DNA of 41,843 bases from positions 1-41,843 of the forward strand of contig MNUP01000003.1 in assembly GCA_001871075.1 (NCBI GenBank), given 5' to 3'. The position numbers and the translations under genes are program-made. This document shows positions 1 to 41,843 of the stretch, piece after piece; the stretch's first letter is position 1; each line of letters opens with the position of its first letter. The stretch is from Candidatus Desantisbacteria bacterium CG1_02_49_89. Lineage in GTDB: Bacteria > Desantisbacteria > UBA1551. A model generated the notes under the pieces. The model had not been told where the DNA came from. It saw only the letters and a program-made list of their open reading frames with translations, and made no database searches.

Positions 1-17
1 TTCTTGTGGAATAGATC

Positions 18-920
18 TTATTTGATGCTATAGTCAGCAATATATGTGTAAGATGAGAAGAAATCTTCAAGCCATTTTCCGATCAACGGCCAGTAGTCTG
101 ACATGGGTTTTGACACCGTCTTATCTTTTTCTTTGACTTTCCACTGGTCTTTTTTTACGGCTATCACCTTGCTTGGTTCCCCCGGGCCTTTGATGTTGAC
201 CGAGAACGCGAGGACATCCGGATTATTCGGGGATTTCGCCGGAGCGTAAATATCAATAATGCAGTCGCCGATCTTTATCGTTTCATCCGAGAATTTCATG
301 ATCGTAACCTGCACCAGCGCCACACCGTCAACGCCCAATTCGGTCCTGAGCGCGGAAAATACTTTTTTGGGTAGGTCACCGCCGGACAAGAACCTTAGTC
401 CGGGAGCCGGGAGCTTCCATAGATCATAATTCAAGTATTCCCACGCAGGCGGTAATGCAAAACCTGCGCCCTGGGATTTAATCTCTCCCGGGAAAGTCTT
501 TGTGTCCAGCGCCTGGTAAGAACTTGCGGACGAAGCTGCTTCTAAGGGAAGAACTACAAGTTTTGTTGGCCTAAAACTTCTCTGGAATGACTGAACTACT
601 AAGGACGGAAATTCAATCGCCTGTTTTTTCATGTCGTCAAAGGTCGCGCCTGTTATTACCGCGCCGACCATTCCGCCAAGCAGGCCTCCTCCGATCGTTG
701 GTCCACGATAAGGAACCAGGACATATCTGGTGTTTATGCCCGCCACCACGATTTTTGTGGGCACAGCCACGATCGCGCCCTTCGTGCGGCTGAAGTCTGT
801 GATAACGTTAACATTCTTAGCGATGAAGTCCTTTGTTTCCTTTTCCGATTCAAACGCCATGGCCTGAACCGCTGACACGGCAATCGCCCCGATAACCGCC
901 AGAACCAATAATCTCTTCAT
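18..920 (-). CDS. Secreted hypothetical protein with glycine-rich segment
   Basis: A 300-residue protein that I do not recognise. It starts with a clear Sec signal peptide: MKRLL, then a hydrophobic Ala/Val/Ile core, with likely cleavage after AVQAMA near residue 22. A glycine-zipper-like stretch, GGGLLGGMVGAVITG, lies near residues 76-90 and could associate with membrane or self-assemble. The rest looks like a soluble alpha/beta domain containing one cysteine (IGDCIID). The start is supported by an AAGGAAGG ribosome site and a good upstream promoter (960-987). It is divergent from the plus-strand cluster and appears monocistronic. There is no lipobox. It is probably a periplasmic or envelope protein, function unknown. 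Confidence 0.8.
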   Translation of the reverse strand: MKRLLVLAVIGAIAVSAVQAMAFESEKETKDFIAKNVNVITDFSRTKGAIVAVPTKIVVAGINTRYVLVPYRGPTIGGGLLGGMVGAVITGATFDDMKKQAIEFPSLVVQSFQRSFRPTKLVVLPLEAASSASSYQALDTKTFPGEIKSQGAGFALPPAWEYLNYDLWKLPAPGLRFLSGGDLPKKVFSALRTELGVDGVALVQVTIMKFSDETIKIGDCIIDIYAPAKSPNNPDVLAFSVNIKGPGEPSKVIAVKKDQWKVKEKDKTVSKPMSDYWPLIGKWLEDFFSSYTYIADYSIK

Positions 921-959
921 TGCACCTTCCTTTACGTATTTGATATATATTTCTTATCT

Positions 960-987
960 ATTATATATATTTTCCATAAAAAGTCAA
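960..987 (-). promoter_or_regulatory. Sigma-70-type promoter of the secreted protein gene
   Basis: On the minus strand, TTGACT (982-987) and TATAAT (960-965) are separated by 16 bp, 40 bp upstream of the ATG at 920. Confidence 0.7.
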
Positions 988-1054
988 GTAAAAGTTATAA
1001 AAAAACAGTGATCTTAATGTTTTTAATGAAAAATGTATTTAATATGTTTTTGAC

Positions 1055-1082
1055 TTGACATTTATTAAATTTATGATAAAAT
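1055..1082 (+). promoter_or_regulatory. Possible plus-strand promoter for the eight-gene cluster
   Basis: TTGACA (1055-1060), a 16-bp spacer and TAAAAT (1077-1082). It lies about 320 bp upstream of the first cluster gene, so it would give a long leader that includes the 1166-1235 palindrome. Confidence 0.45.
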
Positions 1083-1165
1083 AATTACATATTATATATT
1101 TTCCTGATTACACCGATTAATGATATAGTTTTATATTAGTAAATATGACACAACACCTTGATAGT

Positions 1166-1235
1166 TGTCATTGCGAGCGATAGCGAAGCAATCTGTATAC
1201 GAGATTGCTTCGTCATTTCATTCCTCGCAATGACA
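1166..1235. repeat. Palindromic interspersed repeat (TGTCATTGCGAG type)
   Basis: TGTCATTGCGAG...GAAGCAATC on the left is mirrored by GATTGCTTCG...CTCGCAATGACA on the right, giving a long imperfect hairpin. Similar TCATTGCGAG/GAAGCAATC palindromes are widespread in many bacterial genomes. This is the only copy I see here. Confidence 0.8.
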
Positions 1236-1401
1236 GATTAGTCGGCGATTTGTGTTACAGGGCATTAGTAATATCTTAAATCTGTGTAATTGTCATTCAG
1301 AAATCGGAGTGATCATTAGTTAAAAATCGGTGAAATTCGTCGTAGATACGACTTAACCCGCAAAGAATGTTGCGAAGCAAAGATCATCAGAAGGAGTTAT
1401 T

Positions 1402-2262
1402 CTGGAAAATTTTAAGCCTTTTGCCTGGCAGGGCATATCAATAAGGATCCCGGAAGAATGGGATCTCGGTGCGGTTTCGGGCGACAGCAAGGAAGGATAC
1501 TTCCGCCTGGACGACCCGGAAGACGTGCGCCTTGAACTCAGGTGGCGCAAGGAAAAGGATAAGGCAGACCTTGAAAAAGTCCTGAAAAAATACATTGACA
1601 GCCTCAAGGAAGGGGTAAAAAGAAAGAAGTTTTCGTTCTCCGAAATAAAACCGAGGGATATATTCGCGGATATACACCTGCGCAACAAGGAGAAGAGGAT
1701 ATTCTCCTGGAGATCCGGGAACAGGGAAGTGCTGAACCTGGTCGCGCAGTGCAACGAGTGCCATAATATAATAATGGCCCAGGTCTCCGTGACGGAAAAG
1801 GACGCTGAAAAGATACCGGAAATTTTCGCGGGCCTTGAAGACCACGCACAGGGTGACTTGGCACAGTGGGCGGTATATGATTTTAAATTTTCAATGCCGG
1901 CCTATTATACCCTGGATAAATTCTCGCTGAGAAGCGGGTACCTTGAGTTCAATTTTTTAGGGCCCGGCGCCGAGTTAAAACTGAGAAGGTGGGGCCTTGC
2001 GGGAATGCTGCTCAAGGGCATGGCACTTGAGAAATGGGCGGCAGGCGTTGCGCCCAAAACACTTAAAAGGGAATTTTCAAAGATCGTGAAAAAGGAAGAG
2101 CCGCTTCACGAAATAGTGGAGCTTGCGCTGAAACGCTGGAGCTGGTTCGCCTTCTACGCGCGCCGCTGCACGGAAGTCAACAAGATATACGCGCTTGAAT
2201 ACAACGGCAGGAAGGAAGAAGCCCTTTTTAGCCGCATAGCGGCAAAAATCCAGTGCCATTAA
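1402..2262 (+). CDS. Hypothetical soluble protein, first gene of the export-like cluster
   Basis: A protein of about 286 residues with no signal peptide or membrane segment; I do not recognise its family. The frame opens at 1357 and has no in-frame ATG before the conserved-looking text ENFKPFAWQGISIRIPEEWD. The best start is a CTG at 1402 (or ATT at 1399), just downstream of AAGGAG at 1391-1396. A GTG at 1525 would discard the well-formed N-terminus. The middle is rich in Lys and Glu (residues 45-80), with a CNEC motif near residue 120. It leads a run of co-oriented genes (PqqD, ABC transporter parts, OPT-like proteins). The C-terminal part of the large permease fusion downstream has a similar make-up, but I cannot show homology. 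Confidence 0.7.
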   Translation: MENFKPFAWQGISIRIPEEWDLGAVSGDSKEGYFRLDDPEDVRLELRWRKEKDKADLEKVLKKYIDSLKEGVKRKKFSFSEIKPRDIFADIHLRNKEKRIFSWRSGNREVLNLVAQCNECHNIIMAQVSVTEKDAEKIPEIFAGLEDHAQGDLAQWAVYDFKFSMPAYYTLDKFSLRSGYLEFNFLGPGAELKLRRWGLAGMLLKGMALEKWAAGVAPKTLKREFSKIVKKEEPLHEIVELALKRWSWFAFYARRCTEVNKIYALEYNGRKEEALFSRIAAKIQCH

Positions 2263-2268
2263 AAAATA

Positions 2269-2367
2269 ACCACGGAGACACTGAGGCACAGAGATTGTAA
2301 GTTAGAGTTTCATATATCCGGAGAATAAAAGCTATAATTTTTCTCCGTGTCTCAGTGCCTCTGTGGT
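2269..2367. repeat. Imperfect inverted repeat, CACGGAGACAC family
   Basis: The arms at 2269-2293 (ACCACGGAGACACTGAGGC...) and 2343-2367 (CTCCGTGTCTCAGTGCC...) are roughly reverse complements around a 49-bp centre. The same word family recurs at 34343-34370. The right arm supplies a misleading GTG start upstream of the PqqD gene. Confidence 0.75.
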
Positions 2368-2382
2368 AGAGTTTATTTGAAA

Positions 2383-2760
2383 ATGCTAAAACAAAAAGAA
2401 AAAGCGCCAAAACTTACAAGAAGGGACATCCTGGATTCCCGCCCGGTGAGGAACGCGGACTTAAAGTGGGAAAGAGCGGAAAACGGGGAGGTACGCATAA
2501 CCCTTCCCCTGCGCAAGACCTGGTGGGCAGGGATCCTTTCCAAGGTATTCACGGCCCCGAAGCAGAGGGTCCTGGGCCTTGACGAGATCGGGACCAAGGT
2601 GTGGGACGCCTGCGACGGGAACAGGACCGTGGAGCAGATGATCCAGCTGCTGAGCGATGACCTTAAAATGAACCGCAGGGAAGTGGAGACATCTCTTCTG
2701 CATTACCTGAAGACCCTGGGGTCGCGCGGCCTTATAGGGTTCGCAGTAGATAAAAAATAA
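2383..2760 (+). CDS. PqqD-family protein (peptide chaperone-like)
   Basis: A 125-residue protein. Residues about 60-120 match the PqqD fold: LGLDEIGTKVWDACDG, then NRTVEQMIQLLSDDL, then a C-terminal helix pair ending GLIGF. PqqD domains bind RiPP precursor peptides and present them to radical SAM enzymes. Some stand-alone copies occur beside transporters with no known peptide. The N-terminal 55 residues are basic (MLKQKEKAPKLTRRD) and then contain a small beta-rich section (VRITLPL). I chose ATG 2383 because the upstream GTG at 2347 lies inside a repeat. No radical SAM gene or obvious precursor is in the window, so this copy is an orphan whose partner may be a protein of this cluster. Confidence 0.8.
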   Translation: MLKQKEKAPKLTRRDILDSRPVRNADLKWERAENGEVRITLPLRKTWWAGILSKVFTAPKQRVLGLDEIGTKVWDACDGNRTVEQMIQLLSDDLKMNRREVETSLLHYLKTLGSRGLIGFAVDKK

Positions 2761-2762
2761 AA

Positions 2763-2866
2763 TCGTTCATCGTTCATCGTTCATCGTCAGATTTTCTTTT
2801 TTCCCCTGTTTAAAAGGGGAATGCCGGGGGATTGCGACGCACGAAGCACGACGGACGATGCACGAG
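2763..2866. repeat. Heptamer tandem repeat, CGTTCAT/CGACGCA type
   Basis: CGTTCAT repeats at 2764-2787 are followed, after a short CCCCTGTTTAAAAGGGG hairpin, by CGACGCACGAAGCACGACG-type heptamers at 2835-2866. This is the same family as at 4440-4470, 21818-21888 and 36613-36765. Confidence 0.75.
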
Positions 2867-2882
2867 ATTCAGGGGGGATAAC

Positions 2883-3503
2883 ATGGCGCATGAAAAACAG
2901 GAAAGACAGATCCACATGCCTTTGAGCGAAGCGTTCAAGATAGCGATTAGAAGCCTGCGCATAAGGTTCTGGAGGGCGATGATCACGACGCTGGGCATAA
3001 TGCTGGCGATCGCGTTCCTGGCGTCCATACTTACCTCAAACGCCATAAGCGTCAACCTTAAACTGGCGAGGGAAGAGATCCCCGCGCAGAGAGTGTGGGT
3101 TGTTATAATGTCCCTGCTGGTCTGCGTAGTAGGTATAACCAACTCCATGCTGATGGCGGTGACCGAAAGATACAAAGAGATCGGGACAATGAAGTGCCTC
3201 GGAGCTCTTGACAGGTTCATCATAGAGCTGTTCCTGCTTGAGTCAAGCCTGCAGGGTTTCATTGGCTCGCTTATAGGGACTCTGGGCGGGGTCATAACGA
3301 TGATCATCATGTATGCTTCCAAAGAGGGCGGCAAGGTCGGCGGCGCTCTGCAATTCTTTAAGAGTTTTTCGCTTACAGACATAGGCTGGATAATCCTGGC
3401 GTGCGTCGGCATAGGAGTGGCGCTTTCCGGCATCGGCGCGCTTTATCCCTCATACCGAGCCGCGAAGATGGTCCCGGCTGACGCAATGCGGGTCGAGCTC
3501 TAG
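2883..3503 (+). CDS. Minimal FtsX/MacB-like ABC transporter permease
   Basis: A 206-residue membrane protein. After a cytoplasmic start (FKIAIRSLRIRFWRAMITTLG, typical of MacB permeases) comes TM1 (residues 33-52). Only about 25 residues then separate TM1 from the FtsX-type TM2-TM4 block. TM2 begins near VWVVIMSLLVCVVGITNSML, followed by the hallmark coupling segment ERYKEIGTMKCLGA and two further TMs ending PSYRAAKMVPADAMR. MacB permeases usually carry a periplasmic domain of about 200 residues after TM1; it is absent here. The start at ATG 2883 follows GGGGGATAAC. The partner ATPase is encoded 170 bp downstream, so together they could form a MacB/LolCDE-like mechanotransmission ABC complex, with periplasmic parts supplied by the large fusion at 6895. 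Confidence 0.85.
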   Translation: MAHEKQERQIHMPLSEAFKIAIRSLRIRFWRAMITTLGIMLAIAFLASILTSNAISVNLKLAREEIPAQRVWVVIMSLLVCVVGITNSMLMAVTERYKEIGTMKCLGALDRFIIELFLLESSLQGFIGSLIGTLGGVITMIIMYASKEGGKVGGALQFFKSFSLTDIGWIILACVGIGVALSGIGALYPSYRAAKMVPADAMRVEL

Positions 3504-3547
3504 TAATCCGATTAGCGCAACGCGGCGGCTCTTCGTGTAAGGTGCCC

Positions 3548-3596
3548 GCCCTGCACAAAGGCAGGGCGAGGTCTCGCCCCGATATTGATCGGGGCG
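3548..3596. repeat. Twin GC-rich hairpins between permease and ATPase genes
   Basis: GCCCTGC/GCAGGGC (3548-3567) and CGCCCCGAT/ATCGGGGCG (3575-3596) form two hairpins joined by GAGGTCT. A similar pair lies at 34440-34496. It is followed by an AATCTGTGTAATC word. Confidence 0.75.
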
Positions 3597-3672
3597 GATA
3601 ACGTGTAAGGCAAAATCGGTGTAATCATAACCTGAAATCTGTGTAATCATATTTAATTTAAAGGAGGAAGAA

Positions 3673-4431
3673 ATGGCAGAAGAAAAGGCAGCTGACGAAA
3701 GGGTTGCTACAGTAAAGACGACGGGCCTTGTCAAAGAGTTCGTGATGGGCTCGGTCGTCGTGAAGGCGCTGCAGGGAGTGCATGTTGAAATAAAGAAAGG
3801 CGAATATATTTCGATCATGGGGCCGTCCGGCTCTGGCAAGACTACCCTTTTCAACATGATAGGGGGGCTTGACAAGCCGACTGACGGTAAGGTTTTCATA
3901 GACGAAATAGATATAGCTCAACTGGACGCCTACGAACTGGCGTGGCTGCGCTGCAGGAAAATAGGGTACATATTCCAGTCGTTCAACCTCATACCCGTTA
4001 TGACCGCCATTGAGAACGTCACCCTTCCCATGATCTTTGCCGGCACTCCCAATGACCAGGCGATGGACAAGGGGAAGGAACTGCTGGAGCTTGTAGGCCT
4101 TGGGGACCGCATCAAGCACAAGCCCCTGGAGCTTTCGGGAGGCCAGCAGCAGCGCGTTGCCATAGCAAGGTCGCTGGCGAACGATCCTGCGATCGTGCTC
4201 GCCGACGAGCCGACCGGGAACCTGGACCTGAAGACCGGCAAAGAGATCATAAGCCTGCTGAAAAGGCTGAACAGGGAAAAAAGCGTTACGGTTATTTCCG
4301 CGACCCACGACCTTAAGATGATAGACGTTTCGGACCGCATTATATGGATCCGCGACGGAAGGGTCGAAAGGATCGAGGAAAGAGAAGAAGTCAAGATGAA
4401 GGTGGGAGAGATCGAGGGAGAGGACGCGTAA
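3673..4431 (+). CDS. ABC transporter ATPase, LolD/MacB type
   Basis: A 252-residue ATPase. Walker A is GPSGSGKTT (about residues 52-60), the Q-loop lies in YIFQSFNLIP, the signature is LSGGQQQR (about 156-163), Walker B is IVLADEPTGNLD (about 176-187) and the H-loop is ATHD. The first 14 residues are an acidic extension, and the last 25 form a charged Glu/Lys tail. This class powers lipoprotein release (LolD) or MacB-type export and stimulates periplasmic enzymes (FtsE). AAAGGAGGAAG precedes ATG 3673. It pairs naturally with the short permease just upstream, and perhaps with the FtsX domains of the 1617-residue protein downstream. No TolC or MacA partner is in the window. Confidence 0.93.
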   Translation: MAEEKAADERVATVKTTGLVKEFVMGSVVVKALQGVHVEIKKGEYISIMGPSGSGKTTLFNMIGGLDKPTDGKVFIDEIDIAQLDAYELAWLRCRKIGYIFQSFNLIPVMTAIENVTLPMIFAGTPNDQAMDKGKELLELVGLGDRIKHKPLELSGGQQQRVAIARSLANDPAIVLADEPTGNLDLKTGKEIISLLKRLNREKSVTVISATHDLKMIDVSDRIIWIRDGRVERIEEREEVKMKVGEIEGEDA

Positions 4432-4439
4432 TAATCTTT

Positions 4440-4583
4440 CGTGCATCGTCCGTCGTGCATCGTGCGTCGCAGAAACAGTTACTCGTTACCCCCTGCAGGT
4501 TTCTACGAAACCAAAACGCGGGGATCTTCGGCTGGTTACTAGTTGCTCGTTAAAGTTTTTACGATGAACGATGAACGACGAAC
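4440..4583. repeat. Heptamer repeats flanking a palindromic element
   Basis: GTGCATCGTCCGTCGTGCAT-type heptamers (4440-4470) are followed by a GTTACTCGTTAC...GGTTACTAGTTGCTCG segment and then GATGAACGATGAACGACGAACG-type heptamers (4562-4583). The last block creates false ATG starts upstream of the next gene. Confidence 0.75.
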
Positions 4584-4609
4584 GTCATTTTGCAGGGACG
4601 GGGGTGGAT

Positions 4610-6592
4610 ATGGGTAACGGGACGAATGTTGGGAAAGGATTTACGCCCAGAGCGTTCATTATCGGCATAATCTGCGTGCTTTTTCTTTCGATCGCGACGC
4701 CTTACTGCGACCTTGTGCTGAGGAGCACGTGGATCGGTTCCACGTTCCTGCCCATCGGGGCAATTTCGATATTCGTGGGGCTGATCCTCGTTCTGAACAC
4801 GATCCTTAAGGCAATGAAACTGGGCCTGAACACCTCGGAGCTGTTGCTGATCTACTGCATGATGATATTCGGCGCAGGCATCCCGTCGTTCGGGCTTTCG
4901 GTCCTGCTCATACCCAACATGAGCGCCCCGTTCTACCTGGCGAATGCCACCAACAAATGGAATAATTTCCTGCAGTACGTGCCGAAGTGGCTTGCCCCGC
5001 AGGACAAGGACGCGATAAGATACCTTTACGAAGGCCTTCCGGACGGCGCGAGCATGAGCATGCCCGCGCTTATCAGGCAGATCCCCTGGAAGCCGTGGAT
5101 CAAGCCGCTTTTCTTCTGGTCAATACTGGTGGCGGGGATCTACCTTGCCATGTTCAGCCTGGTTGTCATACTGCGTAAGCAGTGGGTGGAGAATGAGAAG
5201 CTCGTTTTTCCCACAGCGACCCTTCCGGTCGAGATGGTTACGGTCGAGCAGGGAACGCCTTCTTTCTTGCCCAGCTTTTTCAAGAACAAGATAATGTGGA
5301 TCTTCTTCGCGATACCGGCCGTCATATACTCGCTCCAGGGCCTTCACTATTACTTCCCCGCGATCCCGCAGATAACCCTTTTCCTTGACCTGGGGCAATA
5401 CCTTAAGGACAAACCCTGGAATGCCATGAAGTATATGTGGATACGCGTTTATTTCGTTGCGGTGGGTTTTGTTTTCCTGCTGCCGCTGCAGCTTGCTTTC
5501 AGCCTGTGGTTCTTCTATTTCTTCTTCCAGCTGCAGTCTGTCACGGGGAGTTTAATGGGATTCCCGATGCCGGAGATGGCAGGATATCCGTGCAGGGCTT
5601 TTGCCGGATACCAGATGGCAGGCGCGACCCTGACCTTCGCGGTCCTTTCGTTCTGGGGCATGAGGGGCCACCTGAAGGATATTTTCGCCAAGGTGTTCAA
5701 AAATGACCCCAAGGTTGACGACTCCAATGAGCCGGCGTCCTATAAGTTCGCGGTGTTCGGCCTGATAGCAGGCATACTGCTTATCGCGGTCTGGGGAATG
5801 ATGGCAGGGGTTAATTTCTGGCTGATGCTCCTGGTAGCCGTTATATATTTCCTTATTCTTGTATCGATGACCCGGCTTGTTTCCGAGGGCGGGATGTATT
5901 ACGTGCAGCAGCAGTTCAGGCCCCTTGAGCTCATAATACCCTTCACCGGCAGTGCGGCGATAGCTCCCGCAAGCATAACAATGATCGCGCTTTTCGAGCA
6001 GGCATTCGTGCGGGACATCAGGGCGACGCTCATGCCTTTCCTGATGGACGGCTACAAGATATCGGATTCAATGAACGTCAAAAAGAGGCAGGTCACCATA
6101 GCGATGGTGTGTTCAGTTGTCATAGCGGTGGTGGTTTCCTACGCGGCAGTGCTTGCTTTTATGTACAAGTACGGCGGCGTGAACCTTGATAACTGGTTCA
6201 CCCAGGGCTATCCGGGAGGCGTGACAAGCTCCCGCATTGCGGACCTTCTGAACAGGCCGAGAAAGCCCAGCATCAGGGACATAATTTCAATGATCGCCGG
6301 TGGCGGCGGGATGATATTTTTGCTCTGGATGAGAAGGCTTTTCCTGTGGTGGCCGTTCCACCCGCTGGGGTACATCATGGGAATTTCATGGCCGGTACTC
6401 CAGCTGTGGTTCTCGATATTTATAGCGTGGCTCGCGAAGGTCATAGTCCTGAAGATCGGGGGCATAAAGGTATACAGGATGCTTGTCCCCGGGTTCCTGG
6501 GGTTGATACTGGGAGAATTCGTGACGATCGGCGTCTGGGCACTTGTTGACTTCTTCCTCGGCGTCAAAGGACACCAGATCCTGTTTATATAA
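4610..6592 (+). CDS. OPT-like polytopic membrane protein (DUF6785/DUF6784 type)
   Basis: A 660-residue protein with roughly 12-14 membrane segments. TM1 is near residues 13-33, several hairpins follow, and long hydrophobic runs continue to the C-terminus. Conserved-looking loops include PNMSAPFYLANATNKW and the cytosolic RKQWVENEKLVFPTATLP. I recognise this layout from large uncharacterised proteins of Planctomycetes and candidate phyla, distantly related to oligopeptide transporters (DUF6784/DUF6785; family name from memory). The substrate is unknown. I chose ATG 4610 because it follows GGGGGTGG; the ATG at 4571 is part of a tandem repeat. A paralogue of similar size sits at 11876, with the large permease fusion between them, so the pair may act as a hetero-complex. 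Confidence 0.75.
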   Translation: MGNGTNVGKGFTPRAFIIGIICVLFLSIATPYCDLVLRSTWIGSTFLPIGAISIFVGLILVLNTILKAMKLGLNTSELLLIYCMMIFGAGIPSFGLSVLLIPNMSAPFYLANATNKWNNFLQYVPKWLAPQDKDAIRYLYEGLPDGASMSMPALIRQIPWKPWIKPLFFWSILVAGIYLAMFSLVVILRKQWVENEKLVFPTATLPVEMVTVEQGTPSFLPSFFKNKIMWIFFAIPAVIYSLQGLHYYFPAIPQITLFLDLGQYLKDKPWNAMKYMWIRVYFVAVGFVFLLPLQLAFSLWFFYFFFQLQSVTGSLMGFPMPEMAGYPCRAFAGYQMAGATLTFAVLSFWGMRGHLKDIFAKVFKNDPKVDDSNEPASYKFAVFGLIAGILLIAVWGMMAGVNFWLMLLVAVIYFLILVSMTRLVSEGGMYYVQQQFRPLELIIPFTGSAAIAPASITMIALFEQAFVRDIRATLMPFLMDGYKISDSMNVKKRQVTIAMVCSVVIAVVVSYAAVLAFMYKYGGVNLDNWFTQGYPGGVTSSRIADLLNRPRKPSIRDIISMIAGGGGMIFLLWMRRLFLWWPFHPLGYIMGISWPVLQLWFSIFIAWLAKVIVLKIGGIKVYRMLVPGFLGLILGEFVTIGVWALVDFFLGVKGHQILFI

Positions 6593-6894
6593 ATACATTT
6601 CAAATTGTAAATTTTAAATTGCAAATTGAAATTCGAAAATATACAGTGAAAACCACACGAGAATATTGCGAAGCAAAGAATTTTAAATTGCAAATTTTAA
6701 TTCCTTAAATTTGACTTTTGCAATTTATCCCCGCAGATTTCTTACCCTGTGAAATGCAAAGCATTTCCAGGACTTGAGTCCCTGAAATCGCATTCGCGAT
6801 TTCTAGGGGTGAAATCTAGACGCTGGGATCCCTTAGGGACAATTTGACTTTTAAAATTTATTTTGTCTTGAACTATAAAAAACAGGGGGATAGC
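6593..6894. repeat. Spacer made of AAATTGCAAATT repeats and nested palindromes
   Basis: The section 6598-6730 is built from AAATTGCAAATTTTAAATTG-like words. The section 6735-6840 contains nested palindromes: GAAATGC/GCATTTC, GGACTTGAGTCC, GAAATCGC/GCGATTTC and GGGATCCC. No gene or precursor peptide is evident. AGGGGGATAGC before ATG 6895 is the ribosome site of the next gene. Confidence 0.7.
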
Positions 6895-9800
6895 ATGAGA
6901 AAAAAGATCTTTGTGGCTTTAACGATACCGCTGTTCTGTTTGTCCTTTATTCTTTTCACGGAGGCGCAGGATGATGAGTCAACAAACTACGCTTCCATTG
7001 CCGGCATTGTCGACGCGGGACGGCAGGCATCGGTCATACAGTACCTGGCGGGCCTGAAGTCCAGGATCACGGGCCTTGAAGGCGCGGACGCGGCAGCTTC
7101 GTACATTCAGGCGAAGTTCGCGGAACTTGGCCTGAGGGATATCCGGACCCTCGAATTCCCGGTCGTGGTGCCTGTTGAAAAACGCGCCGCCCTCACTGCC
7201 GCCGGGGGCAAATACGAACTCCATGCCCTCTGGCCCAACCTGACCAATCCATCCACTCCTGATTCCATAACCGGGCACATCATTTACGCGGGGACAAGCA
7301 AGCTGTATGAATACAACCAGAAATACGTGACCGGTTCGATAGTGCTGCTTGATTTTAACTGCGGCGGGGACTGGTTCAACGCGTTCCTGCTTGGAGCGAA
7401 GGCGGTCATATTCATTGAGCCGTCTGAAACCCTAAGGGGCGAAACGGAGAAAAAATACCTTTCAATACCCCTGTGCGTCCCCAGGTACTGGATCTCCCGC
7501 TCCCAGGGCGAAGCCCTCGCGAGAGCGGTTTCAGGCAAAAAGGAAATAATAGGCGAGCTGAGGTCAGCGATGGCCTGGGAGAAAAGGACGGGGAAGAATA
7601 TAGTCGGTTTCATACCCGGCCAGGACCCCAAGCTCAAGAACGACCTTGTGATAGTGGAATCATTTTACGACGCCATTTCCGTGGTGCCTGCCCTTGCTCC
7701 GGGCGCCGAGGATGCGTGCGGCATTTCCGCGCTGCTTGAGGTGGCAAGAACGCTTAAGGCATTCCCTCCCAAGCGCACGACCATGATACTCGCGTCCAGC
7801 GGCCACTTCCAGGGCCTTGCAGGCATGAAACATTTTATGAACTACTGGAACGAGCAGGCAGGCAAGGAAAAAGAGGGGAAAAAGACTACGGAAGACAACC
7901 TTGCTTTCAAGAAACCCGCGAAGTGCTCGAGCCGCGAGCCCTCGATATCGTATGTCCCGGACAGCGCGTTCGACGGAAAGATGAACACAAGATGGTCCTC
8001 GTCCCAGCGCAGGAGGGATGATGAATGGCTCACGGTGGATCTGCAAAAGCCGGAAACGATCGCGCAGATAGTTCTGCAGTGGGAGCTTTCATACTGCCCC
8101 AGATACGTTCTCATGTCTTCAGTTGACGGCACATCGTGGGACACTATTATTGAGGCTAAGTCCAATAAGGGCGGGGAAGACGTTGTAGCGTTTACGCCCC
8201 GCACAGCAAGGTACCTGAAGATGCAGCAGCTCAGCAGGGTTACGGGCTCAAGCGGCTGCTCGCTGTGGGAATTTGAGGTTTATCCAAAGCAGGTTACGGC
8301 GGTTACGGCGGTGCAATTCCCCGAGATCGCCCTGTCTATCTCGCTTGACCTTTCCAGCCGCGGAGAGGGAGTGGGCATTTTCTACAAGGGTTCTTTTTAC
8401 GACCAGAGGGAAGACGACCTGAAACCCAAGTATTCATCCATGGGGATGATGTGCTCGACATACGCTTCCGCGATAAGCGAGGAGCTGGGATTACCCGAGC
8501 AGTATTTCGCCAACGGCATAAACCCGCTGAAAGGAAGGTCGTGGAGGACGTTCATCCCCACCGACATGGCTTTTAACGGCGAAGCGGTGACGCTGTTCGG
8601 CAGGACAGGCATTACGCTTGCCTCGACAAATGACGGCCGCCCGCTGGTGGATACTCCGCTGAACAAGTTTGACAAGATCAACGTTTCAAACCTGGGCAGG
8701 CAGACGAAGTTCGCGGCCTGCCTTGTTAACAAGATGGTCAACGGCCCGAAGATGCTGACAAAACTCGACATCCCCAATTACGCCTGCACGCTGAAGGGAA
8801 GGGTTGTTGAGTTTGACCCCAGGGTGTCTTACATACCCAACACGCCGGTGCCCGGCGCCATAGTCGCGGGAAGGGGAAGGGCGAAGATCTTCACCGGGGT
8901 GCGCGGGGAGCTGATAGACATCGCAAGCTTTGAAGGAGGAGAAAACGGGACAGACACGGCGTCCTTTAAATTCATAGGCCTGCCGTCGGTCAGGACCAGT
9001 TTCATCCCGCCCGAGAACAAACAGCAGGTCGAGGCGTACATAATAGACACCGGAGGCCAGGTCATATACGCTCCGGATATGGGAGAGCAGGGAGCAAAGG
9101 CGTATCCGATATCAGTGCCGCTGGACTGGGCCGAGAAAGAGGCGACCGTAGTCGTTTTTCCCTGCGTGAGCGTGTCGATGTATGACCTGATCGACCAGAG
9201 GTTCTACAAGACGTTCCAGTCGGTAAGCGTTTTCGACGGAAAGACCAACGCCGAGCCCACGCTTTACGGGTTTTCTTTCCCAAGGCAGATGGGCACGTTC
9301 TTCCAGGAGCCTGCCGCCCTCATCTACATGAGGCCGAACGAGCTCCTTAAGGTCACAATGGGCGCGGGCATAGTGGGCACCCAGTTCACGCTCTTGAACT
9401 CGACCGAGACCGAACCACTGGGCCGCGGGTATAAAGCGATGTTCCACTCAAGCGTTCCGCTCACGCCGTACAAAGTGGCAAAGGACATGTGGATCCTTGA
9501 CAACTGGAGGATGGGCATCCTGAAAAGGCGCGGCATCGAGAATAACCGGCTTGAAGAGCTGCACCGCCTCGCGCTGAGGGACCTTACCAGGGCTGACACG
9601 GCGCTTGCCGCCATGGATTACGAGCATTTTATAAGGTATTCCCGCACAGCGTGGGGTTTTGAATCAAGGGCTTACCCTGATGTGCGCGCCACAGGCGACG
9701 ACGTTGTCAAGGGGGTCATATTTTATTTATTCCTGCTCCTGCCTTTCGCGTATTTCCTGGAAAGGCTTTTCTTCGCGTTCCCCGACATCAGGAAGCAGAT

Positions 9801-11748
9801 CGTGGGGACATTCGCGCTATTCCTTATAGTATTCGCTGCCCTCAGGTACGTGCACCCGGCGTTCGATATAACGCTGACGCCGTTCATGGTGCTGCTGGCG
9901 TTCATAACGCTTGCGCTTGCGATACTTGTCATCGGGATCATTATGGGCAAGTTCGACGAGCTGTTCAAGGAATACAAGAAGAAAGTGACGGGAGTTCATA
10001 CCACGGACGTTGGGCGCATAAGCGCCACAGCGACCGCGTTTTCGCTGGGCGTGTCCAACATGAGGAAGAGGAAAGGGAGGACCGGCCTGACGTGCGCGAC
10101 CCTGATACTCCTGACATTCACCGTGCTTTCGTTTACGTCCGTCAAGACCTTCATGCGCTCAAGCAAGATGTCCCTTGAAAAGCCGGCGATGTACGAGGGC
10201 CTTCTTTTCAGGGAGAGGAACTGGGAGCCGATGGAGGAAACGACCTACAAGATCCTGTACAACGAATTCAAGAATGAAACGAACCTGTCGCCCAGGGCGT
10301 GGTATTATTCAACGATGGTCGGGAACCAGTCGTTCATAGACCTTAAGAACGGCCAGAACAAATACACCATCACCGCGATAAACGGCCTAAGCCCCAACGA
10401 ATACAGGTTAAGCCCGGTATATGAAAGGGCGCTGACCGCAGGAAGGTGGTTTGAAGAAAACGATCTCTTCTCCTGCATCCTGCCCGCAAGCGTTGCCAAG
10501 AGCCTGGACGTGGGGATAGGCAGCGAGGTCATGATATTCGGGCTTCCGTTCAGGCTGATCGGCATACTCGACGAGGATGAGCTCAAGAACATCATCGACC
10601 TTGACGAGGAAGAGATAACCCCCGTTAATTACCTTGCCATGTCCGAAAGGATGACCCAGCAGAGCACGGCCGAATCACCCGAAGCCCCGCCCCAGAAATT
10701 CATACACCTGATGCCCCACGAGATAGCGTTCCTGCCTTATGCCACACTGATGAACCTCGGCGGCCAGCTGCGCTCAGTGGCGCTGGGCGCAAAGGACTCA
10801 GCGCAGGTGAAGGAGATCCTGGCTGACGTGATGCCCAGGCTTGCCCTGAACCTGTTCGTTGGAGAGGAAGGAAAAACCTATTACTCAAGCTCCATCGGAA
10901 GGACATCCTTCTCAGGCCTGCCCAACCTGTTCATACCCATACTTATCGCGGCTTTCATAGTGCTGAACACAATGCTGGGTTCGGTCTTTGAAAGGGTGAG
11001 GGAGATCGGGATCTACAGCGCGGTGGGGCTCGCGCCCTCGCACATCGCCGCCCTTTTCCTTGCCGAGGCATGCGTTTACGCGACCGTGGGTTCTGTTTCT
11101 GGATACCTGCTGGGCCAGGGCGTTGCCAAGATAATAACCGCCCTGCATCTTTTCCAGGGCCTGACCCTTAATTATTCCTCTGTTTCCGCGACCGGTTCCA
11201 TCGGTGTTGTCATCCTGATGGTGATACTGTCTTCCATATATCCTGCAAGGAAGGCATCCACGCTTGCGGTGCCGTCGGTAGAGAGGAGATGGAAGCTTCC
11301 GGAGCCTGTGGGCGACAGCTGGCATTTTGAGATGCCCTTCACGGTCACCGGGGAAGAAGCGAGGGGGATAAACGCGTTCCTGAAGGAGTTCTTTGACGGG
11401 CACGTGGAATATTCAATAGGCGATTTTTACACCGAGCCGGGCAAGCTTTTCGAACTTTCTTCGCAGTTCGGGACCGCGTATAAGCTGGCGCAGATGGCGT
11501 GGCTTGCGCCGTTCGACCTTGGGGTAAGCCAGGAGGTCAGCGTTGACACGGAGCCGATCAAGACCCCCGGAGTTTACAACCTTTCGCTCAACATTACCCG
11601 CAAAAGCGGCGACATCGTGTCCTGGAAGAGGACCAACACAAGGTTCGTGAACCACCTGCGGAAACAGCTGCTCCTGTGGAGGACCCTGCTTCCTGAGGAA
11701 AGGACCAGGTACGCCAAGAAAGCGGACGAGCTGATCACCAAAGCCTAG
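6895..11748 (+). CDS. Giant fusion: degenerate M28/PA peptidase, discoidin domain, FtsX permease
   Basis: A 1617-residue protein. A signal peptide (residues 1-24) is followed by an M28-like domain with a PA insert (about 100-230, GSIVLLDFNCGGDWF...GAKAVIFIE). Where active M28 enzymes have HYD, GADDN and a catalytic EE, this protein has FYD, GAEDAC and SSGHFQG, so it is probably catalytically dead. A complete F5/8C (discoidin, sugar-binding) domain is inserted at about 336-466 (SYVPDSAFDGKMNTRWSS...WLTVDLQK). A beta-rich region follows, then three TMs (about 940-1022), then an FtsX-type permease half with TMs at about 1060-1080 and 1341-1456 (GSVFERVREIGIYSAVG coupling motif). The tail of 160 residues is soluble. 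ATG 6895 follows AGGGGGATAGC. It probably works with the ATPase at 3673 as an envelope machine that senses or moves glycans or lipoproteins. Confidence 0.8.
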   Translation: MRKKIFVALTIPLFCLSFILFTEAQDDESTNYASIAGIVDAGRQASVIQYLAGLKSRITGLEGADAAASYIQAKFAELGLRDIRTLEFPVVVPVEKRAALTAAGGKYELHALWPNLTNPSTPDSITGHIIYAGTSKLYEYNQKYVTGSIVLLDFNCGGDWFNAFLLGAKAVIFIEPSETLRGETEKKYLSIPLCVPRYWISRSQGEALARAVSGKKEIIGELRSAMAWEKRTGKNIVGFIPGQDPKLKNDLVIVESFYDAISVVPALAPGAEDACGISALLEVARTLKAFPPKRTTMILASSGHFQGLAGMKHFMNYWNEQAGKEKEGKKTTEDNLAFKKPAKCSSREPSISYVPDSAFDGKMNTRWSSSQRRRDDEWLTVDLQKPETIAQIVLQWELSYCPRYVLMSSVDGTSWDTIIEAKSNKGGEDVVAFTPRTARYLKMQQLSRVTGSSGCSLWEFEVYPKQVTAVTAVQFPEIALSISLDLSSRGEGVGIFYKGSFYDQREDDLKPKYSSMGMMCSTYASAISEELGLPEQYFANGINPLKGRSWRTFIPTDMAFNGEAVTLFGRTGITLASTNDGRPLVDTPLNKFDKINVSNLGRQTKFAACLVNKMVNGPKMLTKLDIPNYACTLKGRVVEFDPRVSYIPNTPVPGAIVAGRGRAKIFTGVRGELIDIASFEGGENGTDTASFKFIGLPSVRTSFIPPENKQQVEAYIIDTGGQVIYAPDMGEQGAKAYPISVPLDWAEKEATVVVFPCVSVSMYDLIDQRFYKTFQSVSVFDGKTNAEPTLYGFSFPRQMGTFFQEPAALIYMRPNELLKVTMGAGIVGTQFTLLNSTETEPLGRGYKAMFHSSVPLTPYKVAKDMWILDNWRMGILKRRGIENNRLEELHRLALRDLTRADTALAAMDYEHFIRYSRTAWGFESRAYPDVRATGDDVVKGVIFYLFLLLPFAYFLERLFFAFPDIRKQIVGTFALFLIVFAALRYVHPAFDITLTPFMVLLAFITLALAILVIGIIMGKFDELFKEYKKKVTGVHTTDVGRISATATAFSLGVSNMRKRKGRTGLTCATLILLTFTVLSFTSVKTFMRSSKMSLEKPAMYEGLLFRERNWEPMEETTYKILYNEFKNETNLSPRAWYYSTMVGNQSFIDLKNGQNKYTITAINGLSPNEYRLSPVYERALTAGRWFEENDLFSCILPASVAKSLDVGIGSEVMIFGLPFRLIGILDEDELKNIIDLDEEEITPVNYLAMSERMTQQSTAESPEAPPQKFIHLMPHEIAFLPYATLMNLGGQLRSVALGAKDSAQVKEILADVMPRLALNLFVGEEGKTYYSSSIGRTSFSGLPNLFIPILIAAFIVLNTMLGSVFERVREIGIYSAVGLAPSHIAALFLAEACVYATVGSVSGYLLGQGVAKIITALHLFQGLTLNYSSVSATGSIGVVILMVILSSIYPARKASTLAVPSVERRWKLPEPVGDSWHFEMPFTVTGEEARGINAFLKEFFDGHVEYSIGDFYTEPGKLFELSSQFGTAYKLAQMAWLAPFDLGVSQEVSVDTEPIKTPGVYNLSLNITRKSGDIVSWKRTNTRFVNHLRKQLLLWRTLLPEERTRYAKKADELITKA

Positions 11749-11754
11749 CTGACG

Positions 11755-11857
11755 CCTGATTACACCGATAAAGAATTTTATTTTTAAATCTAATCTGAGT
11801 AATCATTGTTTAAGAAATCTGTGTAATCATTACTAAAGAAATCTGTGTAATCATATT
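11755..11857. repeat. GATTACACNGATT/AATCTGTGTAATC repeats
   Basis: Several copies of GATTACACCGAT and AATCTGTGTAATCAT-like words fill the space between the fusion gene and the next gene. The same family occurs at 1270, 3617-3650, 23108-23190, 26265-26345, 34945-35035, 37846-37940 and 40995-41075. Confidence 0.8.
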
Positions 11858-11875
11858 TAACGAAAGGAGCCGATA

Positions 11876-13879
11876 ATGGAAGAACAAAAAGAAGAGGTAG
11901 TGGTAAAAAGAGAGCAGACCTCTGTAGGCTATACGCGCGAAAAAGCCCCCGTGGAGTTTATTGACGGTTTTTCGCTGCGCACTGTAATAGGGGCGTTCTT
12001 CGTTGGTTTTGTCATGATGCCTGCTTCAATATACCTGGGCCTTGTCGCAGGGACAAGCCTGGGCGACGCTGCCCAGTGGGTTACCATCATACTCTTCAGC
12101 GAAGTCGTAAGGCGTTCGTTCGGCACGCTGAAAAAGCAGGAACTCTACATGCTCTATTACATAGCGGGCAGCCTTATAGGTTTTGCCGGAGGCCTTGCGC
12201 TTTCAGGCGGAGTTTTCTCCTGGATGATATGGAACCAGTATGTTATCAGCTCCCCCACCGCGGAAAAATTCCGCATTGTCGAATACCTTAAGGCGGAAGG
12301 CGTTAACTGGATCGCTCCTTTCCCCGGCTCTGAGGCGCTTATCAACAGGACGTTCTTCCACAAGGACTGGATCCCGGCGATAGTGCTGATGGTTATCCTT
12401 AACGTCCTTGCAAGGATGAACTGGCTGGGGCTCGGGTATTTCGCGTTCCGCGTGACCTCTGATTTTGAAAGGCTTCCCTTCCCGATGGCGCCGATAGCGG
12501 CTCAGGGCGCGACCGCGCTTGCCGAGGTGAACGGGAAGCGCGAAACCTGGAGATGGAGGGTGTTCAGCATCGGCTCGGTGATCGGGGTGGCGTTCGGGTT
12601 AATATACATACTCGTCCCCACGTTTTCAGGCGCGATCTTCAACAAGCCTTTCCAGATCCTTCCCATTCCTTTTATTGACCTGACCACGAACACGGAGGGA
12701 ATACTGCCTGCCGCCCTTACAGGCCTGAACACGGAGCTGGGCAGCATGATGGCAGGATTTGTCATTCCTTATCATATAGTGCTGGGTATGTTCATAAGCT
12801 CGGTTATCTGCCAGATAGGCCTTAACCCCGTCCTCTACAACGCGGGTATACTGCATACCTGGAGGAAGGGGATGGGCTCGATCCCCACAAGCATGGCGAA
12901 CAGCCTGGATTTCTGGCTGAGCATCTCGATAGGAACGGCGCTTACAATCGCGATCCTGGGTATATTCAATGTCGTGAAGGCATTCACTAAGAAGAAAAAC
13001 GCAGGCGAAAGGGGAAGCTTCGCGCCTGTGCCCGGGCGCGGTGATTTCCCGATAAAACTCGCCCTGGGCCTGTGGCTGGCTTCAACGCTTGGTTACATAA
13101 TAGTATGCCACAAGCTTGTGCCCCTTTTCCCCATATGGCTTTTTGTTGTATACGGGTTTATATGGACCCCGCTGAACACTTACATTTCGGCGAGGATGAT
13201 AGGCCTTACCGGAGGCGGGGTCGGGTTCCCTTACCTGAAGGAAGCAACGTTTATCCTGAGCGGCTACAAGGGCGTGGCGATATGGTGGGCTCCCGTACCG
13301 CTGTTTGACCACGGATGGGCGGCCCAGAGGTTCAGGGAAGTTGAACTCACAGGCACCAAGATTATGAGCGTTATCAAGGCGGAAATTTTCATGTTCCCCG
13401 TAATGCTTCTGTGCAGCCTGATATTCTGGTCCTTCATCTGGAAACTGGGGCCGATACCGTCCGCGATATACCCGTACGCGACCAAGTTCTGGCCCCTGCA
13501 CGCGATGTACCAGTGCCTGTGGTCTACCGCTACGGTAGAAAAGACGAGCTGGATGCTTCAGGCGATCCAGCCGAAATGGATACTGCTGGGGCTTGGTACC
13601 GGCGGCATTCTTTACGGCATAACAGCCTGGATGGGCGCGCCCATACTATTTTTCTACGGACTGCTGGGCGGCATGGGGGGCTGGCCGCATTACACGATCC
13701 CGTTAATGTTCGGAGGGCTTCTTGGCAAATACGTCTTCACAAAGCAGTTCGGGCAGGAGAAGTGGAGGGCGTTTGCGCCTGTGCTCGTTGCGGGATACGC
13801 ATGCGGCATGGGCCTGACGGGAATGTGCGGCATCGCGATAGCGCTGATCTCCAAGGCCGTATATCAAATGCCCTTTTAA
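11876..13879 (+). CDS. Second OPT-like polytopic membrane protein
   Basis: A 667-residue protein with about 12-14 membrane segments and an acidic cytosolic N-terminus (MEEQKEEVVVKRE). Recognisable loops are SEVVRRSFGTLKKQELYML, RVTSDFERLPFPMAPIAAQG and YISARMIGLTGGGVGFPYL; the FPMAPIAAQGA segment resembles OPT-family transporters. It is similar in size and topology to the protein at 4610 but is not a close copy. AAAGGAGCCGATA precedes the ATG. Flanked by the discoidin-permease fusion and the LamG protein, it is likely one membrane component of the same system. Substrate is unknown: peptide, siderophore and metal chelates are all transported by the OPT superfamily. Confidence 0.75.
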   Translation: MEEQKEEVVVKREQTSVGYTREKAPVEFIDGFSLRTVIGAFFVGFVMMPASIYLGLVAGTSLGDAAQWVTIILFSEVVRRSFGTLKKQELYMLYYIAGSLIGFAGGLALSGGVFSWMIWNQYVISSPTAEKFRIVEYLKAEGVNWIAPFPGSEALINRTFFHKDWIPAIVLMVILNVLARMNWLGLGYFAFRVTSDFERLPFPMAPIAAQGATALAEVNGKRETWRWRVFSIGSVIGVAFGLIYILVPTFSGAIFNKPFQILPIPFIDLTTNTEGILPAALTGLNTELGSMMAGFVIPYHIVLGMFISSVICQIGLNPVLYNAGILHTWRKGMGSIPTSMANSLDFWLSISIGTALTIAILGIFNVVKAFTKKKNAGERGSFAPVPGRGDFPIKLALGLWLASTLGYIIVCHKLVPLFPIWLFVVYGFIWTPLNTYISARMIGLTGGGVGFPYLKEATFILSGYKGVAIWWAPVPLFDHGWAAQRFREVELTGTKIMSVIKAEIFMFPVMLLCSLIFWSFIWKLGPIPSAIYPYATKFWPLHAMYQCLWSTATVEKTSWMLQAIQPKWILLGLGTGGILYGITAWMGAPILFFYGLLGGMGGWPHYTIPLMFGGLLGKYVFTKQFGQEKWRAFAPVLVAGYACGMGLTGMCGIAIALISKAVYQMPF

Positions 13880-13883
13880 ATAC

Positions 13884-13978
13884 AGTCATGGGTCATGTGT
13901 CATGAGTCATGAGTAAAATTGTAAATTTCGTGACTTCGTGACACTTTCGTGTCTTCGTGGAAATCTGTGGTTCCGGGG
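13884..13978. repeat. TCATGAG and TTCGTG short tandem words
   Basis: GTCATGTGTCATGAGTCATG (13888-13915) is followed by CGTGACTTCGTGACACTTTC-type words (13930-13975). The same two families occur together at 34203-34420. Confidence 0.75.
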
Positions 13979-13984
13979 GGATTT

Positions 13985-14677
13985 ATGAAAAAGACATTTG
14001 TTTTCTTAGCGGTTGTTTTAACTTTTAACGTTCAACTTTTAACTTTTAACTGTTTTTCGGAAGTGAAAGGGCTTGTCGGGTACTGGAGTTTTGACGAAGG
14101 AAAAGGAACTATCGCGAAGGATTCCGCGGGAAAGAGCGACGGGGAGCTGCAGGGCGACCCGGAATGGGTTGAAGGCAAAAAGGGGAAGGCGCTTTATTTT
14201 GACGGGGCGGAGCAGACGGTCATAATACAGAATTCGGACAGCCTGAGTTCCGCGGATATCACGGTAATGATGTGGATCAAGGCGGATGAACTGCGCATCC
14301 AGGGCCTTGCCGATAAATCGAGTTCCGCGGATTCCTGGCGGTTATTCATGGACAGCGATGTTGGGAATGTCGAGTTTGACGCGTGCGCTGACCAGTTCAA
14401 CGCTTCAAGCAAGGCAAAAGCCACGGCGGGGAAGTGGTACCACGTGGCAGGGACGTTTGAGTCCGCAACCAAGAAAATGAAGATATATGTTGACGGAAAA
14501 ATGTCAGGCATTTTCGCGAAGGCGGAGACAGCGGGCAACGACTTTGACGGCAGTATCCAGATCGCTTCTCCCGAGAACAACAGGTTCCACGGCGCGATCG
14601 ACGAGGTGAAGATCTTCAACAGGGCTCTTACGGCGGAGGAGATCGCGGCGGAAACCGGAGTTGCGGTCACGCAATAG
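13985..14677 (+). CDS. Secreted LamG (concanavalin-like) domain protein
   Basis: A 230-residue exported protein. Signal peptide residues 1-26 are followed by a single LamG/concanavalin-A-like jelly roll covering the rest: GLVGYWSFDEGKGTIAKDSAG, then KALYFDG, WIKADE, WYHVAGTFE and the closing GAIDEVKIFNRALTAEEI. LamG domains of this type bind sugars or proteins at the cell surface. ATG 13985 follows CCGGGGGGATTT. Unusually, the core of the signal peptide (residues about 11-23, LTFNVQLLTFNC) is encoded by TTTTAAC heptamer repeats that are intergenic elsewhere in the window. It is the last gene of the plus-strand cluster, ahead of a strong terminator. Like the F5/8C domain of the fusion protein, it points to glycan binding. 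Confidence 0.85.
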   Translation: MKKTFVFLAVVLTFNVQLLTFNCFSEVKGLVGYWSFDEGKGTIAKDSAGKSDGELQGDPEWVEGKKGKALYFDGAEQTVIIQNSDSLSSADITVMMWIKADELRIQGLADKSSSADSWRLFMDSDVGNVEFDACADQFNASSKAKATAGKWYHVAGTFESATKKMKIYVDGKMSGIFAKAETAGNDFDGSIQIASPENNRFHGAIDEVKIFNRALTAEEIAAETGVAVTQ

Positions 14678-14679
14678 AT

Positions 14680-14768
14680 AAGTTTACAAAGTTTATATAG
14701 TTTACAGAGTTTACAAGTGAGATTTTATTTCCTTCTCCCCTCGCGGGAGAGGATTAAGGTGAGGGGCA
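14680..14768. repeat. AGTTTACA tandem words and CTCCCCTCGCGGGAGAGG palindrome
   Basis: GTTTACAAAGTTTATATAGT-like octamers (14682-14715) are followed by a CTCTCCC-type palindrome (14730-14768). The octamer family recurs at 32769-32850. The CTCCCC..GGGGAGAGG family recurs at 19983-20024, 26707-26747 and 41663-41700. Confidence 0.75.
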
Positions 14769-14770
14769 AC

Positions 14771-14808
14771 AAAAAAAGGCGGGGAATTTTCCCCGCCTTT
14801 TATTTTTT
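14771..14808. terminator. Bidirectional intrinsic terminator
   Basis: AAAAAAAGGCGGGGA - ATTT - TCCCCGCCTTTTATTTTTT: a strong GC stem with A and T tracts on either side, placed between the convergent LamG gene and carB. It can end both transcripts. Confidence 0.9.
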
Positions 14809-14817
14809 ACAAATAAC

Positions 14818-14882
14818 GCAGGTTAAAACCTGCGGCTACCTATTAGGGCGGGCAAGCCCGCCCCTACGCTGACACGCTGACA
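14818..14882. repeat. GC-rich short palindromes downstream of carB
   Basis: CGCAGGTTAAAACCTGCGG and GGGCGGGCAAGCCCGCCC are two short perfect hairpins, followed by a double GCTGACAC word. They resemble REP-like elements. Confidence 0.75.
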
Positions 14883-14888
14883 CGCTTT

Positions 14889-17800
14889 TTATTCTTTATG
14901 GTATTCCTGCAGGCTTTTGATCCCGATCTGTTTCTTGGTAAGCGACTCTATGCCGTTCACAGCGGCCTGCGCCCCGGACACGGTGGTGATTATCGGGATG
15001 TTGTTCATGACCGCGTAGGCGCGTATTGAGATCTGGTCAGACTTGGGTTTTTTCCCGGAAGGGGTGTTTATCAGGAGCTGTATCTCTTTGTTCTTCATCA
15101 TGTCAACAACGTTGGGCCGGCCCTCGTGGATCTTCTGCACTTCGGTCACCTGAATGTCGTTGTTTTCAAGCACTTTCGCGGTCCCTTTGGTCGCGAGTAT
15201 CCTGAATCCCAGGTCGGCAAGTTTTTTGGCTATGAAGATCATGGAGCGCTTGTCTTTTTCCTTCACGCTTATGAACACGTTCCCTTTCACCGGGAGTATC
15301 GTGCCTGCCGCGATCTGGGATTTCGCGAACGCAAGCCCGAATTCCCTGTCAATGCCCATAACCTCACCCGTGGATTTCATCTCCGGCCCCAGGATGGGGT
15401 CAACGCCCGGGAACCTGTTGAAAGGGAACACCGATTCCTTCACCGCGACGTGGGTTATGTCGACTTCTTTCTCTATCCCCAGTTCCTTGAGTTTTTTTCC
15501 GACCATTACTTTTGACGCGATCTTCGCCCACGGAACGCCGGTTGCCTTGGAAACGAACGGGACTGTGCGGGAAGCCCTGGGATTCACCTCAAGCACGTAT
15601 ATCGTTTCGTTCTTTATAGCGTACTGCACGTTCATCAACCCTATGACCTTAAGCTCTTTTGCCATTTTATAAGTGCTTTCTTTTAACTCAGCGATTACCT
15701 TGTCGCTCAGGGAGAACGGGGGGATGACGCTCGCGCTGTCCCCGGAATGGATACCCGCCTCCTCAATATGTTCCATTATGCCGCACACCACGCATTTGTC
15801 ACCGTCAGCAACCGCGTCCACGTCGATCTCTATGGCGTCTTCCAGGAACTTGTCAACCAGGATCGGATGCTCGGGTGACGCCTCAACGGCGATAGCCATG
15901 AATTCTTCAAGCGATGATTCATCATACACGACCCTCATTGCCCTGCCGCCCAAAACATAAGAAGGGCGCACCATGACCGGATACCCGATCTCCGAAGCTA
16001 TCTTCTTCGCTTCTTTGAACGAGAACGCGGTGCCGTTCTCAGCCTGTTTTAATTTGAGCTTGTCAAGCAGCTGCTTGAAACGTTCCCTGTCCTCGGCTAT
16101 GTCTATGCTGTCAGGCGAGGTGCCCAGTATATTAACGCCTGCCTTCTGCAAAGGCACTGTAAGGTTAAGAGGGGTCTGGCCGCCCAGCTGCACAATGACG
16201 CCAAGCGGTTTTTCCTTCTCTACAATGCTCAGAACGTCTTCCAGGGTGAGCGGCTCAAAATACAGCTTGTCCGACGTGTCGTAGTCGGTGGACACGGTCT
16301 CGGGATTTGAGTTCACCATTATGGTCTCGTATCCCAGTTCTTTGAGCGCGAGCGAGCAGTGCACGCAGCAGTAGTCGAACTCAATTCCCTGCCCGATGCG
16401 GTTTGGCCCCCCGCCCAGGATCATGATTTTCTTTTTATCCGATGTTTCCACTTTATCTGCTCCGTTATAAGAACCTGTCTTCGACAGAACCTTGTTGCTC
16501 GATTGAAAAGTCGAGAGCCTGTCGCAATAAGTGGAATAATAATAATAGGCGCTTGCCCCGCTCACAGGGACCTTGTCCCATGCTTCTGTCTTATTTATTT
16601 TTTTTCTCTGGTTCCTTATCTGTTCTTCAGGGATACCCAGGATCTTGCCCAGGTACCTGTCACTGAACCCCCATTCTTTTGCTTTGCGCAGCAGGGCAGT
16701 GTCCAGTGTCCAGTGTCCAGTGTCCAGTTTTTTATTTTTAAGTTTTGACCTTTGACCTTTGAGTATGAGTTCTTCCTCAAACTCCACCAGCTCCTTCATC
16801 TGCTCAATGAACCATTTTTTTATTTTCGTCTTCTCATACAGCTCGTCAACGCTCACTCCCTTGCGCAGGGCCTCGTACATTATGAACTGCCGCTCGGAGC
16901 TTGGGTCCCTGAGCAGGTCCCTGAGCTCATCGGCTGAGAGCTTGTTGAAATTCTTCGCGAAACCCAGGCCGTACCTGTTGTTTTCAAGCCCGCGTATGGA
17001 TTTCTGGAACGCCTCCTTGTAGTTCTTACCTATGCTCATTATTTCGCCTACAGCCTTCATTTCAGTACCGAGCTTGTCTTTCGCCCCGGGGAATTTCTCG
17101 AACGCCCACCTGGCGAACTTTATGACCACGTAATCGCCGGACGGCGTGTATTTGTCAAGCGTTCCGTCCCGCCAGTAGGGGATGTCCTTTAAAAGATCGC
17201 CGCCCGCAAGGCGCGATGATACCCATGCGATCGGGAATCCGGTTGCTTTTGAAGCAAGCGCCGATGAGCGCGATGTCCTGGGGTTTATTTCGATCGCCAC
17301 TATCCTGTCATCAAAAGAGTTGTGCGCGAACTGTATGTTGGTGCCACCGATAACGCCTATCGCCTCCACGATCCTGTATGAATATTCCTGTAGTTTGTCC
17401 TGGACTTCTTTTGATATGGTAAGCATCGGAGCTGAGCAGAAAGAATCCCCTGTGTGCACTCCCATGGGGTCTATGTTCTCGATAAAGCATACGGTGATCA
17501 TGTTGTTTTCTCTGTCCCGCACGACCTCAAGCTCAAGTTCCTCCCAGCCGATCACCGATTTCTCTATAAGGATCTGGCCGATAAGGCTTGCCGTAATGCC
17601 GCGGGCGGCCGTGAATTTCAATTCTTCCTCATTAAAAACAGTTCCGCCGCCGGTCCCGCCCATGGTATAGGCTGGCCTTACTATCACGGGATACCCCAAT
17701 TTCTTGGCGATCTCAAGCGCTTCCTCGACAGAGTACGCGAGGTCGGACTGGGGCAGGGGTATGTCCAGTTTCTGCATTGTTTCCTTGAATGCCAGCCTGT

Positions 17801-18182
17801 CCTCGCCCCGTTCTATCGCATCCGCCTGAACGCCTATAATGCGGGTCCCGTATTTCTGGAGTATGCCTTTTTTGAAAAGGTCCGAAGCCATGTTAAGGCC
17901 TGTCTGGCCACCAAGGTTGGGAAGCAGGGCATCCGGCCTTTCTTTCTCGATGATCTTTTCAATGAATTCAGCTGTCAAAGGCTCGATATAGGTAATGTCT
18001 GCCATGCCGGGATCAGTCATAATAGTGGCGGGATTTGAGTTCACAAGAATGATCTTGTATCCCATAGAACGCAGAGCCTTGCATGCCTGCGTCCCTGAAT
18101 AATCAAATTCGCACGCCTGCCCGATGATTATCGGGCCCGAACCTATTATTAATACCTTGTTAATATCAGGCAGCTTTGCCAT
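14889..18182 (-). CDS. carB: Carbamoyl-phosphate synthase large subunit
   Basis: A 1097-residue CarB (E. coli about 1073), making carbamoyl phosphate from bicarbonate, ammonia (tunnelled from CarA) and two ATP. Order: N-terminal ATP-grasp half ([31 protein letters not shown]), oligomerisation domain (about 400-545), second ATP-grasp half (GGGPNRIGQGIEFDYCC from about 580; VLGGRAMRVVY) and a C-terminal MGS-like allosteric domain (last 140 residues, ATKGTAKVL, INTPSGKK). AAGGGGAGAGA precedes the ATG. It carries two repeat-derived inserts: residues about 474-496 in the oligomerisation domain and about 547-578 in the linker between the halves. It lies 129 bp downstream of gdhA, probably co-transcribed and so under the gdhA leader. 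Confidence 0.96.
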   Translation of the reverse strand: MAKLPDINKVLIIGSGPIIIGQACEFDYSGTQACKALRSMGYKIILVNSNPATIMTDPGMADITYIEPLTAEFIEKIIEKERPDALLPNLGGQTGLNMASDLFKKGILQKYGTRIIGVQADAIERGEDRLAFKETMQKLDIPLPQSDLAYSVEEALEIAKKLGYPVIVRPAYTMGGTGGGTVFNEEELKFTAARGITASLIGQILIEKSVIGWEELELEVVRDRENNMITVCFIENIDPMGVHTGDSFCSAPMLTISKEVQDKLQEYSYRIVEAIGVIGGTNIQFAHNSFDDRIVAIEINPRTSRSSALASKATGFPIAWVSSRLAGGDLLKDIPYWRDGTLDKYTPSGDYVVIKFARWAFEKFPGAKDKLGTEMKAVGEIMSIGKNYKEAFQKSIRGLENNRYGLGFAKNFNKLSADELRDLLRDPSSERQFIMYEALRKGVSVDELYEKTKIKKWFIEQMKELVEFEEELILKGQRSKLKNKKLDTGHWTLDTALLRKAKEWGFSDRYLGKILGIPEEQIRNQRKKINKTEAWDKVPVSGASAYYYYSTYCDRLSTFQSSNKVLSKTGSYNGADKVETSDKKKIMILGGGPNRIGQGIEFDYCCVHCSLALKELGYETIMVNSNPETVSTDYDTSDKLYFEPLTLEDVLSIVEKEKPLGVIVQLGGQTPLNLTVPLQKAGVNILGTSPDSIDIAEDRERFKQLLDKLKLKQAENGTAFSFKEAKKIASEIGYPVMVRPSYVLGGRAMRVVYDESSLEEFMAIAVEASPEHPILVDKFLEDAIEIDVDAVADGDKCVVCGIMEHIEEAGIHSGDSASVIPPFSLSDKVIAELKESTYKMAKELKVIGLMNVQYAIKNETIYVLEVNPRASRTVPFVSKATGVPWAKIASKVMVGKKLKELGIEKEVDITHVAVKESVFPFNRFPGVDPILGPEMKSTGEVMGIDREFGLAFAKSQIAAGTILPVKGNVFISVKEKDKRSMIFIAKKLADLGFRILATKGTAKVLENNDIQVTEVQKIHEGRPNVVDMMKNKEIQLLINTPSGKKPKSDQISIRAYAVMNNIPIITTVSGAQAAVNGIESLTKKQIGIKSLQEYHKE
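16450..16545. repeat. In-frame repeat element in the carB inter-domain linker
   Basis: The segment with TAAGAACCTGTCTTCGACAG AACCTTGTT and CGCAATAA closely matches the intergenic copy at 41285-41346. Here it is translated within the linker between the two synthetase halves of CarB (STFQSSNKVLSKTGSYNG). Confidence 0.75.
16697..16763. repeat. In-frame GTGTCCA/GACCTTT tandem repeat within carB
   Basis: Four GTGTCCA units followed by TTTGACC-type heptamers. Translated as KGQRSKLKNK and KLDTGHWTLDTA. It falls at the same protein position as the different repeat in the half-length carB (20222-20337). Confidence 0.85.
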
Positions 18183-18195
18183 CTTCTCTCCCCTT

Positions 18196-18308
18196 TGAGA
18201 TAAGTTAAAGGTTAAAGTTAAAGGTTAAAAGTTAATGGCTCAACCGCATTTTTTTATTTGATGAACCGGCTTAAACTTTCAACCTTTAACCTTCAACTTT
18301 CAACGTTA
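18196..18308. repeat. TTAAAGG/TTTCAACC heptamer arrays
   Basis: AAGTTAAAGGTTAAAGTTAA-type units (18203-18237) and their complement ACTTTCAACCTTTAACCTTC (18272-18305) face each other between gdhA and carB, able to form a long stem in mRNA. Confidence 0.85.
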
Positions 18309-18311
18309 TTT

Positions 18312-19616
18312 TTACACCCAGCCGCGCAGTTTCATTGCGTCCGCGACTCTTTTCACCGCGACTATATACGCGGCGACCCTCATATTGACCTTGAATTTCA
18401 GAGATGTGTCAAGCACGTCCTTGAATGACTTCGTCATTTTCCTGTCAAGGCGGGAATAAACCTCTTCCTCGCTCCACTGGTCGCCGGTCATGTTCTGGAC
18501 CCATTCAAAATAGGAAACAGTCACGCCGCCCGCGTTGCACAGGAAGTCCGGTACAACAAATACTCCGTTCTTGTAAAGGACTTCATCAGCCTCAGGTGTT
18601 GTGGGCCCGTTGGCGAGTTCCGCCATTATTTTGGCTTTTATCTTTGAAGCGTTCTTGCGGGTTATGACGTTTTCAAGCGCCGAAGGGATCAGGATGTCCG
18701 CGTCAAGCTCCAGGACATCTTCGTTAGATATGGGTTTCGTGCCGGGAAAATTGACAACCGAGCCTGTTTTTTTCTTATGCGCGAGCGCTCTATCCGGGTC
18801 GATCCCGTCAGCGTTGTAGATACCGCCTTTTGAATCGGTAACCGCGATGATCCTTGAGCCAAACATCCTTTTTCCGATTATAGCCGCGAAAGTGCCGGCG
18901 TTGCCGTAACCCTGGACAGCTATCGCCGCTTTCTTAAGGTCTATTTTTAAGTGTTTTGCCGCTTCCCTTACTGTGTAAAGCCCGCCCACAGCCGTTGAAT
19001 CACCCCTGCCAAGGGAACCGCCGGCCTCAAGGGGCTTGCCGGTTATTACGCCGGGGCAGTAATATCCCCTGATCTTGGAGAACTCGTCCATCATCCATGC
19101 CATCATCTGGGGGGTTGTATATACATCCGGAGCGGGGATATCTTTTTCCGGACCTATTACAGGATAGATCAATTCAATATATTTGCGGCTTAGCCTTTCC
19201 AGTTCTCCGGGGGACATTTCTTTGGGGTTGCATATGATCCCGCCCTTGCTGCCGCCCAGGGGGATGTCTACTACCGCGCATTTCCAGGTCATCCATGCAG
19301 AAAGAGCCCGGATCGTATCGATCGTTTCGTTCGGATGGTACCTGATACCGCCCTTGCAAGGGCCGCGCGCGTTGTTATACTGCACCCTGAAGCCCTTAAA
19401 AACCTTTACCGAACCGTCATCCATCTTTACCGGAACCGAGAGACGAAGTTCGCGCATCGGTTCCCTCAGGATCGCGTGCGTTCCCGGATCCAGTTTCAGT
19501 ATCTTTGCTGCCGTATCCAGTTGCTCCTGCGCGTTCTTGAAAGGATTTAACTCCTCCACGCCACTCCGGCGGGTCGCCGTTGAGGCGACTCTTCTACCCT
19601 GAAGATCTTCTGCCAT
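18312..19616 (-). CDS. gdhA: Glutamate dehydrogenase (Glu/Leu/Phe/Val family)
   Basis: A 434-residue enzyme catalysing reversible reductive amination of 2-oxoglutarate to glutamate. Family signatures are RVQYNNARGPCKGGIRYHP, the catalytic-lysine region MTWKCAVVDIPLGGSKGGI, the YTTPQMMAWMMDEFS segment, the Rossmann AVQGYGNAGTFAA, and NAGGVTVSYFEWVQN. Cofactor preference cannot be read with certainty. The start ATG 19616 follows GGGGAGG; an upstream ATG at 19643 would add nine residues encoded by the leader hairpin and is unlikely. Residues about 9-19 (GRRVASTATRR) come from a GC-rich palindromic repeat and precede the usual N-terminus (NPFKNAQEQLD). It has its own promoter and an attenuator-type leader (19617-19786). 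Confidence 0.95.
   Translation of the reverse strand: MAEDLQGRRVASTATRRSGVEELNPFKNAQEQLDTAAKILKLDPGTHAILREPMRELRLSVPVKMDDGSVKVFKGFRVQYNNARGPCKGGIRYHPNETIDTIRALSAWMTWKCAVVDIPLGGSKGGIICNPKEMSPGELERLSRKYIELIYPVIGPEKDIPAPDVYTTPQMMAWMMDEFSKIRGYYCPGVITGKPLEAGGSLGRGDSTAVGGLYTVREAAKHLKIDLKKAAIAVQGYGNAGTFAAIIGKRMFGSRIIAVTDSKGGIYNADGIDPDRALAHKKKTGSVVNFPGTKPISNEDVLELDADILIPSALENVITRKNASKIKAKIMAELANGPTTPEADEVLYKNGVFVVPDFLCNAGGVTVSYFEWVQNMTGDQWSEEEVYSRLDRKMTKSFKDVLDTSLKFKVNMRVAAYIVAVKRVADAMKLRGWV
19559..19589. repeat. GC-rich palindromic repeat inside the gdhA 5' coding end
   Basis: CGCCACTCCGGCGGGTCGCC GTTGAGGCGAC resembles the GTCGCCACTTCGGCG..GAGGCGGG elements inside the half-length carB (20273-20310) and carA (22522-22556). 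Confidence 0.75.
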
Positions 19617-19651
19617 TTTAAACCTCCCCGTTCTGGGAGGCACTTTTTATT
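19617..19651 (-). promoter_or_regulatory. RBS-sequestering hairpin of gdhA
   Basis: Read on the minus strand, CCTCCC-AGAACG-GGGAGG (19623-19640) buries the gdhA ribosome site GGGGAGG. An alternative stem GGCACTTTTT/AAAAAGTGCC (19639-19664) would use the base of the upstream terminator, so the structures are mutually exclusive. Confidence 0.6.
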
Positions 19652-19696
19652 AAAAAAAAGTGCCCTTTAGCCCCATTGTTTATGGGATCCGGACAC
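19652..19696 (-). terminator. Intrinsic terminator (attenuator) in the gdhA leader
   Basis: On the minus strand GTGTCC (19691-19696) pairs with GGGCAC (19660-19665), with an inner CCCAT/ATGGG stem, followed by eight T (19652-19659). The 5' arm overlaps hairpin P2, so folding of P2 would block termination. Confidence 0.75.
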
Positions 19697-19730
19697 CGTT
19701 GTCTACACACGCAGCACGTCATTGTGCCGC
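19692..19730 (-). promoter_or_regulatory. Dual-hexaloop ANTAR-type RNA motif of gdhA
   Basis: P1 (19711-19730) is a 7-bp stem GCGGCAC/GTGCTGC with hexaloop AATGAC. P2 (19692-19703) has hexaloop AACGGT on a short GAC/GTC stem. Both loops have A at position 1 and G at position 4, the known signature for ANTAR binding. P2 overlaps the terminator arm. The P2 stem is the weakest of the four leaders, and the P1-P2 linker is 7 nt. Confidence 0.7.
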
Positions 19731-19758
19731 ACAGCCCATTTATAATACATTAATTAAT

Positions 19759-19786
19759 AGTATAATTAAAAAAATGATTTTGTCAA
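19759..19786 (-). promoter_or_regulatory. Promoter of gdhA
   Basis: TTGACA (19781-19786), 16-bp spacer, TATACT (19759-19764) on the minus strand. Just upstream is CGACGC, shared with the carA and nadE promoters; the homology with carA continues about 40 bp further upstream (to about 19826). Confidence 0.85.
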
Positions 19787-19826
19787 GCGTCGAGCAGATT
19801 TTTCAGACTCACAAAGCGCAGTCCCC

Positions 19827-20032
19827 CCTGTATGTTCCAAAAGAATCCCCGCGCTTAGGTTTATAAAAACCTGCGGGGACAATCCTAGTTTCTTTCATTC
19901 TATCGGAGCAAGGGGGGGCAAGTGGAGTATATTTCCGATGAAAATTCATCGGGACGCAGACCCGCCCCTTTAAATTTCCTTTTACTCCTCTCCCCTGGTG
20001 GGAGAGGATGCGGGTGAGGGGGGTGCCTTTTT
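19827..20032. repeat. Spacer with several palindromes downstream of half-length carB
   Basis: It holds GGTTTATAAAAACC (19858-19871), CCGATGAAAATTCATCGG (19936-19953, also a CCGATGAATTTTATCGG relative at 23357-23375) and a CTCCTCTCCCCTGGTGGGAG palindrome near 19985-20010. No gene is seen. Confidence 0.65.
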
Positions 20033-21805
20033 TCATTTTTCGTAAGTGGAATAGTAATAAGGGGTCTTTGCCTCAAATTCCGCGGCGCAGGTGTCCACAA
20101 GCTTGAAACCAGGCGCAATGCCGTATTTTTTGCGCAGGTTCCTTATCGAGAGTTCGTCGGTTCCTGCAAGGCGCGCAAGCTGGGCGTCGCTGAACCCGTA
20201 TTCCTTTGCCCTGCGCAGCAGGGCAGCTGAAAGCTGAAAGCTGAAAGCTGAAAGTTTCTTGCTTTTGACCTTTGTCGCCACTTCGGCGACCCGCCGTTGA
20301 GGCGGGAGCTTTGACCTTTGAGCTTTGAGCTTGATTTCGTCCTCAAGCTCCACGATCTGCTTTATATTGTCCAGGAACCATGGGTCGATCTTTGTTATGT
20401 CATTAATTTCTTCAATTCCCATCCCTGCCTGCATGGCGTATTTAATAAAAAACACCCTTTCCGCATTCGGTGTTTTCAACCTATCTTTTATCATTTCCAG
20501 CATTTCATCGTTTATTCCTTCATTTTGACTTTTGCAATTTGCAATTTGACTTTTGACTTGCTTTGGCAGAAATTTATCATCCAGCCCCTGCGCCCCGATC
20601 TCAAGGGAGCGCAGGCCTTTCTGCAGGGCTTCCTTAAAAGTTCTCCCTATCGCCATGGTCTCGCCCACGGATTTCATCGATATCGTGAGCGCGGGGTCAG
20701 AGCCGGGGAATTTTTCAAACGTGAAACGCGGGATCTTTACCACGCAGTAATCGAGCACGGGTTCAAACGATGCGGGGGTTTCTTTGGTAATATCGTTGGG
20801 GATCTCATCAAGCGTGTACCCGACTGCAAGCTTCGCGGCGATCTTCGCTATGGGAAAGCCCGTTGCCTTGCTTGCGAGCGCGGAGCTGCGCGAGACCCTG
20901 GGGTTCATTTCAATGACCACCATCCTGCCGTTTTCAGGATTTACCGCGAACTGGATATTCGAGCCGCCGGTCTCCACGCCGATTTCCCGTATGACCGCGA
21001 TCGCCGCGTTGCGCATGATCTGGTATTCCTTATCTGACAGCGTCTGAGCAGGGGCAACGGTTATGCTGTCCCCGGTATGAACTCCCATCGGGTCAAAATT
21101 TTCTATGGAGCAGATTATTACCACGTTATCTTTTAAGTCGCGCATTACCTCGAGCTCAAATTCTTTCCAGCCGATTATGGATTCTTCGATCAAAATTTCA
21201 CTTACCATGCTTTCTTCAAGCCCCTTGGATGCAATTGTTTCAAATTCCTCAATGTTATAGGCAATTCCGCCGCCCGTTCCTCCCAGCGTGAAGCTGGGAC
21301 GGATTATCAAAGGGAATCCTGTCTCGCCGGCAATAACCCTTGCTTCTTTTATATTGTATGCCTGAGCGCTCTTCGGAAGGTCCAATCCTATTTTTATCAT
21401 TGCATCTTTAAAAAGCTGGCGGTCTTCGGCTTTTTTAATTGCCTGAAGGTTTGCACCGATCATTTTAACATTATATTTTTCAAGGATGCCTGATTCGGCG
21501 ACTTTTACGGCGATGTTAAGGGCGGTCTGCCCTCCGAGCGTCGGAAGCAGGGTATCGGGCCTTTCCCTTTCGATTATTTTCCCGGCTGTTTCCGCAGTTA
21601 TAGGCTCGATATAGGTATGTTGCGCCATTTCCGGGTCGGTCATGATCGTTGCGGGATTTGAATTTAACAGTACGATTTCGAATCCCTCGGCTCGAAGAGC
21701 CTTGCAGGCCTGCGCCCCGGAATAGTCAAACTCGCAGGCCTGGCTGATGATAATGGGCCCGGAGCCGATGATCAGAATTTTGTGTATGTCCGTTCGTTTT
21801 GGCAT
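20033..21805 (-). CDS. Half-length CarB (N-terminal synthetase half only)
   Basis: A 590-residue protein matching the N-terminal half of CarB: first ATP-grasp ([38 protein letters not shown]) and the oligomerisation domain, ending [14 protein letters not shown] exactly where the full CarB enters its second half. The second ATP-grasp and the allosteric domain are missing, without an obvious downstream remnant. It starts 83 bp after carA and shares its leader. Split CarB genes exist in some thermophiles, but here a complete CarB is also present. It may form carboxyphosphate/carbamate, pair with CarA as a variant enzyme, or be a regulatory paralogue. Two repeat-derived inserts are present (residues about 414-429 and 490-528). 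Confidence 0.88.
20222..20337. repeat. In-frame AGCTGAA and GC-palindrome repeats within half-length carB
   Basis: Four GCTGAAA units, then a GTCGCCACTTCGGCG..GAGGCGGG palindrome, then GCTTTGACCTTTGAGC-type heptamers. It is read through as [17 protein letters not shown] and [12 protein letters not shown], at the site equivalent to the carB insert at 16697-16763. Confidence 0.85.
20521..20566. repeat. In-frame GCAATTTGCAATTTGACTTT repeat within half-length carB
   Basis: This is the same word family as the intergenic spacer at 6598-6730. It is translated as [14 protein letters not shown] in the oligomerisation domain. Confidence 0.8.
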
Positions 21806-21817
21806 TTCAACTCCAGC

Positions 21818-21888
21818 AAAACCGTCGAACGTCGCAAGTCGGACGTCGTTCGTTAAATTCTTTTACGTAAGACGCTCGACGTACGACG
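21818..21888. repeat. ACGTCGTACGACG-type heptamers between carA and half-length carB
   Basis: CGTCGAACGTCGCAAGTCGG and ACGCTCGACGTACGACGC blocks face each other as near inverted repeats. They end at the carA stop codon. Confidence 0.8.
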
Positions 21889-23088
21889 CTATCTGTCCAT
21901 GAGGCGGACAAACTCTCCGAATAAATATTGCGAGTCGTGAGGGCCGGGTGAAGCCTCCGGATGATACTGCACCGAGAAGATAGGTAATTTTTTATGCCGC
22001 ATCCCTTCCGGAGTGTTATCGTAAAGATTTACATGCGTCATTTCAATGTCTTCGCTGCCGAATGAATTGATGTCAACGCAGAACCCATGGTTCTGCGCGG
22101 TGATCGCGATCTTCCCGGTTTTCAGGTCCTTGACAGGATGGTTTCCGCCGTGATGCCCAAATTTCAACTTATACGTTTTTCCTCCCAGCCCCAGCCCCAG
22201 CATCTGGTGGCCCAGACAGATGCCGAATAATACCGTCGTGCGTCGCCCTTGCGGGTCGTGCGTCGTGCGTATCAAATCCCTGACGGTTTCAACAACGTAG
22301 GGGACCGCGGAGGGATCGCCAGGGCCGTTTGACAGCAGGATGCCGTCAGGTTTGTATGCCAGTATTTCATCCGCGGTTGTTTGCGCCGGAACAACAGTTA
22401 CGTCGCAGCCTTCCGCGGCAAGGCTGTTCAGTATGTTATGCTTGACCCCGCAGTCCAATACCACCACATTAAACCGTCGTGCGTCGTGCGTCGCGCGTCG
22501 TGCGTTTTCTGCTGGACACTGGTCGCCACTTCGGCGGCCCGCCGATGAGGCGGGACACTGGCCGCTGGACACTGGACACTTGTTTTCCCACTTGTAGGGC
22601 TTGTCACAGGTGACTTCCCGGACCAGATCAACGCCTACAAGGCCGGGAGACGCCTTTGCTTTTTTAACAAGCCTTTTCCCGTCCGGGTCCTTAGTTGAAA
22701 GAACGGCCTTCATGGCTCCTGCAAGCCTTATGCGGCAGGTGAGCGCGCGGGTGTCAATTCCCTCTATACCCGGGATCTTGTGTTCCTTCAGGAAATCACC
22801 CAGGCTTGTCCTTCCGCGCCAGTTTGAGAAGATCCTGCTGCATTCCTTGACAACGAAACCTTCAAGGAACGGCTTCCTGGACTCAAAATCCTCCGGGTTT
22901 ACGCCGTAATTCCCTATAAGGGGGTATGTCATGCAGACGATCTGGCCTTTATATGAAGGATCGGTAAGTATCTCCTGATAACCGGACATGCTCGTGTTGA
23001 ACACGACTTCGCCGCAGCTTTCCCCGTCTGCGCCGAAGGATTCTCCTTCAAATACGGTCCCGTCTTCCAGAGCCAGCATCGCCTTCAT
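21889..23088 (-). CDS. carA: Carbamoyl-phosphate synthase small (glutaminase) subunit
   Basis: A 399-residue CarA (E. coli 382), hydrolysing glutamine to supply ammonia to CarB. The N-terminal CPSase domain (FNTSMSGYQEILTDPSYKGQ) is followed by a class I amidotransferase with nucleophile GICLGHQMLG and the His/Glu motif QYHPEASPGPHDS. The extra length is a repeat-derived insert at about residues 170-205 in the linker just before the amidotransferase domain (FNVVVLDCGVKHNIL). The ATG follows AGAGAGG. It is the first gene of a carA/half-carB unit transcribed from the attenuated promoter at 23267-23294. Confidence 0.95.
   Translation of the reverse strand: MKAMLALEDGTVFEGESFGADGESCGEVVFNTSMSGYQEILTDPSYKGQIVCMTYPLIGNYGVNPEDFESRKPFLEGFVVKECSRIFSNWRGRTSLGDFLKEHKIPGIEGIDTRALTCRIRLAGAMKAVLSTKDPDGKRLVKKAKASPGLVGVDLVREVTCDKPYKWENKCPVSSGQCPASSAGRRSGDQCPAENARRATHDARRFNVVVLDCGVKHNILNSLAAEGCDVTVVPAQTTADEILAYKPDGILLSNGPGDPSAVPYVVETVRDLIRTTHDPQGRRTTVLFGICLGHQMLGLGLGGKTYKLKFGHHGGNHPVKDLKTGKIAITAQNHGFCVDINSFGSEDIEMTHVNLYDNTPEGMRHKKLPIFSVQYHPEASPGPHDSQYLFGEFVRLMDR
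22474..22581. repeat. In-frame CGTCGTG and GGACACT repeats within carA
   Basis: CGTCGTG heptamers (22476-22505), GGACACTGG words and a GTCGCCACTTCGGCGG..GAGGCGGG palindrome (22522-22556) are combined in one block and translated without a frame break. Confidence 0.85.
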
Positions 23089-23099
23089 ACAAACCTCTC

Positions 23100-23192
23100 T
23101 ATGTTTGACACAGATTCACACTGTAATAATCACTGTAATCATCTTTTAATAATCACCGTAATCGTCAGTTAAAAATCACCGTAATCATCTTT
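23100..23192. repeat. AATCACCGTAATC tandem units in the carA leader
   Basis: Four to five AATCACNGTAATC units about 20-27 bp apart lie between the leader terminator and the carA ribosome site. The same arrangement lies upstream of the glutamate-synthase-like gene (26265-26345). Confidence 0.8.
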
Positions 23193-23233
23193 AAAATAAA
23201 AAGCCTTCCAGGGCGTTCTATGCCCGGAAGGCT
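23193..23233 (-). terminator. Intrinsic terminator (attenuator) in the carA leader
   Basis: On the minus strand AGCCTTCC (23226-23233) pairs with GGAAGGCT (23202-23209), with inner GGGC/GCCC and a trailing TTTTATTTT. Its 5' arm is shared with the 3' arm of hairpin P2. Confidence 0.88.
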
Positions 23234-23265
23234 CCATTGCCTCAGGTATTACATTATACCTAAGG
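23229..23265 (-). promoter_or_regulatory. Dual-hexaloop ANTAR-type RNA motif of carA
   Basis: P1 core (23244-23261) AGGTAT/ATACCT has hexaloop AATGTA, extendable to 10 bp. P2 (23229-23242) AGGC/GCCT has hexaloop AATGGA. Both loops have A1 and G4. The linker is 1 nt, and P2 and the terminator are mutually exclusive. This is the cleanest of the four copies. Confidence 0.82.
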
Positions 23266-23266
23266 T

Positions 23267-23294
23267 ATTATAACATAAAACATGATAATGTCAA
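23267..23294 (-). promoter_or_regulatory. Promoter of carA
   Basis: TTGACA (23289-23294), 16-bp spacer, TATAAT (23267-23272) on the minus strand, with CGACGC upstream. The region beyond (to about 23334) resembles that of gdhA. Transcription would begin only a few bases before P1. Confidence 0.88.
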
Positions 23295-23386
23295 GCGTCG
23301 GACAGATTTTTAAAGCTCATAAAGTGAAGATTCTGCCAGCTGGCGCGGACAACCGAATCCCGATGAATTTTATCGGGACGCAGTCT

Positions 23387-24082
23387 TTAGACCTTTTCAA
23401 GCTCCGTGGCCAGGATTATCGCTTCAGCGACTTCTTTCATTGATTTGCGGATATCCATGCTTTTTTTCTGGATACGCCTGAAAGCCTCTTCTTCTGTCAG
23501 GCCCTGCCTCATGAGGATGCCCTTGGCGCGGTCAATGATTTTCCTTGTTTCAAGCTCCTCCTGTATCTCCCGGGATTTCAGCATGAGCTGGGCATTCTCG
23601 ATGACGACCGCTGCCTGGTTTGCGATCGTGCTCAGGAGGTTTATTTCCTCCTCGGTGAATTCGTGCGGTGAATCGGTGTAACAGTTCAGCACCCCGATCA
23701 CTTTGCCCTTCACGCTCAGGGGGACGCTGAGCAGGGAACAGAGCCCTTCCTTTTCGGCTATGTCGTGGTTTATATAGTGCCGGTCCTTTTTCACGTCCAG
23801 CACAGCAACCGGCCTGTTTTCCTTCGCGGCCCTGCCGGCGATTCCCTCGCCCAGCCTGATGGAATTCTTCTTCCTGTATTCTTCGCTTATGGATTGGGTC
23901 GCGCATATGGCAAGTTCTTTCTTTCCGTTCAAAAGCAATAGGGAACAGATCCTGGAGTTCATGACCTCGGCGGTGATGGAAACAATGGAATTCAGGATGT
24001 CGTCAAGACACATATTTGACGTCATCATTTTCCCGATCCTGGAAAGCGCCTCTATTTGTTTGCCGTACGTGGCTGCATTCAT
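23387..24082 (-). CDS. GAF-ANTAR transcription antitermination regulator
   Basis: A 231-residue cytosolic regulator. The GAF sensory domain spans about residues 15-160 (LLSVPLSVKGKVIGVLNCYTD; INLLSTIANQAAVVIENAQL), followed by a short coiled coil (KSREIQEELETRK) and a C-terminal ANTAR domain (about 175-230, DRAKGILMRQGLTEEEAFRR then KSMKEVAEAIILATEL). ANTAR proteins (AmiR, NasR, EutV) bind two tandem hexaloop hairpins in nascent RNA and prevent intrinsic termination. The gene is the third of an operon whose leader carries such hairpins, so it is probably autoregulated. Candidate targets are the four leaders in this window. The GAF ligand is unknown; a nitrogen signal would fit. There is no receiver domain and no obvious kinase partner. 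Confidence 0.92.
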   Translation of the reverse strand: MNAATYGKQIEALSRIGKMMTSNMCLDDILNSIVSITAEVMNSRICSLLLLNGKKELAICATQSISEEYRKKNSIRLGEGIAGRAAKENRPVAVLDVKKDRHYINHDIAEKEGLCSLLSVPLSVKGKVIGVLNCYTDSPHEFTEEEINLLSTIANQAAVVIENAQLMLKSREIQEELETRKIIDRAKGILMRQGLTEEEAFRRIQKKSMDIRKSMKEVAEAIILATELEKV

Positions 24083-24124
24083 TTTAACCCCAAAATATTA
24101 TGCGCCTCAGCCCGCGGCTCCACG

Positions 24125-24595
24125 TTATGCCAGCAGCAGGGCAGGCGAGTGGACCGAATGTATGAGCGATGCGCACCCCGTTCTTTTAACCGACTCTTTT
24201 TCCTCAAGGATGCTTATGTCAAGGATCTCCGCGAGCGCTGAAGTGCCGTTTCCGATAAGCCCTTTATAGGCACCGAGTACAGCGGTTTTAAGCTCGCCGA
24301 TCCTGCGGATAAGGCGCCGGTTTCTGTTCCTGACCACCACCAGAAGGTCAATGTCCGAAGTGATGCCCGCTCTGTCATCCACGGTGCTGCCAAAAATGTA
24401 GACTGCCTTCACCACCGGGCAGGTTGCGCGCAGGTATGTGGAGATCCGGCGCGCAAGACAGTAGCGGAACATACTGTGCGCCCAGGTATCGCCTGAGTGC
24501 AGGTAGTCCATGATCATTGAAGCCTTTCCGTTTGCCTTGTTTCGGCAGGACCTCAGGGCTTTTTCAACAAATTTTTCCGCCGAACCGGCGTCCAT
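24125..24595 (-). CDS. Nucleotidyltransferase-domain protein (MNT/pol-beta fold)
   Basis: A 156-residue protein. A helical N-terminal section (residues 1-60, resembling a HEPN-like four-helix region) precedes a minimal nucleotidyltransferase core with the catalytic motif GSTVDDRAGITSDIDLLVVV: GS, then the D-x-D pair in SDIDL. Such proteins transfer AMP or UMP to proteins or small molecules. It starts 28 bp after the glutamate-synthase-like gene (AGGAG ribosome site) and ends 42 bp before the ANTAR gene, so all three form one operon. The context invites a role in covalent control of nitrogen enzymes, as GlnD and GlnE have, but it lacks their other domains. A toxin-antitoxin MNT/HEPN origin is an alternative. 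Confidence 0.8.
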   Translation of the reverse strand: MDAGSAEKFVEKALRSCRNKANGKASMIMDYLHSGDTWAHSMFRYCLARRISTYLRATCPVVKAVYIFGSTVDDRAGITSDIDLLVVVRNRNRRLIRRIGELKTAVLGAYKGLIGNGTSALAEILDISILEEKESVKRTGCASLIHSVHSPALLLA

Positions 24596-24623
24596 TTTCT
24601 CCTGCTTTAGCTGTTGAAGCGGG

Positions 24624-26240
24624 TCAGGCGGAAGCCAGCGTGGGCTCTTTGCGGTTCTTCACCTTCACGGCGCGCCCGTTTAAAATGCTTTCCACCTCTT
24701 TCCAGTCAGACTCCATGACAAAAGGAATGCCCGAAACATCGGATGCTTCCCGCGTCAACGCGACAATATCATCCCTGGTTATGTGTTTCAGGGCGAATTT
24801 CCTTTCGCCCGCCATAAGCTGCCGCAGGCCCGTAACGAGCCTGTCATAATAGGTATACATGCCGATCGCGCCGGCGGGTATTTTTGAAAAGTCCTTGCCG
24901 TATTTATCTTTCAGTTTTTCGGCATTGACAAATACCTGTTCGATCGAGTCGCCGTATTTCTTGTATTCGGGCGGGACCTTTCCTTCCTTAATAAGGTTCC
25001 CGACGGTCTTTGCGGCCATTGTCGCGGCGAAGGTAGCCCTTCCCATGCATATAGCCTTTACGTACGGCGCTCCCAGCGCGAGGGCCTTGAAAATGTGATC
25101 TTCCAGCGAAAACCCGCCTGCCATCGCAACGGGGGGGACATGCATGCCTTTTTCCTCGATCTTTCTCAGCATGTTATAAAGCATGGATTCAAGTTCCACT
25201 GTCGGGATCCCCCACTCGTTCATCATCCTCCATGGGCTCATTCCGGTCCCGCCGCTTGCGCCGTCCACCGTAAGCAGGTCTATTTTCGCGACGGAAGAAT
25301 ATTTTACCGCCCTTGCCAGGTCTGCCGGGCGGTACGCGCCGGTCTTAAGGGTCACGTACTTGAACCCGAGTTTCCTGAGCCGCTCAACTTCCTTATAAAA
25401 TGCTTCTTCTTCAACCATTCCGAGGCGTGAGTGCCTTTCGAATTCCTTGATCGCCCCTTCCTTGTATGCTTTCTGGACCACGGGGTCTTCGGGATCAGGA
25501 TACACGATGTATCCTCTTTTTTTGAGCTGCAAAGCCCTTTCTATTGTGGGGAGCTTAACTTCTCCCCCTATGTCTTTCGCGCCCTGTCCCCATTTCGGCT
25601 CGATCGCTTCCACTCCCAGCTCAAGCACGTATTCCGGAACTCCGAGCCTTCCGTCTTCAATGTTATACTGGACCACGATCGCGCCGCTGCCATCATGCCA
25701 TTTCTGGTAGCTCTTGACCCTCCTGTCCATTTCCGGGGATTTCACGACCCTGCCGTTCTTGATCTCGCTGTCAGGGTCCATCCCGCAGACGTTCTCGCCT
25801 ACCACCACCATTGTGCCGCAGATAGCCGCTCCGACCGCGGTGTCCTCCCAGTTTATGCGGGCCACATCTGTTGAACCCAGCGCTCCGGTGAAAAACGGGA
25901 CATCCAGTTTCAGCCTGTTTTTGGACCCGATCTCGGTGCCAACATTCACTGAAGGGAAGGTGGCTTTGTCCGAATCCGCCTCTGTTCCTACCGCTCCCAC
26001 GCAGGTCCCCTGAATATTAAAATGCGAGAAATCTATAGGGTAATCTTTCTCGCTTCCCGCCACGATCTTTCCGTAAGGCTGGGGATAGAGAAACTCCCTG
26101 CCTCTTATGGCTGACTTAGCCACCTCGCACAGGCCGACGCACCCATCCATGCATGTTACGCACAGCCCGGATACGGGCGACGCGTTCACCCTGTTCCTTG
26201 TCCCTGTTGCGGGACTCGCATTAGGCTTGCTGAACGACAT
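24624..26240 (-). CDS. FMN-binding glutamate synthase-like protein
   Basis: A 538-residue member of the GltB FMN-domain family. An N-terminal cysteine cluster (CVTCMDGCVGLC, about residues 27-38) suggests an Fe-S site. The TIM barrel carries KTGAYRPADLARAVKYS, TVDGASGGTGMSPWRMMNEW and an alanine/glycine-rich phosphate-binding region (MAGGFSLEDHIFKALALGAP). The C-terminal 3Fe-4S motif of classical GltB (CNxCxxxxC) is missing, unlike in the second copy at 35051, so this is a different subfamily with an unproven reaction. The ATG follows AAGGAAGGAGG. It is the first gene of the operon with the nucleotidyltransferase and ANTAR regulator and has a long, doubly attenuated leader (26241-26653). Confidence 0.88.
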   Translation of the reverse strand: MSFSKPNASPATGTRNRVNASPVSGLCVTCMDGCVGLCEVAKSAIRGREFLYPQPYGKIVAGSEKDYPIDFSHFNIQGTCVGAVGTEADSDKATFPSVNVGTEIGSKNRLKLDVPFFTGALGSTDVARINWEDTAVGAAICGTMVVVGENVCGMDPDSEIKNGRVVKSPEMDRRVKSYQKWHDGSGAIVVQYNIEDGRLGVPEYVLELGVEAIEPKWGQGAKDIGGEVKLPTIERALQLKKRGYIVYPDPEDPVVQKAYKEGAIKEFERHSRLGMVEEEAFYKEVERLRKLGFKYVTLKTGAYRPADLARAVKYSSVAKIDLLTVDGASGGTGMSPWRMMNEWGIPTVELESMLYNMLRKIEEKGMHVPPVAMAGGFSLEDHIFKALALGAPYVKAICMGRATFAATMAAKTVGNLIKEGKVPPEYKKYGDSIEQVFVNAEKLKDKYGKDFSKIPAGAIGMYTYYDRLVTGLRQLMAGERKFALKHITRDDIVALTREASDVSGIPFVMESDWKEVESILNGRAVKVKNRKEPTLASA

Positions 26241-26352
26241 TGTCTCCCTCCTTCCTTTAAGATATGATTACGGTGATTGTTTACTGATGATTACGGTGAT
26301 TAAATATCTTGAATCACTGCAATCTCTTTTAGAATCACTGTAATCAGTCTGT

Positions 26353-26427
26353 AAAAAAAAATAAACGTCTTCCTTGCCATGAACCGGATGGTTCACGACT
26401 GTAGAGGTCATCCTCTACGGAAGACGT
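26353..26427 (-). terminator. Second, branched terminator in the glutamate-synthase leader
   Basis: On the minus strand ACGTCTTCC pairs with GGAAGACGT around two inner hairpins (GTAGAGG/CCTCTAC and GTGAACC/GGTTCAT), making a three-way junction, followed by TTTATTTTTTT. It would halt transcripts that escaped the first terminator. The class of structure is not one I recognise. Confidence 0.75.
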
Positions 26428-26547
26428 CCTTGTTCCCCCTGTTCCGATACATCAGAGTGACAGGGGGGTTCGATGCATTCCATGCATCTCTGTCCTACGA
26501 AGCCCGTCTTTTCTGCTCCAAGAGCTTCCGGAGGGCGTAGTAGGACC
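26428..26547 (-). promoter_or_regulatory. Structured leader segment between two terminators
   Basis: Minus-strand RNA can form GTCCTAC/GTAGGAC enclosing GCCC/GGGC (26478-26546), GATGCAT/ATGCATC (26459-26475) and CCCCCTGT/ACAGGGGG (26433-26466). This is probably part of a multi-step leader; no known riboswitch class is recognised. Confidence 0.55.
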
Positions 26548-26585
26548 AAAAAAAAGCCTTCTCTCCCGTCATCGGGAAAGAAGGC
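26548..26585 (-). terminator. First terminator (attenuator) in the glutamate-synthase leader
   Basis: On the minus strand GCCTTCT..CCCG-ATGA-CGGG..AGAAGGC is followed by eight T (26548-26555). The 5' arm GCCTT is the 3' arm of hairpin P2. Confidence 0.9.
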
Positions 26586-26616
26586 AGCTCTGCCTTTCTG
26601 ACACATAACCGTGTCA
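26581..26616 (-). promoter_or_regulatory. Dual-hexaloop ANTAR-type RNA motif of the glutamate-synthase operon
   Basis: P1 (26599-26616) TGACAC/GTGTCA has hexaloop GGTTAT, which departs from consensus. P2 (26581-26596) AAGGC/GCCTT has hexaloop AGAGCT with A1 and G4. The linker is 2 nt and P2 overlaps the terminator. Layout fits the ANTAR motif; the P1 loop sequence does not. Confidence 0.68.
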
Positions 26617-26625
26617 ACTGGATAT

Positions 26626-26653
26626 AGTATAACACAAAAAATACGGTTGTCAA
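26626..26653 (-). promoter_or_regulatory. Promoter of the glutamate-synthase/nucleotidyltransferase/ANTAR operon
   Basis: TTGACA (26648-26653), 16-bp spacer, TATACT (26626-26631) on the minus strand. Unlike the other three nitrogen promoters it lacks the CGACGC box upstream. Confidence 0.85.
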
Positions 26654-26859
26654 GTTATTATTGATTTTCAAGCAGAGCAGAGCATTTTCACCCGTTTTAT
26701 TGTATCCTCGCCCCTTGTGGAAGAGGATTGAGGTGAGGGAAGATTGGAGTAGGGCGTTTATGTCCGTGAGTTTAAATTTCCACTTTGAAAAAGGGGGGAC
26801 TTGTAATTGAGCAAAGTGTCTACGCTCGTTACGTTGTTGCAGCAACTCCTCTTATTCAC
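26654..26859. other. Spacer before the AT-rich island
   Basis: It holds a decayed CCTCGCCCCTTGTGGAAGAG palindrome (26707-26747). The rest is unremarkable, apart from a change to strongly AT-rich sequence from about 26860 on. Confidence 0.6.
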
Positions 26860-26912
26860 TTTGTTTTCGCTCGTATAAATGAATAATAAAAGACGAAAAT
26901 ATACGATTTTTC

Positions 26913-26941
26913 TTGACTTTTAACTGAAAATATGGTATATT
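26913..26941 (+). promoter_or_regulatory. Promoter of lexA
   Basis: TTGACT (26913-26918), 17-bp spacer, TATATT (26936-26941). The AT-rich spacer may hold a LexA operator, but no recognised SOS box is evident. Confidence 0.75.
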
Positions 26942-26983
26942 ATAATTAGCAATAGACGATGAAACAGGAAAGGGGAAAGAGAA

Positions 26984-27598
26984 ATGGGGGAATTGCTGAC
27001 TGCAAAACAAAAAGAACTGTGGGAGATCATAAAGGACTTTATAAAACAAAATAAAGTGCCACCTACATACGAACAACTCAGAGATGCGCTAAAAGTAAAA
27101 TCACTTGCTACTGTTGCTGCTCGTCTTAAAATGTTGGTCAGAAAAGGTTTTATACAGGTAATGCCCGGGGTAGCGCGCGGAATAAAACTTTTAAAAACAA
27201 GCGAGGATCAGGTCTTGATTAGAAAGCCCTTATTAGGTACTTCTGCAGCGGGTCCGCCCGTTCTGGCGGAAGAAAACATAGAGAAGGAAATTGAATTTGA
27301 CGCTGACGCAGTTAATTCCATCCCTGACTTTTTTCTGAAAGTTAAAGGCGATTCCATGATAGGAGCCGGGATAAATGACGGCAACCTTATAGCAGTTAAA
27401 CAAAACGTTCAACCCAATAACGGCGACATAGTAGTTTATATGGTTGACAACGAAAGCACGATAAAAAGATTTTACCAGGGCAAAGACTGTATAATATTGA
27501 AAGCAACAAATGACAACTACCCAAATATTATAATTAAAGACACCGGAGACTACTCCGCTGTCGTCGGCAAAGTAGTAGGAGTTTTAAAAAATAATTAA
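26984..27598 (+). CDS. lexA: LexA-type repressor / S24 self-cleaving peptidase
   Basis: A 204-residue SOS repressor. The N-terminal winged helix (residues 1-65, TAKQKELWEIIKDFIKQNK; PPTYEQLRDALKVKSLATVA) resembles LexA_DNA_bind. The cleavage site is Ala89-Gly90 in TSAAGPPVLAE. The catalytic dyad is Ser124 (KGDSMIGAGI) and Lys161 (ESTIKRF). RecA-stimulated self-cleavage would lift repression. It begins 43 bp after the promoter and is followed 18 bp later by a small gene, suggesting a damage-inducible operon. Its low-GC codon use matches the island rather than the host, so it may be the island's own regulator rather than the chromosomal LexA. Confidence 0.9.
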   Translation: MGELLTAKQKELWEIIKDFIKQNKVPPTYEQLRDALKVKSLATVAARLKMLVRKGFIQVMPGVARGIKLLKTSEDQVLIRKPLLGTSAAGPPVLAEENIEKEIEFDADAVNSIPDFFLKVKGDSMIGAGINDGNLIAVKQNVQPNNGDIVVYMVDNESTIKRFYQGKDCIILKATNDNYPNIIIKDTGDYSAVVGKVVGVLKNN

Positions 27599-27616
27599 AA
27601 AGGGGAGGTACAAAAA

Positions 27617-27949
27617 ATGAACGAGAGTGAAAAAAAAGCACGCGAGTTAATACATTCCGCAGTCTTTAGAATTATTCGCCAGGCAGAACCCATTCCTATA
27701 AGTGAGTTTTTTAATAAGACAATAGGAGAGGTCATGCCGACGACGCCAACCCCACCAGGATGGGAAAATTTTTGGTGGGAGTCTTTGGCGATAGAAATTC
27801 AAAGACTATTTATTTTGGAAGGGCGCTACATTCTTGATTTTGATGAAAAATGGTTGGAAGATAACAAAGATAAAAAGTGGGAGGAATTAATTTCATATTT
27901 AGCAAGTGGAAAGCTGGTACCTTTCAAGAAAGAAAAGGAGGAGAAATAA
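27617..27949 (+). CDS. Small acidic hypothetical protein
   Basis: A 110-residue protein without signal peptide or membrane segment; I recognise no family. It opens with a charged helix (ESEKKARELIHSAVFRII), has a Pro/Trp-rich centre (TPTPPGWENFWWES) and ends with a Lys/Glu tail. GGGGAGG stands before the ATG, 18 bp after lexA. Its end contains the ribosome site (AAAGGAGGAG) of the following gene, so the three are very probably co-transcribed and could all be under LexA control. Confidence 0.75.
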   Translation: MNESEKKARELIHSAVFRIIRQAEPIPISEFFNKTIGEVMPTTPTPPGWENFWWESLAIEIQRLFILEGRYILDFDEKWLEDNKDKKWEELISYLASGKLVPFKKEKEEK

Positions 27950-27950
27950 A

Positions 27951-29129
27951 ATGAAAGAAAATATTTTAAAAAAAATATCCATCGGGTCGGTAGTGTGTAT
28001 AAGTTGCTTGCTATTCGCATCTAATACATTTGCATTTAGCGCAAGAGTAGAGGAAACCTCTGGGAAAGATAGAAGTAGTCTCGAATACGCAACTCAATAT
28101 CGTATCCTTGTAAATAATATCGAACCCCCACTCACTACAAATCAGACAGAAGACACAAAGACGTTTGGGTTGAAAGAGAAGGAGAGCGGCAAGACTGTTA
28201 TGATAACTTACTCACTGGGCTCAGGATTCCCAAATGACGATGGTACATATAATAATGTAATATTGTGGGGTAATTTTGCAGTGAACAAAAAATATGAATT
28301 AATTATAAATTATCCTGATGGTATAGTTACCAAAAATGAATTCGGTGAAGAAAAAATAGAGGAGAAACATTCTATTGTTGATATTTTTGGCCGGGACCTC
28401 TCTTTTCAAATCGGAGCGCACGAAGTGGGGGGGACAGACGAAATCGGATTTGATTATGATTTAGAATGGAAAATGGTTCGTTGGTCTCTCGGCAGAATGA
28501 AAGACCATGTTTTTAATATTTCATTAGTTGCCATTGGGGATTTAGGTACTAATCCAAAAGACCCTATGATCCAAAGCAGCTTACGAGAAAGCTCCGTTTT
28601 GGATTATCGCTGGCATTGGTACTGGCCCCTTGTAAAATATACATATCCTATGGGAGTTAAATGCAAATTTGCTGAAATTGAAAGCACCCAAGATTTTAAA
28701 TTGGTTGATTACACATTTAAATTTGGTTTTGCTATGGCTCTTCCAATTATAGACCTACCAGTGTTGTGGTGGCATTCTTTTGCTAAAATTAATATGCCGT
28801 TTTTCCCTTGTCTTTTTTATTGTGGTTACACTTTTGCATCAGAGTTAAGGAACATAGACAGCATTCAATCAAATATTCGCGGAAATCGACTGGACGCCGA
28901 ACTTATATATGCTTTTCCCATTTGGAAAGATAAAGATTTTAGTATTAAATGGTGGGCGTTTTACAATTTTGAAAATCAAACATTTGCAAATATGGTCGAT
29001 ACCGATATTAAATTTTATTTTAACCAAGACAGAAAAGCTGGGTTTATTGTAGGATACCAAAAAGGAGCACTCCCGCCCGAATTTAAAAATTCAGAAGCGG
29101 TTAAAACAGGTTTTACTTGTAATTTTTAA
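27951..29129 (+). CDS. Secreted, probably outer-membrane or envelope protein
   Basis: A 392-residue protein with a Sec signal peptide (MKENILKKISIGSVVCISCL, likely cleaved after NTFA near residue 26). The mature part is rich in aromatic residues in alternating beta-like runs (YRWHWYWPLVKYTYP, FKFGFAMALPI, IKWWAFYNFENQTF) and ends in TGFTCNF, with a C-terminal Phe as in outer-membrane beta-barrels. This favours a small barrel, but I cannot name a family. The ATG is placed at 27951 after AAAGGAGGAG, 1 bp past the stop of the previous gene. A LexA-linked envelope protein is unusual. Confidence 0.7.
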   Translation: MKENILKKISIGSVVCISCLLFASNTFAFSARVEETSGKDRSSLEYATQYRILVNNIEPPLTTNQTEDTKTFGLKEKESGKTVMITYSLGSGFPNDDGTYNNVILWGNFAVNKKYELIINYPDGIVTKNEFGEEKIEEKHSIVDIFGRDLSFQIGAHEVGGTDEIGFDYDLEWKMVRWSLGRMKDHVFNISLVAIGDLGTNPKDPMIQSSLRESSVLDYRWHWYWPLVKYTYPMGVKCKFAEIESTQDFKLVDYTFKFGFAMALPIIDLPVLWWHSFAKINMPFFPCLFYCGYTFASELRNIDSIQSNIRGNRLDAELIYAFPIWKDKDFSIKWWAFYNFENQTFANMVDTDIKFYFNQDRKAGFIVGYQKGALPPEFKNSEAVKTGFTCNF

Positions 29130-29159
29130 TAAAATTTAATACCAAGGTTGGTTTTCAAC

Positions 29160-29187
29160 TTGACATTTCCTATTTTCCTGATACAAT
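29160..29187 (+). promoter_or_regulatory. Promoter of the restriction-modification genes
   Basis: TTGACA (29160-29165), 16-bp spacer, TACAAT (29182-29187), 55 bp before the methylase ATG at 29243. Confidence 0.8.
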
Positions 29188-29242
29188 ATTGGACAAAAGT
29201 TCCAAGTGTCTAATATTTAAAAAGCACAGGGAGGAGAAAAAT

Positions 29243-31063
29243 ATGGCCAATGAAAGAATAACAGAGGATATAATAAGAAAACATTTTAATGCTTACTCTA
29301 ATGAATGCATAATTGAAGAGCAAAAATCTTCAAATCCTAAAATTGATAAATTATTGAAAGCTGCTTCCAAAAAAGGAGGTGGAAGGGGATATCCGGAATT
29401 TATTATCTCTCTTAAAAATAGCTCTGTATTTATTATAGTAATTGAATGTAAAGCAGATATTACCAAACACCAAAGTACTACATTAGACAAATATGATGAA
29501 TATGCGGTAGATGGGGCATTGTTGTATGCTTCCTTTCTTTCTAAAGAATATGATGTATTAGCAATCGGTGCAAGTGGACAAAACTTGACGGAGTTTAAAG
29601 TTTCACATTATTTATACTTAAAAGGAGAAAAGAACCCCATCCATATTTTTAGCAACAAATTATTAGACATAGAAAGCTATATCAATGGTTATTTAAAAAG
29701 TCCTGAAAAATTCAGACAGGATTATAATGCTCTTCTTGATTTTTCAAGGGATTTAAATGTGGAATTACACCATCATAAAATACCAGAAAAAGATCGTGCA
29801 TTATTAATCAGTAGTATTCTTATAGCATTAGATGATAAAGCATTTCGTAAGGCATACAAAGAATATGAGAAACCAGAAGAACTTGCTAAATTTCTAGTTG
29901 ATACAGTTTCAAATGTTTTGCGCCATGCCAATTTAAATGGGAAAAAATTAGACGATCTTAATATTCAATTTAGCTTTATTCACCTTAATGCATCATTATC
30001 AACCAAACAGGGCGTGTTACAAAATTTGATTGATAGTATTGATGAAAATATAAACAAATTCATAAAAACACATGAATATTACGATGTATTAGGGCAGTTA
30101 TATATCGAATTTTTACGATATGCCAATAGCGATAAAGGGTTAGGTATTGTTCTTACCCCACCCCATATCACAGAATTATTTTGTGAGTTGGCAAGTGTAA
30201 ATAAAAATAGTGTAGTATATGATAACTGCTGTGGTACAGGCGGTTTTTTAATCAGCGCATTAAGGAAAATGATAAAAGATGCAGAGGGTGATTTAAAAAA
30301 GGAAAAAGATATTAAAGCTATGCAAATCTTCGGAGTTGAGTTTCAGGCAAATATTTTCGCTCTAGCTTGTTCTAATATGTATATACACCAAGACGGTAAA
30401 AGCAATGTTATTAATAGAGATTGTTTTTACGCTGAAGTTATAGAGCAGGTTAAAAAATATAAGCCCACTGTAGGTTTTTTAAATCCACCATATCAAGCAG
30501 ATAAAAAGAAAGATACTGAGGAATTGGAATTCGTGCTGAACAATTTAGAGGTATTACAACCAGGAGCAATTTGTGTAGTGATAGTGCCAATGCAATGTGC
30601 TTTGGCTCAAAAAGGAAAAAAGTATGAACTAAAGAGACAACTTTTAGAAAAACATACATTAGAAGCAGTATTATCAATGCCCGATGAACTATTTTTTGAT
30701 TCTGATGTGGGGGTGGTTACTTGCGTTATGATATTTACTGCACATAAGCCACATCCAACAGGCAAAGAAACCTATTTTGGTTATTATAAAGATGATGGAT
30801 TTGCAAAACGAAAAACAAAAGGCAGAATAGATGCTTTTGGTAAATGGGGAGACATTAAAAAAGAATGGGTATCATCTTATATAAACAGAAAAACAAAAGC
30901 TGGGTTTAGTGTGAATGAAATTGTTACCGCTAATGATGAATGGTGTGCTGAAGCATATATGGAAACCGATTATAGTCTTTTATCAAAAGAAGAATTTATC
31001 GATACGGTTAAATCATTTTTGGTTTTTAATGAACTATACATTAAAAAAAATGAAGCTAACTAA
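29243..31063 (+). CDS. Fused endonuclease/N6-adenine methyltransferase (BcgI-A-like)
   Basis: A 606-residue protein. The N-terminal nuclease-like region contains a PD-(D/E)xK pattern: PE52, then E68-C-K70 (VIECKAD). An alpha-helical region follows, then an N6-adenine methylase core: LTPPHITELFCELA, SAM-binding NCCGTGGFLIS (about 328-338) and catalytic NPPY (414-417). The C-terminal part is the usual HsdM-like tail. Length and arrangement match the A subunit of type IIB enzymes such as BcgI (about 637 residues), where cutting and methylation share one chain and a separate S subunit gives specificity. The ATG at 29243 follows GGGAGGAG. The gene overlaps the S-subunit gene by 14 bp. Confidence 0.88.
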   Translation: MANERITEDIIRKHFNAYSNECIIEEQKSSNPKIDKLLKAASKKGGGRGYPEFIISLKNSSVFIIVIECKADITKHQSTTLDKYDEYAVDGALLYASFLSKEYDVLAIGASGQNLTEFKVSHYLYLKGEKNPIHIFSNKLLDIESYINGYLKSPEKFRQDYNALLDFSRDLNVELHHHKIPEKDRALLISSILIALDDKAFRKAYKEYEKPEELAKFLVDTVSNVLRHANLNGKKLDDLNIQFSFIHLNASLSTKQGVLQNLIDSIDENINKFIKTHEYYDVLGQLYIEFLRYANSDKGLGIVLTPPHITELFCELASVNKNSVVYDNCCGTGGFLISALRKMIKDAEGDLKKEKDIKAMQIFGVEFQANIFALACSNMYIHQDGKSNVINRDCFYAEVIEQVKKYKPTVGFLNPPYQADKKKDTEELEFVLNNLEVLQPGAICVVIVPMQCALAQKGKKYELKRQLLEKHTLEAVLSMPDELFFDSDVGVVTCVMIFTAHKPHPTGKETYFGYYKDDGFAKRKTKGRIDAFGKWGDIKKEWVSSYINRKTKAGFSVNEIVTANDEWCAEAYMETDYSLLSKEEFIDTVKSFLVFNELYIKKNEAN

Positions 31064-32003
31064 ATTATCAAACATATTTGATATTAAATATGGAAATGGT
31101 TTTGAATTGTATAATTTAAAATCATACCAAAAACGTATTATAAATACTATTCCTTTTGTTGCACGCACGGCAGAGAATAATGGTATTTCTGCTTTTGTCG
31201 AAATAATAAATAATGTTGTACCATTCCCAAGTGGTTTAATTACTGTTTCTGTAGGCGGTTCAGTTTTAGAAGCATTTTTACAGCCCGAAAGATTTTATAC
31301 AGGATTTCATGTTTTAGTTCTTTTTCCTAAATATGAAATGGAAATAGTTGAAAAATTATACTATTGTTATTGTATAAGAAAAAATAAATATAAGTATAGT
31401 TATGGCAGGCAAGCAAACAAAACTCTAAAAGATATACTTATTCCTAAATCTATACCTCAAGATTTTGTTATCATTAATTGTGAAAAATTAAATACTCTTA
31501 TCCCCCAAAGTATAATAAATCAAAAATTTGAATTAAATACAAACGATTGGCAATTATTTGAATTAAAATCTTTATTTACTATAAAGGGTAGCAAGACAAC
31601 ACCGCTTTTAGAATTAGAAGACTACGGAATTGGTAAATATCCTTATGTAACAACGCGAGCAACAAATAACGGAGTAGAGGGGTTTTATAATTATTATACA
31701 GAAGAAGGAAATGTACTAACCGTGGATAGTGCAGTTTTGGGTTATTGTAGTTATCAGCCATTGCCATTTTCAGCAAGCGATCATGTTGAAAAACTTATAC
31801 CTAAATTTAAAATAAATAAATATATCGCTTTATTTTTAACTACGATAATAAATTTAGAACAATATAGATATAATTATGGTATAAAATGCAGTCAAATAAG
31901 AATGCGTAAACTAAAAATAAAATTACCAGTAAAAAATGGTAAACCGAATTGGGAATTTATGGAACGATATATAAAATCGTTGCCGTATTCAATCTCAATA
32001 TAA
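31050..32003 (+). CDS. Specificity subunit (HsdS/BcgI-B-like)
   Basis: A 317-residue protein with two target-recognition domains of similar layout: residues 1-155 (KLTKLSNIFDIKYGNGFEL...SVGGSVLEAFLQPERFYTGF) and 160-317 (WQLFELKSLFTIKGSKTTPL...TVDSAVLGYCSYQPLPFSA). Each is followed by a conserved helix (KNKYKYSYGRQANKTLKDI; EQYRYNYGIKCSQIRMRKL). Two domains predict a bipartite recognition site. I start at ATG 31050, which overlaps the methylase gene by 14 bp; an upstream start would read through the methylase in another frame. It ends 28 bp from the convergent GXGXG gene stop, exactly at the island edge. Confidence 0.88.
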   Translation: MKLTKLSNIFDIKYGNGFELYNLKSYQKRIINTIPFVARTAENNGISAFVEIINNVVPFPSGLITVSVGGSVLEAFLQPERFYTGFHVLVLFPKYEMEIVEKLYYCYCIRKNKYKYSYGRQANKTLKDILIPKSIPQDFVIINCEKLNTLIPQSIINQKFELNTNDWQLFELKSLFTIKGSKTTPLLELEDYGIGKYPYVTTRATNNGVEGFYNYYTEEGNVLTVDSAVLGYCSYQPLPFSASDHVEKLIPKFKINKYIALFLTTIINLEQYRYNYGIKCSQIRMRKLKIKLPVKNGKPNWEFMERYIKSLPYSISI

Positions 32004-32030
32004 AAACAAAGGAACTTTTTTCCAGTAGTC

Positions 32031-32759
32031 TTAGTATGCATACATCCTTCCGTAAGGGCGGTGGGTGATAGGGCAGAGGACCGTGAACATATCCCTGCTG
32101 AATGAGCGGGCGTCAAGCGAAAATATCCCGCAGTATTCGTTCAGGAGCGGGAAAACGCGGTTCCAGGACTGTTCGTCCATTCCGTTTTTTCTCGCTTCTC
32201 CGCCCAGCTGAAAGTCTTCAACCTTTCCCTTTACCGCTATTATCCCTCCGTGCATTCCGGTGCCGATGTAATTCCCCGCGGGCTTTGGGTTTCCTTCCCC
32301 CAGAACAACGAGCGTCCCGCCGGCCATGTATTCGCCCGCAAAGTCCTGCACGCTGCCGCCTATAATGATCACCGGATCCAGGTTTTCGTATGATTTCATG
32401 TGTATCCCGACCCGGTATCCGGCATTTCCTTTTATATATATCCTGCCCCCGCGCATTGAATGGCCGACTATGTCCCCGGCGTCCCCGTGCACGGCTATGG
32501 AGCCCCCGCTCATCGTGTTGCCTGTCCCGTCCTGGCAGTTCCCCAGCACCGTGATGCCGGGTCCGTCCATAAAAGCGCCAAGGTCATTGCCGGGAGTTCC
32601 TTTTATCGTGATGAGGGCGGCGGCTTTTATCCCGTCGGCTATGTAGCGCTGGCCGTTGATACCCTCAAGGATTATTTCTCCTTCGCCGGATCCGGTAAGG
32701 CAGCGGATCTTTTCGTTCAAAGCCCGGTAATTCATTCCCGTCGCGTTAATAACCATCAT
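32031..32759 (-). CDS. Glutamate synthase GXGXG (alpha-subunit) domain protein
   Basis: A 242-residue single-domain protein with the right-handed beta-helix GXGXG repeats of the glutamate synthase C-terminal domain (GAFMDGPGITVLGNCQDGTG, GDIVGHSMRGGRIYIKGNAG, GEYMAGGTLVVLGEG, GTGMHGGIIAVKGK). In archaeal-type split glutamate synthase this is the separate third subunit, structural for the ammonia tunnel. The ATG (32759 or 32756) follows GAGG. It is the last gene of the minus-strand glt operon, directly abutting the foreign island; the operon has no visible terminator. Confidence 0.92.
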   Translation of the reverse strand: MMVINATGMNYRALNEKIRCLTGSGEGEIILEGINGQRYIADGIKAAALITIKGTPGNDLGAFMDGPGITVLGNCQDGTGNTMSGGSIAVHGDAGDIVGHSMRGGRIYIKGNAGYRVGIHMKSYENLDPVIIIGGSVQDFAGEYMAGGTLVVLGEGNPKPAGNYIGTGMHGGIIAVKGKVEDFQLGGEARKNGMDEQSWNRVFPLLNEYCGIFSLDARSFSRDMFTVLCPITHRPYGRMYAY

Positions 32760-32761
32760 AA

Positions 32762-32862
32762 CCTCAATTAGTTTACAGAGTTTACACAGGTTACAAGTTT
32801 ACAAGTTTTGACTCTATAAACTTTGCAAACTTTATAAACTATGTAAACTATTTTTGACGATG
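32762..32862. repeat. AGTTTACA/TTTATAAACT octamer arrays
   Basis: TTAGTTTACAGAGTTTACAC (32768-32787) and CTTTATAAACTATGTAAACT (32832-32851) are facing arrays able to pair. Same family as at 14682-14715. Confidence 0.85.
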
Positions 32863-32867
32863 CACGG

Positions 32868-34154
32868 TTATATCTCAATGCCCGGTCCCGTGACCAGGTG
32901 TTTCCTGTATTCCTTAGGAAGGTGTATGAGCCCGAAGTCGTCGCTTAGAAAATGCCTGGCGAAATCCCCGGTGTCGATCCTGTCTTTTATAAGGCCGGCG
33001 AATATGCCGGCGCGGTCGATCCTGCCGACGAATATCGCTCCGACCACAAAATTGTCCTTCAGGACTATCTTTCTGTAGGAGCCTGAATCCTTGTCAAGCT
33101 CTGACAGGACCTGGTATCCGGCATCAGGAGTATCGGTAAGACCCATCGAGATCGTCGGTATACCGCACAGTTCCACCGAGTTCATCGCGAAGCTTCCCTC
33201 GTATGATCTCTCAACCCCGGCCATGTTAAGGCCCGCGATCCTGCCCTGGCGGGACGCATTGGGCCAGATCGCGATCGCGCGCGTCTTACCCAGGATCCTG
33301 TCGTAGACCTGCGCGACATCCCCGGCTGCATAAATATCCTTTATATTTGTTTGCATGTGCTCGTCCGTCAGTATCCCCCTGTCTGTCTTTATAGGCGTGT
33401 TTTTGACAATGTCTATGTTGGGAACCACGCCTATAGCGAGTATTACCATATCGGCCTTTAGGACCTTTCCGTTCGTAAGAGTGACCGCGTTCACATTCCC
33501 GCCTTTATAACGGATCCTTTTTACGGTATCGTTCTTCATTATCGCGCACCCGGCTTTTTTTAAGGCATTTTCCATGATGCCTGAGGCGTTCCTGTCAAAA
33601 GTGGCGTTCAGGATCCTGTCGGCCAGCTCAACTATACTGATCTTTATACCCAGTTCCATCAGGCCCTCTGCCGCTTTTAATCCTATAAGTCCCCCGCCGA
33701 CTATAACGGCACTGCCGGAGGCGCTGTTCTTTTTAATATAAGATCTTATGCCTTTCGCGTCATCCCAGGTCAGGAACGTGAAAACACCCCTGCCTTTTTT
33801 AACTCCCTGCGGGATTATGGGTTTGCCCCCGGTAGCTATGAGAAGCCGTTCAAATTTAACCGTTTTTCCGTTTTCCAGCTTCACTGATCTGTTTTTAGCG
33901 TCAAGCCCCGCGGCCCTGATGCCTGTTATCAATTCAATCCTATTTTCATCAAAGAATTTTTTGTCTCTGTAATACATTTTGTCTTCAGTGACCTTGTTTC
34001 CGAGGAAATATGATATAAGCGGCCTGGAATACGCCGCGCAAGGCTCATCCGAAACAATGGTTATCGTTCCTTCAGTATCCGCGCCGCGTATCGCCTCCGC
34101 TGCGTTTATTGCCGCTACAGAACCCCCGATGATTAAGTATTTCGTCTTTTTCAT
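32868..34154 (-). CDS. FAD/NAD(P)-dependent oxidoreductase (NADH oxidase/rubredoxin reductase type)
   Basis: A 428-residue pyridine nucleotide-disulfide oxidoreductase. The N-terminal FAD-binding GGSVAAINAAEAIR, the central NAD-binding VIVGGGLIGLKAAEG (about residues 150-165) and the second FAD motif IYAAGDVAQVYD are all present, with a C-terminal dimerisation-like domain. There is no redox-active CxxC, so it is not a thioredoxin reductase. It lies in the glutamate synthase operon between the GXGXG and 4Fe-4S genes and probably replaces the usual GltD beta subunit, passing electrons from NAD(P)H through the ferredoxin-like protein to the FMN core. The ATG follows GAGGA. Confidence 0.9.
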   Translation of the reverse strand: MKKTKYLIIGGSVAAINAAEAIRGADTEGTITIVSDEPCAAYSRPLISYFLGNKVTEDKMYYRDKKFFDENRIELITGIRAAGLDAKNRSVKLENGKTVKFERLLIATGGKPIIPQGVKKGRGVFTFLTWDDAKGIRSYIKKNSASGSAVIVGGGLIGLKAAEGLMELGIKISIVELADRILNATFDRNASGIMENALKKAGCAIMKNDTVKRIRYKGGNVNAVTLTNGKVLKADMVILAIGVVPNIDIVKNTPIKTDRGILTDEHMQTNIKDIYAAGDVAQVYDRILGKTRAIAIWPNASRQGRIAGLNMAGVERSYEGSFAMNSVELCGIPTISMGLTDTPDAGYQVLSELDKDSGSYRKIVLKDNFVVGAIFVGRIDRAGIFAGLIKDRIDTGDFARHFLSDDFGLIHLPKEYRKHLVTGPGIEI

Positions 34155-34496
34155 TTTTTCCTCGCTGTGATCGGATGATTACGGTGTTTGAAAACAGTCG
34201 TTAGTCATGTGTCATGAGTAAAATATTTGATTAAAGGATTAAAGGTTTAACGGATTAATGGTTCAAAGATTGAAATCCGTGCTAATTCGTGGAAATCAGT
34301 GGTTGCAAAGGCAGTCATTAGTCATTTATAAAACCTAAAATTTCTCTGTGTCTCTGTGCCTCCGTGGTGATTTCTTTCGTGCCTTCGTGACACTTTCGTG
34401 ATTTCGTGGAAATCTTTTGTCTTTAAACTTTCAGCTTTTCCGCCCAGATTGAAATCTGGGCGAGACCTCGCCCCGACGTAACATCGGGGCGGGCAG
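34155..34496. repeat. Repeat-packed spacer in the glt operon
   Basis: In order: GTCATGTGTCATGAG words (34203-34218), GATTAAAGGATTAAAGGTTT heptamers (34230-34262), CTCTGTGTCTCTGTGCCTCC (34343-34365), TTCGTGACACTTTCGTG words (34376-34412), and twin GC-rich hairpins (34440-34494). No gene or promoter is apparent. Confidence 0.8.
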
Positions 34497-34937
34497 CTAT
34501 TCATCCCGGCATACGATCGCGCCGTTAGGGCAGTTCTTCACGCAGACAGGTTCGTCCTCGCCGTTGCAAAGGTCGCATTTGGAAGCAACCTTCCTGCCTT
34601 CCTTTGTCCTTGATATCACCCCGAAAGGGCATACCATTATGCACATCCAGCAGCCCACGCACTTTTCTTCGTCGCACAGCACGGCGCCTGTTCTTTTGTC
34701 GCGGCGCATAGCTCCGGTAATGCACGCTTCAAGGCAGGGCGCGTCCTCGCAGTGCCTGCACTGCAAAGCGAAGGACAGGTGGCCCTTTTCCTCTACAAGC
34801 ATCTTCGGCTCCGGCTTGGGGTATTCACCCTTGTATGCCTTAATAATGTTTTTCGTCTTTGAATGCTGGACAAGGCAGCGTATCTCGCATATCCTGCAGC
34901 CCATGCAATATTCTTCCTTAATATATATGCGCTTCAT
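34497..34937 (-). CDS. 4Fe-4S dicluster electron-transfer protein (HycB/HydN type)
   Basis: A 146-residue iron-sulfur protein with four cysteine groups: CMGCRICEIRC near the start, CRHCEDAPCLEAC (about 69-81), CVGCWMCIMVCPFG (about 103-116) and CDLCNGEDEPVCVKNCPNG near the end. This is the pattern of small ferredoxin-like subunits binding up to four [4Fe-4S] clusters. Placed between the FAD oxidoreductase and the glutamate synthase core, it is the likely electron carrier of this split enzyme. AAGGAG precedes the ATG. Confidence 0.9.
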   Translation of the reverse strand: MKRIYIKEEYCMGCRICEIRCLVQHSKTKNIIKAYKGEYPKPEPKMLVEEKGHLSFALQCRHCEDAPCLEACITGAMRRDKRTGAVLCDEEKCVGCWMCIMVCPFGVISRTKEGRKVASKCDLCNGEDEPVCVKNCPNGAIVCRDE

Positions 34938-34944
34938 GATTACT

Positions 34945-35035
34945 CCTTATGAGATTACACAGATTTCTAAATGATGATTACACAGATAAAACATTTTTTA
35001 ATCGGTGTAATCTTTTGTTCATAATCTGTGTAATC
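34945..35035. repeat. GATTACACAGATT interspersed repeats
   Basis: Four copies of GATTACACAGAT or AATCTGTGTAATC in both orientations between the core glutamate synthase gene and the 4Fe-4S gene. Confidence 0.8.
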
Positions 35036-35050
35036 AGGCGCCTCCGGCGC

Positions 35051-36604
35051 CTACCAGGATTCGCCCGCCGCTTTTATGCCCAGTATCCTTAGTTCCGTGT
35101 CGCTGAGGCCCACGCCGCGCAGGTGCTCGCGGTTACCGCGCAAAGATTCAATCGCGTTTATGCCCATTCCGCCCAGCATTTCCTTTATCTCCAGGGACCA
35201 CGCGCGCAGAAGGTTAACCAGCCTCTGCGTTCCGATCTCTGGGTTAAGCCTTTTTGTCAGATAAGGGTCCTGCGTCGCGATCCCCCAGTTGCATTTTCCG
35301 GTGTAGCACTTCTGGCAGAGGTTGCAGCCCAGCGCGACAAGGGCTGACGTGGCTATATAGACCGTGTCCGCTCCCAGGGCTATTGCCTTGATAACGTCGG
35401 CGCTGTTCCTGAACCCGCCGGCTGCGATCAGGGATGCCTGGTTCCTTATGCCTTCCTCGCGCAGCCTTGTGTCCACTGCCGCGATGGCAAGCTCAATGGG
35501 TATGCCCACGTTGTCCCTTATCGTCAGCGGAGCGGCGCCGGTCCCGCCGCGCAGGCCGTCTATCGCAACGTAGTCCGCTCCGGCGCGCACAACACCGCTT
35601 GCTATCGGAGCCACGTTGTGGACCGCCGCGATCTTCACGCCCACAGGCTTGCTGTAGCGCGTGGCTTCTTTCAGCGCGAAGATCAGCTGTTTCAGGTCTT
35701 CGATCGAATATATGTCGTGGTGCGGGGCAGGCGACAAAGCGTCCGTTCCTTCGGGTATCATCCTGGTCCTTGAAATATCTCCGGTCACTTTTTCTCCGGG
35801 AAGATGGCCTCCTATGCCGGGTTTCGCTCCCTGGCCTATTTTTATCTCGATAGCGCTTGCGGTTTCAAGGTAGTCCTTGTGAACCCCGAACCGCCCTGAA
35901 GCGACCTGCACTATCGTGTTTTTTCCGAATTCATACAGGTCGGGATGAAGGCCTCCTTCTCCCGTGTTCCAGAAAGTCCCTATCTCCCGCGCAGCCCTGG
36001 CAAGGGAAACGCAGGTGTTATAACTTATTGAGCCGTAGGACATCGCGGAGAACATTATCGGGATCTCTAACTTCAAAAGAGACTGGATGCTGGATGCTGG
36101 ATGCTGGATGCTGGATGATTGTTTTTTGTTTGCTGTCCACTGTCCACTGTCCACTGTCCACTGTATCCTGTCCGGCCTGCGCCCGATATAGGTGCGCAGT
36201 TCCATTGGCTCCCTGAGCGGATCTATAGATGGATTCGTGACCTGGGACGCGTTGAGCAGGATGTGGTCCCAGTATACGGGGTAGGGGCGGTCGCATCCCA
36301 TTCCGGTAAGGAGCACGCCTCCTGTTTCCGCCTGCTTTACCAGGTTGGCGATATCCCTGTATTGCCAGTTGGCATTCTCGCGGAACTGCGAGGCGCTGCG
36401 CTTTATGTTGATTGCCTTTGTGGGGCAGAACGATTCGCAGAAATGGCATCCGACGCATTTGGCGCTGTCGCTTTCCACCTTGTTTGTCTCGGGGTCGTAA
36501 GAATGGACGTCGTTAGAGCACATCCGCACGCATGCCTGGCATGCCACGCACCTGGATTCGTCCCTCTCAACCACAAAGTCCTGTAAAACCGGTCTCTTCG
36601 CCAT
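35051..36604 (-). CDS. Glutamate synthase FMN core subunit with N-terminal 2[4Fe-4S] ferredoxin
   Basis: A 517-residue archaeal-type GltB core. An N-terminal bacterial ferredoxin domain (CVACQACVRMC and CVGCHFCESFCP, residues about 14-60) precedes the FMN-binding TIM barrel (PIMFSAMSYGSIS; HDIYSIEDLKQLI; YVAIDGLRGGTGAAPLTIRD; AAGGFRNSADVIKAIALGAD) and the 3Fe-4S motif CNLCQKCYTGKC near the C-terminus. It converts 2-oxoglutarate plus ammonia from the separate amidotransferase into glutamate. I use ATG 36604; the upstream ATG at 36667 would add 21 residues read from tandem repeats. A repeat-derived insert lies at residues about 147-175. Confidence 0.93.
   Translation of the reverse strand: MAKRPVLQDFVVERDESRCVACQACVRMCSNDVHSYDPETNKVESDSAKCVGCHFCESFCPTKAINIKRSASQFRENANWQYRDIANLVKQAETGGVLLTGMGCDRPYPVYWDHILLNASQVTNPSIDPLREPMELRTYIGRRPDRIQWTVDSGQWTANKKQSSSIQHPASSIQSLLKLEIPIMFSAMSYGSISYNTCVSLARAAREIGTFWNTGEGGLHPDLYEFGKNTIVQVASGRFGVHKDYLETASAIEIKIGQGAKPGIGGHLPGEKVTGDISRTRMIPEGTDALSPAPHHDIYSIEDLKQLIFALKEATRYSKPVGVKIAAVHNVAPIASGVVRAGADYVAIDGLRGGTGAAPLTIRDNVGIPIELAIAAVDTRLREEGIRNQASLIAAGGFRNSADVIKAIALGADTVYIATSALVALGCNLCQKCYTGKCNWGIATQDPYLTKRLNPEIGTQRLVNLLRAWSLEIKEMLGGMGINAIESLRGNREHLRGVGLSDTELRILGIKAAGESW
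36083..36168. repeat. In-frame GATGCTG and CCACTGT repeats in the glutamate synthase core
   Basis: Five GGATGCT units and four CCACTGT units back to back, translated as IQWTVDSGQWTANKKQSS and SIQHPASSIQS. It sits just before the FMN barrel (LEIPIMFSAMSYGS). Confidence 0.9.
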
Positions 36605-36612
36605 AACACACC

Positions 36613-36765
36613 CCAAAAACGTCGTACGTCGTAAGTCATACGTCGTACGTTTCACGTCGAACGTCAAGCGTCTTACGTCGTGCGTATAAATTCTTAAACA
36701 TACGACTTACGACGTATGACGGTATTTACGTGCGACTTACGACGCTCGACGCACGACGGTCATTA
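36613..36765. repeat. CGTACGACGT heptamer array
   Basis: ACGTCGTACGTCGTAAGTCA-like heptamers (36618-36682) and the complementary CATACGACTTACGACG set (36700-36765) face each other. The second half encodes the C-terminus of the amidotransferase gene and includes its stop codon. Confidence 0.88.
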
Positions 36766-37832
36766 AGTTTGCCGATGACAGGCTCCCCGGCCCGCGGCAT
36801 CCACACCCTGTCCGGCCCGGGGCATATATCCCGTATTGCCGCTTCCTCGCTTGCGAGGTAAAGGGTTTCCCCGCTTGTTGCCGCGACCAGAGGCCTTAGT
36901 TTTATCCTGTCGTTCAGGCCGACCATATGCCCCGAGTTTCCCACGATCACGCTGAATGGCCCGTTCAGCAGGGCGCTTCCGTAAATGATCCTGAGGCTGG
37001 TGAAAAAGTCTTTTTCCTCGGGCGGCATCCTTTCTATGTCTGACCAGAACGGGGCCGCGAGTATTTTCGCCACGACCTCAAAACTGAGCCCGTGTTTCCT
37101 GGAGAGCAGGTCGAAGAGGTAGGCTATGACTTCGGTGTCCGTTGAGAGCGCGCACCTGTAGCCGAAATTCAGGAGATAGCTCCTGTTGATCCCGTAGGAA
37201 GAGATCTCGCCGTTGTGCACGACAGACCAGTCCAGCAGCCCGAAGGGATGCGCCCCGCCCCACCATCCTACCGAATTTGTGGGGAACCTTCCGTGGGCTA
37301 TCCAGGTATACGCGCTGTATTCGTCCAGCCGGTAAAAATGGCCTATGTCCTCGGGAAAGCCCACGCCTTTGAATATACCCATGTTCTTTCCGCTTGAAAA
37401 CACGAAAGCGTCATTTATGCCGGAGTTTATATGCATCACGGTTCTTGCCACATAGTCCTCTTCATTGCTGTTCCCGCCGCGCGGGCAAAGGAAGTAGCGC
37501 CACAGCATCGGCTTGCTGTCAATTCCCATGATTTTCCTGGTGGGGATGGGTTCGGTTTTCTCTATGGTATATTCCTTATTTAAATAATTTTCCGCGCAGC
37601 CCTTTGCCTGTTCGGTTTTATACATGACGTGGAACGCGTAGAGCCCCGCGTATTCCGGGTATATGCCGTATGCGGCAAAGCCCCCGCCGAGCCCGTTGGA
37701 ACGCTCGCGCATGACCGAAATGGAGCTGATCACCGCGCTGCCGTCTATCTTCTTTCCGTCCTGGTTCATTATGCCCACAACCGCGCACCCGGACGCCACC
37801 CGATAGTCTTTATCCGCTACCAGCTTTTCCAT
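36726..37832 (-). CDS. Class II glutamine amidotransferase subunit of split glutamate synthase
   Basis: A 368-residue Ntn-type amidotransferase that would release ammonia from glutamine for the FMN core. The likely nucleophile is Cys16 in [13 protein letters not shown], so a 15-residue propeptide must be removed. Family motifs are [29 protein letters not shown] and [14 protein letters not shown]. The last dozen residues ([12 protein letters not shown]) are encoded by a tandem-repeat array and are unlikely to be functional. AAGGA precedes the ATG. It sits 112 bp downstream of glnA in the same direction. Confidence 0.93.
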
Positions 37833-37845
37833 CTTTATTCCTTAT

Positions 37846-37940
37846 TTGATTACACAGATTTCCAGCTAATTGATTACACCGATTAAAACAAAACCTTAAT
37901 TTCAGTTTTAATCTCAACCTGCTTTAAATCTGTGTAATCT
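37846..37940. repeat. GATTACACAGATT repeats between glnA and amidotransferase gene
   Basis: Three copies of the GATTACACNGATT/AATCTGTGTAATC word. No promoter of the strong type seen upstream of nadE is found here, which favours read-through from glnA. Confidence 0.75.
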
Positions 37941-37944
37941 ATGC

Positions 37945-39378
37945 TTAGATATCAAAATACAGATAGAACTCATAAGGATGCGGCCTGAGGCGCACCGCGT
38001 CAAGTTCTTTCTCTTTTTTGTATTCCAGCCATACCTCTATGACGTCCTTTGTGAACACGCTGCCCTCAAGCAAAAACTTATGGTCTTTTTCCAGAGCAAG
38101 AAGAGATTCATCAAGCGAACCCGGCACGGTAGGCACCCTGCCTGCTTCCTCCTCTGAAAGATGATACGTATTTTTTTCAAGCGGTTTACCCGGGTCGATT
38201 TTATTCTGTATGCCGTCTATACCCGCCATCAGCATTGCCGCAAATGCAAGATAAGGATTTGCCGAACAATCAGGCGGCCTGAATTCGATTCTCTTTGTCT
38301 TCGGGTTTTCCGAATATACAGGTATGCGTATTGCCGCGCTCCTGTTCCTCGCAGAATAAGCAAGGTTAACAGGCGCCTCGTATCCCGGCACAAGCCTCTT
38401 GTATGAATTTGTCGTAGGAGCGCAGAAGGCCATTAATGCCGGCGCATGCCTGATAAGGCCTCCTATATAATACTTTGCCTCCTGGCTTATAAGCGCATAT
38501 CCTTTTGCGTCAAAGAATATGTTCTTGCCTTTTTTCCAGAGCGACTGGTGCGTGTGCATTCCTGACCCGTTATCCCCGAAAAGCGGCTTTGGCATAAAAG
38601 TCGCCACCATATTATGTTTTTTACAGATATTTTTTACGATATATTTAAACATCAGGCATTTATCAGCCACTGTCACAAGAGTGTCGAATTTCATATCTAT
38701 TTCGCACTGGCCCGCGGTGGCTACTTCGTGATGATGCACTTCTACGGGAATTCCGGCACCGATCATTTTAAGAACTATTTCACTGCGCAGGTCCTGCAAT
38801 GAATCGTGCGGCGGCACAGGAAAATATCCTTCCTTGTACCTGGGTTTGTAACCGAGGTTCGGGTTTTCCTCGCGGCCCGAATTCCATTCTCCTTCTATGG
38901 AATCCACGAAGTAATAACCGCTGTTTTCAGTCTGGTCAAAACGTATGTTGTCAAATATAAAAAACTCCAGTTCCGGGCCCCAGTAACTTTTATCTGCAAT
39001 GCCGGTACCCCTTAGATAATCTGCTGCTTTTTTGGCAACATTCCTCGGATCTCTCGTATAAGCCTTTTTTGTAATAGGATCGTAGATGTTGCAGAGCATG
39101 CTCAGGGTCGGCACCTCGCATACCGGGTCGATAACGGCTGTCTCGGGGTCCGGTATCAGTATCATGTCGCTTTCCTGGATCTTCTGGAAACCCCTGATGC
39201 TTGACCCGTCAAACCCGATACCCTGCTTGAAAATGCTGTTTGTCAGGTCATCCATCTCCGTCAGTTCTGAGGCGGGTATCGAAAAGTGCTGCCACAGCCC
39301 CGGCAGGTCGTTGAACTTCAGGTCCACGATCTTGATCCCTTTCTCCCTTACGAATTTCAAAACCTCTTCCGCTTTCAT
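37945..39378 (-). CDS. glnA: Glutamine synthetase type I
   Basis: A 477-residue GSI making glutamine from glutamate, ammonia and ATP. Signatures are the beta-grasp start (VDLKFNDLPGLWQHFSIP), FDGSSIRGFQKIQESDM, the metal/glutamate site ATAGQCEIDMKFDTL, the ATP loop (KPLFGDNGSGMHTHQSLWK), NSYKRLVPGYEAP and the arginine site RSAAIRIP. Tyr405 in EKNTYHLSEEE aligns with the adenylylated tyrosine of enterobacterial GlnA, so covalent control is possible. AAGGAGG stands before the ATG, 17 bp downstream of nadE. Expression should depend on the attenuated nadE promoter. Confidence 0.97.
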   Translation of the reverse strand: MKAEEVLKFVREKGIKIVDLKFNDLPGLWQHFSIPASELTEMDDLTNSIFKQGIGFDGSSIRGFQKIQESDMILIPDPETAVIDPVCEVPTLSMLCNIYDPITKKAYTRDPRNVAKKAADYLRGTGIADKSYWGPELEFFIFDNIRFDQTENSGYYFVDSIEGEWNSGREENPNLGYKPRYKEGYFPVPPHDSLQDLRSEIVLKMIGAGIPVEVHHHEVATAGQCEIDMKFDTLVTVADKCLMFKYIVKNICKKHNMVATFMPKPLFGDNGSGMHTHQSLWKKGKNIFFDAKGYALISQEAKYYIGGLIRHAPALMAFCAPTTNSYKRLVPGYEAPVNLAYSARNRSAAIRIPVYSENPKTKRIEFRPPDCSANPYLAFAAMLMAGIDGIQNKIDPGKPLEKNTYHLSEEEAGRVPTVPGSLDESLLALEKDHKFLLEGSVFTKDVIEVWLEYKKEKELDAVRLRPHPYEFYLYFDI

Positions 39379-39395
39379 GTATCCTCCTTTCCTTA

Positions 39396-40985
39396 TTAAA
39401 AGTATTTGTTTGTTATAGGCATCCTGCGGTCCTTGCCGAATGACTTGAGCGTTATCTTGGGCCCGATAGGCGCCTGCCTTCTTTTATACTCGCTGCTGTC
39501 AACCATTTTTATCACCTTCTCAGCCAGTTTCCTGCTGAATCCCTCTTTTACGATCTCTTCAAGCGTTTTATCTTCCTCGATATAGCTGCCAAGTATCCTG
39601 TCAAGCAGAGGATAGGGCGGGAGCGTGTCCTGGTCTTTCTGGTCCGGCTTCAGTTCGGCTGTAGGCGGTCTTGACAGGATCCTTTGCGGGATAACGGGTT
39701 TAACCGAATTCCTGTGCCGGGCAAGCCTGTAAACAAGGGTCTTGTATACGTCTTTTATGAGCGCGAACCCTCCGGCCATGTCGCCGTAAAGCGTTGCGTA
39801 ACCGGTGCTCATTTCTGATTTGTTGCCGGTGCTGACCACGAGATGCCCCAGTTTGTTGGATATAGCCATTATGATATTTCCCCTGATCCTTGCCTGCAGG
39901 TTTTCCTCGGTGATGTCCCTGGGCAGGCCCGCGAACTGGTTCGCGAGCAGGCTTGTGTAGAACTCAAGCGCCCGCTGGATGGGAATTACCAGCAGTTTTA
40001 TGCCGAAGTTCCTTGCAAGCCCGTCCGCGTCCTCTCCGGATATCCGGGAAGAGAACTGCGAGGGCATGAACACGCCCAGCACGTTCTGGGCGCCTATGGC
40101 ATCAGCCGCTATCGCGGCAACCAGCGAGGAGTCAATGCCGCCGCTGAGCGCTATCACGACTTTTTTAAAATTGTTCTTGCGCGTGTAGTCCCGCAGGCTC
40201 AGCTTGAGTGCGGCGTAAACTTCTTCTTCAGGCGCCATCAGGCAATTCTTTATGGTTACATTCCTCTTTTCGCTGTCATGGGTTATCAGGTCTTCCTCGA
40301 ACGGTTTCCCCCTTGAAATTATCCTTCCTTTTTCATCAACGATGATTCCGTGCCCGTCAAAGATCAGTTCGTCCTGACCGCCTACAAGGTTATTGTAGAA
40401 GATAATAATACCGTATTTTTTTGCCAGGTTCGTTATCAATTCTTCTCTTTTTTGTATCTTTCCGTATGAATAGGGTGACGCGTTCACCGCGAAGATCGCT
40501 TTTGCCCCGCCCGCTGCCTGCTGCTTTATGGTCTCCTCGTTCCATATGTCCTCGCAGATGCTAACGCCGAACTTCAGCCCGCCTTCCGAAAAAACCTGGA
40601 ATTGTTTTCCGGCTGCGAAATATCTCTTTTCATCGAATACACCGTAATTGGGCAGAAAGACCTTCCTGTGAATGCCGCATATTTTTTTCCCGCGTATGAC
40701 AGCCGCGGCGTTATAAAGGAACTTGCCTTTTCTGTCCGCGAAACCGACGATCACAGTTGCGTTTCCGGTGTTTTCTACGACCTTTCCAAGGCATTTCAGG
40801 TTGTCTTCAATAAACCCGGTTTTGAACAGCAGGTCTTCAGGCGGGTATCCCGTAATTGTAAGCTCCGGGAACGTTATCACGTCAGCGTGCGTTTTTTCGG
40901 CTTCCTTTATATGCCTTATGCACTTCTCGGTATTGCCTTTCAGATCGCCCACGATCGTGTTTATCTGCGCCATCACTATCTTCAT
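39396..40985 (-). CDS. nadE: Glutamine-dependent NAD+ synthetase
   Basis: A 529-residue two-domain enzyme. The N-terminal nitrilase-fold glutaminase has its catalytic triad in FPELTITGYPPED (Glu), HRKVFLPNYGVFDE (Lys) and FGVSICEDIWNEE (Cys). The C-terminal ATP-dependent NAD synthetase has the P-loop ALSGGIDSSLVAAIA and STGNKSEMSTGYATLYGD. It amidates deamido-NAD using glutamine nitrogen. AAGGAAA precedes the ATG. It is the first gene of a long nadE-glnA-glt run, so a glutamine consumer and the glutamine producer share one attenuated leader. Confidence 0.96.
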   Translation of the reverse strand: MKIVMAQINTIVGDLKGNTEKCIRHIKEAEKTHADVITFPELTITGYPPEDLLFKTGFIEDNLKCLGKVVENTGNATVIVGFADRKGKFLYNAAAVIRGKKICGIHRKVFLPNYGVFDEKRYFAAGKQFQVFSEGGLKFGVSICEDIWNEETIKQQAAGGAKAIFAVNASPYSYGKIQKREELITNLAKKYGIIIFYNNLVGGQDELIFDGHGIIVDEKGRIISRGKPFEEDLITHDSEKRNVTIKNCLMAPEEEVYAALKLSLRDYTRKNNFKKVVIALSGGIDSSLVAAIAADAIGAQNVLGVFMPSQFSSRISGEDADGLARNFGIKLLVIPIQRALEFYTSLLANQFAGLPRDITEENLQARIRGNIIMAISNKLGHLVVSTGNKSEMSTGYATLYGDMAGGFALIKDVYKTLVYRLARHRNSVKPVIPQRILSRPPTAELKPDQKDQDTLPPYPLLDRILGSYIEEDKTLEEIVKEGFSRKLAEKVIKMVDSSEYKRRQAPIGPKITLKSFGKDRRMPITNKYF

Positions 40986-40992
40986 TTATTTT

Positions 40993-41075
40993 CCTTATGA
41001 TTACACAGATTTTGAACTGACGATTACTCAGATTAAGAATCGGTGTAATCTATCTGGAAATCAGTGTAATCATTC
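40993..41075. repeat. GATTACACAGATT repeats in the nadE leader
   Basis: Four GATTACNCAGATT/AATCNGTGTAATC copies followed by a CCGCTGGATTTTCAGCGG hairpin (41075-41092). Confidence 0.8.
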
Positions 41076-41092
41076 CGCTGGATTTTCAGCGG

Positions 41093-41163
41093 AAAAAGAA
41101 AAAGGCGTCCCCGGGTCATTCAATTCACCTTTAGGGTGAATCATCTTTGACCTGAGGACGCCT
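41093..41163 (-). terminator. Second terminator in the nadE leader
   Basis: On the minus strand AGGCGTCC (41156-41163) pairs with GGACGCCT (41103-41110) around inner GGTCA/TGACC and ATTCACC/GGTGAAT stems, then TTTTTCTTTTT. Like the glutamate-synthase leader, nadE thus has two successive terminators. Confidence 0.78.
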
Positions 41164-41284
41164 GTATCCTCGCAATTTAGATTACTTTGATCCGTGTAAT
41201 CTACCGCACTGGTTATCGCTGTGCGGTTCCGATCATCTTGTAATCGCTGTCATCGCAGTTTTTATCGCTGCGATCGTTTTTTAA

Positions 41285-41346
41285 ATAAGAACCTGCTTCG
41301 CAGAACCTTGTTACTTGGCAACTAAGCGTCGTTGGCAAGTCGCAAT
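41285..41346. repeat. TAAGAACCTGCTTCGCAG repeat element
   Basis: AATAAGAACCTGCTTCGCAG AACCTTGTT...GTCGCAATAA, the intergenic counterpart of the in-frame copy inside carB (16450-16545). Confidence 0.75.
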
Positions 41347-41382
41347 AAAAAAACCTTCTATCCCGGCTGCGGGACAGAAGGC
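41347..41382 (-). terminator. First terminator (attenuator) in the nadE leader
   Basis: On the minus strand GCCTTCT-G-TCCCG-CAG-CCGGGA-T-AGAAGG is followed by seven T (41347-41353). Its 5' arm GCCTTC is the 3' arm of P2. Confidence 0.9.
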
Positions 41383-41413
41383 TCCTTTACCTTCTCAACA
41401 CTTCATCATGTTG
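41377..41413 (-). promoter_or_regulatory. Dual-hexaloop ANTAR-type RNA motif of nadE-glnA
   Basis: P1 (41396-41413) CAACAT/GTGTTG has hexaloop GATGAA (G4 kept, G instead of A at position 1). P2 (41377-41394) GAAGGT/GCCTTC has hexaloop AAAGGA (A1, G4). Both stems close with a U-G pair and are separated by 1 nt. P2 excludes the terminator. Confidence 0.78.
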
Positions 41414-41418
41414 AACAT

Positions 41419-41446
41419 ATTATAGCACAATTTTTCAAAAAGTCAA
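41419..41446 (-). promoter_or_regulatory. Promoter of nadE-glnA
   Basis: TTGACT (41441-41446), 16-bp spacer, TATAAT (41419-41424) on the minus strand, with CGACGC directly upstream as in gdhA and carA. It lies about 430 bp from the nadE ATG. Confidence 0.85.
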
Positions 41447-41465
41447 GCGTCGAACATGTTTTTGT

Positions 41466-41493
41466 TCCGCAACATTCAAAATGTCACATTTGG
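41466..41493. repeat. 28-bp direct repeat, left copy
   Basis: GTTCCGCAACATTCAAAATG TCACATTT, identical to 41816-41843, 350 bp apart. TGTCACAT-type words between them (41506-41514, 41750-41784) look like insertion-sequence end motifs. Confidence 0.85.
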
Positions 41494-41517
41494 GAACCTT
41501 AAAATGTCACATCGCTC

Positions 41518-41645
41518 ATAGTTGGTACTCTCCGATTTTCTGCTCATCCTTTAAAACAATAATCTTTCTGTTGGGGATAAGACCCACGGTTACTTCCTGT
41601 TCTGGAAATCGTCCTACTTTCCAGGTTCTGCCTTCGAGAGTACCC
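41518..41645 (-). pseudogene. C-terminal remnant of a DDE transposase
   Basis: Minus-strand frame ending at the TGA at 41518-41520: TLEGRTWKVGRFPEQEVTVG, then LIPNRKIIVLKDEQKIGEYQL. The pattern of a short beta-rich tail after a V-x-G-T-L-x-G start resembles the C-terminal end of IS481- or IS21-like integrase-core transposases. The upstream catalytic part is gone, replaced by a CTCTCCCTCGAGGGGAGAGG palindrome (41663-41700). The 28-bp repeats around it would be IS ends or sub-terminal repeats. Identification rests on weak resemblance. Confidence 0.45.
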
Positions 41646-41815
41646 ACCCCCCTCACCCTACCCCTCTCCCTCGAGGGGAGAGGATAAAGGAGAGGGTGAT
41701 TATTACCTGATTTTTAAACCAGCCAGCCTAAATAATTTTCCCCCGGCTATGTGACACTTTGATTGTTCCCAATGTGACCTTTTGATTATTTCCGCACAGG
41801 AAAAAACCCACTTGT
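41646..41815. other. Palindrome and IS-end-like sequence
   Basis: A CCCCTCTCCCTCGAGGGGAG palindrome (41660-41682) is followed by TGTGACACTTTGATTGTTCC and AATGTGACCTTTTGATTATT, motifs echoing the repeats at 41466 and 41816. No gene is seen. Confidence 0.55.
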
Positions 41816-41843
41816 GTTCCGCAACATTCAAAATGTCACATTT
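41816..41843. repeat. 28-bp direct repeat, right copy
   Basis: Identical to 41466-41493; it runs to the end of the window and may continue beyond. Confidence 0.85.

Follow-up and report, generated by a model that had tools for sequence, protein, structure and literature searches.

A bona fide lexA gene beside a BcgI-like restriction-modification pair in an AT-rich island of a Desantisbacteria genome: a possible local controller of restriction

The window analysed here is a stretch of 41,843 nucleotides of contig MNUP01000003.1 from Candidatus Desantisbacteria bacterium CG1_02_49_89. From about 26,860 to about 32,010 it contains an AT-rich island, in which lexA, two orphan genes and the two genes of a restriction-modification (RM) system are encoded on the plus strand. 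The promoter of lexA was located at 26913..26941 (+), where TTGACT and TATATT are separated by 17 nt (10 of 12 matches) and TG precedes the -10 element. The lexA gene (26984..27598, +) encodes 204 amino acids with a LexA DNA-binding domain and an S24 peptidase. The protein scored 176.3 bits against the TIGR00498 equivalog (cut-off 110.95) and matched PF01726, the winged helix, with E 1e-15 and PF00717 with E 4e-29. In the alignment, the Ala89-Gly90 cleavage site and the Ser124 and Lys161 dyad were all present. Judged by the score above the curated cut-off and by the catalytic residues, the gene product is a bona fide LexA at the level of sequence, and its identification in the preliminary description was borne out. 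The locus does not fit a C-protein RM system, which would have an Xre-like C protein, since its putative regulator is LexA. Three short matches to 26905-26950 elsewhere in the genome proved to be promoter look-alikes.

Two orphan genes follow. The first (27617..27949, +) starts 18 bp after lexA and encodes 110 amino acids; no family match was obtained in profile searches. The second (27951..29129, +) encodes 392 amino acids, with an N-terminal hydrophobic signal-like segment, a strand-rich sequence and a C-terminal Phe. The protein is possibly an outer-membrane or exported protein. It matched no family, a search of 40 other genomes and of viral contigs gave no homologue, and an AlphaFold model made without an alignment was unusable (pLDDT 32). 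Thus, the earlier term "envelope protein" is a fair guess rather than a result.

The RM genes possess a promoter of their own at 29160..29187 (+), with TTGACA, 16 nt and TACAAT (11 of 12 matches), the best in the region. No terminator-like site was found on the plus strand between 29130 and 29243. The A (RM) subunit gene (29243..31063, +; 606 aa) matched PDLC03608 with E 3e-153. Its product retains an N-terminal PE..ECK nuclease motif (residues 51-70), DNCCGTGGF (327) and the NPPY methylase motif (414). The specificity (S) subunit gene (31050..32003, +; 317 aa) shares 14 bp with the end of the A gene and matched Methylase_S (E 3e-27) and PDLC03594 (E 4e-34). The pair is 40-42% identical to plasmid homologues. 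By its sequence it is an intact BcgI-like type IIB/IIG system, for which double-strand cuts on both sides of a bipartite site are predicted; the type IIG/IIB and specificity models and the kept motifs bear out the restriction system named in the preliminary description.

The G+C content per kb is 0.27-0.41 across 26.5-32.0 kb, down from about 0.52, versus 0.45-0.58 over most of the contig. The sixteen flanking genes have a gene G+C of 0.47-0.57 and a third-position G+C of 0.54-0.73, whereas the third-position values of the island genes are 0.16-0.38. The overall and third-position values are 0.40 and 0.38 for lexA, 0.38 and 0.38 for the 110-aa gene, 0.36 and 0.31 for the 392-aa gene, 0.31 and 0.22 for the A subunit gene, and 0.27 and 0.16 for the S subunit gene. 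The nitrogen genes on either side are encoded on the minus strand, opposite to the island genes. On the right, the S subunit gene ends at 32003 and the gene for the GXGXG glutamate-synthase subunit (32031..32759, -), the last of the glt/glnA/nadE run, ends at 32031, leaving a gap of 27 bp. On the left, the lexA promoter starts at 26913. The left flank begins with a glutamate-synthase-domain gene (24624..26240, -), which opens a block that also contains an ANTAR regulator gene and carAB. Thus the sharp change of composition, the opposite strand and the closeness of the right edge to the end of the glt operon, all pointed out previously, were reproduced by our measurements.

The glt promoter (26653-26626, -) and the structured leader RNA of glt (26625-26241, -; fold z -10.5) lie outside the island and look intact. 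Therefore, the island sits upstream of the glt promoter. No integrase or transposase was seen in the island, no edge duplication or target-site duplication was found at its borders, and the direct repeats within it were only weak, chance-like pairs. The window gave no Rfam match at gathering scores. Relatives had been proposed as a source of an empty site; no clean one was obtained, and the second genome described below keeps the glt/car block with a different gene upstream. Since another contig of the window's genome carries a second AT-rich lexA-RM block, the island is not purely an assembly artefact in kind. The island is real, laterally acquired, AT-rich and foreign in composition.

The glt leader beside the island was also inspected. 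The region 26241-26653 (-) contains two terminator-like hairpins and resembles the leader of the homologue in the second genome (L062 about 6930-7150). Two genes downstream, 23387-24082 encodes a GAF-ANTAR protein, and the leader looks like an ANTAR-type antitermination leader. At 26265-26350, just before the glt start codon, four GATTACRGTGATT-like repeat copies occur in two orientations and can pair mutually.

Within the phylum, two genomes of the same order were compared, that of the window (G000) and a second one (G001), which are 93% and 87% complete. Each genome possesses exactly two lexA genes and no others, and all four are linked to RM genes, each to a different RM system. In three of the four loci, a methyltransferase gene follows lexA at a distance of 12-38 bp; in the window, lexA is two genes away from the RM pair. 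In G000:C135, lexA is followed after 12 bp by a D12 methyltransferase, an AlwI-type endonuclease and an N4/N6 methyltransferase. In G001:C35 (lexA, L060 10133-10750), the gap is 16 bp and the next genes encode a diverged methyltransferase, an HNH protein and a D12 methyltransferase. In G001:C41, an N4/N6 methyltransferase and an endonuclease follow after 38 bp. A gene for a putative exported protein between lexA and the RM genes occurs in the window only and in none of the other three loci.

LexA of the window is 52% identical to that of C35, and the C135 and C41 proteins are 75% identical; the four loci are two orthologue pairs and are not fully independent. The RM genes differ within each pair, and the RM sets of the four loci are unrelated, save for a weak methyltransferase resemblance. 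Most RM loci in the two genomes carry no lexA; when methyltransferase loci are counted by contig, G000 has about 9 and G001 about 15. In these genomes, lexA predicts RM and RM does not predict lexA. In all four loci, lexA has a G+C of 0.40-0.42, as native G001 genes do, and the RM genes lie at 0.26-0.35. The native G+C of G000 is about 0.52, and both of its lexA genes are foreign in composition. The RM genes may have been joined to lexA in a host of the lineage with about 40% G+C, from which the blocks would then have entered the 52% G+C genome.

Two further features of the G001 loci were observed. LexA of C35 has Ala-Gly-Gly in place of Ala-Ala-Gly at the scissile site, where the bond is Gly-Gly or is shifted by one; its cleavage may differ from that of the window LexA. 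The methyltransferase of C41 (L061 4406-5788) shares 55% identity with one that the archaeon Picrophilus oshimae carries on a plasmid, and this match suggests wide transfer of that RM system.

As a control, 80 lexA loci of close LexA relatives in other genomes were collected, and 72 of them had a parsable lexA frame. No RM neighbour of lexA was detected in any of the 72, whether by motifs, by comparison with the RM proteins of the four loci, or by a Pfam and PADLOC scan that covered 57 adjacent proteins; the Pfam result covers the 25 most frequent of 72 families and PADLOC yielded a single weak mad2-type match, so that at most one RM neighbour could be hidden. With the four loci treated as independent, Fisher's test gave p 8e-7 for the linkage and 6e-5 for direct adjacency alone, values that overstate the evidence because the four loci are two orthologue pairs. 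The neighbours of the control lexA genes include SulA and other usual genes, and in another phylum a DnaE-type polymerase gene follows lexA. In Ignavibacteria/Melioribacteraceae and one member of Chlorobiota, two small conserved genes (about 80 and 130-149 aa) regularly come after lexA, apparently as part of a conserved lexA operon (L073, L080, L090, L105, L121, L123, L137).

The promoters were then searched for LexA operators. A CTGT-N8-ACAG box was found between the -35 and -10 elements of the lexA promoter in two of the four loci, C135 and C41, one per genus (CTGTAAAAATTTATAG and CTGTAAGAATTTACAG, respectively). Between these loci the promoter block agrees in 52 of 55 bp, while the two lexA genes are 56% identical at third codon positions; this difference indicates selection on the promoter. 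Elsewhere in G000 and G001, the pattern was not in excess over a reversed-pattern control, and none of the other matches inspected in both genomes lay at an SOS-gene promoter. Both genomes possess recA, and the box was not found on a scan of the two recA loci. The promoter-plus-box pattern was also absent from viral contigs. Since the box is present at the lexA promoters, shows no excess elsewhere and is lacking from the recA loci, LexA of C135 and C41 appears to be a regulator that acts locally, on the closely spaced run of lexA and RM genes.

The recognition helix reads SLAT in LexA of the window and C35, and SPNA in the other type. For the lexA and RM promoters of the window and the lexA promoter of G001:C35, a shared-motif search for an operator performed no better than shuffles. 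A search for LexA operators before 26984 and 29243 had been suggested in the preliminary description; we found no known LexA-box type at either site. The sequence GGACAAAAGTTC, which overlaps the RM transcription start and has one mismatch to the Bacillus box, was rejected as chance-level for AT-rich DNA.

Our preferred reading, held with moderate confidence, is that the segment is a defence island gained by lateral transfer, where a true LexA acts as the local, damage-releasable controller of the linked RM system. LexA would take the role held elsewhere by a C protein or a BrxR/CapW-type regulator. It would repress its own promoter and hence the co-transcribed genes (in the related loci, those for methyltransferase and endonuclease). 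RecA filaments on single-stranded DNA would induce self-cleavage of LexA at the Ala-Gly site, and the operon, or its read-through, would be derepressed. The RM linkage of all four lexA genes suggests that the repressor may now act as a local on/off switch for defence. Beside the directly observed gene identities, intact motifs, foreign composition, recurrent linkage and box at two of the four loci, we infer autoregulation, RecA dependence and damage induction of the lexA-RM genes.

That LexA controls the RM genes of the window itself is plausible, and it is the weakest step: these genes have their own promoter, start two genes downstream of lexA and show no recognised operator. The lexA of G001:C35 without a recognisable operator and the many RM loci without lexA also count against local control, as do the Gly-Gly cleavage site of the C35 protein, the three plasmid-borne BcgI-like pairs that have no lexA next to them, the partial dependence of the four loci and the sample of only two genomes. 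The damage-responsive cassette proposed earlier is thus upheld in part, by the RM linkage of every lexA and the box at two of the four loci; in the window itself, with no recognised operator and a separate RM promoter, the decisive link was not seen.

A less likely reading is ordinary cargo: the RM pair would be a passenger unrelated to the lexA operon, both carried by a single AT-rich island or by insertions that came one after another at one site, and LexA would regulate only itself and the two orphan genes. The separate RM promoter and the absence of a shared operator agree with such an origin, as do the stepwise fall in G+C from 0.40 in lexA to 0.27 in the S gene, as if the origin were mixed, and the abundance of RM loci in both genomes. 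However, independent passengers leave unexplained why RM genes are linked to every lexA here and to none of the 72 control genes, and why the gaps at the other three loci are only 12-38 bp.

A remnant of prophage lysogeny appears improbable. The repressor, an exported superinfection-exclusion protein and a restriction enzyme would then have been expressed from the repressor promoter, and the rest of the phage would have been lost. The window order of lexA, orphan, putative exported orphan and RM genes resembles that of the Thermus phages IN93 and Riverbug, namely repressor, lipoprotein or membrane protein, restriction enzyme and integrase (PMC11437467), and we confirmed the IN93 order in the sequence record. 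However, the IN93 repressor is of the CI type (HTH_3 and S24) and is 30% identical to the window LexA over 69 aa, the latter exceeds the LexA equivalog cut-off, the DNA between the glt operons showed neither an integrase nor a phage gene, an excisionase or attachment-site repeat was likewise not seen, and the putative exported gene is confined to the window locus.

Quite unlikely, too, is a LexA that serves the whole cell as the global SOS repressor beside a mere insertion hot spot for RM genes, since the TIGR00498 match, the lack of any other LexA in either genome and the host-like composition of the G001 lexA genes, unlike their RM genes, are set against a box that is neither enriched genome-wide nor found at recA, and against two G000 lexA genes foreign to their host in composition. 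LexA of the window type may nevertheless have a regulon of its own. These three explanations overlap in part.

Local control by LexA may be extended, tentatively, to the phylum, which is sparsely sampled. Its true LexA proteins would have turned from global SOS repressors into dedicated RM controllers, which raise restriction and modification upon DNA damage or upon foreign replication that exposes single strands. Different RM sets would have been attached behind a conserved lexA and, for one lexA type, behind a conserved operator-bearing promoter. We found no report of a true lexA heading an RM operon, or of LexA- or SOS-regulated RM, in the open-licence literature, which is weak evidence. 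Damage to DNA is expected to make RM genes dangerous, and the known response, restriction alleviation by ClpXP, switches restriction down. A LexA-headed RM operon predicts the opposite sign, with RM raised on the SOS signal. If this is true, damage sensing would join the known modes of RM control. The CTGT-N8-ACAG loci C135 and C41 make SOS control of RM directly testable on short synthetic promoters.

The RM pair of the window resembles the A2B architecture described for BcgI (PMC4027205). Like BcgI-type systems, it combines an RM fusion subunit, with PE..ECK and NPPY, and a type-I-like S subunit in one operon. It differs in adjoining a lexA operon, which the three plasmid-borne homologues examined do not.

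In RM systems of the PvuII and BamHI type, the C protein is a small Xre-like activator/repressor (PMC12707154, PMC3874152). As in those systems, a small DNA-binding regulator for which autoregulation is expected adjoins the RM genes of the window; in contrast, this regulator is LexA, with a winged helix and a self-cleaving peptidase, and release upon damage is expected. The BrxR/CapW WYL regulators (PMC9122601, PMC9122589) share the position of a repressor gene upstream of defence genes and the autoregulatory promoter, but belong to another protein family and respond to another signal. LexA represses symE (PMC3874152), and SymE/SymR (PMC1891008) likewise represents a toxic gene under LexA control; there, however, the global LexA is in charge, and no RM system with a linked lexA of its own is involved. 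The nearest precedent in the literature is provided by the Thermus prophage modules of IN93 and Riverbug, with a LexA-like repressor, lipoprotein, restriction enzyme and integrase (PMC11437467). These share the order of repressor, exported protein and restriction enzyme, whereas in IN93 the CI-type repressor is accompanied by an integrase and the rest of the phage, and the window possesses a true LexA and no phage genes.
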